From Myxococcales bacterium (GTDB lineage: Bacteria > Myxococcota > Myxococcia > Myxococcales > JAJYLH01): DNA of 61,739 nt. The notes under the pieces were generated by a model. The model did no database searches, was not told the DNA's origin, and saw only the letters and a list, made by a program, of their open reading frames with translations. The DNA lies in assembly GCA_021787845.1 (NCBI GenBank), contig JAJYLH010000033.1:1-61739 (forward strand), given 5' to 3'. How positions within the stretch are numbered: the stretch's first letter is position 1; the number at the start of each line of letters is the position of its first letter. This document shows positions 1-61,739 of this stretch, one piece after another. A program made the position numbers and the translations under genes.

Positions 1-316
1 AAGACCCTCGTCCCGACTCCGCCCAGGCGGACCGCTGCCCGCCTCCCTCGCGCGTCCCCTCTCCCAAGGCGGCCGAAAGCTCCCACGGCCCGCCTCGACC
101 AAGGGGGCGCGGCTTTTACACGTCCCCTAAATCCCTGTCAAGCGCCTTTTCTCCGGGCCCGGTCGTTTTGCTGTAAGCCCGCGAAAGGTCTGCACATTTC
201 CGGGGCGTGCGCAGCCGGTCGGGGTCGAGCCGGGGAGAGCACGGGCCTGCCTGTGGCGCTTCCCGAGGAGCCGGCGGGTATCCTCGAGCGAGCTCGTTCG
301 CCGAAGCGGAGGACCG
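1..316. other. Left-edge non-coding stretch
   Basis: I see no convincing gene here. The reading frames present have arginine- and proline-rich translations typical of non-coding high-GC DNA. The stretch ends in a good ribosome binding site (GGAGG, four bases before the ATG at 317), so it must hold the promoter and leader of the symporter gene. I could not identify a -35/-10 pair. Confidence 0.5.
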
Positions 317-1942
317 ATGCACGAGCCGAGCCTCGCGAGGGAAGCGTTAGCGCCGCCGCCCCCCGACATCGCCGCTAGCCCCCTGTTCAACGCCGACCTG
401 GCGCCGGTGCCGCCGGCGCGTCGCAACTGGACCACCTACAACTTCGCCGCGCTCTGGATTTCGATGGCGCACTGCATCCCGACCTACGCCCTGGCGGGCG
501 GGCTCATCGCGGTGGGGATGAGCTGGTCACAAGCGCTGCTGACCATCGGCCTGGGGAACCTGATCGTGCTGGTGCCGATCCTCCTCAACGCGCACCCGGG
601 GACGAAGTACGGCGTGCCGTTCCCGGTGCTGGCGCGGGCCTCGTTCGGCACCCTGGGGGCGAACATCCCGGCAGCGCTGCGGGCTATCGTCGCCTGCGGG
701 TGGTTCGGCATCCAGACGTACATCGGCGGCGAGGCGGTGCGCACCTTCGTCGAGGCGCTGTGGCCTGGTTTTCACGGGCTGGGAGGAGACTTCCGCTTCT
801 TCGGCCTGCCCCTGCCGAGCCTGCTCACCTTCTTCCTCTTCTGGGCGCTCCAGCTCTACATCATCTACCGCGGCATGAACGCGGTGCGGGTGTTCGAGAA
901 CTGGGCGGCACCGATTGTGCTCGCCTTGGCGGCGGTGCTGCTCGTGTGGATGGTCGACCACGCGCACGGCCTGGGGCCGATGCTGGCGCACCGTTCGAAG
1001 TACCCGACCCTGGCGACGTTCTGGCCGGTCTTCGTCCCCTCGCTGACCGCGATGATCGGCTTCTGGGCGACCCTCTCGTTGAACATCCCGGACTTCACCC
1101 GCTTCGGGCGCGGGCAGAAGGAGCAAGCGCTGGGGCAGACCCTCGGCCTGCCGACGACGATGATCGCCTTCTCCGCGATGGGGGTGGTGATCACGAGCGC
1201 GGCGGCAGCGGTGCTGAAGAGCTCGCCGGTGACGAAGCTCTGGCAGCCGGAGTACATCCTCGGCCAGCTCACGAGCCCGCACGCCCCGGCCGGTCTCGCG
1301 GCGCCGCTCATCGCCTCGGCGTCGACCCGCCTCGTCGTGGCGCTGGTCGCGGTGGCCGGCATCGGGCTCGCGACGGTGAGCGTCAACATCGCGGCGAACG
1401 TGGTGAGCCCGGCGAACGACTTCGCCAACATGGCGCCGAGGCTCGTGAGCTTTCGGACTGGCGGCCTCGTCACCGGGGTGGTGGGGGTGGTGATGATGCC
1501 CTGGAAGCTCCTCGGAAGTGCTTCCGCCTACCTCTTCACCTGGCTGAACGGCTACGCGGCGCTCTTGGGTCCCATCGCGGCGATCCTCATCGCCGACTAC
1601 TGGGTCGTGCGCCGCCGCGAGCTCGACGTCGGCGACCTCTACCGGCGGGGCGGGCGCTACGAGTACCTGGGCGGCTTCAACTGGCGGGCGATCGCCGCGC
1701 TGGTCCTGGGCGTGGTGCCGTGCCTGCCGGGGTTCGTGCGCGCGGCGACGACTCCGACAGCGCTGCTGCCCCACGACTTCTGGCAATCGCTCTACGGCTA
1801 CGCGTGGTTCGTCGGCTTCGGCATCGCCTTCGTCACCTACCTCGGCCTCACGAAGCTGCGCCCCGCTCGGCGCCTCGCCAGCTCGCCGGGCGATGCGCTC
1901 GACGGGGGCGCGGACCTGTCGTCGCCGAGCGATCCGCGCTGA
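317..1942 (+). CDS. NCS1-family nucleobase:cation symporter
   Basis: This is a 541-residue inner-membrane protein with about twelve hydrophobic segments. The N-terminal part carries the NCS1 signature: 'NWTTYNFAALWISMAHC' around residues 38-54, followed by a segment with 'HPGTKYGVPFPVLARASFG'. Family members (allantoin, hydantoin, uracil and cytosine/purine permeases such as PucI, Mhp1 and FurE-type proteins) import nucleobases or hydantoins with Na+ or H+. The length and the hydrophilic tail of about 30 residues fit the family. The start is set by a GGAGG four bases upstream. A salvage operon (tdk-upp-hpt) lies 6 kb away, which suggests a nucleobase substrate, but the exact substrate cannot be read from sequence. 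Confidence 0.92.
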   Translation: MHEPSLAREALAPPPPDIAASPLFNADLAPVPPARRNWTTYNFAALWISMAHCIPTYALAGGLIAVGMSWSQALLTIGLGNLIVLVPILLNAHPGTKYGVPFPVLARASFGTLGANIPAALRAIVACGWFGIQTYIGGEAVRTFVEALWPGFHGLGGDFRFFGLPLPSLLTFFLFWALQLYIIYRGMNAVRVFENWAAPIVLALAAVLLVWMVDHAHGLGPMLAHRSKYPTLATFWPVFVPSLTAMIGFWATLSLNIPDFTRFGRGQKEQALGQTLGLPTTMIAFSAMGVVITSAAAAVLKSSPVTKLWQPEYILGQLTSPHAPAGLAAPLIASASTRLVVALVAVAGIGLATVSVNIAANVVSPANDFANMAPRLVSFRTGGLVTGVVGVVMMPWKLLGSASAYLFTWLNGYAALLGPIAAILIADYWVVRRRELDVGDLYRRGGRYEYLGGFNWRAIAALVLGVVPCLPGFVRAATTPTALLPHDFWQSLYGYAWFVGFGIAFVTYLGLTKLRPARRLASSPGDALDGGADLSSPSDPR

Positions 1943-2037
1943 CCCAGGACGGCTCGCCGGCGGCCGCGACCGACGGCGGTGAGGCGATCGCCGTGCTAGC
2001 TTGGAGCGCCGACGCGGCTGAGGAACCCGCGAGACCG

Positions 2038-3285
2038 ATGCCCGCCGAAACAACCTCAGCGTCTGGCGCTCCCGGGCCCGCCGGCCTTTCGGCCGCCGTG
2101 ACGGAGGTGCTGGCGGCGATTCCCGACCGTGCCTTCCGGGAGCGCTTGCGCCGGGTGTTAGCGGCGTCGGCCAGCGCGATCGCCCGGCTGCGGCTGATCG
2201 ATTTCTCCCACGCCGAGGAGCTCGCGGGGGCGGAAGACACGTCGGACCTCGTGCTGTGGGAAGAGATGGCGCCGGCGGTGGCCGCCTTTCTCGCGGACGT
2301 GAACGGACTCTTGCGCGCCGTCGAGGAGCAGTTCCCCTCGAGCCAGGCGGCGGCGCTCGAGGATGACTTGGACCTCGCGTTCGGGCCCGCCGATGGTTCG
2401 ACGGCCGCGCCGACCGTGGACGTGCTGGCGACGCCCGCGGAGAAGATGAGGGCCGCCGAGGGGCTCGTGCAGGCGGTCGCGGAGGGCTTGAAGCGGGAGG
2501 TGAGCCGGTTCGGTGCCCGGGTGCGCAAGCCCTCGGTGGTGGCGGACCGGTGGAACCTGCTGGTCGACCTCCAGGAGCTCCGGGGGCGCTGCCGCTCGGC
2601 GATGGGGGAGCTGGTCTACCAATCGTGCGCGATCTTCGCCGAGGTCAGCCGGCCGAGCATCATTCCCGACCACGCGGTGGATTTGGCGGACGCGCTGGCG
2701 GTGCGGCGGGCGTGGGCGGGCCTGTCTCGGATCGTGGGCCCGCTCAACGCCCGGCTGCAAGCGGCGCCTCCCGAGGAGGAACGCGCGCTCGTCGGCGCGA
2801 TCGACGAAGAGCTGAAGCAGTTCTGCTCGACGCGGGGTTATCTCGCGATGCGCGCGGCGGACAAGCGGTCGGCGGTGGTGTTCGTCCGGGACCTGCGGGC
2901 GTGTGCCACGGCGGATCGGCTCGGACCCGCGACGCGGCGGCTGGTCGAGGGCTTCGCGAAGTTCCTGGACTCCCTGGCGGCGATCAACCGCCGTGAAATC
3001 CTGGTCAATCACGACCAGGAGGCGGTGGCCGCCTGCGGCGTGCTCGTCGAGCAGGCGAGGACGCACCTCACCGCCGAGCCGCCGCGCGCGCGCGACCTCC
3101 TTGCCCAGGCGATGACGACCGCGCAGACCCTCTTCGGACGCGACCGGGCGCTCGACGATTTCCTGGAACGACGCCAGCGCTGGCCGCTGGACGAGGTGAT
3201 CGACTCCGCCCTCGGCCAGGTGGTCGACGAATTCATCGAGTGGGTGGCCGCCGTCGGGGGCCGCGGGGCCACGGCAGCGTTCTAG
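2038..3285 (+). CDS. Uncharacterised alpha-helical protein
   Basis: I do not recognise this 415-residue protein. It has no signal peptide and no membrane segment, and is rich in Ala, Leu, Arg and Glu with long stretches likely to be helical. A linker around residues 115-140 is Pro/Ala/Thr-rich. The reading frame stays open far upstream, but that part is the antisense-like shadow of the symporter gene. The ATG at 2038 is the first start after the symporter stop and begins with a disordered Ala/Gly/Pro-rich stretch. It lies 95 bases downstream of the symporter on the same strand and could be co-transcribed with it. Cytoplasmic, function unknown. Confidence 0.7.
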   Translation: MPAETTSASGAPGPAGLSAAVTEVLAAIPDRAFRERLRRVLAASASAIARLRLIDFSHAEELAGAEDTSDLVLWEEMAPAVAAFLADVNGLLRAVEEQFPSSQAAALEDDLDLAFGPADGSTAAPTVDVLATPAEKMRAAEGLVQAVAEGLKREVSRFGARVRKPSVVADRWNLLVDLQELRGRCRSAMGELVYQSCAIFAEVSRPSIIPDHAVDLADALAVRRAWAGLSRIVGPLNARLQAAPPEEERALVGAIDEELKQFCSTRGYLAMRAADKRSAVVFVRDLRACATADRLGPATRRLVEGFAKFLDSLAAINRREILVNHDQEAVAACGVLVEQARTHLTAEPPRARDLLAQAMTTAQTLFGRDRALDDFLERRQRWPLDEVIDSALGQVVDEFIEWVAAVGGRGATAAF

Positions 3286-3305
3286 GAGCCCGGAAGCGCC
3301 TCTAC

Positions 3306-3632
3306 CTAGAGATGGCGCTTGAGCTCGCCTTCGATCTTGAACTTGGGGACCGCGCCGATGATCTGCCCGGCGAGCTTGCCGTTCTTGAAGAACAAGAGCG
3401 TCGGGATGCTCATGATCTGGTAGGTCTGCGGCACCTTCTCCTGGTCGTCGACGTTCATCTTCGCCACCTTGACCTTGCCCTGGTACTCCTGCGCGATCTG
3501 CTCGACGGCCGGAGCGATGGCCCGGCAGGGCGCGCACCAGGCGGCCCAGAAGTCGATGAGCACAGGGAGTGGGCTCTTGAGGACCTCGGTTTCGAAGTTG
3601 GAGTCGGTCAGTTCGACGATGCCTTCCGCCAT
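3306..3632 (-). CDS. trxA: Thioredoxin
   Basis: A 108-residue thioredoxin, the usual full length. The redox active site is W-C-A-P-C at residues 32-36; this has Ala where Escherichia coli TrxA has Gly, a common variant in thioredoxins. The cis-proline loop 'SIPTLLFFKNG' is present around residues 78-88, as is the central 'DFWAAWC' strand. It reduces protein disulfides in the cytoplasm using electrons from thioredoxin reductase, which is not in this window. A GGAGG six bases before the ATG supports the start. It is convergent with the preceding gene, with only 20 bases between stops. Confidence 0.95.
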   Translation of the reverse strand: MAEGIVELTDSNFETEVLKSPLPVLIDFWAAWCAPCRAIAPAVEQIAQEYQGKVKVAKMNVDDQEKVPQTYQIMSIPTLLFFKNGKLAGQIIGAVPKFKIEGELKRHL

Positions 3633-3860
3633 CCGGTGCCTCCGTTCGCTTGCGGTGCTTCGCCGCCGAGAGGCGACGCCGGCGAGTTGTCGACTCGCCA
3701 GAAGTCCAGGAATAAGGACGGCGCTCTCGCCTTCCGGCGCGGGCCACCGGCGAGATAGCCGGTCCCGGCGTTCGTCGCAAGCCCCGAAAGGCCTGGATGC
3801 CGAAGCGCGTGCTACCGTCGGTTCCCCAGTCCGCGAGGCCGGCGGGCAGCGGAAGGTTGC

Positions 3861-4184
3861 ATGATGAAATTCGTCCCGCAGGCGTTGCTCGACGATTGGG
3901 CCGACCGCGACGACGTGGTGCTCGAGGGCAGCCTGCTGCGCTTGAAAGTCGAGCGGCTGGCTTTCCGGTTGTCGTCAGCGGTGCGGTTCATCGCTCTGAT
4001 CGATGGAGAAGACACGCACCAGCTTGTCGGCAAGGTGAAGGGCGAAGAGAGGGTGCGGGAGATCGGCGGCGAGGTGATGACCGATTCCTGCCTGGTCGGC
4101 GACACGGCGTATCAGGTGGAGCCGGGCTACCTCGCCCGGCCGGCCACGGAAGCGCTGACGGTCACCGATGGCGGATTCGGATAG
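3861..4184 (+). CDS. Small conserved-looking protein of unknown function
   Basis: A 107-residue cytoplasmic protein without signal peptide or membrane segment. Visible features are an N-terminal 'FVPQALLDDWADRDDV', a central hydrophobic 'AVRFIALIDGED', and a C-terminal 'CLVGDTAYQVEPGYLA'. The mix of beta-type segments and charge suggests a small beta-rich domain. The start has a GGAAGG four bases before the first of two consecutive ATGs; the second ATG (3864) is also possible. It stands alone between the thioredoxin gene, which points away, and the secreted protein downstream. I have no family name for it. Confidence 0.7.
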   Translation: MMKFVPQALLDDWADRDDVVLEGSLLRLKVERLAFRLSSAVRFIALIDGEDTHQLVGKVKGEERVREIGGEVMTDSCLVGDTAYQVEPGYLARPATEALTVTDGGFG

Positions 4185-4369
4185 CGCTTACGCTCTCTGA
4201 CGACGAAAGCGCTTCCCCAGCCCGACAGCTCCTCGCGCGGCGTTCGTCGGGTCGAGCGGCGACGGGTCCCCCCCTTCTGTCGGCCCGGCTCGCTTGACCG
4301 CTCGTCGGGCCCGCCCCTACGATTTCGGTCCGCCGCGCGGCGACGCGCGCAAAGGAAGGAGAAAAGCGC

Positions 4370-4951
4370 ATGAATCGGGCCGCGGGCTGGGTGGCTCTCG
4401 CCGCGTTCGTGGTCGCCTCGCGGGCGCTGCCGGCGCGGGCGACGGTGGTGGTCGACCAGACGATTCCGGAGATGGCGCGCCACGCGACCCTGGTCGTGCG
4501 GGGCGTCGTCTACGCGCAGCGGGCGCAGTGGGACGAGCACCACCGGCAGATCATCACCCGTACGTTCGTCCGCACCACGAAAGCGCTCAAGGGGAGCGCC
4601 GGGCCGACGGTGGTCGTCCGGCAGCCCGGCGGGGCGATCGGCAAGTGGCGAGCGGCGGTCGAGGGCGAGGCGCGTTTCCGGCTCGGCGAGGAGGTGGTGC
4701 TCTTCCTGCAACCGTTCCCGGGCGTCAAGGACGAGTTCGTGCTCGAGGGGATGAGCGCGACCAAGTTCACGGTGGTGGCGACGAAGACGGGGCCGGTGGT
4801 CACGCGCACGCTCGCGGGTCTCGCGCTCGCGCGCCCGGACGCGCGCGGGGTCATTCGTCCGAGCGCGCATCCGCCGATGGCACCGAGCACGATGCCTCTG
4901 GCCGAGCTGCTCCGAGCCGTGCGGCAGGGCTCGAGACCAGCGGGACCGTAG
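4370..4951 (+). CDS. Secreted protein of unknown function, upstream of the matrixin protease
   Basis: A 193-residue protein with a signal peptide (residues 1-24, ending 'LPARA') and a mature domain starting 'TVVVDQTIPEMARHATLVV'. The mature part is mostly beta-type with a conserved-looking 'GEEVVLFLQPFPG' and a basic, disordered tail. An AAGGAAGGAG ribosome site precedes the ATG. It ends 39 bases before the metalloprotease start at 4991, so the two are probably one operon. It could be an accessory, chaperone or inhibitor of that protease, but only the neighbourhood says so. Confidence 0.75.
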   Translation: MNRAAGWVALAAFVVASRALPARATVVVDQTIPEMARHATLVVRGVVYAQRAQWDEHHRQIITRTFVRTTKALKGSAGPTVVVRQPGGAIGKWRAAVEGEARFRLGEEVVLFLQPFPGVKDEFVLEGMSATKFTVVATKTGPVVTRTLAGLALARPDARGVIRPSAHPPMAPSTMPLAELLRAVRQGSRPAGP

Positions 4952-4990
4952 CCGATGGGCGATTCCACGACGCGAACCGACGGAGCTTCG

Positions 4991-6823
4991 ATGCGATTGG
5001 CTGTGGCGGTGCTGCTCGCCTGTAGCGCTGGCGCCCTCCCGGCGCGCGCCTACTACTTCGAGAGCAACTCGGGCGGCGTGACGACGAGCCCCACGCAGGC
5101 CCTGCGCTGGCAGCCGGGGGTCAATCCGATTTCCCCGGTTCCCTGGTTGCTCGACAGCACCGGTCCGTCCAACGTGGCCTCGGGCACCACCTCGGCCGAG
5201 GTCCGGCAAGAGGCGATCAACGGCTTCGAGAAGTGGCACGAGGCCGCGCCGAGCTTTCGGGTGGACGCCCCGGGAAACCTCCCGCACGGCAGCGGGCAGG
5301 CCAGCCAGAACGACGGTCACAACGAGATCTTCTGGATCGACAGCGGATGGGAGCAGGCGACGAGCAGCGGCTCGGAGGTCCTGGGCCTGACCAGCCCGGC
5401 TTGGGAGCAGGGCAGCGATGCCATCATGGACGCGGACACCCAGTTCAACTCCACCGACTGGCAGTGGGAGGTCGGCAGCGGTGCCGACTACCAGCCCTGC
5501 AACGGCTGCATCGACGCCGCTTCGATAGCGACGCACGAGGAGGGCCACTTCCTCGGCATGGGGCACTCGTGCGGCGACAGCGAAACCCCGGCGTGCCAGC
5601 CCGGCTCGGCCGCGGACCAGGCGGTGATGAACGCGGTCTACGACGGCACCCCGAAGCCGAACCTCGGCTCCGACGACATCGCCGGCGTCCAGGCGCTCTA
5701 CCCCTCGCCGGCGCAGCATTCGGTGCAGCAAGGCGGTCCGTGCGCGAGCGGAGACGATTGCGTCAGCGGCTTGAGCTGCCTCGGTCTGTCCGGCGGCTCG
5801 ACCATCTGCACGACGAGCTGTTCGAGCGTCAGCGTGTGCCCGACCGGGACCACCTGCCAGACAGCGTCGAGCGGCAAGGCGTGCCTGCCGCCGCCGAACC
5901 AGAGCGGCACCGGTGTCGGCCTCGGCGGCGCGTGCCAGAACGCGGCCTGCCAGAGCGGCCTCGTCTGCGTCGGGACCCCGAGCGGCGCGACCTGCCAAGA
6001 GAGCTGCAACCCGAACGGCGCCGACACTTGCCCTTCCGGCCAGTCCTGCGCCCAGCTCGTCGATCAAGAGGGAAAGCCGACGGGCGACGGCGCTTGCGTT
6101 GCCGGCGGCTCGGCCCAAGAGGGCCAATCCTGCGCCAACGCGCAGTGCGCGAGCGGGCTCGTCTGCGTCGGCGACACGCAGGCTGACGCGAAATGCCGGC
6201 AGACGTGCGCCTCCAGCGCGGGCTGCCCGGCGGGCGACGACTGCACTCCGCTCCAGGGCGGCGGCGGCGCCTGCGTTCCCGGCGGAGGGGGCGGGAGCGG
6301 TGCCGCCGAGTGCCATGCCTGCGGCAACGGGACGACCTGCGCGACGGGGCTGTTGTGCGTCCAGAGCGCGGCAGGGAAGTACTGCCAGCGCGGCTGCGCG
6401 AGCCAGGCCGATTGCGCGCAGGGCTCGCAATGCCAGGCGATGAGCGGCGTGTCCGGCTACTCCGGCGTCTGCACCTGCGGCGGCGTCTCGACCGGCACCG
6501 GGGCCGTTGGCGCCACGTGCTCGTCGGCCGGCGAGTGCGCGAGCGGCCTGACGTGCATCGCCGACGGGACCGCCACCCCGGGCGCGTGCCGAACGCCCTG
6601 CATCACCTCGTCCGACTGCTCGGCGAACGAGATGTGCACGCTCATCGGCAAGGCCCTGGTTTGCGAGGTTCGCTCGGGTTCCGGGAACACGGGCGGCTCC
6701 GGCGGCGGAGGCGGCTCGCCCGTTCAGCCGTGCGGTTGCGCCACCGGTAGCCCGGCAGCGCTGTTGCTCGCCTTCTTCGGTCTCGTCGGCTTGGTGCGGC
6801 GGCGGCGCGGCGCGAGAGGCTGA
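4991..6823 (+). CDS. Matrixin-type zinc metalloprotease with Cys-rich modules and MYXO-CTERM-like tail
   Basis: A 610-residue secreted protein. A signal peptide (residues 1-20, ending 'LPARA') is followed by a catalytic domain with the extended zinc motif HEEGHFLGMGH at residues 182-192: three His ligands and Glu183 as catalytic base. From about residue 250 there are roughly six cysteine-rich modules built on a C..G..C..GLxC pattern, then a Gly-rich linker. The end, with 'CGCATG', a hydrophobic stretch and 'RRRRGARG', resembles the MYXO-CTERM sorting tail that anchors myxobacterial proteins on the cell surface. An in-frame ATG at 4955 exists, but 4991 has GGAG five bases upstream and begins a clean signal peptide. 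Substrate unknown. Confidence 0.88.
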   Translation: MRLAVAVLLACSAGALPARAYYFESNSGGVTTSPTQALRWQPGVNPISPVPWLLDSTGPSNVASGTTSAEVRQEAINGFEKWHEAAPSFRVDAPGNLPHGSGQASQNDGHNEIFWIDSGWEQATSSGSEVLGLTSPAWEQGSDAIMDADTQFNSTDWQWEVGSGADYQPCNGCIDAASIATHEEGHFLGMGHSCGDSETPACQPGSAADQAVMNAVYDGTPKPNLGSDDIAGVQALYPSPAQHSVQQGGPCASGDDCVSGLSCLGLSGGSTICTTSCSSVSVCPTGTTCQTASSGKACLPPPNQSGTGVGLGGACQNAACQSGLVCVGTPSGATCQESCNPNGADTCPSGQSCAQLVDQEGKPTGDGACVAGGSAQEGQSCANAQCASGLVCVGDTQADAKCRQTCASSAGCPAGDDCTPLQGGGGACVPGGGGGSGAAECHACGNGTTCATGLLCVQSAAGKYCQRGCASQADCAQGSQCQAMSGVSGYSGVCTCGGVSTGTGAVGATCSSAGECASGLTCIADGTATPGACRTPCITSSDCSANEMCTLIGKALVCEVRSGSGNTGGSGGGGGSPVQPCGCATGSPAALLLAFFGLVGLVRRRRGARG

Positions 6824-6859
6824 GCTCCCGGGCTCCCTGGCTGGCCCAAGGCGCGCTCG

Positions 6860-6901
6860 TCGATCGGACCGATCCGACCGATCCGACCGATCGGTCTGAT
6901 C
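6860..6901. repeat. 9-bp tandem repeat, CGATCCGAC family (copy a)
   Basis: A short run of a 9-base unit, CGATCCGAC or CGATCGGAC, ending in inverted-repeat sequence. The same family occurs at 7821-7869, 15023-15068, 41495-41540 and 43174-43212, always between genes or at the extreme start of a gene. This copy lies between the protease stop and the converging DUF72 gene. Confidence 0.85.
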
Positions 6902-6949
6902 GCGCGCGCCGCGCCCGTCGTTCGCACGCATCGCCAGGCTTCACCTTTG

Positions 6950-7708
6950 TCAGTGGTAGACGACTTCGCTCCTCGTCGGCGCCGGCCGCTCGCGCCGGCC
7001 GAGAAGCTCGTGCACGCGCGCGTCGAGCGCCATCGCGCGCACGGGCGCGTGCGCGCGGCGGTCCGGCTTGACGAAGGCGAAGACCTCGATGCCGCGCTTG
7101 GCGAGTAGCGCCGCCCGTTCTGTCCAGGAGAAGCCCTCAGGCTCGGCGTGCGACCGGCGCAGGCGCCAGTAGGCGAAGTCGGTGGTCGTCTCGAGCCGGG
7201 GCATTCCCATCGCCTCGTCGGTCGCCACCAGCGCCGCCTCGTGCGCCGAGAGGATCCGCAGGCAGGCGTCCGATCTCCAGGAGGGGTGCCGCAGGTCGAG
7301 CGCGGCGCGGATGCCGTCGATGGCGTCGAGGAAATGGCCGAGCGCCGGAAGATCCGCTCCGAGGCTCGGCGCGATCTGGAAGAGCACGGGCCCCGCCTCG
7401 TCGCCCAGCGCCTGGACGAGGCGCCGAAGCTGGGCGAGAGCGCTCGAGCTCCGCGCGAGGCGCAGGTCGCGGGTGAGCTGGCGCGGCGCGGTCAGGCAGA
7501 GGCGGAAGTCGCCCGGAATCTGCGCGCGCCACTGGAGCACCGTCGGCAGCGCCGGGAGCCGGTGGAACGTCGCCGACAGCTCCACGGTCCGCAGCCGTTC
7601 GGCGTAGCGGCCGAGCATCTGCTCGGGCGGCGTCGAGTGCGGATAGAACGACCCGACCCACTCCGCGAACGCGAAGCCGCTGGTTCCGATGCGGACCGGC
7701 GCAGCCAC
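6950..7708 (-). CDS. DUF72-family (YecE-like) protein
   Basis: A 252-residue protein of the DUF72/YecE family, which adopts a TIM-barrel-like fold; its biochemical role is not established. Family marks are the start 'RIGTSGFAFAEWVGSFYP', the segment 'ELSATFHRLP', a DLRHPSW motif in the middle, and a C-terminal 'FVKPDRRAHAP' in the place of the usual asparagine-rich FNN...GHA motif. The start is uncertain. I prefer the GTG at 7708, just before the conserved beginning; an ATG at 7756 adds 16 residues that do not look like family sequence. It stands alone, convergent with the protease. Confidence 0.85.
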   Translation of the reverse strand: MAAPVRIGTSGFAFAEWVGSFYPHSTPPEQMLGRYAERLRTVELSATFHRLPALPTVLQWRAQIPGDFRLCLTAPRQLTRDLRLARSSSALAQLRRLVQALGDEAGPVLFQIAPSLGADLPALGHFLDAIDGIRAALDLRHPSWRSDACLRILSAHEAALVATDEAMGMPRLETTTDFAYWRLRRSHAEPEGFSWTERAALLAKRGIEVFAFVKPDRRAHAPVRAMALDARVHELLGRRERPAPTRSEVVYH

Positions 7709-7820
7709 GAGAAGAAAGCTAGGACCTGAACGAGTCGTCGCAACGCCGGCGGCCAATGTCGCTCGGCAGCGGCCCGAGCGCCGCGTCGCGCGCCGGCCGC
7801 TACGCTGAGTGGTCGACCGC

Positions 7821-7869
7821 TTCAGACCGATCAGACCGATCGGTCGGATCGGTCCGATCGGTCTGATCG
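7821..7869. repeat. 9-bp tandem repeat, CGATCCGAC family (copy b)
   Basis: The second occurrence of the GATCGGAC/GATCCGAC repeat family, about 49 bases, in the gap between hpt and the DUF72 gene. Its two halves are mutually complementary, so it could form a hairpin and serve as a transcription end for the salvage operon. There is no T-tract. Confidence 0.8.
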
Positions 7870-7936
7870 ACGAGCGCGCCGAGCCAGGTGAGAGCGCCGC
7901 CGTTCGACGGCGGCCGCGCGCCTCCCCGGAGCCGCG

Positions 7937-8476
7937 TCACCCGCGGACGACGGCGATGAACGGCACGTTGCGGTAGCGCTCGGCGTGGTCGAGGCCGTAG
8001 CCGACGACGAACCGATCCTCGATGGTGAAGCCGACGTAGTCGAGCGGCACGTTCACCTGGGTCCGGGCGGGCTTGTGGAGGAGCGAGCAGATGCGCACCG
8101 ACGCCGGGCCGCGGGTCGCCAGGTTCGCGAGGAGGAACTGCATCGTCAGGCCGGTGTCGATGATGTCCTCGACGACGACGACGTGCTTGCCCTCGACCGG
8201 CTTCGACAGGTCGCTCGTGATGCGCACGACGCCGCTCGACTCGGTGTCGTCGCCGTAGCTCGACAGGCCGAGGAAGTCGATGGCGAGCGGCAGGTCGATG
8301 GTGCGGGCGAGGTCCGCGAGGAAAACGAACGAGCCCTTGAGCACGCTCACCAGCACCAGCGGCTTGCCCTGGTAGTCGCGGGTGATTTTGGCGCCGAGCT
8401 CGGCGACGCGCGCGCGCAGGCGCGCCTCGTCGATGAGGGTGTCGAGGTCTCTCGTCAAGGTAGGCAGAAGCGGCAT
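7937..8476 (-). CDS. hpt: Hypoxanthine phosphoribosyltransferase
   Basis: A 179-residue type I phosphoribosyltransferase, the normal length. It converts hypoxanthine (often also guanine) plus PRPP to IMP (GMP) in the cytoplasm. The PRPP-binding loop is 'VVVVEDIIDTGLT' near residues 97-109. The N-terminal 'VLVSVLKGSFVFLADLAR' and the C-terminal 'DYVGFTIEDRFVVGYGLD' are typical of bacterial Hpt. AGAGGAG lies four bases before the ATG. It is the last gene of the tdk-upp-hpt operon, nine bases after upp. Confidence 0.95.
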   Translation of the reverse strand: MPLLPTLTRDLDTLIDEARLRARVAELGAKITRDYQGKPLVLVSVLKGSFVFLADLARTIDLPLAIDFLGLSSYGDDTESSGVVRITSDLSKPVEGKHVVVVEDIIDTGLTMQFLLANLATRGPASVRICSLLHKPARTQVNVPLDYVGFTIEDRFVVGYGLDHAERYRNVPFIAVVRG

Positions 8477-8485
8477 CGGTCTCCT

Positions 8486-9301
8486 CTAGACGTAGGCGTT
8501 GTTCATGAGCTCCCCGAAACCGCCGCCGCCGGGCACGATGTACTGCTTCTCGTCGAGCCCGCTCTCCTCGGCCCACTTCTCGCCGGGGATGAGGTCGAAC
8601 ACGTGGTCGGGGCTCATCCCGCGGTCGAGCCGGAGCGCGTAGACGACGACGTCGGGATGGGCCTTGCGCATCCTCGCGATGTACTCGGGCGTGATGATCA
8701 GGTGGAGGTTCACGATCTTGCGCGGCTTTCCCTCGACGCTCTGCTTGTAGACGTCGATGGCCCGGCACAACGAGCTGCCGGTCGCGCCCATCGGGTCGGG
8801 GAAGAGCAGAATCGCGTCGTCGACGTCGCCGCCGATCTTCGAGCCGAACACCTCGGCGCCGACCACGTGCTGGTCCTGGTCGGTGACCCGCGCCATCACG
8901 AAGTGGTCCTGCCGGACGAGCCGCGGGTCCAGGAGCACGTTCAGGTGATCGTAGCAGACCATCGACGGCAGCGTCCCCGCGCGGGCGATGTTGACCGTGA
9001 CGACGCGCGTCTGCGGGTCGATGACCTCGCCGTGGAAGACGCCGCGCGGGGTCGAGTCGACCATCCGGGTGGGAATCGCCGCCTGCCGCCGCGGGAACTC
9101 GGCGTTCACCACCTGGCGCAAGAGCTCCCCGTACAGCGCCGCCACCAACTCGTTGATCTGCGGCTGCAAGGTGCCCTTCGCGCAGAGCGTCGCGAGCATC
9201 GACAGCGCCCACGGGTTCTGGAGCAGGTGGACGTTCGGCCCGTACTTGTGCGGCAGCTCGCTCGAGTGGAACGACAGGTGCTCGTAGGAATGGTCGCGCA
9301 T
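8486..9301 (-). CDS. upp: Uracil phosphoribosyltransferase family protein
   Basis: A 271-residue member of the uracil phosphoribosyltransferase family, which makes UMP from uracil and PRPP. The PRPP loop is 'DPMGATGSS', preceded by the family's 'VNIARAGTLPSM' strand and followed by 'VNLHLIITPEYI'. It is about 60 residues longer than E. coli Upp, with extra sequence at the N-terminus and a 'VPGGGGFGELMNNAYV' end, so this is a divergent branch and the base specificity is inferred. GGAGG precedes the ATG by five bases. It sits between tdk and hpt with gaps of 27 and 9 bases, which argues for co-transcription. Confidence 0.88.
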   Translation of the reverse strand: MRDHSYEHLSFHSSELPHKYGPNVHLLQNPWALSMLATLCAKGTLQPQINELVAALYGELLRQVVNAEFPRRQAAIPTRMVDSTPRGVFHGEVIDPQTRVVTVNIARAGTLPSMVCYDHLNVLLDPRLVRQDHFVMARVTDQDQHVVGAEVFGSKIGGDVDDAILLFPDPMGATGSSLCRAIDVYKQSVEGKPRKIVNLHLIITPEYIARMRKAHPDVVVYALRLDRGMSPDHVFDLIPGEKWAEESGLDEKQYIVPGGGGFGELMNNAYV

Positions 9302-9328
9302 CAGGGCCTCCGTTTCGCGCTCGTTGGG

Positions 9329-9928
9329 CTACTTGAACAGCGCGGGCTGCTCCTCGGTTTCGGTGGGCTCGGGGACCGGGACGAAGCAGCGGCGGCAGCG
9401 GGGCTCATACTCTCCGAGACCGCCGACGACCACCCTCCCGGGCACGTCGACGATGCGCTGGCTCTTGTTCGCCGGGTTCCCGCAGACGACGCAGATGGCC
9501 AGCTCCTTGTCGATGAACTCGGCGACCGCGAGCAGGCTCGGCATCGGCTCGAAGGGATGGCCGCGGTAGTCCTGGTCGAGGCCGGCGCAGATGACCCGCA
9601 GCCCGCGGTTCGCCAGGGTCTGCGCCGCGGGCACGATGCCGGGCCCGAGAAACTGGACCTCGTCGATGCCGACGACCTGCGTCTGCGGGAGCACCTTCTC
9701 GAGCAGCTCGTCGGCGCCGTCGATGGGCTCGGAGACGAGCTTCTGCAGCGAGTGGCTGACGACGTGGACCTCGTCGTAGCGGCGGTCGAGGCGCGGCTTG
9801 AACACCTGCACCCGCTGCCGGGCGATCTGCGCGCGCTTCAAGCGGCGGATGAGCTCCTCGGTCTTGCCGGAGAACATCGAGCCGCAGATGACCTCGATCC
9901 AGCCGCTGTTCGATGGGGTGAGGTGCAT
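9329..9928 (-). CDS. tdk: Thymidine kinase
   Basis: A 199-residue type II thymidine kinase, which phosphorylates thymidine (and deoxyuridine) with ATP. It has the P-loop 'GSMFSGKT' at residues 16-23, 'VVGIDEVQFLGPG' as the DE(A/V)QF motif, and the structural zinc site formed by 'CVVC' and the later 'CRRC'. The frame stays open to 10132, but the ATG at 9928 is preceded by AAGGAAGGAG and starts just before the first conserved strand, so the shorter form is right. It heads the tdk-upp-hpt salvage operon. Confidence 0.95.
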   Translation of the reverse strand: MHLTPSNSGWIEVICGSMFSGKTEELIRRLKRAQIARQRVQVFKPRLDRRYDEVHVVSHSLQKLVSEPIDGADELLEKVLPQTQVVGIDEVQFLGPGIVPAAQTLANRGLRVICAGLDQDYRGHPFEPMPSLLAVAEFIDKELAICVVCGNPANKSQRIVDVPGRVVVGGLGEYEPRCRRCFVPVPEPTETEEQPALFK

Positions 9929-10095
9929 CGGCTCCTTCCTTGAGAGAGCGCGCGTGTTTCGCCCAACGGGGCCGGCCTTGTCAAGGGGCGCCGCGGCGGC
10001 CGTCTTCGGGAGTGCTACGCTGCCGCGAGGAAGCGGCATGCGGGTTGCTTCTGAAGCCGCGGCCGCGAACGACGCTGCGCGAAGAGGAGTCGCCC

Positions 10096-11847
10096 ATGCG
10101 GACCGAGGCGTGGTCGGTGGTTCGATTCGCATTCGTTCTCGCGGGGACGGTCCTGCTCGTCGGCTGCGGTCGTGGAACCGGCGCCCGGCGCGCGCCGGGC
10201 GGCACGATTCAGCTCACGCAGGATGGCACCTACCGCCGCATCTACGCCGGCCCCGTGCCCGACAGCGTGCTCGCCGAGAAGGAACCGCTCAACGTCCTCA
10301 CCGGCGCGGTCGAGCTCGACTACCTGGTTCTCGGTTCGAAGTCGGCTGTGCTCAGCAGGGCGGCCGAGACCTTGGCCGTCGAGGTCGCGCCCGGCGATCG
10401 CAACATCGACGACCGGCCCGACCCGACGACCTGGCCGGAGACCGCGCTCTTCCTCGACCAGCCCGACACGCACCGCGCCGGCACCCTCGAGTTCGTCGAC
10501 CTCAGCCCGAAGGGTGGCTGGAAACCCGTCGCGGTCCCGGGCGGAGTCGGCGTCGTCGCCGACGGGTTCTGGTATGGCGCCAAGGGTGACGAGATTCTCT
10601 TCGCAAGCAACTTCGATGCGCCGCACGAGACGGGCGATCTGCACTGGTCGAACGGAACGCGTTCGTCCGAGGTCGTTCCCGGCGTGTCGCCGCGGGCGGT
10701 CCTCTTCAGCGCGGACCGGTCGGTGGCGCTCGTCGGCGCGGTCGATGGCACCGCCTGCGACAGCCAGGGAAGCTGCACCCACGACGCGAGCGTCCCGAGC
10801 CCGATCGGGCCGCTCGTCGCCGTCGACATGAAGACCGGCCTCGCAACCAAGATTGCCAGCGAGGTCCGACTCTTCAACCCTTGCACGTCTCTCGACTTCG
10901 CGCTTTCGGCCAACGGCAAGGTCGCGGCGTACGTGACGCAGGACGGAAAGGTCATGCTGGTGCCGACCAGCGGTGGCGCGCCAACGCTGGTCGCCCCAGC
11001 CAGCAGCGCCCCGGCCGTGTCCTTCGACGGTACCGAGGCCGCCTACTTCAGCGGCAACGACTCGCACGTCTGGTCGAACGGCACCTCGACGTTGCGCATG
11101 CCGGGCACCGGCTGCGGGCAGGCGGTGTTCTCGCCAGACGGGCGATGGCTCGCGGTGTTCGAAGGCATCTCGTTGAACGGGGGCGTCGTCTATGACACGG
11201 CAACGGAGGTCGCCGCCTCAGGGAGCTCCGACCCGATCCCCGTCGGAAGCGACGTCGAGGGCCTCTGGTTCTATCCTTCCGATCCGACGCAAGAGACCGC
11301 TGAGCTTGTCGCCGTGGTCGACGCCACAAGCATGAACGGCCGACCGCTGTACAACGGGGCCGGGAATCTGCTGATCGGACCACCGGGTGTCGAGCCGGCG
11401 CTGATGGCAACTCGGCTTCGTTCCTGGGACGTGCAAGTGCTCGACGACGGCCAGGTCGCCTACATCGGCAGTGACGGGCCGGGAATCACCGGCGGGACCG
11501 CGTTCGTGACGCAGCCGGGCGCGGCACCGCCGCTCGAGCTCGGCACCTACGCGTCCCCGGGTTCGCTCGCGGTGTGGCACACGATTCCCGAGATCGATGC
11601 GATGATCTGGATGGTCCCGGTGGGCGCCCCCGACGCGGCGAAAGCCAGCCTCATCGACCGCCAGTACCCGGATGGCGTCCTCTGGGGCTCGACCTCGAAA
11701 GGCCCGGCGAAGGTGATGCCGCACGCGCAGAGCAACGTCATCGATGCGGTCATCGCCCGCGACGGCGGCGTCCTGGTGCTCGTCGCGACCGATAAGGATC
11801 ATCCGGCCGCGGACGCCGGCATCTGGGAGCTGCCAGCACCGAAGTAG
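10096..11847 (+). CDS. Lipoprotein with beta-propeller-like (TolB/WD40-type) body
   Basis: A 583-residue exported lipoprotein. The signal peptide ends in the lipobox 'LLVGC', placing the lipidated Cys at residue 24. The rest is beta-rich with recurring propeller-blade motifs: 'FALSANGKVAAYVTQDGKV', 'VSFDGTEAAYFSGN' and 'AVFSPDGRWLAVFEG', the S-x-D-G pattern of TolB/WD40-like repeats. A longer in-frame start at 9940 is unlikely because GAGGAG lies six bases before the ATG at 10096. It converges on btuD with one base between the stops. No ligand or partner can be named. Confidence 0.8.
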   Translation: MRTEAWSVVRFAFVLAGTVLLVGCGRGTGARRAPGGTIQLTQDGTYRRIYAGPVPDSVLAEKEPLNVLTGAVELDYLVLGSKSAVLSRAAETLAVEVAPGDRNIDDRPDPTTWPETALFLDQPDTHRAGTLEFVDLSPKGGWKPVAVPGGVGVVADGFWYGAKGDEILFASNFDAPHETGDLHWSNGTRSSEVVPGVSPRAVLFSADRSVALVGAVDGTACDSQGSCTHDASVPSPIGPLVAVDMKTGLATKIASEVRLFNPCTSLDFALSANGKVAAYVTQDGKVMLVPTSGGAPTLVAPASSAPAVSFDGTEAAYFSGNDSHVWSNGTSTLRMPGTGCGQAVFSPDGRWLAVFEGISLNGGVVYDTATEVAASGSSDPIPVGSDVEGLWFYPSDPTQETAELVAVVDATSMNGRPLYNGAGNLLIGPPGVEPALMATRLRSWDVQVLDDGQVAYIGSDGPGITGGTAFVTQPGAAPPLELGTYASPGSLAVWHTIPEIDAMIWMVPVGAPDAAKASLIDRQYPDGVLWGSTSKGPAKVMPHAQSNVIDAVIARDGGVLVLVATDKDHPAADAGIWELPAPK

Positions 11848-11848
11848 G

Positions 11849-12634
11849 CTACGACGCCGCGGCCCGCCGGCGCCCGCGCACGATGAGCGTCGGCCCGTCG
11901 CCGTCCGCCCGCAGCTCGCCGTCGATGCCCCAGGTCTCGGCCAGCCGCGCCGGAGTCAGAACCGCGTCCGGCGTGCCCAGCGCGACCAGGCGCCCGCGAT
12001 CGAGCACCGCGACCCGTTGGAGCCGCGCCGCGAGCGACAGCTCATGCAGGACGACCACCGCCGCGCCGCCTCGGGCCGCGTGCTCCTGCACCCGTTCGAT
12101 GATCAGGAGCTGATGCCCCAAGTCCAGATGCGCCGTGGGCTCATCGAACAGAACCAGCGGCGTGCCCTGTGCGAACGCTCGCGCAATCAGGACCCGCTGC
12201 CGCTCGCCGCCCGACAGCTCCGCGAAGGGCCGCGCCGCCAAAGGACGAACGTCCGCCTCGTCCAGCGCGCGCTCGACCGCCTCCGCATCCTCGGCACGCG
12301 CCAGCCCCCACGCGCCCGCGTGCGGCGCCCGACCGAACGCCACCATCTCCCGCACCGTGAAGTCGAGATCGTAGCGCGCGCTCTGCGGCACCACCGCGAC
12401 GAGCCGCGCCCGCTCCCTGGCCGGCATCGAGGCGAGCGCCTTGCCCGCGAGCCGCACCTCGCCCGCGCCCGCGCGTAATGCGCCCACGAGCGCGCGCAGG
12501 AGCGTCGACTTCCCCGCCGCGTTCGGACCGACCACCGCCAGCGTCTCGCCCGGCGCCAAGGAGAACGACACGTCGCGCACCACGTCCGCGCCGCCGTAGC
12601 CCGCGCTGAGCGAAAGCGCTTCGATCAGGCTCAT
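11849..12634 (-). CDS. btuD: ABC transporter ATPase, BtuD/FecE type
   Basis: A 261-residue ABC ATPase that powers the BtuC-type permease encoded just upstream. The Walker A is 'GPNAAGKST' (residues 36-44), the signature 'LSGGERQRV', the Walker B 'LVLFDEPT', and the switch His lies in 'VVLHELSLAA'. The ATG overlaps the btuC stop by four bases, so translation is coupled. Sequence alone would allow iron-siderophore or heme uptake; B12 is inferred from the cobalamin riboswitch and BtuB-like receptor at the head of the operon. It is the last gene of that operon. Confidence 0.9.
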   Translation of the reverse strand: MSLIEALSLSAGYGGADVVRDVSFSLAPGETLAVVGPNAAGKSTLLRALVGALRAGAGEVRLAGKALASMPARERARLVAVVPQSARYDLDFTVREMVAFGRAPHAGAWGLARAEDAEAVERALDEADVRPLAARPFAELSGGERQRVLIARAFAQGTPLVLFDEPTAHLDLGHQLLIIERVQEHAARGGAAVVVLHELSLAARLQRVAVLDRGRLVALGTPDAVLTPARLAETWGIDGELRADGDGPTLIVRGRRRAAAS

Positions 12635-13629
12635 CGCTCGCTCCGCCGCGTCCGGCCGACGAGGAGATAGAGGAAGAGCGGCGCGCCGATGATCGCGGTG
12701 ACCATCCCGACCGGCGGGAGCGTGTGCGCGACGCGGAAGAACAGACGCGAGCCGCAGTCGGAGAGCGCGAGGAACGCCGCGCCGCCGAGGATGCTGCCGG
12801 GCACGACGATCCGGTGATCGGCGCCGAACGCGAGGCGCACGAGGTGCGGCACGATGAGCCCGACGAAACCGATGACGCCGGCCAGGCTCACCGCCGCCGC
12901 GACCAAGAGCGCGCTCGCCGCGAAGACGAACAGCCGCGTGCGTCCGACGTCGAGGCCGAGCCCGTGCGCGTCCAGCTCGCCGAGCGAGAGCAGGTTCAAC
13001 GCCGGCGCGAGACGCAAGAGCGCCAGGGAGCCGAGGGCGACCGCGATGGCCGCGACGAGGAGCGTGCGCGTCGAGACGTAGCCGATGGACCCGAGGAGCC
13101 ACGCGAAGATCGATTGCAGCGTTCCCGGCGAGGCGAGCGACTGAATCGCGAGGATGATCGCCGAGGCGAAGGCGTTGAAGACGACGCCGACGAGCAGCAG
13201 CCGTTCGGGCACCAGCCGGCCGCGCACCCGCCCGAGCGAGAAGACGATGCCCGTCGCGACGAGCGCTCCGAGGAACGCGAAGATGCCGACCAGCGAGCCG
13301 CCGAAGAGCCCGATGGCCCCGAGGCCCGCGGCGATCGCGACCGTCGCGCCGACCGCCGCGCCGCCGGAGAGCCCGAGCACGAACGGATCGGCGAGCGGGT
13401 TTTCCACCAGCGCCTGCAACGCCGCCCCCGACAGCCCGAGCGCCGCGCCGACCACCGCCGCCAGTGCCACGTTACGCGCGCGCATCGAGAGCATCAGCCG
13501 CGTCGTCGCGTCGCCACGCAGGAGCGCCGAGACGCTGATCGGCTCCGCGCCCAGCGCGACCGCCAGCACCAGCGACATCGCGAGCACGACCGTCAAAGCG
13601 ATGAGTGGGAGCACGAAACGATGGCGCAT
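12631..13629 (-). CDS. btuC: ABC transporter permease, BtuC/FecCD family
   Basis: A 332-residue inner-membrane permease with about ten hydrophobic helices, the normal size for BtuC/FecD. Family marks include 'RNVALAAVVGAALGLSGAA', 'NPLADPFVLGLSGGAA' and 'GVIGFVGLIVPHLVRL', the last being the region that contacts the ATPase. The ATG shares one base with the stop of the heptad-repeat gene (TGATG). Upstream there is only a weak GGA, so re-initiation after the preceding reading frame is probably needed. It transports cobalamin by inference from the operon's riboswitch. Confidence 0.9.
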   Translation of the reverse strand: MRHRFVLPLIALTVVLAMSLVLAVALGAEPISVSALLRGDATTRLMLSMRARNVALAAVVGAALGLSGAALQALVENPLADPFVLGLSGGAAVGATVAIAAGLGAIGLFGGSLVGIFAFLGALVATGIVFSLGRVRGRLVPERLLLVGVVFNAFASAIILAIQSLASPGTLQSIFAWLLGSIGYVSTRTLLVAAIAVALGSLALLRLAPALNLLSLGELDAHGLGLDVGRTRLFVFAASALLVAAAVSLAGVIGFVGLIVPHLVRLAFGADHRIVVPGSILGGAAFLALSDCGSRLFFRVAHTLPPVGMVTAIIGAPLFLYLLVGRTRRSER

Positions 13630-14099
13630 CACGCGTGGTCCGTCAGCCGTTGCGCGGGGGATTGCCTGCGTTCGATCGATCCGGAGGTGTGGGCGATGCG
13701 TCCGGAGGTGTGGGCGATGCATCCTGAGGTGTGGACGATCGATCCCGAGGTGTGGTCGATCGATCCTGAGGTGTGGTCGATGCATCCTGAGGTGTGGTCG
13801 ATCGATCCCGAGGTGTGGACGATCGATCCTGAGGTGTGGTTGATGCGTCCGGAGGTGTGGGCGATGCAACCGGAGGTGTGGGCGATGCAACCGGAGGTGT
13901 GGGCGATGCATCCGGAGGTGTGGGCGATGCGTCCGGAGGTGTGGGCGATGCGTCCGGAGGTGTGGGCGATGCGTCCGGAGGTGTGGGCGATGCGTCCGGA
14001 GGTGTGGGCGATGCATCCTGAGGTGTGGGCGATCGATCCTGAGATTAGGTTGCCGGCGCGAGCCCACGTTTTGAGAAGCCGCGCGATCCGCGCCATCAT
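13629..14099 (-). CDS. Heptad-repeat His/Cys protein inside the B12 operon
   Basis: A 156-residue frame that I do not recognise. Its first 22 residues are basic and partly hydrophobic ('MMARIARLLKTWARAG'). Then come 17 exact seven-residue units of the form I-x-H-T-S-G-(R/C/S): every unit has one His, and six end in Cys. A 15-residue polar tail closes it. Because the DNA unit is 21 bp, several frames are open and openness is not proof. The stronger evidence is position: the ATG overlaps the btuF stop (ATGA), GGAG lies seven bases before it, and its stop overlaps the btuC start (TGATG). No signal peptide is evident. Regular His/Cys spacing could bind metal or a corrin, but that is a guess. Confidence 0.5.
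   Translation of the reverse strand: MMARIARLLKTWARAGNLISGSIAHTSGCIAHTSGRIAHTSGRIAHTSGRIAHTSGRIAHTSGCIAHTSGCIAHTSGCIAHTSGRINHTSGSIVHTSGSIDHTSGCIDHTSGSIDHTSGSIVHTSGCIAHTSGRIAHTSGSIERRQSPAQRLTDHA
13677..14033. repeat. 21-bp tandem array, 17 units
   Basis: Seventeen tandem 21-bp units sharing GGAGGTGTGG or TGAGGTGTGG (plus strand), with a variable part such as GCGATGCGTCC, TCGATCGATCC or GCGATGCATCC. The unit length is exact throughout, so the reading frames across it are preserved on both strands. It lies between btuF and btuC within the B12 operon and encodes the heptads of the gene on the minus strand. Confidence 0.95.
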
Positions 14100-15010
14100 T
14101 TCCCCACTCCGGCGAATTGGTCGAACACCCGGGTGAGCTCAGCGAGAGCGTCGATGATTTTCGGTCCCGGATGGAGGATGCCCGGGCTGGTAAGGGCGAC
14201 CGCCTTTGCGCGCAGGACCGGCGGCAGGCCGGCGAGGGCGTTCGCGTTCTTGCCCATCGGCGCGACCAGGATGAGCTCGGGCTTCCGCGCCAGCAGCGCG
14301 TCGAGCGGCACCTCGGGAAACGGCTGCGTCGAACGCGCGACGACGTTCGTGCCGCCAGCGTCGGCGAGCAGCTCGTCCGCGAACGAGCCGGGGCCCGCCG
14401 CGATGAGGGGGTTCGTGTCGAAGAGCAGCGCGACGCGAACGCGCTTCCCGCGCTTCTTCGCCGCCGCCCGCGCGAGCGAGCGAGCCGCTTCGATCGTTCG
14501 CACCAGCGTCTGCCCGGCCGGCGCGCGCCCGAGGAGCTTCCCGATGCGCACGCTCGCGAATTCGATGTCGGCAATCGACTCCAGCCGGAACGCCTCCACC
14601 GCGATGCCGCTCGCGGCCACCATCTCGACCGCGCCGTGGTTTCCCGGCGACGGCTGCGCGAGCACCAGGTCCGGATGCAGCCGCACGATGGTCTCCGCCG
14701 AGGGATCGCTGTATCCGCCGACCCGCGGGAGGTTGGCCACCGCAGCGGCATCGTCGTAGCGCGAGACGCCGACGAGGTCGGCACCGGCGCCGAGGGCCAA
14801 GACCAGTTCGGTCAAGCTCGGCGCGAGCGTCACCACCCGGCGCACGCGGGCGGGCACCTTCGGCCCGAGATGGACCTGACGCGCGGGCGCGTGGTGCGTG
14901 CAAGCGGCGAGCGCGAGGACGGCGAACGCACACAGCCGAGCGATGAGCCGAACGCGATGCCGGTGCGAGTCGCCACCCTTCGTCGCGCGCCTCGCATCCC
15001 CGGGCGCCAT
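14096..15010 (-). CDS. btuF: Cobalamin-binding periplasmic lipoprotein, BtuF type
   Basis: A 304-residue substrate-binding protein of the helical-backbone (BtuF/FecB) class. The marks are 'RVVTLAPSLTELVLALGAG', 'DLVGVSRYDD' and 'PDLVLAQP', followed by a central basic helix and a C-terminal lobe with 'ELILVAPMGKNANALAGLP'. The lipobox 'LALAAC' places the lipidated Cys at residue 37, so it is anchored rather than free. The frame is open to an ATG at 15136 that overlaps the upstream stop. The 42 residues this adds are largely a translated 9-bp repeat and would bury the signal peptide, so I prefer 15010, although coupled initiation at 15136 cannot be excluded. Confidence 0.88.
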   Translation of the reverse strand: MAPGDARRATKGGDSHRHRVRLIARLCAFAVLALAACTHHAPARQVHLGPKVPARVRRVVTLAPSLTELVLALGAGADLVGVSRYDDAAAVANLPRVGGYSDPSAETIVRLHPDLVLAQPSPGNHGAVEMVAASGIAVEAFRLESIADIEFASVRIGKLLGRAPAGQTLVRTIEAARSLARAAAKKRGKRVRVALLFDTNPLIAAGPGSFADELLADAGGTNVVARSTQPFPEVPLDALLARKPELILVAPMGKNANALAGLPPVLRAKAVALTSPGILHPGPKIIDALAELTRVFDQFAGVGK

Positions 15011-15022
15011 GCGCCAGGAACG

Positions 15023-15068
15023 TCGATCGGACCGATCGGACCGATCCGACCGATCCGACCGATCGGTC
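15023..15068. repeat. 9-bp tandem repeat, CGATCCGAC family (copy c)
   Basis: The third copy of the GATCGGAC/GATCCGAC repeat, lying between the coupled ATG at 15136 and the likely btuF start at 15010. Read in the btuF frame it gives a D-R-S repeat without a stop. Confidence 0.85.
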
Positions 15069-15132
15069 ATGTCGTCGGCAGCGAGCGGCAGCCGCGGGCG
15101 AGTGTGTCGTCGCACATCGCTCGACGTGAGCT

Positions 15133-16350
15133 TCATGGCTTCACCACGACCCGCACGATTTCGCTCGGCGACGGGCGCGTGTCCATGCCGAGACCCGGTA
15201 TCGCGACGTAGAACGCGCTCCCGTCGTACGCCACCGCGGTCGGGTAGTCCGTTCCCGCGGAAGGCGAGGTCTTCAGGTCTATCGAACCGACGAGCTTGGG
15301 CGTCCCGGTGAGCGACGCGAAGACGAGCGTGCCATACGCGGAGTTCGTGACCGCCGCGAGCGTCGAGGTTCCCGCGATGCCTTCGAGGTCGTCGCCGCCC
15401 TGCGTGCCGCCGCCGAGATAGACCTCCGCGCGTTTTGCCGTCGGCAGAACCTGCGACAGCGTGCCGCCCGTGTTGTCGAGGACGTAGAGCGCGTCGCCCA
15501 GGAGGCCGAACTTGAGCGGCCCCGAACCCACCGAAATCGGATTACCGACCGTCTTCCCGGTCGTGGGGTCGAACTCCTGCACCGCGTCGTCGTTGAAGCA
15601 CGAGGCGAACGCGCGCCCGCCGACGGCCGCGAGCCCGGCGACGAAACCGATCTTCGTCGAGCTCTCCTGGCACAGCGAAACCATTTCCTTGCCGCCTTGT
15701 CCTGCCAGCACCTCGAAGTTGTCGTAGGACACGTGCGAGACGCCGCCGCCCTCGCCGTCGCCGAGCCAGACGTCGTTGCCGATGCGCACGACCGATCCCG
15801 GCGACCGTCCGACGGTGACGATGCGCCGGACCGTGCCGTCGAACCCGACATCGACCAGCGCGCCGTCGTCGGTGTGCCCGCCGCTCAGGGAAATCTTGCC
15901 GGCGCACGCGATGAGCAGGCCGTCGTCCGTCGCGACCATGTCCATCGCTTGTCGGCACTGGCTCGCGTTCGTCTCCAAGGACACGGGAGCGGAGGCGGTC
16001 AAGGTCGCCGGATCATAGATGCCCAGGAACGACGGTCCCGCCGGGGCGTAGTGATAGAGGTTGGCAAGGGTGACATAGAGCTTGCCGTGCGCGACGACCA
16101 GCGCCGTCGGATCCGCATCCCCCGGCTGGCTTGGATTGTCGGGCGGCAGCGCCGCGCCGTCGGGAATCACGACCCGCCGATCGATGGTCGCTTGGACCGT
16201 CGCGGGAGATGTCGAGGTCGGCCCGCAGGCGAGCACCGTCAGCGCGAGGGGCAACAACACCGCGGTCCAAGGCAGACGCTGCGTACGAGCGCGAAACCGC
16301 TCATTCCGAGCGCAGTCGAGGAACGAGCGGTTCTTCGTGGCGGTACCCAT
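15133..16350 (-). CDS. BtuG-like beta-propeller lipoprotein of the B12 operon
   Basis: A 405-residue lipoprotein whose lipobox 'LTVLAC' puts the Cys at residue 42. The mature part is a repetitive beta-rich domain with YncE-like blades: 'PTALVVAHGKLYVTLAN', 'GSVVRIGNDVWLGDGEGG', 'GLAAVGGRAFASCFND' and 'TAVAYDGSAFYVAIPG'. It lies directly after btuB under a cobalamin riboswitch. In Bacteroides the surface lipoprotein BtuG is a beta-propeller that captures B12 for BtuB, so I infer the same job here; no homology search was run. The frame is open up to an ATG at 16689 overlapping the btuB stop, but the intervening 113 codons are dispersed-repeat sequence. The ATG at 16350 is the last before the signal peptide, and its first residues are also repeat-derived. 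Confidence 0.75.
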   Translation of the reverse strand: MGTATKNRSFLDCARNERFRARTQRLPWTAVLLPLALTVLACGPTSTSPATVQATIDRRVVIPDGAALPPDNPSQPGDADPTALVVAHGKLYVTLANLYHYAPAGPSFLGIYDPATLTASAPVSLETNASQCRQAMDMVATDDGLLIACAGKISLSGGHTDDGALVDVGFDGTVRRIVTVGRSPGSVVRIGNDVWLGDGEGGGVSHVSYDNFEVLAGQGGKEMVSLCQESSTKIGFVAGLAAVGGRAFASCFNDDAVQEFDPTTGKTVGNPISVGSGPLKFGLLGDALYVLDNTGGTLSQVLPTAKRAEVYLGGGTQGGDDLEGIAGTSTLAAVTNSAYGTLVFASLTGTPKLVGSIDLKTSPSAGTDYPTAVAYDGSAFYVAIPGLGMDTRPSPSEIVRVVVKP

Positions 16351-16665
16351 CCCTCGACTGCGCTCGGGATGAGCGGTGGTGGAGCGCTCGGGATGAGCGG
16401 TGGTGGAGCGCTCGGGATGAGCGGAGTCAGCCTCGGAGTGCGACTCGCCGACACGTCCCTGCGAGGTTCCGCTCCGCTCCACCCGTCCTGCGGCTGCACC
16501 GAAATCGGAGCCGGACACGTCAGTGTCCGGGTAAAGGCACCGCGCCTGAGGAATCTTGGTGGCGCCGGACCGCTGGTCCGGCAGGAGAGCCAGCGGCCCG
16601 CCACTACTGAGTCGGTTACGGTCCCTGCCTGTACCGGGACACTGGCGTGTCCGGCTCCAATTCCC
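16293..16665. repeat. Cluster of dispersed palindromic repeats between btuB and the propeller gene
   Basis: Three repeat families are packed here. The first is the CTCGGGATGAGCGG family (several units in 16293-16432), also seen at 18719-18842, 29878-29912, 51378-51411 and 55129-55155. The second is a GGACACnnnnnGTGTCCGG palindrome near 16508-16530 and 16632-16660, seen again at 46368-46500. The third is a GGACCGCTGGTCCGG / ACTACTGA element near 16562-16610, related to those at 46600 and 51470. Confidence 0.8.
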
Positions 16666-16685
16666 ACTCGAAAAGTCGCAGAGCC

Positions 16686-18554
16686 TCATCTCTCCTCCGG
16701 AATCCACCCGAGGTGGGCGAGAACCACGCGCCCGGGCAGCGGGTAGCCCTCGAGGCAGGCGCGGTCGGTGACGTCGAGGGCGTTGCGGACCTCGACCGAT
16801 AGCCAGGCGTCGGCGACGACGCGCACGCCCAAGGACGCGCGCACATCGAGGAACGGCGCGACCGACCGGGTGTTCGCGGTGTTCGTAAACGCCTGCGCCG
16901 TCCAGTCGACTCCGGCCGACGCGCGCACCCGCCCCCGCGCGTACGTCAGGCGCCCGTCCACCCGCGCCCGCGGGCGATACGGCAGGTCGTTGCCGTACGA
17001 GTTCGGCCCCGGCACCAGGTTCGTCGCCGTAAGCAGCGTCAGCGCCGTCGAAGCGCCGAGGCCCTTCAGCGGCCCCTCGCCGAGCGACGCGCGCGCCTCG
17101 CCCTCGACGCCGACCGTCCGCGCCTGGCCCAGGTTGAACGGCTTCACGAGCGAGCCCGAGAACATTTCGTAGATGATCTGATCCTGGAACAAACCGGCGA
17201 AGAGCGCGCCGTTCGCCTCGAGGTCGAGCCGCGTCCCCGGCCGCTGATAGCGCGCGCCGAGGTCCGCGGTCCACGAGCGCTCCGGCAGGAGGTCCGGGTT
17301 CGGCAGAATCGGTCCCGCGGAGTAGTAGAGCTCTCCGAAGGACGGCGGCCGGAAGCCTCCGCCGACGTTCGCGTAGAGGTAGAGGCCGCGCTCGATCGCC
17401 ACGCTCGCGCCCAGCCGCGGCAGGAGGCCGACCGCGTTCCCCCACATCTCGACCCGGCCCGCGAGGCTACCAGTGAGGCGCCCCCGCTCGCGCGCGATTT
17501 CGACGCCGAGCCCGCCGCGCCAACGCGTGTGGTGCCCGTGGTAGGTCCCGTCGAACCGCTCGCCGCCGGCGAGACCGCTCAGGCGAAGCAGCAGCGGTCC
17601 CAGAGGACGCGCATACGCCGGCTTGGTCCCGACGTCGAGGTAGGTCTGCTCGCCCGAGAGCGTCACCGCGTCGCCGCCGGTCGCGTCGAGGAAGCCGGTG
17701 CGCGCGAAGAGCGGCAGCTCCAGCGTCTTCGTCCGCCAGTCGAGGTCCGCGACCAGCGTCTTCTCGTCCTGCCGCGCGGTCGGCGTCGGCGAAAAAATCG
17801 GTCCCGGCAGCCCGCGATCGGTCCAGGTGCCGAAGGCGAAGCCCGACAGCTTTCCTTCCGGCGCGCGTCGCTCGACCCGTACCAGCACCGACCGGATCGT
17901 CGCGTCGTTGTTCGCGCGGCGCATCGTCACGAGCGGGTCGTCGCCCGCGGTCTCCGGCGTCGGATCGCGGTGGTAGACGAAGTCGCCGGCCGAGCGCCGG
18001 GCATCGAGCGCGATCGTCGCTCGCCACCAGGCCGCGTCGGTCACGAAGTCGCGAGCGAGCGACGCGCTCGCGCCGAACGTCCCGAGCGACCCGGCGGTCA
18101 GGAGCGCGCGCGAGGACTTCGCCGGCGTGAGCTCGATGGCGCCCGACATCGCCGCCGCGCCGAGCCGCGCGTCCGCCCCGCGCTCGACCAGCACCTGCGA
18201 CAAGAGCGCCGCCGGCACCAGCGAGAGGTCGAGCCCGCCGCCGGCCGGCGACCCGAGCGGCACGCCATCGAGGAGCACCGCCGCCTCGTCCGCCGTCCCG
18301 CCCCGGAGCGAAATCGTCGTCGTCGCGAGCACTCCGCCGAAGTCGAGCGCCAGCGCTCCCGGCACCGAGCGCAGCACGTCGCCCAGGTGCTCGGCCTCGA
18401 GCCGGCGCGATTCGAGCTCGACCTTGGTCCGGGTCTGCCCGTCGGCGGCGGGGCGGGGCGCGCGGATGGTGAGGGAGTTCTGGTCGTCCGCCCGCGCCGG
18501 GCTCGCGGCGACGAGCGCCACGACGAGCCATCCGAGCTGTGCCCTGCGCGCCAC
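16686..18554 (-). CDS. btuB: TonB-dependent outer-membrane receptor, BtuB-like
   Basis: A 622-residue TonB-dependent receptor. It has a signal peptide (residues 1-22, ending 'ASPARA') and a plug domain with 'VLRSVPGALALDFGG', 'TTISLRGGTADEAAVLLDG' and 'VLVERGADARLGAAAMSGA', followed by a beta-barrel. The C-terminal 'GYPLPGR', with the last strand after it, matches the end of BtuB-type receptors. I see no clear TonB box. The start is a GTG with GGAG nine bases upstream. A cobalamin riboswitch lies directly upstream, making vitamin B12 the best substrate. Its first 914 bases are duplicated at 24659-25572. Confidence 0.93.
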   Translation of the reverse strand: MARRAQLGWLVVALVAASPARADDQNSLTIRAPRPAADGQTRTKVELESRRLEAEHLGDVLRSVPGALALDFGGVLATTTISLRGGTADEAAVLLDGVPLGSPAGGGLDLSLVPAALLSQVLVERGADARLGAAAMSGAIELTPAKSSRALLTAGSLGTFGASASLARDFVTDAAWWRATIALDARRSAGDFVYHRDPTPETAGDDPLVTMRRANNDATIRSVLVRVERRAPEGKLSGFAFGTWTDRGLPGPIFSPTPTARQDEKTLVADLDWRTKTLELPLFARTGFLDATGGDAVTLSGEQTYLDVGTKPAYARPLGPLLLRLSGLAGGERFDGTYHGHHTRWRGGLGVEIARERGRLTGSLAGRVEMWGNAVGLLPRLGASVAIERGLYLYANVGGGFRPPSFGELYYSAGPILPNPDLLPERSWTADLGARYQRPGTRLDLEANGALFAGLFQDQIIYEMFSGSLVKPFNLGQARTVGVEGEARASLGEGPLKGLGASTALTLLTATNLVPGPNSYGNDLPYRPRARVDGRLTYARGRVRASAGVDWTAQAFTNTANTRSVAPFLDVRASLGVRVVADAWLSVEVRNALDVTDRACLEGYPLPGRVVLAHLGWIPEER

Positions 18555-18563
18555 GCCAAGCGA

Positions 18564-18587
18564 CTCCGGCTCCTTCGCCCGAGGAGC
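18564..18587 (-). promoter_or_regulatory. Candidate ribosome-site hairpin (riboswitch expression platform)
   Basis: On the minus strand GCTCCT pairs perfectly with AGGAGC across a seven-base loop (18569-18587). This hides an AAGGAG that lies between the riboswitch and the btuB GTG; a second GGAG follows at 18564-18567. A stem that covers a Shine-Dalgarno sequence just below the aptamer is a common way for cobalamin riboswitches to block translation. The assignment is inference from the pairing. Confidence 0.4.
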
Positions 18588-18604
18588 GTCGAAAGTCGAA
18601 AGCG

Positions 18605-18945
18605 AAAGGGCAGGTTTCCTGGCTCCCGAAGCGCTCCCGATGATCAGGAGCCATGCCGGCCGCCTTCCCCGGAACCCGGGTGGCTTCAGGCCGGCACGCG
18701 CGCCATCCTTCGATCAGCTCCGCTCATCGCGAGCGGGCCCACCCCGCTCATCCTGAGCGGGCCCACCCCGCTCATCCCGAGCGGGCCCACCCCGCTCATC
18801 CCGAGCGGGCCCACCCCGCTCATCCTGAGCGGAGTCGAAGGACGGTAACGACCTCGGCTACAGTGGCGGGACCGCGCCGGACTTGGACCGGCTTCCCTTT
18901 TCCCCGACTGGAGCTTCTCCCATCCAGCCGGGCACCCTTCGCCGA
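18605..18945 (-). promoter_or_regulatory. Cobalamin (B12) riboswitch controlling btuB, with repeat-expanded arm
   Basis: Read on the minus strand, the conserved pieces appear in order: GGTGCCCGG (5' stem), GGGGAAAAGGGAAGCCGGTC, CCGCCACTGTA (the CCGCnACTGT element, 18857-18869), GAAGCCACC then CCGGGGAAGGC, and GGGAGCCAGGAAACCTGCC at the 3' end (18609-18627). This is the cobalamin aptamer core, ending about 55 bases before the btuB start. Between the ACTGT element and the GCCAC element an array of five hairpin-forming 24-base repeats lengthens a peripheral arm. High cobalamin should lower btuB-operon expression. Confidence 0.9.
18719..18842. repeat. Five 24-bp palindromic repeats inside the riboswitch
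   Basis: Five units of about 24 bases, each with CCGCTCATC followed by CGAGCGGG or TGAGCGGG, so every unit can form a hairpin. They belong to the dispersed CTCGGGATGAGCGG family of this genome and sit in a peripheral riboswitch arm. The same five units are present in the second riboswitch copy. Confidence 0.9.
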
Positions 18946-18988
18946 CGAACCGCCGCGAGGTTGCACCGAGAAAGGCCGCGAGGTCAAG

Positions 18989-19090
18989 AAGATCCTTCGC
19001 TCGTGAACGGATCACCGACGTCAGCGACCTCAACCACGACGCCACCCCACCCGGGTCCGCTCCCGTGACCCGCTTGGGCTTCTTACGCGT
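18989..19090. other. Junction sequence right of direct-repeat copy 1
   Basis: No gene is visible. Sequence diverges from the second repeat copy at AGGTCAAG (18988), and after about 100 bases runs into a fragment copied from the secreted-protein gene at 20767-22596. Confidence 0.6.
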
Positions 19091-19184
19091 GGGGTCATCA
19101 CGGTGCTGTTGGTGCTCGACGTAGGCCAGAGCTTCGTTGCCGCGCCTCGGGGCAGTCAATCGAACCAAGCGTCCAGTACCACTC
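19091..19184 (-). pseudogene. Fragment duplicated from the lamin/lectin-like gene at 20767-22596
   Basis: About 95 bases match 21107-21200 almost exactly (start GGGGTCATCACGGTGCTG, end CGTCCAGTACCA), with one small difference near GCGCCTC. It corresponds to an internal piece of the large secreted protein gene and cannot make a protein by itself. It shows that this insert was rearranged after it was assembled. Confidence 0.8.
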
Positions 19185-19246
19185 CCACGGCAGAAGCTTG
19201 CCCGGTCGGCGCCTCGTCACCACCTTGGCGCCGGAGGTGGAGCCAC

Positions 19247-20647
19247 ATGCGCATCGGACGGGCGCTCATCTTCGTCCTAGTCGTGATCCTCGGCGCTATC
19301 GACGTGGCCGGCTGCGAGCCACCGCGCCCGCTCATGGCGCCTCCAGCAACGAAACAGGCAGACTCGAGCGACGGCGGCTCCTCCGAGGTGGTCGACGCCG
19401 GCTATCCGGGGGATCCGGGCGCCACGCATCTTTCGGAGCCGCGGTGCGACCCTCGGCCGGGCGGCATCGGCGAGTGGTACACCCTCGGGAAGTTGGTCGA
19501 CGGCAGGCGCATCGACGGCACCGCGACAGTCCTCGACGACGGCGACATCTTGGTCGTCGGCGGCTGGCCCGCGACCGATGTCCAGCAGTGCGGGGAAACG
19601 CCACCGGACATCGCCAACGTCGCCGAGCGGTATACGATGGCCACCGGCGAGTGGCATCTGGTCGCACCCCTCGCCGTCTGTCGCTGGTACCACACCGCCA
19701 CCAAGCTCAACGACGGCCGGGTCCTGATCGCCGGGGGTTTGCCCCCCGAACACGAGCCCTATCCTTACACATGTCCGGGCAACGTCCCGGCCGAAATCTA
19801 TGACCCCGACGCGGACACCTGGACACCGACTGCGCCCATGCACTACGCGCGGTGGGACGCCGTCGCGGTCCTCCTCGCCGATGGGCGCGTCCTGGTCATC
19901 GGCGGTACCGGTGGTGGGTCCACCGAGATCTACGATCCGAAGCTCGACTCATGGCAGGAGGCCGCCCCGGCGCCGGTCGAAATCGATCAAGTCGACCCCG
20001 GCGGAGCGTTGCTTCTACCCGACGGGCAGGTCCTTGCGGTCGGCTACGGGATCCTTGGCACCGGCCCCCACTGGACCTACCAGACGGAGATCTACGATCC
20101 GGCTATGGACAGATGGCATGATGAAAGTCCCATTCCTGTGCCGGCGAGCGGGATTACCGACTGGAAGCCCAGCATTATCATGCAGCCACTCCCGAGCGGC
20201 CGAGTCATGGTGGCGCTGCGGGTGACTTGCCTTTCGGGGTGCGGCCTGCCAACGTCGCGGACGGACGGCGTCTTCCAGGAAATCGCCTACATCGAGGACC
20301 CTTACACCGGAGCCTGGAGCGCGACGCCGCCACTGCCGAGCATCAGTTACGGGCCCGCTTCCGTCGTGCTCTCCGATGGCCGGGTTCTGGTCGCGGGCGG
20401 CAGGGTCGACCCGGGCGGTGGAAGTACGCTGGCTGCATCAATCTTTGACGAGGCATCGGACTCTTGGAGGAGGGCCGCGGACATGCCGCAACCGCGCGAG
20501 TCCTTCCTTGTCCTACCGTTCCCCGGGGATGACGCCTTTGTCCTCGGCGGCGACCAGGTTTGCTTTCGTGATGGCCAGGATGTCGGCGACTACGAACTCC
20601 CCGTCGATCGGTTCCATCTGGACCCTCTCAGTGTCCCTGCGCCATGA
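19247..20647 (+). CDS. Kelch-repeat lipoprotein
   Basis: A 466-residue lipoprotein whose signal peptide ends 'DVAGC', with Cys at residue 23. At least five Kelch-type blades are visible through the recurring D-G-x-V-L-x-x-G-G motif: 'DGRVLIAGG', 'DGRVLVIGGTGG', 'DGQVLAVGYG' and 'DGRVLVAGGRVD'. Each is followed by 'EIYDP'-type strands. This is the galactose-oxidase/Kelch propeller fold; I see no evidence of the copper site needed for oxidase activity, so binding is more likely than catalysis. It starts at the first ATG before the signal peptide; frames upstream of it run through the duplicated fragment. It lies in the less GC-rich insert. Confidence 0.85.
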   Translation: MRIGRALIFVLVVILGAIDVAGCEPPRPLMAPPATKQADSSDGGSSEVVDAGYPGDPGATHLSEPRCDPRPGGIGEWYTLGKLVDGRRIDGTATVLDDGDILVVGGWPATDVQQCGETPPDIANVAERYTMATGEWHLVAPLAVCRWYHTATKLNDGRVLIAGGLPPEHEPYPYTCPGNVPAEIYDPDADTWTPTAPMHYARWDAVAVLLADGRVLVIGGTGGGSTEIYDPKLDSWQEAAPAPVEIDQVDPGGALLLPDGQVLAVGYGILGTGPHWTYQTEIYDPAMDRWHDESPIPVPASGITDWKPSIIMQPLPSGRVMVALRVTCLSGCGLPTSRTDGVFQEIAYIEDPYTGAWSATPPLPSISYGPASVVLSDGRVLVAGGRVDPGGGSTLAASIFDEASDSWRRAADMPQPRESFLVLPFPGDDAFVLGGDQVCFRDGQDVGDYELPVDRFHLDPLSVPAP

Positions 20648-20766
20648 GAGAGTCGGAGACCCGCGTCAGTCGAAGGCTTCGAAGGCCGCGAGTGGCGGTG
20701 GGTCTTTCAATTCGAGTGCTTGCCATCGCGACGCACGCCACACTCGAAGTGCACCCTCCGGCTCAG

Positions 20767-22596
20767 CTACGGCGTGAAGCCGTTCAACACGGCGTCCGCC
20801 GCACTCTCATTTGTCGTGATCGCGTACCCCGCCAAATACACCGTTGCCGGGAAATGCTCCCGACTATCACCGTAGAAGCCGCTTCTCATGTACTCGCCGA
20901 CCGGGCCAGTCAGGCCATTGGGATTATCAGTGCACTCCGACCAGTCCCACATCGTCCGGGCAGCCGTGGTCGTGGGGACGACGTTGTTTCCGTCGATCCA
21001 GAAGCCAATCCTTCCATCCGGGTTTACAGGCGGCTCCGCGCACGCCTGGCCTGAATTGCAGGTCGATGACCACTTCACGTACAGCTTGAACTGGTGCCAG
21101 GCTCCTGGGGTCATCACGGTGCTGTTGGTGCTCGACGTAGGCCAGAGCTTCGTTGCCGCGCCTCCAGGGTAGTCAATCGAACCAAGCGTCCAGTACCAGG
21201 TGTTCCTGTCTAGACCCATCTGACCGTAGGAGCCTCCTCGCCCGAGACTGACTGAGAGCGGGGGCGAAGTACCGATGCAGCCGTCTTGGTGGAACTGAAA
21301 CATCAACACACTCTCGTCGTCGCAGCCGCCGGTTCCGCACTGCGGCTCGTTCAGGAACCAATCGGTGGCCGAGGGGCTCGGTACGTACGCAAACCACACG
21401 TAGTAATTATCATCGCCCTGGACGGGCCGGATGAGGCTTCCATCGCTGGCAACCGGATCCTGGAGTTCATTGCGAGGTTGGTTGGAGTTCAGACCCTGGA
21501 CCTTGCAGCCGTTCGGACAGTTGATGGTGCAGGTCTCGTTGTTCGCGACGTAGTCCACGCAGTACCCGGTACCGGGGTTGTCGCACAAGTCGCTCGGGGT
21601 GTGATAGTCATCTGCATGCGTGGTGTCCTTGAAGATCGTCAGCGGTGCATCAGCCCAAATCGGCTTGAAAGACGAGGGGCCGCCGGAGGAAGAGAAGTCG
21701 GTCCCAAGCAGCATTCGGCAGTTCGCCACTCCCCCCGAACCGAGATCGCCGGCGTTGCAGGAACAGGTGGCCTGGCCAGCCGGGCAATCTTGGCCGTTCT
21801 CGAGAGGAATACGCGTATGGTTCGTCGCGCATCTCGAGAGGGGAAGAGCTGTGCCGCCGGTCGCACTGTCGCACCGGTAATCTTCGTCAGCGGTCAAGCA
21901 GGGATCGGCAGCCTCAGAGGGAATGGGGTTTGCGCCGCCCGAGTCGGCCAAGTCGAACGCCGTCAGGTCGGGCCTCGGGTCTGGCCTGTCGTTGTGGGCA
22001 AGCACATCGCGGCCTCCGAACAGGACGCCGCCGATGCACTTCGTGCCGTCGTTGACGTACCCGGGCGCGCAGTTGCCGGCGTACCAGGTGACGAACCACT
22101 GGTCGTTGCTGTCGATGACGATGTAGTCACCTGGGGTTTCGTTGACGAGCTCGACGAGGATCGGCCCGCCTATGGGATCCCAGGATGAGATCGTCACGCT
22201 GAAGTTGATCTTTACGTGGGGGACCCCGGATGGGACGGTGACGGTTTGGAACGTCTTCTCCTGGTTTTGCTGGCCGTCCCACCAGACGAGGTTGACGCCG
22301 ACCGGGCCGCCGACATCGTAGGTCACCGGTGTCGAGAGACTGCTGGTGAGCGATACCGAACCGGAGACGTTGACCTGCACGGACGTTGCCGAGCCCGCGC
22401 CTGGATCATAGTTTCCGCTGTCCACCGGCTCGTTGCCGTCCCCCACCCAAATGTACGAGGGCGAACCGGACGAGCTGAAGAACTCGGGGCTCGAAATGTA
22501 CATCGGGCCGTTCGTGTCGCCGACGAAAGCACTCGCGTCGGGCGCGAGCGTGAACATGGCGAGACAGCAGACTGAAGCACGAGTCAGCCAGCGCAT
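20767..22596 (-). CDS. Large secreted protein: novel N-terminal beta domain plus lectin/lyase-like C-terminal domain
   Basis: A 609-residue exported protein with a signal peptide of about 23 residues ending 'ASA'. Residues 24-175 form a domain shared with the next two genes: a 'VNVSGSVSL' strand, a tryptophan-rich 'VNLVWWDGQQNQ', and the closing 'IVIDSNDQWFVTWYAGN'. The middle is Cys-rich. The C-terminal 250 residues ('YVWFAYVPS', 'DRNTWYWTLGSIDYPGG', 'GAWHQFKLYVKWSS', 'GRIGFWIDGN') resemble the concanavalin-like jelly-roll of polysaccharide lyases and LamG-type lectins. GAGGAGA precedes the ATG by five bases. A carbohydrate-binding or degrading role is inferred from the fold only. Confidence 0.75.
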   Translation of the reverse strand: MRWLTRASVCCLAMFTLAPDASAFVGDTNGPMYISSPEFFSSSGSPSYIWVGDGNEPVDSGNYDPGAGSATSVQVNVSGSVSLTSSLSTPVTYDVGGPVGVNLVWWDGQQNQEKTFQTVTVPSGVPHVKINFSVTISSWDPIGGPILVELVNETPGDYIVIDSNDQWFVTWYAGNCAPGYVNDGTKCIGGVLFGGRDVLAHNDRPDPRPDLTAFDLADSGGANPIPSEAADPCLTADEDYRCDSATGGTALPLSRCATNHTRIPLENGQDCPAGQATCSCNAGDLGSGGVANCRMLLGTDFSSSGGPSSFKPIWADAPLTIFKDTTHADDYHTPSDLCDNPGTGYCVDYVANNETCTINCPNGCKVQGLNSNQPRNELQDPVASDGSLIRPVQGDDNYYVWFAYVPSPSATDWFLNEPQCGTGGCDDESVLMFQFHQDGCIGTSPPLSVSLGRGGSYGQMGLDRNTWYWTLGSIDYPGGAATKLWPTSSTNSTVMTPGAWHQFKLYVKWSSTCNSGQACAEPPVNPDGRIGFWIDGNNVVPTTTAARTMWDWSECTDNPNGLTGPVGEYMRSGFYGDSREHFPATVYLAGYAITTNESAADAVLNGFTP

Positions 22597-22660
22597 GGTG
22601 CTCTCCTCTGATTGCCTGCGAAGCGTTTCTCGCTCCTGTCGTGAGAAATCCGCATGCGCA

Positions 22661-23200
22661 TCAGTTGCTCGCCCAGCTCATCAAGTAGGCGTCGTTCTGA
22701 TCGACCACGGCCTCGTTGCCTGGAGTCGCTTCCCATTTGATCATCACCCAGGGATTCGATGCCGTTGCGGGGCACCAGTCGCGAATGACCTCGGTGAAGG
22801 CGACCTGGCTGTGCCTGTCAGCGGCGACCCAGATTCGGTGGAGTGCGCCCTGGTGCGCCTGGTTGTTGCAGTCGGACCACCACAGCACGAAGGTGACCGG
22901 GCCTGAGACGAACGGGTACGGGGACGTGTCTGACGCCACCGACACTGATCCGTTCACAGTGATCGCCGCTGATTGCTCACCCCCTGGAGCGTTTTCCCAG
23001 GTCACCTCGAGGTACGTGAGGACGCCGTCTTGCCAGGCGTCCACGAAAGGCCAGGCGGCCAAGTAGTCGCTGTGCGTGTCGTTGATGGTCTGGAAGGCGG
23101 TACCCCAAATCACGGTGCTTCCGTTGAACGCCAAGGCGATCGTGCACGGCAGGAGTACCGCTGCCAGCACCAGGGCGCCTCTGAAGAGCCTTCGTCGCAT
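22661..23200 (-). CDS. Small secreted protein, paralogue of the N-terminal domain next door
   Basis: A 179-residue exported protein with a signal peptide of about 25 residues ending 'IALA'. It consists of one copy of the beta-type domain found at the N-terminus of the downstream gene and in the upstream gene. Matching parts are 'AITVNGSVSVASDTSPYPF', 'VTFVLWWSDCNNQ', a central 'VWVAADRHSQVAFTEVI'-like segment and the closing 'VVDQNDAYLMSWASN'. The ATG at 23200 has GGAGG five bases before it; the longer open frame is not needed. No known family comes to mind. Confidence 0.75.
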   Translation of the reverse strand: MRRRLFRGALVLAAVLLPCTIALAFNGSTVIWGTAFQTINDTHSDYLAAWPFVDAWQDGVLTYLEVTWENAPGGEQSAAITVNGSVSVASDTSPYPFVSGPVTFVLWWSDCNNQAHQGALHRIWVAADRHSQVAFTEVIRDWCPATASNPWVMIKWEATPGNEAVVDQNDAYLMSWASN

Positions 23201-23262
23201 GAGAGCCTCCGTTCGCCGGAGCCACGGCCACCTTGCGGCCGTGCCGGCGATCAACTCGATGT

Positions 23263-23898
23263 TCAGTGGCTTTGCCAGCTCATGGTGAACTGGTCGGTGC
23301 TGTCGATGACCGCGGTTTCGTTCGAAGCAGCGGGAGTGAACTCGACGTAGATCGAACTAGATGAAGGGCACGGATTGGGAACCACCCATGTGAACGAAAA
23401 AGGTCTGTGGCCGGTCGCACCGGCATACACCGACCCGAGGTCTGACTCGTCCCAGGTGTCGCTGCTGCAATCATACCAGGTCAGAACGAAGTAGACGGTG
23501 CCCGAGGTGAGGTTCCCGCCTGCATCCTTCAGCGACACGGAGCCGTTCAGGGAGATTGCTGCGGGGACGGTGCCCTGCGGATAGCTGGGCGTACTCATAC
23601 TCAGATAGTCCAGGTAGACGAAGAACGGGTAATAGATCGGATAGTAGATCCATGTGAACGCGCTCGAGGTCGCAGTGACCTGATACCCAGAGGGCACCTG
23701 CCAGGTCAGATTGCCGCCAGAAATGTCGGCGGAGCTCGGCCATGCAATTGCGAGGAGCAAAGCCAGCACGGCGGCTCCTGCCGCCCGTGGACGCAGTCTC
23801 GTCGCTCGGAACCACACGGTTACGCCGAGACCTTGCAACCACCGCAGGAGCGGTGGAGTTGTTCGAGAGCGCTCGACGGGCGACCCACGCTGCGCCAT
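23263..23898 (-). CDS. Secreted protein, third paralogue of the same domain
   Basis: A 211-residue protein with a long basic N-terminus, a hydrophobic signal segment around residues 35-55 ending 'SSA', and one beta-type domain: 'AAISLNGSVSLKDAGGN', 'VYFVLTWYDCSSD', 'VVPNPCPSSSSIYVEFTPA' and the closing 'VIDSTDQFTMSWQSH'. GGAG lies six bases before the ATG at 23898; a TTG twelve bases earlier is possible. The sequence is only about half GC in places, far below the rest of the window, which fits recent acquisition. It heads the row of three paralogous genes. Confidence 0.72.
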   Translation of the reverse strand: MAQRGSPVERSRTTPPLLRWLQGLGVTVWFRATRLRPRAAGAAVLALLLAIAWPSSADISGGNLTWQVPSGYQVTATSSAFTWIYYPIYYPFFVYLDYLSMSTPSYPQGTVPAAISLNGSVSLKDAGGNLTSGTVYFVLTWYDCSSDTWDESDLGSVYAGATGHRPFSFTWVVPNPCPSSSSIYVEFTPAASNETAVIDSTDQFTMSWQSH

Positions 23899-23910
23899 TT
23901 GTGACTCCAA

Positions 23911-24560
23911 TACCTCGCGGGGACGTTCTTCACGTCCTTCCGAGCGAGAATGCTCCGGACAGCCTTGGCGTCCGTTGCAGGTGGCTGTTCCGCATGACCC
24001 GGCAAAGCCCGGCGTGCGGCCCTTTCCATCTGCGTGTTGCGAGCCGAGCGGCTAATAGAGACTTTCGCCGTGCTTCCTGTACCTCTGGCCCGCAGGACCT
24101 CCCGCAGCCCCCCCGACGGTGACGCGAGGCATGATTGCACCAGGCGTGCCAGGAGGGCTGGCGAGCGAAGACGCGGAGTGATCCCGCTCTTTACGGCCCT
24201 CGGACAGGCAGGCGGGCTCGGGAGTTATGCACAGACCGGCAAGAGTTGCGAGGGCGAGTTGTAGAGATCTCGGCCGCTGGTGGTACGTGGGCGAGATCCT
24301 GATGCGCGCCGGGCGTCGAATTCGCCCTGATCGCGGATGTTGCCCCGGCGCTCGGCGGGTTGTCCACAGGAAGGTAATAGGTACCGTTGGTGCTCGCCGA
24401 GAGGGCACGATTTGCCTATGAGGAACGCGCGGCAGGGGGAGCCGCGCTTTCGGAAGCGAAGCCGGACCAGGCGAGAGTAGTCGCACGGTGGGCGCAGGAC
24501 AAGCGCGACGTGCTCGCCCACAAGTGCGCAGCCTGGTCGCACTACGCCGGGTGGTTAAGC
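23911..24560. other. Non-coding stretch beside the duplicated segment
   Basis: I see no intact gene. Frames here are short, and the long minus-strand frame that runs on from btuB' has an Arg/Ala/Pro-rich translation with no recognisable motif. The stretch probably carries the promoter of the three-paralogue row and decayed mobile-element sequence. Confidence 0.5.
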
Positions 24561-24656
24561 GGCGAAGGCACCGGGCTCTTCTTCGAGCGGCTTTGGCAAG
24601 ACACGGCCACCGCCGCCGTGCTTGAGCGGCGCCTGCGGTGGAACGGATGCGATCGA
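24561..24656 (+). pseudogene. Transposase fragment (IS1634/IS4-like), truncated at the repeat junction
   Basis: The plus-strand frame gives 'GLFFERLWQDTATAAVLERR', resembling the early conserved segment of IS1634-type transposases (LxFxRLWxxxGxxxxLxxLL). The match stops abruptly at 24658, exactly where the duplicated btuB segment begins. Only about 30 residues are recognisable, so the family call is tentative. Confidence 0.4.
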
Positions 24657-24658
24657 GA

Positions 24659-25572
24659 TAGGTCTGCTCGCCCGAGAGCGTCACCGCGTCGCCGCCGGTC
24701 GCGTCGAGGAAGCCGGTGCGCGCGAAGAGCGGCAGCTCCAGCGTCTTCGTCCGCCAGTCGAGGTCCGCGACCAGCGTCTTCTCGTCCTGCCGCGCGGTCG
24801 GCGTCGGCGAAAAAATCGGTCCCGGCAGCCCGCGATCGGTCCAGGTGCCGAAGGCGAAGCCCGACAGCTTTCCTTCCGGCGCGCGTCGCTCGACCCGTAC
24901 CAGCACCGACCGGATCGTCGCGTCGTTGTTCGCGCGGCGCATCGTCACGAGCGGGTCGTCGCCCGCGGTCTCCGGCGTCGGATCGCGGTGGTAGACGAAG
25001 TCGCCGGCCGAGCGCCGGGCATCGAGCGCGATCGTCGCTCGCCACCAGGCCGCGTCGGTCACGAAGTCGCGAGCGAGCGACGCGCTCGCGCCGAACGTCC
25101 CGAGCGACCCGGCGGTCAGGAGCGCGCGCGAGGACTTCGCCGGCGTGAGCTCGATGGCGCCCGACATCGCCGCCGCGCCGAGCCGCGCGTCCGCCCCGCG
25201 CTCGACCAGCACCTGCGACAAGAGCGCCGCCGGCACCAGCGAGAGGTCGAGCCCGCCGCCGGCCGGCGACCCGAGCGGCACGCCATCGAGGAGCACCGCC
25301 GCCTCGTCCGCCGTCCCGCCCCGGAGCGAAATCGTCGTCGTCGCGAGCACTCCGCCGAAGTCGAGCGCCAGCGCTCCCGGCACCGAGCGCAGCACGTCGC
25401 CCAGGTGCTCGGCCTCGAGCCGGCGCGATTCGAGCTCGACCTTGGTCCGGGTCTGCCCGTCGGCGGCGGGGCGGGGCGCGCGGATGGTGAGGGAGTTCTG
25501 GTCGTCCGCCCGCGCCGGGCTCGCGGCGACGAGCGCCACGACGAGCCATCCGAGCTGTGCCCTGCGCGCCAC
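24659..25572 (-). pseudogene. btuB: Truncated btuB copy
   Basis: The first 304 codons of btuB, identical to the intact gene as far as I can read, from the GTG through the plug domain and the first barrel strands ('LSGEQTYLD'). Then the frame enters unrelated sequence and continues for about 200 meaningless codons. Without most of the barrel it cannot form a receptor. It retains its own complete riboswitch. It may be a by-product of the event that inserted the DNA between the two copies. Confidence 0.9.
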
Positions 25573-25622
25573 GCCAAGCGACTCCGGCTCCTTCGCCCGA
25601 GGAGCGTCGAAAGTCGAAAGCG

Positions 25623-25963
25623 AAAGGGCAGGTTTCCTGGCTCCCGAAGCGCTCCCGATGATCAGGAGCCATGCCGGCCGCCTTCCCCGGAACCCGGGTG
25701 GCTTCAGGCCGGCACGCGCGCCATCCTTCGATCAGCTCCGCTCATCGCGAGCGGGCCCACCCCGCTCATCCTGAGCGGGCCCACCCCGCTCATCCCGAGC
25801 GGGCCCACCCCGCTCATCCCGAGCGGGCCCACCCCGCTCATCCTGAGCGGAGTCGAAGGACGGTAACGACCTCGGCTACAGTGGCGGGACCGCGCCGGAC
25901 TTGGACCGGCTTCCCTTTTCCCCGACTGGAGCTTCTCCCATCCAGCCGGGCACCCTTCGCCGA
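25623..25963 (-). promoter_or_regulatory. Cobalamin riboswitch, second copy
   Basis: The same aptamer as at 18605-18945, including all conserved elements and the five internal repeats, shifted by 7,018 bases. Here it controls only the truncated btuB. Confidence 0.9.
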
Positions 25964-26137
25964 CGAACCGCCGCGAGGTTGCACCGAGAAAGGCCGCGAG
26001 GTCAAGGCGGGAGACCCAGCCGCGGCGACTGAGCCAAGAACGGTCTTCCGCTTCGCTTGGGCGGCGCGGAGTTTCGCTCGCAACCGCACCCATCCTATTC
26101 GAGCTCCGGCGAGACGGACTCGGCCTGGGCGACCATG

Positions 26138-26512
26138 AGCCTGCATGCAGGGGGCCCGACTGCATCGTTGTGGATCGCCAGCCCGCATGCAGGGAGGCCG
26201 ACCGCATCGTTGTGGATCGCCAGCCTGCATGCAGGGAGGCCGACCACATCGCCGAGAACGCCAGCCTGCATGCAGGGAGGCCGACCGCATCGTTGTGGAT
26301 CGCCAGCCTGCATGCAGGGAGGCCGACCGCATCGCCGAGAACGCCAGCCTGCACGCAGGGAGGCCGACCGCATCGTTGTGGATCGCCAGCCTGCATGCAG
26401 GGAGGCCGACCACATCGCCGAGAACGCCAGCCTGCATGCAGGGAGGCCGACCGCATCGTTGTGGATCGCCAGCCTACATGCAGGGAGGCCGACCACATCG
26501 CCGAGACGCGTC
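26138..26512. repeat. Nine-unit tandem array of alternating 42- and 41-bp units
   Basis: Nine units share a core with CCTGCATGCAGGGAGGCCGA. Six of the nine tails read either CGTTGTGGATCGCCAG (42-bp unit) or CGCCGAGAACGCCAG (41-bp unit), mostly in alternation. Each unit contains the palindrome CTGCATGCAG (degenerate in three). All frames through it are shadows; it does not look like a gene or a CRISPR array because there are no unique spacers. Confidence 0.9.
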
Positions 26513-26670
26513 CCTCTCCCGAGCCCAACCGGCCGTTTGACCGCCAGCGCGAACCATGCTTTGAATCCGACTCCATGGCGCTTGCACCCCGACACGCCGC
26601 GCGATGACCTGGGTGAGATGACCCGAGCAGGCTTCTTCCTCGATTCCACCGCACGTCCCCGGAGCCGTCG

Positions 26671-27777
26671 ATGAGCTCTCGCCTGGTGGCGTTCTCGGTC
26701 CTTTTCCTCACCGCAGTCGTTCCCCAGGCTCGGGCCAAGGAGCATCGGACCCTGGCGTTCCTCCGGCTCGTCACCGACGGCCGCTATGCCGCCGACCGCG
26801 CCACCCTCGAGGACACCTTCCTCGACGCCCTTTCCACCTCGGGCTTCTTCACCAAGGTGACCGGCCAGAGCGACGTGGCGGCGCTGCTCGGCTTCGATCG
26901 CTGGCGGCAGCTCACCGGGTGCACCGACAGCACTTGCCTCGCGGAGATCGCGGGTGCGCTCGGGGTGGATTACGTCGCCCAGGCCGACGTCGGGCGCCTG
27001 GGAAAGGTGACGCTCGTCAACCTCAAGATCATCGCGGTGAAGAAGGTGATGGTTGTCGCACGGGCGTTGCGGAAGGTCACCGACGAGTCCGACCTCCCGG
27101 ATGCCATCAACTCGATGTCCGAGGAGGTGGCGGAGTCCATGCAGGGCCGCGCGCCGCCCGGACGCACGGTGAACGCGGCGTCACCCGCGACGGCGGCCAA
27201 GACGGCGGCGCCGGTCATCGACCCCAGGGAACGAGCGCAAGAGGCTTACGAGAAGAAAGCGGTGCACGTAATCCCGAACATCACCGAGGGATGGACGGTT
27301 CGCCAGGGCGGTCGGGCCCTTCCGGCGGGACCGGAGTTCTACCTGGCCGTCGGCCACCCGGAGATGGCAAACCACTATCGCCAGGTGGTGGCGAGCAACC
27401 GGGCCAAAGCCTGGGCTTGCGGGGTGGTCGGCGCCATCGGGCTCGGGATCGGCACCTACGTCGCCGTTGCCAACGCCCGGTCGAAAGAGGCGGGGAACGG
27501 GATGGTCGGGCTCGGCGTCGGGATCGCGATCCTGGGACCGGCCGCGGGGCTCATCGCGTACGGGCTGGCCGCTGGCGACCCCGAGCCGGGCGGGATCCTG
27601 GGAGCGCGCAAGCTCGCGGACACCTACAACGCGCAGCTCCGGCGGCGCCTCGGACTGGAGCTCGACCCAGGCGATGCGGGGAAACGCTCGGACGCCGGCA
27701 GCCGTGCCCTCCGTTGGAGCCTGGCGCTCGCTCCCACCGTCGGCGGCGGGGTGGTCGGAGTTCGCGGGAGCTTCTAG
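26671..27777 (+). CDS. Exported protein with TolB/CsgG-like N-terminal domain and two membrane segments
   Basis: A 368-residue protein with a signal peptide (residues 1-22, ending 'PQARA'). Next comes a domain of about 130 residues with 'GCTDSTCLAEIAGALGVDYV' and 'VNLKIIAVKKVMVVAR', the layout common in myxobacterial periplasmic proteins that combine quantities from cofactor-like CsgG/TolB-N folds. A linker rich in Ala and Pro leads to a second part with two hydrophobic segments, 'WACGVVGAIGLGIGTYVAV' and 'MVGLGVGIAILGPAAGLIA'. GGAG lies six bases before the ATG. Probably an envelope protein; function unknown. Confidence 0.7.
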   Translation: MSSRLVAFSVLFLTAVVPQARAKEHRTLAFLRLVTDGRYAADRATLEDTFLDALSTSGFFTKVTGQSDVAALLGFDRWRQLTGCTDSTCLAEIAGALGVDYVAQADVGRLGKVTLVNLKIIAVKKVMVVARALRKVTDESDLPDAINSMSEEVAESMQGRAPPGRTVNAASPATAAKTAAPVIDPRERAQEAYEKKAVHVIPNITEGWTVRQGGRALPAGPEFYLAVGHPEMANHYRQVVASNRAKAWACGVVGAIGLGIGTYVAVANARSKEAGNGMVGLGVGIAILGPAAGLIAYGLAAGDPEPGGILGARKLADTYNAQLRRRLGLELDPGDAGKRSDAGSRALRWSLALAPTVGGGVVGVRGSF

Positions 27778-27939
27778 CGAGCCGGTCTTGCGGAACGAGG
27801 GCGTCAACCGGAAAGGCACCGCAAAGCCTGACCGAAGGCGATGGTGCGCGAATTTGACCGCCGACACCAACCGTGCCTAGAGTCGCGCTCCGTGAACTGC
27901 CACCCGCGGGTCGTGCGCCCGCCAATCTTGGAGGAGTCG

Positions 27940-28524
27940 ATGAAGAGCCACATCCGTTCTCTTGCAGCCCTGGCGCTCTCGTGCGCCGTCCTGGTCCCCG
28001 CCGTCGCCTACGCGAGCGACAGCGTGAACGTCGCGGTCGGCGCATCCGCCCCCGCCGTCGCCTCGGCGAGCGACGAGGTGAGCCCGCCCATCAGCCAACG
28101 CGTGTTCGGCATCGGCCTCGGCAACGCCGGCTACTACGCCGATGGGTTGACCGCCAAGCTGAACCTCGGCCCGAAGTTCGCGCTGCAGGCCTTCGCCGGG
28201 CTGGGCTGGGGCGGCTTGGGGCTCGACGTCGACGCGCTGGTGCAGCCGGGCACCTTCGTGACCACTTCCGCGGGGACGCTGAACTGGGCGGTCGGAGGTG
28301 GCGTCGGCTTCGACTCCTACGCCGATTTCGGCTACTCGTACACCGAGGTGCCCGTCGCGGCCATCTTCGAAGTCAACTGGCACTTCCGCAAGTGGATCCC
28401 GGTCGAGCTCACGGTCGGAATTCGCGCCGGCTGGACCCTCGCGATGTCGAACGTGGTCGACACCACCTACAGCAACTCCGGATTCCTGCTCACCGGCGGT
28501 GGCGCCGCCCGGTGGTACTTCTGA
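27940..28524 (+). CDS. Small outer-membrane beta-barrel-like protein
   Basis: A 194-residue protein with a signal peptide ending 'AYA' at residue 25. A spacer rich in Ala and Val follows, then alternating hydrophobic and aromatic strands ('FALQAFAGLGWGGLGLD', 'GVGFDSYADFGYSYTEV', 'VELTVGIRAGWTLAM') and a C-terminal 'GGAARWYF' with the final aromatic residue expected for barrel assembly. Size and pattern suggest an eight-stranded barrel. GGAGGAG precedes the ATG at 27940, so I discard the longer open frame. Role unknown. Confidence 0.8.
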   Translation: MKSHIRSLAALALSCAVLVPAVAYASDSVNVAVGASAPAVASASDEVSPPISQRVFGIGLGNAGYYADGLTAKLNLGPKFALQAFAGLGWGGLGLDVDALVQPGTFVTTSAGTLNWAVGGGVGFDSYADFGYSYTEVPVAAIFEVNWHFRKWIPVELTVGIRAGWTLAMSNVVDTTYSNSGFLLTGGGAARWYF

Positions 28525-28569
28525 GCTATCAAGCCGCGAAAGGCTCGCGGTGCGCCTGGTGCGCCAACT

Positions 28570-28672
28570 CGTACGATGGGTGGAGCGGAGTCCATCAACT
28601 GGGCGATCGCTGGAGACGATGGGCTCCGCTTTCGCTCCACCCATCCTTCGCTCCGCCCATCCAACGAATTTA
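28570..28672. repeat. Palindromic dispersed repeat (GATGGGTGGAGCG family)
   Basis: GATGGGTGGAGCG and its complement CGCTCCACCCATC lie about 60 bases apart and could pair. The same family occurs at 52940-53025. Located between the barrel gene and the converging MopE-like gene. Confidence 0.75.
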
Positions 28673-28754
28673 GGTGTGGGCGTCGGCCCGCGCCATGCGG
28701 AAGCCTCTGAAGCCGGCCGGCATCGCTCGCGCGCCACCGAGCGCCCCGGTTCGA

Positions 28755-29813
28755 TCACTGCTTACAGGTGCCTTCCACGCAGTTGGGCGTCGAGTTGGGG
28801 CACTGCTCGCAACCCGCTGGCGAGCTCCAGGTTCCGCAGTGGCTGGCGTCGATCGACGAGCACGCGTCGCACTGCCCGTCGAGCGCGCAGTAATGCCCGT
28901 CGGTACAGTCGGCGTCGGCCTTGCAGCCGCAGATGCCGTTGACGCAGGCGCCGGTCGGAGGCTTGCAGACCGCGCATCCTGGCGGCGAGTCCAGAGTGCC
29001 GCAATGATCGGACTTGTCAAGCTCGCAGTAGCGGCACTGCGGGTCACTGGAGGACTGGTCGTCGCAGTAATTGCCCTGTCCGCACGTCGCGTTCGCGGCC
29101 TTGCCGTCGACCTGCCCGTCGCAGTCGTCGTCTTTGCCGTCGCACAGCTCCGGCGCGCCAGGATAGACGTGCGGGTCCACCGCCGCGCCGGGGGGACAGC
29201 CGCTCGCGACCTCGAGGCAGTCGGGCCAACCGTCGCCGTCGCTGTCGAGACAGGTCGAGAAGCCGCCCGCGCAGAAGGCATACGGGCTCATGTCGGCACC
29301 ATGGGTCTTCGGATCATCGTTGCAGTCGGTCTGTTCGCCGGCGACGCAACAGCCAGGCTTCGAACAGTCCTTCACGCCGTCGCCGTCGGCGTCGCAGGTA
29401 GGGTCTGGCTTGGCGAGCTTCACCTCGACGAGCCCGGTCGTCCGAGTGTCGATGATGCCCGACCAGGCGGCGCGGACCTTCCCCGAAGTGTCGGTTGCAA
29501 GGACGAGCGCGGAGAGCGTTCGGCCCGGACTGCCGTGAGCGCGATCGACTTCCAGCACGAAGGGCGATGTCGTCAGGTCGCGACCGCCGGTCGAGAAGTC
29601 GCCGGTGCTCGCGTCGCCAGCGGGAGGACCCGAGGGCCATGCGTAGTTCGGGTCGCCGATCATGTTGCGCAACCGCAGATGGAGCCCGATGACGCTGGCG
29701 ACGCCAGGCGCGGCGCGGATGTCGAGGTAGAGCGCGGCGTAGACGTCGACCTGTCTCGGCCCGCACGCGGCGAGCACCGAGGCCACCAGCAGAGACCTGA
29801 GAGCCATCCGCAT
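28755..29813 (-). CDS. MopE-like Cys-rich lipoprotein with acidic calcium/metal motifs
   Basis: A 352-residue lipoprotein (lipobox 'VLAAC', Cys at residue 17). The N-terminal 130 residues are beta-type and unrecognised. Then come acidic loops: 'DADGDGVKDC' and 'DSDGDGWPDC', thrombospondin-3-like calcium motifs, and 'CDGKDDDCDGQVDG', the MopE/myxobacterial putative metal-binding motif. The C-terminal half holds about 20 cysteines in CGTxxSPxGCxxC modules. An AGGAG five bases before the ATG at 29813 supports that start. Likely on the cell surface, role unknown. Confidence 0.82.
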   Translation of the reverse strand: MRMALRSLLVASVLAACGPRQVDVYAALYLDIRAAPGVASVIGLHLRLRNMIGDPNYAWPSGPPAGDASTGDFSTGGRDLTTSPFVLEVDRAHGSPGRTLSALVLATDTSGKVRAAWSGIIDTRTTGLVEVKLAKPDPTCDADGDGVKDCSKPGCCVAGEQTDCNDDPKTHGADMSPYAFCAGGFSTCLDSDGDGWPDCLEVASGCPPGAAVDPHVYPGAPELCDGKDDDCDGQVDGKAANATCGQGNYCDDQSSSDPQCRYCELDKSDHCGTLDSPPGCAVCKPPTGACVNGICGCKADADCTDGHYCALDGQCDACSSIDASHCGTWSSPAGCEQCPNSTPNCVEGTCKQ

Positions 29814-29877
29814 CTCCACTCCTGTCAAAACAGAATCCGTGTCCAAGCGAAGAACGAATCCGTGTCCAAGCGAAGAA

Positions 29878-29912
29878 CCGCTCATCCCGAGCGTAGTCGA
29901 GGGACGAGCGGG
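29878..29912. repeat. CTCGGGATGAGCGG-family dispersed repeat
   Basis: A single copy of the palindromic family seen inside the riboswitch and the B12 operon (CCGCTCATCCCGAGCG...). Confidence 0.7.
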
Positions 29913-29929
29913 CTACCGCGAACCGAACC

Positions 29930-29958
29930 GGCCCCTCGACCACCGTGGCCGAGGGGCC
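29930..29958 (-). terminator. Hairpin downstream of the 1,996-aa gene
   Basis: GGCCCCTCG and CGAGGGGCC flank a short GACCACCGTGG centre and can form a strong stem. A very similar hairpin follows the paralogous gene (36039-36065). There is no T-tract, so termination is inferred from position and conservation between paralogues. Confidence 0.5.
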
Positions 29959-29988
29959 GCCCTCATCTAAACGGAAGAATCTCGTGCC

Positions 29989-32900
29989 TCAGTTCGCGTT
30001 GGACGGGTAGGACCGTCCGGGACCCCAGATGATGCGAACCGCGCCGTTCACTCCGTACGTCATATGGTAGGGGCGCCCGAGGATGTACACATCCGCCCGA
30101 CCGGGACCGCCACCACCGTAGAACGAAGTACCCAGGCCGCCATTGCCGCCGGCCGCTCCGCCACTGCCGCAGTTCGCGGAACCACCAGCCCCAGCCGCGC
30201 CAGTTCCATTGAGGCCGACGCCGCCTCCCGCGAAACCGACGCCGGGAGTCGATGCACCTGACCCCGAGCCGCCACCGCCACCGCCGCTTCCTGGACCCCC
30301 ACTGCTGCCACCGGGCGGGCACGAGGTCGAGCTACCGCTGCCGCCGGACCCGGCCCAGCCCCCATAACCAGCGGCGCCCCCGCCGCCCGCACCGTAGGTC
30401 GAGCTGTTCGTCGTCCCACCGTTACCCCCACCGTAGCAGATCCATGCGCCGGAGGCGATAGCACCTCCGCCGGCTCCGCCGGTCACGCCGCTCGCGCCCG
30501 AACCGCCGTAGACGGTGGCGCCACCGAAATCGGATTGTCCGCCTCCTCCGCCGTTCACACCACGGGCACCGACATCCACGACCATCTGGGATCCGGGAGT
30601 AACGGTCAGAGTAGCGTCGTAGCACAACCCGCCGCCGCCCCCGCCACCACCGGCAGTGCCGATTCCGCCGTTGCCGCCACCTCCAGCGCCCACCACAACG
30701 GCTGAGACGTTTGTGACGCCCGGCGGGACGTTCCATGTGTAGGTACCCGGGGTCAAGAAGTCGGCCTCGCCGGTGTTGCTCGCCCCCATGTTGCCGACGA
30801 TCATCCAGTTCGTTCCGTCCGAGACCACGGTTCCGTACCCCGTCTGCGTCAGGAGCCCAAAGCTCGCGCCATCGATCTTTTCGGTGCCGTAGGGGTAGAC
30901 CATCGCGACGACGCTCGACTCGTTCTTGATGGTAACGCTGTAGCCCGCTCCGACCGTCGTCGGATTCGGAAGCTGAAGCGTGGCACTGTCTTGGAGCGTC
31001 GAGCTGATTTCGAACAGGCTGCCTCGGTCGGCGCCGGAGATCGTGACGAGGTTCGAGCTCGTGACCGGCTGCACGGTTCGAAACATCGAGGGCGGCTGCC
31101 AGGTCGCGTTGCCGCTGGCATCGGAGGTGAGCACGTCGAACGCCGCCGCGCCGGTCGGCAAGGTCAGGCCGGACAGCGTGGCGGTCGAACTCCAGGTCCC
31201 GTTGCCGCTGGCATCCGAGGTGAGGATGTCATTGACCGCCGCGCCAGTGGGCAGCGCCAGCGCCGAGGTAGTCAACCCCGAGAGTGTCGCGGTCGAGCTC
31301 CAGGTCGCGTTGCCGCTGGCATCCGAGGTAAGGACGTCGTTGGCTGCCGCGCCATTCGAGAGCGCGATTCCCTTCGCGCTCAGGACACCGCCGGCACTCA
31401 CCGAAGCGACGGTCGTGCTGTTCACTTGCCAGTCGGTCAGGTCGGCGGTTTGACCAGAGCCCGGGTTCACCGTGAGGGGAACAACGGTGGTGCTGCCAGG
31501 GGGCTCCAGCCCGAGGGCACCGGTGAGCGCGTTGGGCGTGTTCGTATAAACGCCGTTGTCCACGGTATGTGCGTTGCCGCTGATGCTTCCGCTCGCCGGG
31601 TTTGTGAAGGTCGCGTTGGTAAACGTCTGCGTTGCGCTCCAGGTGTTGGCATGGGCGAGGTTCAGGCCGAGAGACAACGTGCCACCGTTACCGGACAGCG
31701 TCGAGTCGTGAGACAGGTTCGCAGCCAGTCCGATCGCCGGCCCTCCGAGTTGGACCGTGCCTCCGCCGGTGAGCCCGACGCCGGCGTTGATCGTCACGGA
31801 CGAGTGGTCGAGGTCGGCGCTGGGAATCCCGGTCGGCAGGTCGCCCGCGGCGATGGCGCTCCACGCGAACGAACCAGACCCGGTCGCGCGCAAGACCTGG
31901 CCCGAGGCGGTCGGTCCGGCCAGAGGCGACAGCGTGTTCCCGGTTGCGCCCACCAGGAGGTCGCCCGTGTTGATCGACTGGAGGCCCGTGCCGCCCTCGG
32001 TCACCGCCAGCGCCGTCGTGAGACCGTTGAGAGCGGTGATGTCGCTGTTGATACCAGACTGTGCCGCCTGCAGGTTCGTCCGCGCGCCGGCGGCGTCCGT
32101 CGCGCCGGTCCCGCCGTTGAACACGGCCACCTGGCCGGTGAGATTCGTGGCAGCGAGGCTTCCGGACAAGCTGCTCGCGCTCAGAGCACCGGAGAACGTC
32201 GCGTTCCCGGTCGCGTCTACCAAGAGGTAGTCGGTCGAATGGGAAGCGTTCTCGACGACGAATACGGCGGCATTGGTTCCGGTTGCCGAGGACTGCCTGA
32301 CGGTGAGGGCCGGCGCGTTCGCGGTGGTCGACACGGTAGCCCCGCCGCCAAACGTCTGCCCCGCCGTCCACGTGTTCGAGTTGCCGAGGTCGAGCTTGAG
32401 CGCGCTCGACCCGCCGTTGCCAGAGAGCGTCGAGTCGTGCTGGATGTCCGCGGCGAGGCTCGAAAGCGCGCCTCCGAGGCTCACGCTGCCGCCGCCGGTG
32501 AGACCAGAACCCGACGCGGGGCTGATGGTCACCGACGAGTTGGCCAACTGGTTATTGGCGATGCTCCCGGTCAAGTCGCTCGCGGGGAGGTTGCCTTGGA
32601 AGCTCTGAGCCTGGACGCTTCCAGAGAACTTCGCGTTGCCGGCGTGGTCGATGGCGAAGTAGCCCATGTTGCCAGCCGGATTGTCCACTTCGAAGACGTT
32701 CGCCGTGGGGTTCACCGCGCTCGTCTGCTGCACGATGAAGGTCGGCTGGTCCGCCGTGGCGGAAACCGCGGCCCCGGCGCCAAACATCTGCCCCGCCGTC
32801 CACGTGTTCGAGTTGCCGAGGTCGAGCTGGAGCGCGGTCGAACCGCCGTTGCCAGAGAGCGTCGAGTCGTGCTGGATGTCCGCGGCGAGGCTCGAGAGCG

Positions 32901-35900
32901 TGCCTCCGAGGCTGACGCTGCCGCCGCCGGCGAGCCCAGAACCCGACGCCGGGCTGATGGTCACCGACGAATTCGTCAGTTGCGTGTTGGCGATCGTCCC
33001 GGTCAGCTCGCTGGTCGCGACGGCGCCAGTGAGGGTCGACGCGGTCAGCGCTCCGGAGAGGGTCACGTCGCCGGTCGGCCCCACCGCAACGTACTTGGTG
33101 CCGCCGCCAGGATTCGTCACGTCGAACACATCGTTCGCCGGGTTCGCCGCGCTGGTCTGCGCCACGACCAGGCTCGGCTGATCGGTCGTGCCGGAAGCCG
33201 TCGCGCCCGCGCCAAACGTCTGCCCCGCCGTCCAGGTGTTCGAGTTGCCGAGGTCGAGCTGGAGCGCGGTCGAACCGCCGTTGCCAGAGAGCGTCGAGTC
33301 GTGCTGGATGTCCGCGGCGAGGCTCGAGAGCGTGCCTCCGAGGCTGACGCTGCCGCCGCCGGCGAGACCAGAACCCGACGCCGGGCTGATGGTCACCGAC
33401 GAATTCGTCAGTTGCGTGTTGTCGATCGTCCCGGTCAGCTCGCTCGCGGCGACATTGCCGTTGAGGGTCGTCGCGCTGAGCGTGCCGCTGAAGCTCGCGC
33501 CGCCCATGGGGCTGACCGACCCGACCACGTTGCCGGTCGCATCCTTCCACTCAGTCAGGTTCTTCGATTGGCCACCCGACGCGGCCAGCGTCAGGGGCAC
33601 CACGTCCGCTGTCGGCGTCACCACCAGCGCGCCAGTCATCGTGTCGCCGGTCCGGTCCACTTTTCCGTTGAACGTCGTCCAGTCGGTCGAGCTCAAGTAG
33701 CCGTCGGTGCTGCTGGTCGCCTTGGCGATCGACAGCGGGCTCGACGTGGTGCCGCTCCCCGAGAGCGGCGTCGTGCTGTTCGTCGTCACCGTCGCGAGCT
33801 TGCCGTTGAACGTCGTCCAGTCGGTCGAGCTCAAGTAGCCGTCGGTGCTGCTGGTCGCCTTGGCGATCGACAGCGGGCTCGTCGCGGTGCCGCTCCCCGA
33901 GAGCGGCGTCGTGCTATTCGTCGTCACCGTCGCGAGCTTGCCGTTGAACGTCGTCCAGTCCGTATGCGACAGATAGCCGTCGTTGCTCGACGATGCCTGC
34001 GCCATCGCCAGCGGGCTGGTGGTCGTGCCAGAGCCGGTCAGCGGCGCGCTCGTGACCGAGCCCATCTTCCCATTGAACTTCGTCCAGTCGCCCGAGCTCA
34101 GGTAGCCGTCAGCGTTGCCGGATGCTTGCGCCATCGCCAGCGGGCTGGTGGTCGTGCCGGAGCCGGAAAGCGGCGCGTTCGTGACCGAGCCCATCTTCCC
34201 ATTGAACTTCGTCCAGTCGCCCGAGCTCAGGTAGCCATCAGCGTTGCTTGTCGCGGGTGCGATCGACAGCGGGCTTGATGTCGTGCCGGAGCCGGTCAGC
34301 GGCGCGTTCGTGACCGAGCCCATCTTCCCATTGAACTTCGTCCAGTCGCCCGAGCTCAGGTAGCCATCCTGGCTCGACGACGATGCCACGAGCGACAGGG
34401 GGCTCGAAGCGGTGCCGTTCCCGGAGAGCGGCGCGCTCGCCGAGACCGAGTCGAGCTTGCCGTTGAGCTTCGTCCAGTCGGTCGAGGAGAGGTACCCATC
34501 GTTCGTTCCCGACGCCGCCCCCAGCGTGCTCATCAGGTCTGTCTTGGTCATGGTGGAGCCAGACACGCTCTTCGCGGTGAGGTTCCCGGAGAACGACACG
34601 TCGCCCGCCGCGTCGACCGAGATGTACTTCTTCGATCCGCTGCGGTTCGTCACGTCGAAGACGTCCGCCGTCGGGCCGTCGACCGAAGTCTGCACCACGG
34701 TGAGCGAGGTCTTGTCGCTGCCGTTGCTGACCGTGGCGCCGCTGTCGAACGCCTGCGTCCCCGTCCAGGTGTTGGTGTTCGCAAGGTTCACGCTCAGCCC
34801 GTTCGCGCTGGTGGCGAGCGTCCCGTTCTGGTTGAGCGAGAGGTCCACTTCGGCCGCCCCGACCGCATTCGGGTTCGCCGTCGTCACCGTCAATCCGGCG
34901 CCGCTCGACAGCGCCGTCACGACCGGCCCATCGAGTTGAAGGTTGCCAACTGTGCCGACAATCTGGTCGAAGCTGTAGTCGCCGGCCTGCGGCATCACCG
35001 CGCCGGTCCGTCCGGCGAAGCTTGCCACGTCGCCGCTCGGCACCCAGGTCTTTGCGGTCCCGTCGTAGCGCAGCACGTCCGTCGCGGTCGGTGCGGTGAT
35101 GGCGATCGGCACCCCTTGGAGCCCCCCGACCAAGGTCGCGGCCTGCGTCCCCGTCACGTCGCCAGAGAGCGCTCCCGTAAAGCCCTGCGCCGCCGTCGCC
35201 GTCGCCGCGTTACCGGCGATGTTGATGGCCGCCGTTCCGCTCGCGAGGTTCGCCGGGTTCAGGTTGGTCAGTCCCGAGCCGTCCCCGGTCTTGGTCAGGA
35301 AATCAGCCGCCGGCTGGCCGCCCAGGTTCTCCGCGTCGTGCGCGGTCCCGCTGATGTCGATGGCCGCGGTGCCCTGCGCGATGTTTCCTGGGTTCAGGTT
35401 GGTCAGTCCCGAGCCGTCCCCGGTCTTGGTCAGGAAATCGGCCGCCGGCTGGCCGCCCAGGTTCTCCGCGTCGTGCGCGGTCCCGAGGAACTGCCCGTTC
35501 GAGTCGATGACCTGCGTGCCGCCGATGGACACGCTCGTCGTGTCCACCGTGCCGCCGCCCACCACGTTCTGCGCGGCGCTCGCCCGCAGCGAGAACGGCA
35601 CCGTGGCGACCGCGAACCGCGGCGTCATCTCTTGCCCGTTCTCGATGGTCACGCCCAGGTAGAGCGGTGGCGTCAACGCATCAGGCGTCAGCGGCGTCGT
35701 CCCCTGCACGGCCGGGTCGCCCAGCGTCAGAGCGTAGAAGCCGCCGTCGACATCCGTCTGCCGCGTCTCCGTCCACTTCACGTTCCCGCCGGTCGGCGCG
35801 TCGTAGAGAGCGAAGGTGATGCTCATCCCCCGCTGGGTCACCGGCTTGCTGGTCGAGTCGAGCAGGTACCCTTGGGTGGGAATACCGACCGGCACGTAGG

Positions 35901-35979
35901 CGGGAGGGCTCCCGCTGTCGGCCAGCGCCAGGGTCGAGAGCGCCGAAAGCACTACGAACAACGTCAATTTCTTCCTCAT
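29989..35979 (-). CDS. Giant secreted tail-fibre-like repeat protein
   Basis: A 1,996-residue exported protein with a signal peptide of about 20 residues ending 'LA'. An N-terminal domain contains 'GYLLDSTSKPVTQRGMSIT' and 'LYDAPTGGNVKW'. The body consists of many tail-fibre-type repeats: 'DGYLSSTDWTKLNGK'-like units (about eight), 'LSGNGGSTALQLDLGNSNTW' units, and 'TISPASGSGLAGGGSVSLGG' units. The end is a Gly-rich domain closing with 'GAVRIIWGPGRSYPSNAN', resembling the glycine-rich domain at the tip of phage tail fibres. AAGGAGA precedes the ATG at 35979. Its paralogue follows on the same strand. It could be a surface fibre or adhesin. No phage head or tail genes are near. Confidence 0.82.
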   Translation of the reverse strand: MRKKLTLFVVLSALSTLALADSGSPPAYVPVGIPTQGYLLDSTSKPVTQRGMSITFALYDAPTGGNVKWTETRQTDVDGGFYALTLGDPAVQGTTPLTPDALTPPLYLGVTIENGQEMTPRFAVATVPFSLRASAAQNVVGGGTVDTTSVSIGGTQVIDSNGQFLGTAHDAENLGGQPAADFLTKTGDGSGLTNLNPGNIAQGTAAIDISGTAHDAENLGGQPAADFLTKTGDGSGLTNLNPANLASGTAAINIAGNAATATAAQGFTGALSGDVTGTQAATLVGGLQGVPIAITAPTATDVLRYDGTAKTWVPSGDVASFAGRTGAVMPQAGDYSFDQIVGTVGNLQLDGPVVTALSSGAGLTVTTANPNAVGAAEVDLSLNQNGTLATSANGLSVNLANTNTWTGTQAFDSGATVSNGSDKTSLTVVQTSVDGPTADVFDVTNRSGSKKYISVDAAGDVSFSGNLTAKSVSGSTMTKTDLMSTLGAASGTNDGYLSSTDWTKLNGKLDSVSASAPLSGNGTASSPLSLVASSSSQDGYLSSGDWTKFNGKMGSVTNAPLTGSGTTSSPLSIAPATSNADGYLSSGDWTKFNGKMGSVTNAPLSGSGTTTSPLAMAQASGNADGYLSSGDWTKFNGKMGSVTSAPLTGSGTTTSPLAMAQASSSNDGYLSHTDWTTFNGKLATVTTNSTTPLSGSGTATSPLSIAKATSSTDGYLSSTDWTTFNGKLATVTTNSTTPLSGSGTTSSPLSIAKATSSTDGYLSSTDWTTFNGKVDRTGDTMTGALVVTPTADVVPLTLAASGGQSKNLTEWKDATGNVVGSVSPMGGASFSGTLSATTLNGNVAASELTGTIDNTQLTNSSVTISPASGSGLAGGGSVSLGGTLSSLAADIQHDSTLSGNGGSTALQLDLGNSNTWTAGQTFGAGATASGTTDQPSLVVAQTSAANPANDVFDVTNPGGGTKYVAVGPTGDVTLSGALTASTLTGAVATSELTGTIANTQLTNSSVTISPASGSGLAGGGSVSLGGTLSSLAADIQHDSTLSGNGGSTALQLDLGNSNTWTAGQMFGAGAAVSATADQPTFIVQQTSAVNPTANVFEVDNPAGNMGYFAIDHAGNAKFSGSVQAQSFQGNLPASDLTGSIANNQLANSSVTISPASGSGLTGGGSVSLGGALSSLAADIQHDSTLSGNGGSSALKLDLGNSNTWTAGQTFGGGATVSTTANAPALTVRQSSATGTNAAVFVVENASHSTDYLLVDATGNATFSGALSASSLSGSLAATNLTGQVAVFNGGTGATDAAGARTNLQAAQSGINSDITALNGLTTALAVTEGGTGLQSINTGDLLVGATGNTLSPLAGPTASGQVLRATGSGSFAWSAIAAGDLPTGIPSADLDHSSVTINAGVGLTGGGTVQLGGPAIGLAANLSHDSTLSGNGGTLSLGLNLAHANTWSATQTFTNATFTNPASGSISGNAHTVDNGVYTNTPNALTGALGLEPPGSTTVVPLTVNPGSGQTADLTDWQVNSTTVASVSAGGVLSAKGIALSNGAAANDVLTSDASGNATWSSTATLSGLTTSALALPTGAAVNDILTSDASGNGTWSSTATLSGLTLPTGAAAFDVLTSDASGNATWQPPSMFRTVQPVTSSNLVTISGADRGSLFEISSTLQDSATLQLPNPTTVGAGYSVTIKNESSVVAMVYPYGTEKIDGASFGLLTQTGYGTVVSDGTNWMIVGNMGASNTGEADFLTPGTYTWNVPPGVTNVSAVVVGAGGGGNGGIGTAGGGGGGGGLCYDATLTVTPGSQMVVDVGARGVNGGGGGQSDFGGATVYGGSGASGVTGGAGGGAIASGAWICYGGGNGGTTNSSTYGAGGGGAAGYGGWAGSGGSGSSTSCPPGGSSGGPGSGGGGGGSGSGASTPGVGFAGGGVGLNGTGAAGAGGSANCGSGGAAGGNGGLGTSFYGGGGPGRADVYILGRPYHMTYGVNGAVRIIWGPGRSYPSNAN

Positions 35980-36038
35980 GGCTATCTCTCCTTGCCGCCT
36001 CACCGGAGGCCGCACCTCGTGCGTTGCTTGCCGAACCG

Positions 36039-36065
36039 GCCCCTCGGCCACCCGGCCGAGGGACC
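36039..36065 (-). terminator. Hairpin downstream of the 1,176-aa gene
   Basis: GGCCCCTCGGCC pairs with GGCCGAGGGACC around a short ACCC loop. It is the counterpart of the hairpin at 29930-29958, and the flanking bases are also similar, so the 3' regions were duplicated along with the genes. Confidence 0.5.
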
Positions 36066-36095
36066 GCCTTCACCTACACGGAAGGACCTCGCACC

Positions 36096-39000
36096 TCAGT
36101 TCGCGTTGTACGGGAACGACCGTCCGGGACCCCAGATGATGCGGACAGCACCCGGTTGGCCCCACGTCTCGTAGATGTAGCGTCCGAAGATGTACCAATC
36201 AGCCCGACCCGGACCACCTCCGCCGTAGGCGGCACCTACGCTGCCATTGCCACCGACCCCTCCACCACTGCCGCAGTTTGCGGTGCCGCCGGCTCCACTC
36301 GAGCCAGTGCCGTTGATTCCGACACTGCCTCCAATATAACCGATCTCGGGGGTCGTCCCACCGGGCCCCGACCCACCCCCGCCGCCTCCTCCCCCTCCGG
36401 TCCCGTTGCTGCCTCCCGACGGGCACGATGCCGAGCTACCGCTCCCACCGGCTCCGCCATTGCCCAAATAACCAGATGCACCCCCGCCACCCGCGCCATA
36501 GCTCCAGCTATTGGTCGACCCACCGTTTCCCCCAGTGTAGCAGGTTCCTCCGACGCCAGAAACTCCGCTTCCGCCGGTCAAGTTATTCGCCCCAGAACCG
36601 CCAAATGCCCCGATGCCATCGAAAAGAGACTCCCCGCCTTGGCTGCCGTTGACACCTCCACCACCGACATCTACGGTCATTTGGGTTCCAGGAGTAACAG
36701 TGAGAGCAGTAACGTAGCACAACCCGCCACCGCCACCGCCGCCACCGGATGCGCTCACTCCGCCAGCGCCGCCTCCTCCACCACCGACCACAACGGCTGA
36801 AACGCTCGTGACACCTTGAGGAACGGTCCAGGTGTAGGTCCCCTGTGACAGGAAATCCGCTTCAGCTTGGTTGGTCGCAGCCACGTTTCCGAACGCCAAC
36901 CACCGGCTCCCGTCGGACACTATACTTCCCGAGCCGTTCACAACGGCAAACGAGTACCCGTCGATGTCTTGACCCGTCACCGGGTACAGGTACGTTTGCT
37001 TGGCGAGGCTCTTGAACGACACACTGTAGCCGGTTCCTACGCTGCTAGCGTCAGGCAGGTTGAAAGAAGTGTTGTCCGCAGTGATCTCGAACAGCCTGCC
37101 CAGATCCGTATTGGCCACCGTCACTGCAGTCGGGGCGGTAACTACCTGAACGGACCTGAAGGTCGGCGGCTGCCAGGTCGCGTTTCCACTGGCGTCGGAG
37201 GTGAGCACGTCTCCGACGGCCGGGCTGGTGGTCATCGCTAGACCCTTGACGGAAAGGCTTCCGCTGGCGCTCATCGAGGCGACGGTCGAGCTGTTGACCT
37301 GCCAGTCGGTCAGGTCGCCGGTTTGCCCAGAGCCCGGATTCACCGTCAGGGGAGCGGTGGCGCTGCCAGTGGGCTCCAGCCCGAGGGCACCGGTGAGCAT
37401 GTTGGCCGTGTTCGTATAGACGCCGTTCGTCACCGTAGCGGCGTTGATGTTGTAGCTCCCCGAGAGACGCGCGGCCGGCACGATCCCGCTCGCGAGATTG
37501 CTCGCGTTGAGGTTCGTCAACCCCGCGCCGCTGCCGCTGAAGCTTGTCGCGCTCAGCGCGCCAGACATCGTGTCGCCGGCCTTGTTCACCGGGGTGTAGG
37601 TGAGCGCGCCGGTCACGTCGCCGGAGCCCAGGCTGGTGCCCGACGTCGCCCGGCCGTACTGGTCCACCGTCACCTTCGTGTAGGCGCCCGCCGTTACGCC
37701 GCTCGTCGCCAAACCGACGGTAGCGGTGCCGGTGCCGCTCGCGGGATTGCCGGTCACGTTCAGTCCGGCGCCTGCGCTGACTCCCGAGACCACTGGACCC
37801 GCGAGCCTCGAGTTCGTCACCGCACCGCTCGGGATCGAGAGCGACAAGCTCCCCCCGAGGCTCACGGTACCGCCGCCGGCGAGCCCTGATGTGCTCGTGG
37901 TGTTGATGGTCACCGACGGGCTAGCCAACTGGGTGTTGGCAATGGTCCCGATCAAGTCGCTGGTGGCGAGCTGCCCCTGGAAGCTCGCCGCCGTGACGAC
38001 GCCTGAGAACGTCGAGTTGCCCGAGGAATCCACCTTCAAGGCTGGTTGCGATCCGCCCGCGTACACGTCGAGCGAATCCGCCGTGCCCGACGCCGGATTT
38101 CCCGTCGGTGCGTTCACCGTCAGGCTCACGCCGCCGACAGGAAGGCTGTCGTCTTCGATGACAGCGCCTCCGTGTAAGGTTTGCTTACCGGTCCACGTGT
38201 TGGGGTGCGTCAGGTCCATGCCCAGCTCGTTCTGGTTCGTTCCCGCGGTCGCAGTCAGAGTGTTGTCCGGCTCGATCGTAAGGGGGCTTGAAGCGGTGCC
38301 GCTACCCGATAGCGGTGCGGTTACCGAAACCGTGTCGAGCTTGCCGTTGAACTTCCCCCAGTCGGTCGAGCTGAGGTATCCGTCAGCGCTGCTAGTCGCC
38401 TCCCCGAGCGCGCTCTTCACGTCCGTCGCGGACAGCGCCACCGCTCCCGAGAAGCTCACGTCGCCGCTCGGCCCCACCGCGAGGTACTTCTTGTTCCCGT
38501 CGGCGCTCGTCACGTCGAAGACGTCGGCGGTCGGGTTCGACCCGGAGGTTTGTCGGACGGTCAGGCTGGTCGCGTTGCCCGTCGTGGAGGCGGTAGCGCC
38601 GCCGCTGTACGTCTGCGCTCCCGTCCAGGTGTTCGAGCTCGCGAGGTTCACCTTGAGCCCGTTCGCGCTGGTCGCGAGGCTGGTCCCATCGAGCGCCAGC
38701 GCGAGCGAGGTCGTGCCGACGCCGCTCGGGTTCGTCGCCCGCAGGCCGTTGCCCGCGGTGATCGACGTGACGAGCGGACCCGCGAGCTGGGTGTTGGTCG
38801 CCGGGCCGGGCGCCCACTCCTGCCCGTCGAAGCGCAGCACGTCGGTCGCGGTCGGCGTCCCGGTCGCCAGCGGCACCCCTTGGAGCCCCCCGACGACGGT
38901 CGCCGACTGCGTGCCCGTCACGTCACCCGAGAGCGCTCCCGTAAAGCTCGTCGCCGTCGCCGCGTTGCCGCTGATGTCGATGCCCGCCGTGCCGCTCGTC

Positions 39001-39626
39001 AGGCTCGCCGGGTTCAGGCTGGTGAGCTGGGAGCCGTCACCGGTCTTGGTCAGGTAGTCCGCTGCCGGTTGGCCTCCCAGATTCTCCGCGTCGCGTGCGG
39101 TTCCCAGGAACTGGCCGTTCGAGTCGATGACCGGGGTGCCGCCGATGGACACGCTCGTCGCATCGACGCTCGAGCTCGTGATGGTCGCGTCCTTGATGGT
39201 GCCGCCGGTCAGGTTCTGCGCGTCGAGGGCCTGAATCGCGTACGGCACGCTGCCGAGCTGGAGCCGCGGACCGAGCTCGACCCCCTCGACGGTGACGCCG
39301 AGGTAGCGGGGAGCGGCGAGGTCATTCGCCCGCAGCGCGCTGGCGGTGGGGTCGTTCAGGTCGCCGAGGACCACCGCGTAGTGGCCGTCGTTGACGTCGA
39401 CCTTGCGAATGTCCTGCCACTTGACGTTGCCGCCGGTCAACGCGTCGTAGAGCGTGAAGGTGATTGGCATCTGTTGCTGCGTCACCGGCTGGTTCTGTGC
39501 GTCGAGCAGATAGCCTTCCGTCGGGATGGCCATCGGCACGTTCGCGAGGGGGGCGGTGCCGCTGTCGGCAAGCGCGAGCGGCGGCGACAGGGCGAACAGC
39601 AACGCGAACAACGCGAGCTTCCTCAT
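36096..39626 (-). CDS. Second giant tail-fibre-like repeat protein
   Basis: A 1,176-residue paralogue of the preceding giant protein. It has a signal peptide ending 'ALA', the same N-terminal domain ('GYLLDAQNQPVTQQQMPIT', 'LYDALTGGNVKW'), 'DGYLSSTDWGKFNGK' and 'STSGLAGGGTVSLGGSLS' repeats, and a Gly-rich tip ending 'GAVRIIWGPGRSFPYNAN'. It has far fewer repeat units, which explains the length difference. GAGGAG lies six bases before the ATG at 39626. The two genes are separated by a hairpin and 60 bases of untranslated sequence, so they may be separate transcripts. Confidence 0.82.
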   Translation of the reverse strand: MRKLALFALLFALSPPLALADSGTAPLANVPMAIPTEGYLLDAQNQPVTQQQMPITFTLYDALTGGNVKWQDIRKVDVNDGHYAVVLGDLNDPTASALRANDLAAPRYLGVTVEGVELGPRLQLGSVPYAIQALDAQNLTGGTIKDATITSSSVDATSVSIGGTPVIDSNGQFLGTARDAENLGGQPAADYLTKTGDGSQLTSLNPASLTSGTAGIDISGNAATATSFTGALSGDVTGTQSATVVGGLQGVPLATGTPTATDVLRFDGQEWAPGPATNTQLAGPLVTSITAGNGLRATNPSGVGTTSLALALDGTSLATSANGLKVNLASSNTWTGAQTYSGGATASTTGNATSLTVRQTSGSNPTADVFDVTSADGNKKYLAVGPSGDVSFSGAVALSATDVKSALGEATSSADGYLSSTDWGKFNGKLDTVSVTAPLSGSGTASSPLTIEPDNTLTATAGTNQNELGMDLTHPNTWTGKQTLHGGAVIEDDSLPVGGVSLTVNAPTGNPASGTADSLDVYAGGSQPALKVDSSGNSTFSGVVTAASFQGQLATSDLIGTIANTQLASPSVTINTTSTSGLAGGGTVSLGGSLSLSIPSGAVTNSRLAGPVVSGVSAGAGLNVTGNPASGTGTATVGLATSGVTAGAYTKVTVDQYGRATSGTSLGSGDVTGALTYTPVNKAGDTMSGALSATSFSGSGAGLTNLNASNLASGIVPAARLSGSYNINAATVTNGVYTNTANMLTGALGLEPTGSATAPLTVNPGSGQTGDLTDWQVNSSTVASMSASGSLSVKGLAMTTSPAVGDVLTSDASGNATWQPPTFRSVQVVTAPTAVTVANTDLGRLFEITADNTSFNLPDASSVGTGYSVSFKSLAKQTYLYPVTGQDIDGYSFAVVNGSGSIVSDGSRWLAFGNVAATNQAEADFLSQGTYTWTVPQGVTSVSAVVVGGGGGGAGGVSASGGGGGGGGLCYVTALTVTPGTQMTVDVGGGGVNGSQGGESLFDGIGAFGGSGANNLTGGSGVSGVGGTCYTGGNGGSTNSWSYGAGGGGASGYLGNGGAGGSGSSASCPSGGSNGTGGGGGGGGGSGPGGTTPEIGYIGGSVGINGTGSSGAGGTANCGSGGGVGGNGSVGAAYGGGGPGRADWYIFGRYIYETWGQPGAVRIIWGPGRSFPYNAN

Positions 39627-39638
39627 GGCGGACTCCTC

Positions 39639-39659
39639 GCCGCCTCGTGGCGAGGCGGC
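39639..39659 (-). promoter_or_regulatory. Leader hairpin before the 1,176-aa gene
   Basis: On the minus strand GCCGCCTCG-CCA-CGAGGCGGC forms a perfect nine-pair stem ending just before the GAGGAG ribosome site. It could stabilise the messenger or modulate initiation. A weaker stem (GCCTC/GAGGC) stands at the same place before the paralogue. Confidence 0.5.
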
Positions 39660-40146
39660 TGACGGCTTGCGTGGTGAGCGGTGGGATACGCTTGCGCCTG
39701 TGACGGCATCGGTCAAGCAATGATTTTTCAGACCTGAGCCGGGCCCGAGGCCGGGCGGATGGCGCAATTTCTGCGTCTCTCGCTGGCAGAAATCGGCGCG
39801 GGGCGACCACCGGCTCCGTCACTCGTTTTGGACCGCCATGAATGGCCCCAATGCGGTCGTTGGCTGGAATGAAGACCCCGGCCCGCCACAGAACCTGCGG
39901 CAGCCTGCGCACGCATTCTTTGCGTGCCCGAAGTAGGTGGGTGCGCGATAATATGCCTCGCTGTGGCGGGAATGGGGCGTTGTGGCCCACGGCGATGGGG
40001 GTTGCTTCGCCGGCGTCGCGGGCTGGTCCCAGCGCGTTCGACGCCGTAGATCGGCAGGGCAGCCGGTCGAAGTGACCGCTGCTGTTCACCTGATTCGCTA
40101 ACGGTAGCCGGATGTGGTGCTACTAGGCGATACCGAAGTCGCCTGA
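39660..40146. other. Intergenic stretch without a recognisable gene
   Basis: About 490 bases between the giant-protein start and the MFS stop. No frame has a convincing translation. It should contain the promoter for the giant proteins. I noticed a short inverted repeat with ATTTCTGCG ... GGCAGAAAT (39769-39801) and nothing else. Confidence 0.5.
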
Positions 40147-41439
40147 CTAAACCCCTGCCGCGTGCCGCAAGGGATCGGTGCTCGCTGGGACCAGCCGCCA
40201 GCCGGCGAGCCACACGACGGCGCCGACGGCGAGCGCCACGGGCACCATCGACAACGCGAGCGGAAGGCTGCGCGTCCGGTCGGAGACGAGGCCGACGATG
40301 GAGGGGCTCAAAGCGTCGCCGAAGAGGTGGATGCAGAGAATCGACACCGCCACCGCCCGCGCGCGCAGGTTGGCGCCGACCGCGTTGACGATGAGGGCGT
40401 TGATCGGACCGTTGTAGAACCAGAGCAGAATCTGCGCGACGAGGATGGTCCCCGCGATCGGCCAATAGCCGTGGACCAGCAGCGCGACGATGGCGAAGGC
40501 GGTCGCCAGTGCCATCGAGACTCCACTGAGCGCGAAGTAGGGCTGGCGGGTGTGCCGGCGAAGCCGGTCGGCGAGAAAGCCGCCGGCGAACGTCCCGATG
40601 AGCCCTCCGAGAGCGCCGGTGGCCCCCACGAGGAGATCCGCGTCCGCCAGGGAGATGCCGCGGTCGCGATAGAGGAAGGTCGGAAACCAGTCGGCGAGCG
40701 CGCCCGACGCGAAGGTGACCGCGGTGTAACCCAGCACCGCGACGACGAAGACGCGGTTTCGCGAGAGGCTCGAGAGCGCTTTCGGCCAGGAGATGGGCTG
40801 CGGCTTATCGGCATCGCACGCGCCCCGCGCGGGCTCGCGCATCAGGAGCACGACCAGCGCCGTCAGGAGCCCCGGCAGCCCGGTGATGAGAAACGCCGCG
40901 CGCCAGCCGTAGGAAGTGCCGACCTTCCCGCCGAGCCAGTAGCCGAGAGCGCTGCCGACCGGAATCGCCAGGTAGAAGATCGTCAGGATGCGATTGCGCT
41001 TTCCTGCCGGATAGAAGTCGCTGAGCACGGCCGGGCTCAACGTCGCGTAGGCCGCCTCGCCGACCCCGACCGCCGCGCGCGACACGAGAAACGACTTGAA
41101 GCCGACGGCGAAGGCGCCAGAAGCGGTGGCGAGGCTCCAGAGCCCGACGCCGACGGCGATGAGCCGTTTGCGCTGGTGCTTGTCCGCGAGCGCGCCGAAC
41201 AGCGGGCTCGCCGCGAGATAGACGACGATGAACGCGGTCGTCGGGTACGAGGTCTCGGCGTCGGAGAAGTGGAGCGCGCGCTTGAAGAGCGGCTTGACCG
41301 CGCTCGGCACCCAGCGGTCGACGTAGTTCAGAAGGTTCATCGCGGTGAGGACCACGATGGCGAACGTCGCGCCGCTGCGCACCCGCGAAACGTCGGGGGC
41401 AGGCTCCTTTGGCTTCCTCTCGCCCGACCCGCGGAGCAT
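40147..41439 (-). CDS. MFS transporter, spinster-like
   Basis: A 430-residue inner-membrane transporter with about twelve hydrophobic segments. The first helix reads 'LTAMNLLNYVDRWVPSAV', the NYVDR motif typical of spinster-type MFS proteins, and the loop 'GALADKHQRKRLIAVG' is the MFS motif A between helices 2 and 3. Substrates in this branch include sugars, organic acids and lysolipids, and cannot be decided here. It is divergent from the BFD-FAD oxidase, with 213 bases between the starts, so it may carry that enzyme's substrate or product. Confidence 0.88.
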   Translation of the reverse strand: MLRGSGERKPKEPAPDVSRVRSGATFAIVVLTAMNLLNYVDRWVPSAVKPLFKRALHFSDAETSYPTTAFIVVYLAASPLFGALADKHQRKRLIAVGVGLWSLATASGAFAVGFKSFLVSRAAVGVGEAAYATLSPAVLSDFYPAGKRNRILTIFYLAIPVGSALGYWLGGKVGTSYGWRAAFLITGLPGLLTALVVLLMREPARGACDADKPQPISWPKALSSLSRNRVFVVAVLGYTAVTFASGALADWFPTFLYRDRGISLADADLLVGATGALGGLIGTFAGGFLADRLRRHTRQPYFALSGVSMALATAFAIVALLVHGYWPIAGTILVAQILLWFYNGPINALIVNAVGANLRARAVAVSILCIHLFGDALSPSIVGLVSDRTRSLPLALSMVPVALAVGAVVWLAGWRLVPASTDPLRHAAGV

Positions 41440-41494
41440 CGCCCTACGTTACGCGAAGCGGCGTCCGTCGCCCGAACCTTTGCTCTGGCCGATG

Positions 41495-41540
41495 TCCGAT
41501 CGGACCGATCGGACGGATCCGACCGATCGGACCGATCGGC
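41495..41540. repeat. 9-bp tandem repeat, CGATCCGAC family (copy d)
   Basis: The fourth copy, centred in the divergent gap between the MFS gene and the oxidase, with five 9-base units. Confidence 0.85.
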
Positions 41541-41652
41541 GACTTGGCGCCGCCCTTCTCGCAGGCGCTTCTTCGTTCGGCGGCGGCCATGACGTTCGCC
41601 CCCTGCAACGCCGACCGGGTTCCCGCTATCGTGCGCCGCCGGAGAAAGCGCC

Positions 41653-43152
41653 GTGCCTGCCTCACCCTCCATGCCTTCGCGCAAAGCTCTCGTCTGCACC
41701 TGCGAGGACGTGACCCGGCTGGACCTCGACGACGCCATCGCCGCCGGCTTCCGCGACGTCGAGTCGGTGAAGCGTTACACCGGCCTCGGCACCGGTCCCT
41801 GTCAGGGCAAGAGCTGCCTCGTCTCGGCGATGGACCACCTCGCGCGCGCCGCGATGCTACCCGAGAGCGCTCAAGCCCCCTTCCGTACCCGGACGCCGGC
41901 GGTGCCGACGCGTTTGGCGGAGCTCGCCGGCATCACGCCCCCGCCGCTGACGCCGATTCCGCCGCTCGTCGACCCCTCGGGACCGCACCCGCTCTGCTCG
42001 AAAGAGCCGCTGCCGGAGCGGATGGACGTCGTGATCATCGGCGGCGGCATCATGGGCCTGGCGCTCGCGTACCAGCTCGCCCGGCGCGGCCATCGGGAAG
42101 TGCTGGTCCTCGAGCGCGGCTACCTGCTCGAAGGCGCGAGCGGACGCAACGGCGGGGGCGTGCGCGCCCAGTGGTCGACGCCAACGTTCATCGAGCTGGC
42201 GAAAGAGAGCCTGAAGGCGTGCGCCGACTTCGCGCGGGAGCTGGGCGTCAACGTCTGGTTCCGGCGCGGCGGCTACCTTTTCCTCGCGCGCGACGAGGCG
42301 GCGGCGAAGCAGCTTGGGAAAGCGGCCCTGCTGCACCATGCGCACGGTCTGCGCACGCGGCTCATCGAGCCGAAAGAGGCGGCGGATCTGGTCGACGGCC
42401 TCGACCCCAAAGGCGTCGTCGCGGCCTCGTTCAATCCCGACGACGGCGTCGTCTTCCCCTGGCCGTTCGTGTGGGGCTACGCGGACGGCGCGCGAAAACG
42501 CGGCGTGCGCATCGAGCCGTTCACGCGGGTGACGGGCATCGAGGTCGCGGGCGGGCGGGCGCGCGCGGTCGAGACGGATCGCGGGCGGGTCGCGACGGAC
42601 CGGGTGGTCATCGCGGCGGGCGCGTGGAGCCCGGCCGTCGCTCTTCTCGCGGGGGTGAAGCTGCCGAACGAGCCGAAGCGACACGAAATCTGCGTCGCCG
42701 AGCCGCTCAAGCCCTTCCTCGACCCGCTGATCGCCGAGCTCGACAACGGCTTGTACTTCTCGCAATCGGCGCGAGGCGAGCTGGTCGGCGGGATGGGCGA
42801 CCCGGACGAGCCGCCGGGCTTGAACCAGCGTTCGACCCTGCGGTTCCTCTCCCGCTATTCGAGAGCGCTCCTGCGGGTCATGCCGGGGCTGGGCGCGCTC
42901 AAGATCATCCGCCAGTGGGCCGGCCTGTACGACGTGACGCCGGACCACTCGCCGGTCCTGGGCGAGACGCCGGGTGTCGCGGGGCTCCTGCAGATGAGCG
43001 GTTTCGTCGGGCACGGGTTCATGATGGCGCCCGCGGTCGCGCGCCGGATGGCGGCCTGGATGGACGGCGAGAAGGACGAGCTCTTCACCCGGTTCACGCT
43101 GCAGCGGTTCGCCGAGGGCAAGCTCGAGAAGGAAGCGATGATCATCGGGTGA
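41653..43152 (+). CDS. FAD-dependent amino-acid/sarcosine-oxidase-type enzyme fused to a BFD [2Fe-2S] domain
   Basis: A 499-residue fusion. Residues 13-60 are a BFD-like [2Fe-2S] domain with Cys at 15, 17, 50 and 55 (C-T-C ... P-C-Q-G-K-S-C). A linker follows, then a DAO/SoxB-type flavoenzyme starting near residue 124 with the dinucleotide fold 'VVIIGGGIMGLALA' and the FAD motif 'EGASGRNGGGVRAQW'. The C-terminal 'RQWAGLYDVTPDHSPVLG' and 'GHGFMMAPAVARRMA' are typical of sarcosine, opine and glycine-type oxidases. In heterotetrameric sarcosine oxidase and HcnABC these domains are on separate subunits. The GTG start has GGAG eight bases upstream. The substrate is probably an N-substituted or cyclic amino acid. 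Confidence 0.88.
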   Translation: MPASPSMPSRKALVCTCEDVTRLDLDDAIAAGFRDVESVKRYTGLGTGPCQGKSCLVSAMDHLARAAMLPESAQAPFRTRTPAVPTRLAELAGITPPPLTPIPPLVDPSGPHPLCSKEPLPERMDVVIIGGGIMGLALAYQLARRGHREVLVLERGYLLEGASGRNGGGVRAQWSTPTFIELAKESLKACADFARELGVNVWFRRGGYLFLARDEAAAKQLGKAALLHHAHGLRTRLIEPKEAADLVDGLDPKGVVAASFNPDDGVVFPWPFVWGYADGARKRGVRIEPFTRVTGIEVAGGRARAVETDRGRVATDRVVIAAGAWSPAVALLAGVKLPNEPKRHEICVAEPLKPFLDPLIAELDNGLYFSQSARGELVGGMGDPDEPPGLNQRSTLRFLSRYSRALLRVMPGLGALKIIRQWAGLYDVTPDHSPVLGETPGVAGLLQMSGFVGHGFMMAPAVARRMAAWMDGEKDELFTRFTLQRFAEGKLEKEAMIIG

Positions 43153-43173
43153 AGCTGGGCGGCGGCCGGCCGC

Positions 43174-43212
43174 CGATCAGACCGATCGGACCGATCCGAC
43201 CGATCGGTCCGA
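43174..43212. repeat. 9-bp tandem repeat, CGATCCGAC family (copy e)
   Basis: The fifth copy, directly after the oxidase stop and before the SNF2 gene. Confidence 0.8.
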
Positions 43213-43266
43213 CCGCGCTCAGGGCCTTGCGCGCCCCCGAGGTCCCGGCGATGGTACAAGCCGTTC

Positions 43267-46302
<3,036 letters not shown>

Positions 46303-46325
46303 TCCTTGGCAAGAGTGTCTATTGG

Positions 46326-46530
46326 GCTCCTCGACAGAATCTGTGCGTAGAAAGCACCTCTCGGGAAGCCGGACACCCGAGTGTCCGGGTTGGGCAGTGC
46401 CGTTCGCCGCTCTCCGACCGTCCGGTCGCCCGACGCGAAGATCGCGATCGACGAACGCGGTGCCTGCACCCGGACACTCACGTGTCCGGCTTCCTTGCGC
46501 CCGTGACACGCACAGATTCTGTCGGGGAGC
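46326..46530. repeat. Nested inverted-repeat element, about 205 bp
   Basis: The outer arms GCTCCTCGACAGAATCTG (46326 on) and CAGATTCTGTCGGGGAGC (to 46530) are complementary over 22 bases with one mismatch. Inside is a second complementary pair built on GAAGCCGGACAC and GTGTCCGGCTTCC. No transposase is inside; it resembles a palindromic, non-coding mobile or REP-type element. The 15-20 bases around the arms show no obvious target duplication. Confidence 0.75.
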
Positions 46531-46599
46531 CGTTTATTGAGGCTTTCCGCTTCGCATAGCCAGGGCTGACGCCCGCAACCCAATCGATCGGACTCGGAC

Positions 46600-46672
46600 C
46601 AGTAGTGCTGACCTCTGGCCCGGGACGCCAACGATCGCGATCATGCCGAGCCAGAGGGCCGGCACTACTGAC
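46600..46672. repeat. GTAGTGC...GGCACTAC palindromic repeat
   Basis: GTAGTGCTGACCTCTGGCC and GGCCAGAGGGCCGGCACTAC-like arms flank a short CGATCGCGATCATGCC centre. A second copy lies at 51468-51541, and a degenerate one near 16562-16610. Confidence 0.8.
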
Positions 46673-46822
46673 TTGCTGCGCAGCGTCGAGAATCTTCGCG
46701 CGGCGACCAGGCCTTGCGGCTTCGTTGCTCAGGTTGCGGCAATCCTTGCCTGCGAGATGTAAGCGCCCCGATGCCGTGACAGCATGATTTCGGCTACCGT
46801 TTGCTCGAATGAGACGCGACCT

Positions 46823-48688
46823 CTACTGCATGACCGTGATGCCGGACTGGGTGCCGGTGAGGGTCGGGTCGGCCGTGTCCGTCACGGTGATCGACTGCGT
46901 TCCGGGGGTTGCGAACTTCAGCGAGAAGGTGCCGATGCCCTTCGGGAGCGTCGCGTCGTTGGGCAGTGTCGCGTTCGGGTCGCTGGAAGTGATCCGGACC
47001 GTGTCCGCGTAGGCGGTGTCCGTATTCCCGTACTGGTCGACGGCGGTGACGGTGAAGCCACCGGTCGAGCCCACGGTGATGGGCGACGGGAACCCGGCGA
47101 CGACGAGCCCGGCCGCCGCGCCGCCCTTGACGGTGATGCCCTCTTCCGTTCCCGTGATGTTCTCGTCGGTCGTGTCCGTCGCGGTGATCGATTGCGTGCC
47201 CGCCGTGTTCAGGGTCGCCGAGAACGTTCCCGTTCCGTTCGTCAGAGGCGCGTCCGCGGGCAAGGTCGCGTTCCAGGCGCTCGAAGTGAAATGCACCGTG
47301 CCCTGATAGGTGGTCGCGAAGTTGCCCTCGAGGTCGGTCGCCTCGACCGTGAGGGTTGCGCTCTGGCCCGCGTCGATGGTGGTCGGAAACCCGCTGACGA
47401 CGAGCTTCGCCGCCGGGCCCGCCCCGATGGCGAAGCTGTCGCTCGTCGCCGCCGTCAAACCGTCCGCACTCGCGACGAGGGTATAGGTTCCCATCTCATC
47501 GAGGCTCAGGTCGGCGAAGCTCGCGGTTCCCCCGTTCGCCTGCTCGGTCAAGGTTCCAGACAGCGTCGCGGCCGCCGGGCCCGTCCCGAGGGCAAGGGTG
47601 ATCGCCGTGTTCGCGTCGGTCACCGGGTTGCCTTCGACATCTTCGACCGCGACCTCGACCGCCGGCGCCATCGTGGCGTTCATCGGGGTGGCCGTCGGCT
47701 GCGCCGCGAAGGCGAGCTTTGCCGGACCGCCGGGGATGACGTCGATTCCCGTCTGGCTCCCGGTGACGGAAGCCTGGTCCGAGTCGGTCGCGGTGATCGA
47801 TTGCGTTCCCACGGTGCCCATCGCCGCCTGGAAGGTCCCCTGGCCCTCGGTCAGCGTCGAGTCGGCGGGCAGCGCCGCCTTCGAATCGGTCGAGGTGAAA
47901 TGAACTTTGCCGGCATAGGTGTCGGACCGGTTGCCCCCGACGTCGACCGCGGTCACGGTGAAGCTCTCGCTCGCTCCCGCGGCCGCGGGAGAGGGGTAGC
48001 CGCGCACCACCAGCCCGGCCGCCGGGCCGCAGTTGACGGTGACGTCCTGGCTGCCGGCGAAGGTCGAGTCCTGGGTGTCCGTCGCGGTGATCACCTGGGC
48101 TCCGACGGTGTCCAGGGTCGCGAAGAAGCGGCCGACGCCGTTCGTCAGTGTCGTGTCGGAGGGCAGCGCCGCCTTCGGATCGGTCGACGTGAAGTGCACG
48201 GTGCCCGAGTAGCTCGTCGCGACATTGCCCGAGGCGTCGAGCGCGGCGACGTCGAAGCTCGACCGCTCCCCGACCTCGACCGACGACGGAAAGCCGCCGA
48301 CCTCGAACGACTGCGCCGGCCGGAGCTTCGCCGTCTCGGTGAAGGCGACGGTCACCCCCGGCCCGGCGTTGGCGACGACGGTCACGGTCCCCGGGTTCGG
48401 CCCGACCGAAAGCGCGGTCGAGGCGTGCCCGTGCGCGTCGGTGAGCAGCGCGGGCGGCGAGACCGTGCCGAGGCCGCCCGGAACTTCGAACGCGACCCAG
48501 TGGCCGGCAAGCACGCCCTTCGAGGTCTTGACGAGGACCACGAGCTTCTGCGGGAGCGCCGTGTCGACCAGGGTGGACTGCTTGTCGCCGGAGACGATGC
48601 TGAGCTGGACGGTCGGCGTGCCAGGCCCGCAGGCGGCGCCGGCCACCAGGGCGGCGAGCGCGAGTGCGACGAGCCGTCGAGCGGCCAT
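46823..48688 (-). CDS. Lipoprotein with five Ig-like (Big/invasin-type) repeats
   Basis: A 621-residue lipoprotein (lipobox 'AGAAC', Cys at residue 20). After a domain of about 110 residues come five repeats of about 95-100 residues. Each has 'YxGTVHFTSTDxxAxLP', a 'G.GTF..L.T.G.QSITATDT' core and a 'GxPxxxxxG' linker, the bacterial Ig-like pattern of invasins and adhesins. GGGAG lies six bases before the ATG. It is likely anchored to the outer membrane and extended from the cell. It ends just beyond the palindromic repeats of the neighbouring gap. Confidence 0.85.
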   Translation of the reverse strand: MAARRLVALALAALVAGAACGPGTPTVQLSIVSGDKQSTLVDTALPQKLVVLVKTSKGVLAGHWVAFEVPGGLGTVSPPALLTDAHGHASTALSVGPNPGTVTVVANAGPGVTVAFTETAKLRPAQSFEVGGFPSSVEVGERSSFDVAALDASGNVATSYSGTVHFTSTDPKAALPSDTTLTNGVGRFFATLDTVGAQVITATDTQDSTFAGSQDVTVNCGPAAGLVVRGYPSPAAAGASESFTVTAVDVGGNRSDTYAGKVHFTSTDSKAALPADSTLTEGQGTFQAAMGTVGTQSITATDSDQASVTGSQTGIDVIPGGPAKLAFAAQPTATPMNATMAPAVEVAVEDVEGNPVTDANTAITLALGTGPAAATLSGTLTEQANGGTASFADLSLDEMGTYTLVASADGLTAATSDSFAIGAGPAAKLVVSGFPTTIDAGQSATLTVEATDLEGNFATTYQGTVHFTSSAWNATLPADAPLTNGTGTFSATLNTAGTQSITATDTTDENITGTEEGITVKGGAAAGLVVAGFPSPITVGSTGGFTVTAVDQYGNTDTAYADTVRITSSDPNATLPNDATLPKGIGTFSLKFATPGTQSITVTDTADPTLTGTQSGITVMQ

Positions 48689-48969
48689 CGGAAGCTCCCT
48701 TCGTGTCGCGAAGCGCCCGGGCCCCGAGCCGACCCCTCTCGCTCAGGGCCGCCGCCCGCTCGCGTCGAAGCGGCATCAGTACCCTTGACGCCGGGGGCGT
48801 GTCAAGCCGGGCGGCCATCATGCAGGGCCATCGGAACGTCGCGAGGTCGTTCGGAAGCCGACTGGCCGTGCGGGCTGTAACGCCCTCGTCCCTGCCGACT
48901 CTGCACCAGCGGGCCGCGAAACCGAGGAGCCGCTCGCGTCGAGCGACCGGCGGCCCGAAGGAGCAAGCG

Positions 48970-49101
48970 ATGGCAGCGATGTGTCCGATCGACGGTTGCA
49001 AGGCGAAGAAGGGGTTGTGCCTTCACGAGAAGCTGATGCTCGTGATGGGGGCGATGGTCGTCGTCGCGGCTGGCGCGCACTGGTGGCTGCACCTCGTCTA
49101 G
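48970..49101 (+). CDS. 43-residue Cys/His-rich small membrane protein
   Basis: A very short gene: 'MAAMCPIDGCKAKKGLCLHE' is followed by a single hydrophobic helix of about 18 residues and 'HWWLHLV'. The N-terminal three Cys and one His (C5, C10, C17, H19) could form a small zinc or metal site facing one side of the membrane. AAGGAG lies six bases before the ATG. Its stop is 13 bases before the kinase start, so both are probably one transcript. I do not know a named family; the size and the codon phase suggest a real protein. Confidence 0.7.
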   Translation: MAAMCPIDGCKAKKGLCLHEKLMLVMGAMVVVAAGAHWWLHLV

Positions 49102-49114
49102 CGAAGGAGCCGCG

Positions 49115-51304
49115 ATGTTTCCCCCCGCCGATTTGAGCTCCAGCTTCCCCTTTCGTGTCGTGGCCAAGGTCGGCGAGGGCGCGATGGGGATGGTCTTCCG
49201 AGCCGAGGACGTGGAGCTCGGGCGGCCGGTCGCCCTCAAAGTCATCAAGCCCGGTCAGGTGTCCTCCTTGCCGGGCGACGAGGCGCGGGTGGCGGTGCAG
49301 CGCTTCCTTCAAGAGGCGCGCGCCGCCGCCCGGCTGACGCATCCCGGGGTGACCACGGTCCATCGCGTCGGCACCGAGAGCGGCTGGCCGTACATCGCCA
49401 TGGAATGGATCGACGGTCAGACCCTGGAGCAGGTCTTGCGCCAGCACCGGCGGCTGTCGCTCCCGGTCGCGGCGAGGCTCGGCCTGCAACTGCTCGCGGT
49501 CCTCGGCGCCGCCCACGAGGCGGGCATCGTTCATCGCGACATCAAGCCCGCCAACCTGATGCTGACCCGCGACGGCCGGCTCAAGGTCGCCGATTTCGGC
49601 ATCGCGCGGGTCCAAGGCTCGGACCTCGCCCACACCCGGGCGGGCATGGTGCTCGGCACGCCCCGCTACGCCGCGCCCGAGCAGCTCGCCGGCGAGAACG
49701 TCGACTTTCGCGCGGACCTCTACGCCGCCGGATGCGTGCTCTTCGAAGCGGTCTGCGGGCGCCCGCCGTTCGACGCGGGGCAGGTCTACCAACTCGTACA
49801 CGACGTGCAGACACGGCCGCCGGTGGCGCCGAGCCAGCTCGTTTCGGGGCTGCCGCCGGCGTTCGACGCGCTGATCCTGAAGGCGCTCGCGAAGCGTCCG
49901 GACGAACGGTTCTCATCGGCGGCCGACATGGCTCGGGCGCTCCAGACTTTCGTCGCCTCGCCGGCACGACCCGCGGTGTCCGTCGCGCCCGCGGTCGCCG
50001 AGCCGCCGATGGTCCTGGTCGAAGGTCAGAGCCCGCCCACGATTGTCGCGAGCCTCATCGAAACATGGCCGGCGCGAGCGCTGGGGCGACAGCCATCGGG
50101 CTCTCTGTTGGAGCGTCTTCTCGATCGGCCGCTCCACGCTCCGGCTTTCTGCGGCGCGCTGCGCACGCCGGATGCGGTGCTTCTCATCTGCGACGGTCTC
50201 GTCTACACCGCGTTCGATCCGAAGTCGGGCGAGGTCGGCGATGCGATCATCGAGCGGTTGCCTGACGAGGTCGACGCGACGCTGCATCCGGTGCCGTCGG
50301 GAGCCGACCCGCGCCTGGTGAGCCTGCTCGCGTCGCTCCTGCTTCCGCCCAAGACGCGGCTGACCGGTCTCGACACGGCGCTGACGGACCTGCCGCAGCT
50401 CGCCCGGCGCCTGTCCACCGAAGGCTTCGAGGGCGCGCTCAGGTTCGCGCGCGGCCCGCTTCTCGGCTACTCGCTCTTCAGCAGCGGGCGCCGCGTTCTC
50501 GATCTCTTCGGAACCGGCTGGCGAGGGCTGGCGAGCGGCCGCTGGGAACAATGGATTCGGACCGCGGGCGCGCTCGCGAGCGTCGAGGAGCGGCGGATTC
50601 ATTTCCCGAGCTTCACCTTCCGGCGCGAGCTGCGCGAGGTGGAGCTCGAGGTCGTGCGGCCCCTGTCGCCGGCCCACGAGACCCTCCGCTTCGACACCCA
50701 GGAAGAGGCACGCGCGCTCGACCTGCGGCTGCGCGCTGAGGCGAAGGAAGAGCTGCGGCGAGGCGCGTCGACGCTTCGAGCGCTCGTGACAGGCGACCCG
50801 GCCTACGCTCTCACGCGCTGGCTGCTCGCGGACCTTCCGCTCCAGTTCGAGCAGTACAACCGCACCTCACGCTGGCGGGCGCTGGTCGAACCGATCGCGC
50901 GCGTGCAAACCGCTCGTTTGCACCACGCTGTCCAGACGGAGCGCGGAAGCCAGGCTTTCGATGCCGCGACGTTCGCCGCGGACGGGCGATTGCTGCACCT
51001 CGCCGAGCGCGCCGCGGAGGGGAGCGACAAGGCCGTAGCGCGGTTCATCGCGCGGGTGACCGCGGCCAAGCAGGGGCCGGATGGCGCGAGGCTCGGAGGC
51101 GCGGTGCTCAGCGCGAAGAGCTTCTCTGACGAAGCCATCGAAACCTACCTGGAGACGGTGCGCCGCGGCGGCGGTCCGCTGCTCGCGGGACTCGGCGCGC
51201 TCACCCACACCGAAGGCTACCTGCGACTGAGCGCGCGACAGGGCGTCCATGTCTTGCTCGTGGAAGAGTCCGACGGGCGCCGCCGGCCGCTGGTGCCGGG
51301 ATGA
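49115..51304 (+). CDS. Serine/threonine protein kinase with unknown C-terminal domain
   Basis: A 729-residue protein. The kinase domain (about residues 12-285) has the Gly-rich loop 'GEGAMGMV' at 20-27, catalytic Lys42, 'HRDIKPAN' with Asp142, and 'DFG' at Asp160. This matches bacterial Hanks-type kinases (PknB family). The C-terminal 440 residues contain no transmembrane helix or PASTA repeat; they are Leu/Arg-rich with a segment 'LVSLLASLLLPPKTRLTGLD' around residue 405. GGAG is five bases before the ATG. The co-transcribed small membrane protein upstream could be its anchor or sensor. Confidence 0.9.
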   Translation: MFPPADLSSSFPFRVVAKVGEGAMGMVFRAEDVELGRPVALKVIKPGQVSSLPGDEARVAVQRFLQEARAAARLTHPGVTTVHRVGTESGWPYIAMEWIDGQTLEQVLRQHRRLSLPVAARLGLQLLAVLGAAHEAGIVHRDIKPANLMLTRDGRLKVADFGIARVQGSDLAHTRAGMVLGTPRYAAPEQLAGENVDFRADLYAAGCVLFEAVCGRPPFDAGQVYQLVHDVQTRPPVAPSQLVSGLPPAFDALILKALAKRPDERFSSAADMARALQTFVASPARPAVSVAPAVAEPPMVLVEGQSPPTIVASLIETWPARALGRQPSGSLLERLLDRPLHAPAFCGALRTPDAVLLICDGLVYTAFDPKSGEVGDAIIERLPDEVDATLHPVPSGADPRLVSLLASLLLPPKTRLTGLDTALTDLPQLARRLSTEGFEGALRFARGPLLGYSLFSSGRRVLDLFGTGWRGLASGRWEQWIRTAGALASVEERRIHFPSFTFRRELREVELEVVRPLSPAHETLRFDTQEEARALDLRLRAEAKEELRRGASTLRALVTGDPAYALTRWLLADLPLQFEQYNRTSRWRALVEPIARVQTARLHHAVQTERGSQAFDAATFAADGRLLHLAERAAEGSDKAVARFIARVTAAKQGPDGARLGGAVLSAKSFSDEAIETYLETVRRGGGPLLAGLGALTHTEGYLRLSARQGVHVLLVEESDGRRRPLVPG

Positions 51305-51334
51305 ATAAAGCCGGACCGCCTATGGTCGTTGCGT

Positions 51335-51447
51335 GAGAGGGTGTGGCCAAGAAGCAGATGCAAGCACAGGCCAGAACCGCTCATCCTTCGACTGCGCTCA
51401 GGATGAGCGGATGGTGCGGAGCGCACCGATGTCTTGGCCACACTCTC
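51335..51447. repeat. Inverted-repeat element with internal dispersed repeat
   Basis: GAGAGGGTGTGGCCAAGA (51335) and TCTTGGCCACACTCTC (51432-51447) are near-perfect complements about 80 bases apart. A CTCGGGATGAGCGG-family unit (51378-51411) lies between them. ATGCAAGCAC and GTGCTTGCAT form a further pair. No gene. Confidence 0.7.
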
Positions 51448-51467
51448 TAAGTGCTTGCATCGTTATC

Positions 51468-51541
51468 CAGTAGTGCCGGCCCTCCGGCCCGGCACCGAAG
51501 GCCATCGCGGTCATGCCGGGCCAGAGGGCCGGCACTACCGA
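51468..51541. repeat. GTAGTGCCGGCC...GGCCGGCACTAC palindromic repeat
   Basis: A second copy of the element at 46600-46672, with the same flanking arms and GCGGTCATGCC centre. Confidence 0.8.
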
Positions 51542-51598
51542 GACTCGTCAGGGGTGGCTACTCTTGCAACGATTGGTATCGACCCACCAGCCGATCTC

Positions 51599-52063
51599 CT
51601 ACGTCCTCAGCGGCTTGGCGGCGTCGTTGTAGGGCCGGGTCGGGACTTCCGGATACTCGCGCATCCGGCGGAGGATCTCGTCGGCCTGATCCGCGAGGAG
51701 CATCGCGCACTGATCGTAGACCCCGCCGGGGCGCTCTTCGATCTCGTTGTGGATGGCGAGCCTGGCTCTCAGCTCCTCGACGAACGGCCAGGTCGGGGTC
51801 GGGACCAGCATCAGCGTGAAGCGGCCATGGTCCGCCCGGATGCGCGCGAAGTCGGCGATCTGCTCGCCCAGCACCCGCCTGGCCGCCGGGAGCAGCACCT
51901 TCTCTTCCATCGCGATGTGCCGCAACAGCCCTTTGCGGAAGAGATCGAACGCCTCCAGGTCCACCTGCCCCGGAATGCGACTGGCCTCCTCGATCCACCT
52001 GTCGAGGCGGGCGTGATCTTCGGCGAGGAACGATACGATAGCGCTCGGCACAGCGACCTCCAT
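51599..52063 (-). CDS. Hemerythrin-domain protein
   Basis: A 154-residue HHE (hemerythrin) protein. The four-helix bundle carries the expected iron ligands: His in 'LAEDHARLDRW', 'LLRHIAMEEKVLLP', 'IRADHGRF' and 'LAIHNEIEE'. The acidic residues are in the same helices. Such proteins bind a di-iron centre and sense or carry O2, nitric oxide or iron. The frame is open to 52222, but the ATG at 52063 has AAGGGC close upstream and begins the domain; the longer N-terminus is Arg-rich and unlikely. It is divergent from the 53200 gene, with a repeat array between. Confidence 0.85.
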   Translation of the reverse strand: MEVAVPSAIVSFLAEDHARLDRWIEEASRIPGQVDLEAFDLFRKGLLRHIAMEEKVLLPAARRVLGEQIADFARIRADHGRFTLMLVPTPTWPFVEELRARLAIHNEIEERPGGVYDQCAMLLADQADEILRRMREYPEVPTRPYNDAAKPLRT

Positions 52064-52187
52064 GCCCTTGAACCGCCGCCCGCCTCGTCTCCTTCCCGCT
52101 CGACGGCCGGCCGACGCACAGCGCCGGCCGCAACCTCTCATCCCGAGCGGTGCCAGCCGGTGACGCGAGCGATGGACCCGGATGTTC

Positions 52188-52890
52188 ACCACGAGCCAGT
52201 CGGTGACAACCTCGGGCACCAAAATGGTCGCGAGGTGTCAGTCGGTGACACGTGCGAGGGATTTGAGACCCCCCGAGGTGTCAGTCGGTGACAACCTCGG
52301 GCTCCAAAATGGTCGCGAGGTGTCAGTCGGTGACACGATCGAGGGACTTGAGACCCCCCGAGGTGTCAGTCGGTGACAACCTCGGGCTCCAAAATGGTCG
52401 CGAGGTGTCATCCGGTGACACGTGCGAGCGACTTGAGACCCCCCGAGGTGTCAGTCGGTGACAACCTCGGGCTCCAAAATGGTCGCGAGGTGTCAGCCGG
52501 TGACACGTGCGAGGGATTTGAGACCCCCCGAGGTGTCAGTCGGTGACAACCTCGGGCTCCAAAATGGTCGCGAGGTGTCAGCCGGTGACACGTGCGAGGG
52601 ATTTGAGACCCCCCGAGGTGTCAGTCGGTGACAACCTCGGGCTCCAAAATGGTCGCGAGGTGTCAGCCGGTGACACGTGCGAGGGATTTGAGACCCCCCG
52701 AGGTGTCAGTCGGTGACAACCTCGGGCACCAAAATGGTCGCGAGGTGTCAGTCGGTGACAACCTCGGGCACCAAAATGGTCGCGAGGTGTCAGTCGGTGA
52801 CACGTGCGAGGGATTTGAGACCCCCCGAGGTGTCAGCCGGTGACACGTGCGAGGGATTTGAGACCCCCCGAGGTGTCAGCCGGTGACAAC
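52188..52890. repeat. Sixteen-unit tandem array of alternating 42- and 43-bp units
   Basis: Sixteen units, each beginning with GTGTCAGTCGGTGACA or GTGTCAGCCGGTGACA (arms TGTCA and TGACA, spacer five). Eight continue ACCTCGGGCTCCAAAATGG (42 bp) and eight continue CGTGCGAGGGATTTGAGACC (43 bp), mostly in strict alternation. The array fills the divergent gap between the hemerythrin gene and the 53200 gene. Frames through it are shadows. Confidence 0.95.
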
Positions 52891-52939
52891 CGACGCCCCC
52901 TCCCCGACCCTCCCCCGCCAAGAGCGCAGGAGAGGGAGG

Positions 52940-53025
52940 TAGGATGGGTGGAGCGAAAACGGAACCCATCGTTCTCAGCCACGGCCGCTCGATGGGCTTC
53001 GCTTGCGTTCGCCCATCCTACGGAT
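52940..53025. repeat. Palindromic dispersed repeat (GATGGGTGGAGCG family)
   Basis: GTAGGATGGGTGGAGCG and CGCCCATCCTACG are complementary ends about 60 bases apart. Related to 28570-28672. Confidence 0.75.
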
Positions 53026-53199
53026 TGCGAGGGAGGCGTTGGGGGAGGGGCGTGCCACCCTTGGCGCGGGCACCTTCGCCATCGCTCTGTCGCCGAGGCG
53101 ACATTCGCCGAAAATTCTCCCCACCGGCCTTGACGGCGCGTAGGATGGCGATCCAGCCGGATTCCACTTCCGGAACCCGTCGCGCCCGAGGAGGCTCAG

Positions 53200-54144
53200 A
53201 TGCCCGTTCATCCGAAGTCCGATTCTCACCCCACCATCGACCAGGCCACCGCGACCCCGGCCGCCACCCCGACCCCGACCCCGGCCGAGCTCCAGGCGCA
53301 GCGCGCCGCCTTCGATTCCCGCGCTCCGCGGGCCGCGGCCCTTCTCGAGGCGGACGTGAAGCCCCGCGGCGACGTCTACCTCGCGAAGGAGAACGCGAAG
53401 GCCGGCTACGACGAGGTGCACAAGTACGTGGCGAAGCTCGCGGGCAAGTGGACGCCGGAGCGCATCAGCGCGCTCGGCAACGTCGTGGCCGACTACCTCG
53501 CGGCGATGTACGCCGATTCCCAGGCCAGCCTCGCGGGCGCGCCGAGCGGGGCCGTCCGGGCGGACATCAACGCGGGGTCGCACCTGTACACGATGATGTT
53601 CTCCGCGCTCGACACCTGCGCCTTGTTCGGCGTCATCCCGGCGGAGGACGTCTCCCGGTTGCGCGCCGGCCGCGGAGCGGCGCATATCGGCCAGGCCCTC
53701 GTCAACGTCGCCTCCTACTGGGACGAGAACGACGGCACCCTCGCCGGCAACAGCCCCGTCCAGAGCTCGCACCGCTCGCAGTGCGTCGAGCTCGGCAACA
53801 AGCTCGTGATGGAAATCAAGCCCAAGCTCGCCCACGCGCGCACCGACCCGGCCATCGAGGCGGCCGACGACCGCGCCAACCGGTACTGGACCCTGCTCGT
53901 CAACGACCACGAGGAGGTGGAGAAGGCCGGCTTCGAGATCTGGGGCAACCACTACCGCGACCACGTCCCGCCGCTCCAGTCGCGCGTCGTCCACAAAGCC
54001 AAGGCCGAGCCCGCGCCGCAGGACCCGCCGCCCGACAACCCGCCGCCGGCTCAAGACCAGAAGCAGACGACCTCCGATGCCAAGGCCGAACAGACGCCGG
54101 GCTCCGAGACCGAGTCCAAGCCCACGAGCGAGACGAAGAAGTAG
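53200..54144 (+). CDS. Uncharacterised protein with low-complexity ends
   Basis: A 314-residue protein with no signal peptide or membrane helix. The N-terminal 30 residues are Thr/Pro/Ala-rich ('TATPAATPTPTPAE'). The central 200 residues form a helical domain with 'YVAKLAGKWTPERISALG', 'LYTMMFSALDTCALFGV', 'HIGQALVNVASYWDEND' and 'DRANRYWTLLVNDHEEVEKA'. The C-terminal 50 are Pro/Gln/Lys-rich. GAGGAGG precedes the ATG by five bases. I do not recognise the central domain. Probably cytoplasmic. Confidence 0.75.
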   Translation: MPVHPKSDSHPTIDQATATPAATPTPTPAELQAQRAAFDSRAPRAAALLEADVKPRGDVYLAKENAKAGYDEVHKYVAKLAGKWTPERISALGNVVADYLAAMYADSQASLAGAPSGAVRADINAGSHLYTMMFSALDTCALFGVIPAEDVSRLRAGRGAAHIGQALVNVASYWDENDGTLAGNSPVQSSHRSQCVELGNKLVMEIKPKLAHARTDPAIEAADDRANRYWTLLVNDHEEVEKAGFEIWGNHYRDHVPPLQSRVVHKAKAEPAPQDPPPDNPPPAQDQKQTTSDAKAEQTPGSETESKPTSETKK

Positions 54145-54309
54145 CCGAGAAGGCCGTACCACGGTGCCGGTCCTGCCCTGAAGACCCGGCCAATCGGGCA
54201 GCGCTGAACGGAGCGCGGAAGTCTCGTCCTTCCTGGAAGACCGGACATCCTGCCTTGGCGTCGGGCGGGATGCCCGCGATCCGACTCGACGACGGCGTCT
54301 TCATCCCGA

Positions 54310-55100
54310 CGCGACACGGCGCCGCTCCTGCCCACCAGGGGCGCAGCACGGGCAATGCGCGAGAGGCGACGCCGATCCTGCCCCATAGGCGCTAACCTAT
54401 CGCCCAATTTGCTCGGATTCCCGCGCGTTTCGCGACATTCCGTAGGGCGGGGGCTTGTCCCCCGCCGCGATGCTCATGCCAGTATTAATCGTTGCGAAAG
54501 TAGTCGCAGTCGGAGTCTCGTGGCACAGGCGTCCTCGCCTGTGAAAGCCACGACGAAGGCTACACGGGCGGGGACGCCCGTGCCACGACTGATGATGCGA
54601 GGTGCAGATACTTTCGCGACGATTAATAACGGCGGGGGACAAGCCCCCGCCCTACGATCCCGGTCCGGCCGGACGCGACGATAGGTTGACGCTCATGCGG
54701 TCCTGCCCCCCTATCGACGCGACACGGCTTCGCTCCTGCTCACCGCGACAGTCTCGGGTACCGCCCGCGACACGGCGCCGCTCCTCCTCTCCGTGCACGT
54801 AGCCGTCGGCAGCGCCTTGGAGCCGACGCCGCTGCCGCTCTCCGTTCGACGCGACACGGCTTCGCTCCTGCTATCCACGACATCGCGCCCGAGGGCGCGG
54901 CCGAGAGGCGACGCCGCTCCTGCCCTCCGCCCGACGCGATACGACGCCGCTCCTGCTCTCCACGCCCCAGCATCCCGAGGGCGCACCCGAAAGCCGACGC
55001 CGCTCCTGCCCCCATGATCGACGCGACACGGCGCCGCTCCCGCTCTCCAGGCGCCCGCAACCCGAGGGCGCACCCGATAGCCGACGCCGCTCCTGCCCTG
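54310..55100. repeat. Interspersed GACRCGGCGCCGCTCCTGC repeats
   Basis: About eleven imperfect copies of a motif close to CGACACGGCGCCGCTCCTG or CGACGCCGCTCCTGC, often followed by CTCC and a GAGGGCGCACCCGA-like spacer. Nearly all of the stretch from 54700 to 55100 is made of them. No gene; the frames through it are low-complexity. The palindromic element at 54442-54655 interrupts the series. Confidence 0.75.
54442..54655. repeat. Nested palindromic element, about 214 bp
   Basis: Three nested complementary pairs are visible. The outer pair is GTAGGGCGGGGGCTTGTCCC with GGGACAAGCCCCCGCCCTAC. Next is ATTAATCGTTGCGAAAGTA with TACTTTCGCGACGATTAAT. The inner pair is CGTGGCACAGGCGTCCTCGC with GCGGGGACGCCCGTGCCACG. 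The transcribed form would fold into a long hairpin. It has no coding frame and resembles a MITE or a large REP-type element. Confidence 0.85.
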
Positions 55101-55272
55101 CGTGTACCGCATGGCGCCGCGAACCCGCTCATCCCGAGCGCAGTCGAGGGATGGCGCCGTCGAGAACCCCGTCGCGAGCGCCTGCCCGCATTTCGGCCAA
55201 AAGTGGGCCACCTTGCACTTCTGCGGCGACTGTGCTGGAGTCTCGTCGGCTGCAGCACCGAGGAGGTCTTCG

Positions 55273-58200
55273 ATGACCGTTCACGCTTCCGCTTCCCTTC
55301 CATCCGAGGGCGGCGCCGGCCGGTGTCACGCTCGCTCGTCGGGCTGGAGCGTGCGGGTCTTCGGAGCGGTCGCGCTGGCGGCGCTTTCCTGCGCGCGAAC
55401 GTCCCCCCCCCCGCGGTTCGGCGGGTGATGGCGTCGTCGGCCAGGTCGAGCAAGCGATGGTGAGCGGTTGCCGCTACTCCGTGCAGGTGCTCCAGGCGTG
55501 CACCCAGCAGGCGCCGTGCAACCTGAACCTCGACCGGTGCGAGATCACCGGCGAGCAGCTCCCCGGCTTCGTGAACACGGGGAACATGGACCACACGGAC
55601 TTCTCCGGCACCAACCTGAGCGGCGCGACGCTCGGCGGCAACACCGACCACGCGAACTTCACGAACGCCGACCTCTCCGGCGCGACGCTGGAGAAGAACG
55701 CCGACCACGTGATCCTCGACGGCACGAACGTCTCCGGCACGGTCTTCGAGGGCAACGTGCACCACATCGAGGCCCGGAACCTCTTCGTCGACACGATTCC
55801 GGGCTCGCAGCCGCCGAAGGCGAATCTCCCGAGCTTCACCCACCCGGGCCTCTCCGCGGCGCTCATCGAACAGATCCTGAGCGCCATCACAGTGAGCTGC
55901 CCGCCGCCCGAGGCCTGCCACGCCACGGGCATCGCGAACGCCGGCACCGGATGGCTGTGCCAGTACGCCGCCCTCACCGGCACCGCCTGCACGGGCACCG
56001 ACAAGTGCTTCCAGGCGTACTCCTGCGAGGCCGGCACCTGCACCGGCTCGGACCCGGTGGTCTGCACCGCCTTGGACCAGTGCCACGTCGCCGGCACCTG
56101 CGATGCGGCGACCGGCAAGTGCTCCAACCCTGCCGCCACCAACGGCACCACGTGTAGCGACGGCAACCTCTGCGACCTGAACGACTCGTGCCAGAGCGGA
56201 GTCTGCACCGCCGGCAGTCACGTCACCTGCACGGCGTCAGACCAGTGCCACATCGCCGGCACCTGCGATGCGACGACCGGCAAGTGCTCGAACCCGGACG
56301 CCACCAACGGCACCACCTGCAACGACGGGAACCTCTGCGACCTCAACGACTCGTGCCAGAGCGGCGTCTGCACCGCCGGCAGTCACGTCACCTGCACGGC
56401 GAGCGACCAGTGCCACGTCGCGGGAACCTGCGACTCGACGACGGGGAAGTGCTCCAACCCGGACGCCACGAACGGCACGACCTGCAGTGACGGCAACCTC
56501 TGCGACCTCAGCGACACCTGCCAGAGCGGCGTCTGCACCGCGGGCGGTCACGTCACCTGCACGGCGAGCGACCAGTGCCACGTCGCGGGAACCTGCGACT
56601 CGACGACGGGGAAGTGCTCCAACCCGGACGCCACCAACGGCACGACCTGCAGCGACGGCAACCTCTGCGACCTCAACGACTCGTGCCAGAGCGGCGTCTG
56701 CACCGCGGGCGGCCACGTCACCTGCACGGCGTCAGACCAGTGCCACGTCGCCGGCACCTGCGATGCGGCGACCGGCACGTGCTCGAACCCGGACGCCCCA
56801 AGCGGCACCTCCTGCGACGACGGTAACGTCTGCAACGGGCACGAGACCTGTGACGGCTCGGGCACCTGCTCGGCCGGGACGCCGCTCGACTGCGACGACG
56901 GGAACCCCTGCACCGCCGACAGTTGCGATCCGACGACGGGCTGCCAGCACACGCCGGTCGCTCAGGGCACGTCGTGCGGCAGCGGAACGCTCTGTACTGG
57001 AGAAGAGACCTGCGACGCCAATGGTGTGTGTCAGACCGGCGCGCCGCTGAATTGCGATGATGGCAATCCCTGCACGGCGGACAGTTGCGACCCGAGCGTC
57101 GGGTGCGTTCACACTCCCGTGGCGCAGGGAACGTCGTGCGGCGCCGGGAACATCTGCACGGGCCAGGAGACCTGCGATGCCTCCGGAACGTGCCAAGCAT
57201 CCGCGCCGCTCGACTGCGACGACGGCAATCCGTGTACCGCGGACTCCTGCGACCCGACGACCGGGTGCGTCCACACGCCGACGCCCGGAACCGCGTGCGG
57301 GAGCGGCGACCCGTGCGCCGGAACGCAAGCATGCGACGACACCGGAAGCTGCGTGACGGTCGCGGCCGCGGTCATCGACGATGGCAACCCCTGTACCCTG
57401 GACGCCTGCGACCCGTCGTCGGGCATCACGCACACGCCGCTGCCGGCCGGGACTTCGTGCAGCGACGGCATCTACTGCAACGGCGCGGAGACCTGTGACG
57501 GCTCCGGACACTGCCTGGCGGGCACGCCGATCACCGACGACCCGAGCTGCAACCGACCGGCCGGAGATCCGAGCATCGATCCGAGCCTACCCACGAACTT
57601 CGCCGCGGCGACGGACTTCCTCTACGCGGGCGCGAACCCGATCCAGACCGGCGTGGCCCCGGGAACGATGAAGCCGTCGCAGGTCGGCGTCATCCGAGGG
57701 CACGTCTCCGGACCCGACGGCTCTCCGTTGGCCGATGTGACGATCACCGCGCTCGGGCATCCGGAATTCGGGACCACGACTACCCTCGCCGATGGCACCT
57801 TCAGCATGGCGGTCAACGCCGGAGGCAAGATCACCCTGACGTTCGAGGGACCGGATGGCAGCTATCTCCCGGTGCAGCGCTCGGTGGTCGTGCCGTGGAA
57901 CCAGTATGGGTTCGTGCAAGACGTGGTGATGACGCAGCGGGACCCGGTCGTGACGCAGATCGACAGCGAAAGCGTGGACTACCAGGTTGCGATGGGCTCG
58001 GTGGTGACGGGCGATCGGGGCACGCGTCAAGCGGTCGCGATGTTTCCGCCGCTGACGACCGCGACCGAAACGCTGGCTGACGGGACCACCTCGCCGATGC
58101 CGACGATGCACCTTCGCGCGACCGAGTTCACGGTCGGCCCCAACGGCCCGAACGCGATGCCGGCTGAAGTGGCGATGGGGACCGCGTACACCTACGCGCT

Positions 58201-61200
58201 CGACCTGAGCGCGGACGAGGAACCTCAAGGAGCGCACATCGAGTTCAACCATCCGGTTCCGATCTACGTCGACGATTTCTTGAACATCCCGGTGGGCGCG
58301 TCGGTCCCGGCCGCCTACTACGACACGACGAAAGCGACCTGGGTTCCGACTTACGACGGCGTCGTTCTCCAGATCGTCTCGGTGACCAACGGGATGGCGG
58401 ACATCGATCTCAACGGCGACGGGAGCCCCGAGGACATCGTCACCCTCGCCAACTACGGCATCGACGACGGCGAACGGCAAGAGCTCGCCTCGCTGTATCC
58501 AGTGGGGAAGACCCTCTGGCGAGTTCCGCTCACGCACTTCAGCCAGACAGATTTCAACTACAATGCCTCGGCCGGAAAAGGCGCGACCAGCCCCAACGGG
58601 CCGGCGCCGACCGCTGATCAAAGCGACAACGATCCCTGCGATAACGCGGGAGCTTCCACGATCGAGGTACAGAACCAGGTGCTCGGGGAGAGCGTCAAGC
58701 TCGATGGCACCCCGTTCACCTTGAACTACCGGAGCGACCGGGTGCCGGGGTGGACCCCGCCGGTCATCGACGTACCGATCGCCGGAGACACGCTCCCTCC
58801 GAGCATCATAGCGGCGAGGGCCGAAGTCGAGATCGCGGGTGTGCAGCACAAGTCTCCGGTCTTCTCGGATGCCTCGACTCCGGCGCTGGCGCCAGACCTC
58901 CACTGGTCGTTCACGTGGGACGGCAAGGACGCTTTCGGACGCAAGCTGTACGGGGCGCAGCACTACAAAGTGACGGTCTCGTATGTCTACCCGGCGGTGT
59001 ACGTCTATGGGATGCAAACAGGCCCGAAGACGCAATCCTTCGGCGACACGCAGTGGGAGTACGCCAGCACGACGCCGGTGACCGAGGCCGTCGCGATGTC
59101 GGCTGTCACCGGGCAAGGCATGATCTCGGCGGGCTACGACGCCCGCGGCGACGGCTTGGGCGGCTGGACCTTGAACGTGCATGACGTCTACAACGCCGCG
59201 GGCCACACGCTGCTCCTCGGTAGTGGCATCACCCGGCGGGCAAAGCCCTACGAGAACGCTGTGCTGAGTCTCAAGGCCAACGACGCTGCCGAGGGTCCGC
59301 ACTTTGTCAGTGGAACAACCCCGTCGCTGGCCCTCGGTCCGGACGGCACCGCATATCTCGCCGGGGCGGACAACGATTGGTGGTCTGCCGAGGTCGTTCA
59401 GCCCGACGGCCTTGCCTACTCCCTCCCGTTCAGCGCGATGGTGGACGGAAGCGCTCCGGACAGGGGAGGGCCGATGCCTTATGAGGTTCGCGTCGCCCCC
59501 GACGGGAACGCGATATTCGCGACGTACAGCGACAACCGCATTTGGGAGCTGGACCAGAACGGGACCATCACGCATCTCGCCGGCAACGGAACAACAGTGG
59601 CGAACCTCGCGACCGACGAGGGGAAGCCGGCGACCGAGGTGGGTCTGCCATCGATCCACTTCGAGATCGGACCGGACGGCTCCATCTTCATCTTCGACAC
59701 CTCGCTCGGCGTCGTCCGCCAAATCACCACGTCAGGGATTATCCGTACGGTGGCAGGTGATCCCAGCGGGCTCCCGTTGGCGGATGGGGTGGACGTACAC
59801 CACGCATCGTTGGCGGACTGCGGGTATTTCGGGATCGACGGGCAGGGCAACTACTACTTCGGGAGCGCGCAGTTCGACGCGCCTTGGTGGCAAGATCATA
59901 GCCCCATCGATGGGAGGGTCTGGCGAGCCGGGCAGGACGGGATTGCGCATCTGATCATCGGCGGTGGGCCGACCTGGTGGGATCCGGGGTCCGGTCCGGC
60001 CACCGCGAAGGACGTGTCGCTCTTCTTCAACCCCTACTACAACGACGATATGCGTGGGATGTGGGTGGACCATGCTGGAGATGTCTTCATCGAAGGCGGC
60101 CTCCAGCCGAACTTCCTCGTAAGGTACAGTCCAGACGGCGTGATTCGCTGGGTCTTTGGCACCAACAAACCGCTGGGGTTCTTCCCCTGGGGCGCCCCCA
60201 ATTGGGGGCCAGCGTTCGACCCTTCCACGACGAGCAACCCACTCGGCACCGCCTGGTCGGGCCAGGACCTCGGTTGGCAATCCCAGCAGGTCGTGGACGA
60301 ACCGCTCGCGGCAGATCCTGCCGGGCAGCTCTACGTGAAAGACTTGGCGGGAGTACCCATCGTCACGACCACCTGGCCATCGTCTTCGGACGACACCATC
60401 GAGGTGCCGTCAGAGGATGGTTCGCAGCTCTACCTATTCTCGCCCGCTGGTCGTCATCTGGAGACGCGGGATGCGGAGACCGGAGCGACCCTGTGGAAGT
60501 TCGCCTACGATCCCGATCCGAGCCACGGCGGTCGGCTGCTCTCGGTCACCGACCGTAGCGGGAACGTCACGAGCTTCTCCTATCCGTCGAGCAACGAAGT
60601 CGTCGTGACCGGACCCTACGGGCAGCAGACGGAGTTGGCGCTCGGCAGCAACGGATACCTGCAAGACGTGATGAACGCGAACGGCGAGGACCATCACTAC
60701 CAGTACGACGGCGCGACGGGGCTGTTGACCAACGAGTGGGACCCGAACGACAACGAGCACGATTTCACCTACTACCCCGACGGCCGGCTGGAGACGGACA
60801 CGCTGGTCGGCGTGGGCAGCACGACGCTGGCGCAGACGAGCAACGGCACCACGTCGACGGTGACCGCGACGACGAGCAGCGGCCTGACGACGACCTACCA
60901 GACGACCATGGGCACCTCGGACGAGTCGGACTCGCGGACGAACACGTTCCCGGGGAACTTGTCGGTGTCGGAGCAGACGAACCCCGACGGCAGCATGACG
61001 GTCCAGGAGCCGGATGGAAGCTCGACGACGGAGCAGATGAGCATGGACCCACGCTTCCAAGGCGCGCTCCAGTATCCGTCGTCCGTCACGCAGACGCTTC
61101 CCGGCGGACAGGTGGTCACGACCACCGAAAGCCGGAGCGTTCAAGTCGCCGCCGGCGGCAATCCCGCCGACTTCACGTCGATGACGGATACTGCGACGAC

Positions 61201-61739
61201 GAACGGCAAGACGTACACGACAACGACGACGCGGCTGGCGGGTGGAGGGACGTCGGTTGTAGTGACGAGCCCGGTCGGTCGGGTGACGACGACGATTTAC
61301 GACGCCGAGGGCCGCGTCTCGAGCATCAACCCGCCAGGGGTGACGCCGATCGACTACTCGTATTATCCCGGTCCGCCGGCCGGGCACGGCGAGCTCCAGT
61401 CGATTTCGCAGGGCGCGCGGACGACCACGTTCGGCTACACGTCGCTCGGCTACTTGTCGACGGTGACCGACTCGCTGAACCACACGGTCCAGTACACGAG
61501 CTTCGACGGCGTCGGCCGGCCGCAGACGGAGGTCCTGCCGGACGAGAGTCAGGTGCAGTTCACCTACGACAAGAACGGCAACACGGTGACCTTGACGCCG
61601 CCGGGCAAGCCAGCGCACGTCATGTCGTACACCCCGTTCGACGCGCTGGCGTGCTATACTCCCCCGCCGGTGGGAGTGGATGACGTGACGACGTACGTTT
61701 ACAACTCGGACCAGCAGCTCTGGAAGGTCGAGCGCGGCT
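55273..61739 (+). CDS. YD-repeat (Rhs/teneurin-like) surface lipoprotein, frameshifted at a 10-C tract, incomplete at the right edge
   Basis: AGGAGG lies six bases before the ATG. The first 51 codons encode a lipoprotein signal ('VFGAVALAALSC', Cys at residue 40) and then reach TGA at 55426. The tract of ten Cs at 55403-55412 puts the signal in a different frame from the body, which is open from the tract to the window edge (over 2,100 codons). Removing one C joins them. In order the body shows pentapeptide-like repeats ('NADLSGATLEKNADH'), about ten Cys-rich modules ('CHVAGTCDAATGKCSNP'), a carboxypeptidase-regulatory-like beta domain, an NHL-type propeller ('VAPDGNAIFATYSDN') and YD repeats ('YQYDGATGLLTNEWDPND'). 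It may be a toxin-delivery or contact protein; the C-terminal tip is off the edge. Confidence 0.8.
55403..55412 (+). other. Ten-C homopolymer at the frame break
   Basis: Ten consecutive Cs directly after the lipobox. With nine Cs (or twelve) the signal peptide is in frame with the long body; with ten it ends 15 bases later. This is either a phase-variable switch or a sequencing error in a homopolymer. Confidence 0.85.

What the first reader, a model, noticed from the sequence alone, without database searches (positions are those of the whole stretch)
13629..14099. A His/Cys heptad-repeat protein translationally coupled inside a vitamin B12 import operon
Seen: between btuF and btuC lies a 156-residue frame with 17 exact I-x-H-T-S-G-(R/C/S) units. 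Its ATG overlaps the btuF stop with GGAG seven bases upstream, and its stop overlaps the btuC start. Known: BtuF, BtuC and BtuD are normally encoded without such a partner. Inference: the frame is used, at least to carry ribosomes across the array to btuC, and the evenly spaced His (every seventh residue, plus six Cys) might bind cobalt, a corrin or another metal. The rival view is a neutral 21-bp expansion that stays open because 21 is a multiple of three.
Basis: partly seen in the sequence, partly recalled or inferred. Interest (0 to 1): 0.75.

Follow-up and report, generated by a model that had tools for sequence, protein, structure and literature searches.

The report
Repeat DNA between vitamin B12 genes
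A 21-letter DNA repeat, which also occurs at two non-coding places in the same genome, has settled between two vitamin B12 import genes; it happens to read as an open frame that could hand ribosomes on to the next gene, but nothing indicates that its His/Cys-rich peptide has a function.

Summary
Window 13629-14099 (-) is an open frame of 156 codons with 17 I-x-H-T-S-G-(R/C/S) units, overlapping the btuF stop (ATGA) and the btuC start (TGATG) in a cobalamin-riboswitch-associated operon. The metal-binding-protein reading does not hold. The same 21-bp unit forms two more arrays in this genome, both intergenic. In one (upstream of a hutH-like gene) the same frame is cut by two TAA codons and frameshifts, yet the CACACC core stays invariant and largely the same bases vary. 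N/S in that frame is 0.57 in the operon array and 0.69 in the non-coding one. All three frames of that strand are open across the array, and codon usage does not favour the His frame. The array is absent from 194 other Myxococcota; 26 relatives have btuF joined to btuC (18 at -4, 2 at -1, all within 54 bp). The extra 462 bp lie between two copies of TGATG; joining the flanks restores an ordinary coupled junction. Best reading: a lineage-specific dispersed minisatellite sits in a translational-coupling site, much as mycobacterial MIRUs do. Because the insert divides by three and holds no stop, the ORF still links btuF to btuC. Coupling through it is plausible but untested.

The parts
13680..14033 (-). 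21-bp minisatellite array, 17 units, consensus (minus strand) ATC GMC CAC ACC TCN GGA NNN
13629..14099 (-). open frame of 156 codons running through the array; probably an incidental, possibly translated, coupling ORF
14094..14098 (-). left copy of TGATG: btuF stop plus putative ancestral btuC start; left edge of the insert
   Evidence: relatives with TGATG (-1) or NTGA (-4) junctions
13627..13631 (-). right copy of TGATG: ORF stop plus present btuC start; right edge of the insert
13632..14093 (-). 462-bp segment absent from relatives (60-bp head, array, 45-bp tail)
14096..15136 (-). btuF-like periplasmic binding protein gene
   Evidence: PF01497, E 4.3e-22
12631..13629 (-). btuC-like FecCD permease gene
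   Evidence: PF01032, E 3.3e-75
11849..12640 (-). btuD-like ATPase gene
   Evidence: PF00005, E 3.2e-30
16686..18554 (-). BtuB-like TonB-dependent receptor gene, upstream in the same direction
   Evidence: PF00593 and PF07715
18823..18955 (-). cobalamin riboswitch upstream of the receptor gene
   Evidence: RF00174, 35.3 bits
13615..14102 (.). imperfect inverted repeat flanking the array (arms 13615-13638 and 14079-14102, 75% complementary); weak evidence

Best explanation
A dispersed 21-bp minisatellite of this lineage, with short flanks, sits in the btuF/btuC translational-coupling site. Shown: the array, its two sister arrays in non-coding DNA, the direct junction in relatives, and a TGATG at each edge of a 462-bp extra segment. 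Inferred: the segment arrived as an insertion that duplicated TGATG, or by duplication and expansion, and so separated the btuF stop from the btuC start. Because the 462 bp divide by three and hold no stop in that frame, a ribosome that ends btuF can restart at ATGATG, read the repeat, and stop at the second TGATG, where btuC starts. The peptide is a by-product, if it is made at all. The array's uniformity comes from repeat expansion and homogenisation, not from selection on the His, Thr, Ser or Gly residues.
For: Sister arrays of the same unit lie upstream of a hutH-like gene (C103:1906-2195) and between two genes (C87:3143-3418) in the same genome. In C103 the same frame has two TAA stops and frameshifted units. 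Variable bases are largely shared by the operon array and the non-coding C103 array: 4 shared among 7 and 5 of 21 positions, P 0.025, Spearman 0.66. The N/S ratio in that frame is 0.57 against 0.69 in the non-coding array, and 0.66 in another frame of the operon array. Third positions of the Ile, His and Thr codons never vary in 17 units. Codon-usage score of the His frame is -0.20 per codon in the array, against 0.12 to 0.76 for real genes; an antisense frame scores highest at 0.26. All 26 relatives with both genes found have btuF within 54 bp of btuC, 18 at -4 and 2 at -1. The unit is absent from 194 other genomes of the phylum. TGATG stands at both edges of a 462-bp segment, and joined flanks give a normal junction with SD energy -7.1. 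The -4 and TGATG spacings are known coupling motifs (PMC12548453).
Against: No close relative is available (best BtuC identity 54%), so the empty site is inferred from distant genomes. The three arrays share no flanking sequence, so no mobile element is visible. Two TGATG copies are also what selection for coupling alone would give. N/S 0.57 in the His frame is under 1, and a weak coding constraint cannot be excluded from 17 homogenised units. No expression data.
Confidence: 0.8

Rival explanations
1. The frame encodes a real His/Cys heptad-repeat protein that binds cobalt, a corrin or another metal and assists B12 import.
For: The frame is open for 156 codons, has a good Shine-Dalgarno match (-7.1) and couples exactly at both ends. 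His at every seventh residue is invariant.
Against: The His codon is just as invariant in the two non-coding arrays. The same frame carries TAA stops in C103. There is no Pfam match, codon usage is poor, AlphaFold mean pLDDT is 39 without an alignment, and no relative has such a gene at the junction.
Confidence: 0.04
2. The array is a regulatory spacer: its length or RNA tunes how much btuC/btuD is made relative to btuF, perhaps varying with copy number.
For: It lies exactly at a coupling junction. The btuC start now has a weak Shine-Dalgarno match (-3.2) against -7.1 at the old site. A flanking inverted repeat would pair the two start regions. The hutH sister array also lies just upstream of a gene.
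Against: The RNA fold of the whole region is no more stable than shuffles (z -0.52). The inverted repeat is reached by 1.65% of same-geometry places and was noticed after the fact. The third array lies on the opposite strand to its neighbouring genes. No copy-number variation could be observed.
Confidence: 0.12
3. The array arose in place by slippage at the junction, with no insertion event; the sister arrays were seeded from it.
For: Units grow by tandem duplication: runs of identical neighbours such as four IAHTSGR units. The arrays share no flanks.
Against: The 60-bp head and 45-bp tail are not repeat-like (only the last bases of the head resemble a partial unit), yet they too have no counterpart in relatives; and TGATG stands at both edges.
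Confidence: 0.15

Closest known systems
Mycobacterial interspersed repetitive units (MIRU), as at senX3-regX3
   Same: A dispersed tandem repeat placed at a start/stop overlap inside an operon, carrying an ORF coupled to the flanking gene (PMC12548453; MIRUs in the senX3-regX3 intergenic region, PMC4213456).
   Different: From general knowledge, MIRU units are about 46-101 bp, each with its own small ORF, and number dozens per genome. Here the unit is 21 bp, one ORF spans all units, and only three loci are known, of which one is at a coupling site. No sequence relationship was tested.
Families of dispersed non-coding satellites in prokaryotes (e.g. Leptospira interrogans)
   Same: Related tandem arrays at several unlinked, non-coding places in one genome; described as rare in prokaryotes (PMC6749651).
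   Different: That survey's listed families have repeats over 30 nt; this unit is 21 nt.
Bacterial minisatellites / VNTR loci
   Same: Short unit, head-to-tail copies, near-identical, mostly intergenic.
   Different: Copy-number variation between strains could not be examined here.
btuF-btuC-btuD (BtuFCD) B12 import operon
   Same: Gene content, domains, cobalamin riboswitch upstream.
   Different: A repeat-bearing 462-bp segment separates btuF from btuC.

Membership tests
Dispersed minisatellite (satellite family) | Tandem head-to-tail copies of one unit | tested here: met
   period 21, 16.9 copies; sister arrays 14.3 and 13.4 copies
Dispersed minisatellite (satellite family) | Related arrays at several separate loci of the genome | tested here: met
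   C133, C103, C87
Dispersed minisatellite (satellite family) | Copy number varies between strains (VNTR) | not testable with these tools
   no second genome of the species, genus or family was found
MIRU-like coupling insertion | Lies at a stop/start overlap and carries an ORF overlapping both neighbours | tested here: met
   ATGA and TGATG overlaps
MIRU-like coupling insertion | Several copies inserted at such sites | tested here: not met
   the other two arrays lie in intergenic DNA outside coupling sites
MIRU-like coupling insertion | Homology to MIRU units | not tested
   the 21-bp unit is shorter than the length recalled for MIRUs; no comparison was run
Metal-binding His/Cys repeat protein | Conservation of ligand residues by selection on the protein | tested here: not met
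   same pattern in a non-coding array with stops; N/S 0.57 against 0.69
Metal-binding His/Cys repeat protein | Conserved gene in relatives | tested here: not met
   direct or near-direct btuF-btuC junction in 26 relatives
Metal-binding His/Cys repeat protein | Defined fold | tested here: inconclusive
   pLDDT 39 without an alignment
BtuFCD importer operon | Binding protein, FecCD permease and ATPase genes, B12 regulation | tested here: met

The most novel reading that the evidence does not exclude
A satellite that moves into start/stop coupling sites, as MIRUs do in mycobacteria, has arisen independently in a Myxococcota lineage, and its repeat number sets the amount of BtuC made per BtuF.
Probability: 0.1. 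Interest if true: 0.55.

Novelty: new member of a known kind. Interest (0 to 1): 0.27.

Why it matters
It is a clear case in which a regular, perfectly coupled 'repeat protein' gene inside a well-known operon is best explained as a minisatellite, so similar ORFs should be checked against non-coding sister arrays before a function is assigned. It also offers a possible second example, outside mycobacteria, of a repeat tolerated at a translational-coupling site because it stays open and in frame.

Tried and rejected
A shared mobile element around the three arrays: flanks of 150 bp show no cross-array similarity above background. A structured RNA: the fold is no better than shuffles, and no Rfam family matches besides the two riboswitches. 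A fold for the peptide: AlphaFold without an alignment gives pLDDT 39. The array in other organisms: none in 78 same-order genomes, 194 other genomes of the phylum, 12 genomes behind GTDB loci (some of which may repeat the earlier ones), or IMG/VR with a stricter pattern. Close relatives in GTDB 220: best BtuC identity 54%. A Pfam family for the peptide: none.

Full report
Observation. The window holds, on the minus strand at 13629-14099, an open frame of 156 codons with 17 exact I-x-H-T-S-G-(R/C/S) units. The underlying DNA is a 21-bp tandem array at 13680-14033. The frame's ATG overlaps the btuF stop as ATGA, and its stop overlaps the btuC start as TGATG. The neighbours carry the domains of a BtuF-type binding protein, a FecCD permease and an ABC ATPase. 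A TonB receptor lies upstream, with a cobalamin riboswitch before it.

Openness is weak evidence. All three minus-strand frames are free of stops across the array, as is one plus-strand frame. The codon-usage score of the His frame is -0.20 per codon in the array, while the five reference genes score 0.12 to 0.76; the best of the six frames is an antisense one (0.26). AlphaFold without an alignment gives mean pLDDT 39, which is uninformative on its own. Pfam has no match.

The unit is a dispersed family. In the same genome two further arrays of this unit were found: C103:1906-2195, just upstream of an aromatic amino acid lyase (hutH-like) gene, and C87:3143-3418, between two genes, in a variant form with one base gained and one lost per unit. 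In C103 the I-x-H-T-S-G frame is cut by TAA in two units and shifted in others, so it cannot be the same protein. Nevertheless the CACACC core (His-Thr in the operon copy) is invariant there too, and the variable bases are largely the same: 4 shared among 7 and 5 of 21 positions, P = 0.025; Spearman 0.66. The ratio of non-synonymous to synonymous differences in this frame is 0.57 in the operon array and 0.69 in the non-coding one; another frame of the operon array gives 0.66. Third positions of the Ile, His and Thr codons never vary in 17 units. This is the signature of homogenised DNA, not of selection on the residues.

Relatives. The pattern is absent from 78 same-order genomes and from 194 other genomes of the phylum (the second set includes most of the first), from 12 genomes reached through GTDB loci and, in a stricter form, from IMG/VR. 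In 26 relatives with both genes at hand, btuF lies directly before btuC: 18 with a -4 overlap, 2 with -1, and 6 with gaps of 2 to 54 bp. The closest available BtuC is only 54% identical, so the comparison is distant.

The empty site. TGATG stands at 14098-14094 and again at 13631-13627, with 462 bp between. Joining the flanks gives GGAGTGGGGAAATGATGCGCCATCG, an ordinary coupled junction of the TGATG kind with a good Shine-Dalgarno match (-7.1), like that in two relatives (L036 and L059). 462 is divisible by three, so a frame entering at the first TGATG ends exactly at the second. The head and tail outside the array stay open in 47% of shuffles. The exact coupling at both ends, which looked remarkable, thus follows from a duplicated junction, a length divisible by three, and a stop-free unit. 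Whether TGATG was duplicated by an insertion or kept by selection for coupling cannot be told from one genome.

Mechanism. The most likely course is that ribosomes finishing btuF restart at ATGATG, read the array and restart again at btuC. This is inferred; a recent review lists -4 and TGATG spacings among the coupling motifs and describes mycobacterial MIRUs, mobile repeats that insert at start codons so that an ORF within them is coupled at -4 (PMC12548453). The present case works like a MIRU at this one site, but is not filed as one: the unit is far shorter than those recalled for MIRUs, and the other two arrays are not at coupling sites. Dispersed non-coding satellites are reported as rare in prokaryotes (PMC6749651).

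Loose ends. An imperfect inverted repeat (13615-13638 and 14079-14102) flanks the array and could pair the two start regions; 1.65% of places of the same geometry in the window do as well, and the whole region folds no better than shuffles. The arrays share no flanks, so how the unit spread is unknown. Array length may be affected by assembly.

Verdict. Observation confirmed; ribosome-delivery idea plausible and untested; metal-binding protein not supported. A new member of a known kind, of modest interest.

Noticed in passing
window 24052-25973 (-) and 16686-18955 (-): The cobalamin riboswitch, 24-bp array and first part of the BtuB-like receptor gene occur twice; the second copy (ORF 24052-25572) keeps the plug domain but loses the barrel domain and seems to be a truncated duplicate.
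   Followed up: partly
window 16360-16424, 18720-18832, 25738-25850; L002 about 1960-2010: A 24-bp repeat with ATCCCGAGCG cores lies between genes and, in L002, appears to run in frame inside the N-terminus of the hutH-like gene.
   Followed up: no
window 6861-6892, 7827-7869, 15024-15066, 41496-41539, 43173-43212; L024 3890-3933: Short arrays of the 9-bp unit CCGATCGGA are scattered through the genome; one falls inside the N-terminal part of the btuF frame (DRSDRSDRSD), so the true btuF start may lie further downstream.
   Followed up: no
window 26138-26506: A 42/83-bp array with the palindrome CCTGCATGCAGG just upstream of the second riboswitch copy.
   Followed up: no
window 52197-52891: An array of about eight 85-bp units containing GGTGACA and GAGGTGT motifs.
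   Followed up: no
window 13615-13638 and 14079-14102: Imperfect inverted repeat that flanks the 21-bp array and includes the btuC start and the ORF start.
   Followed up: partly
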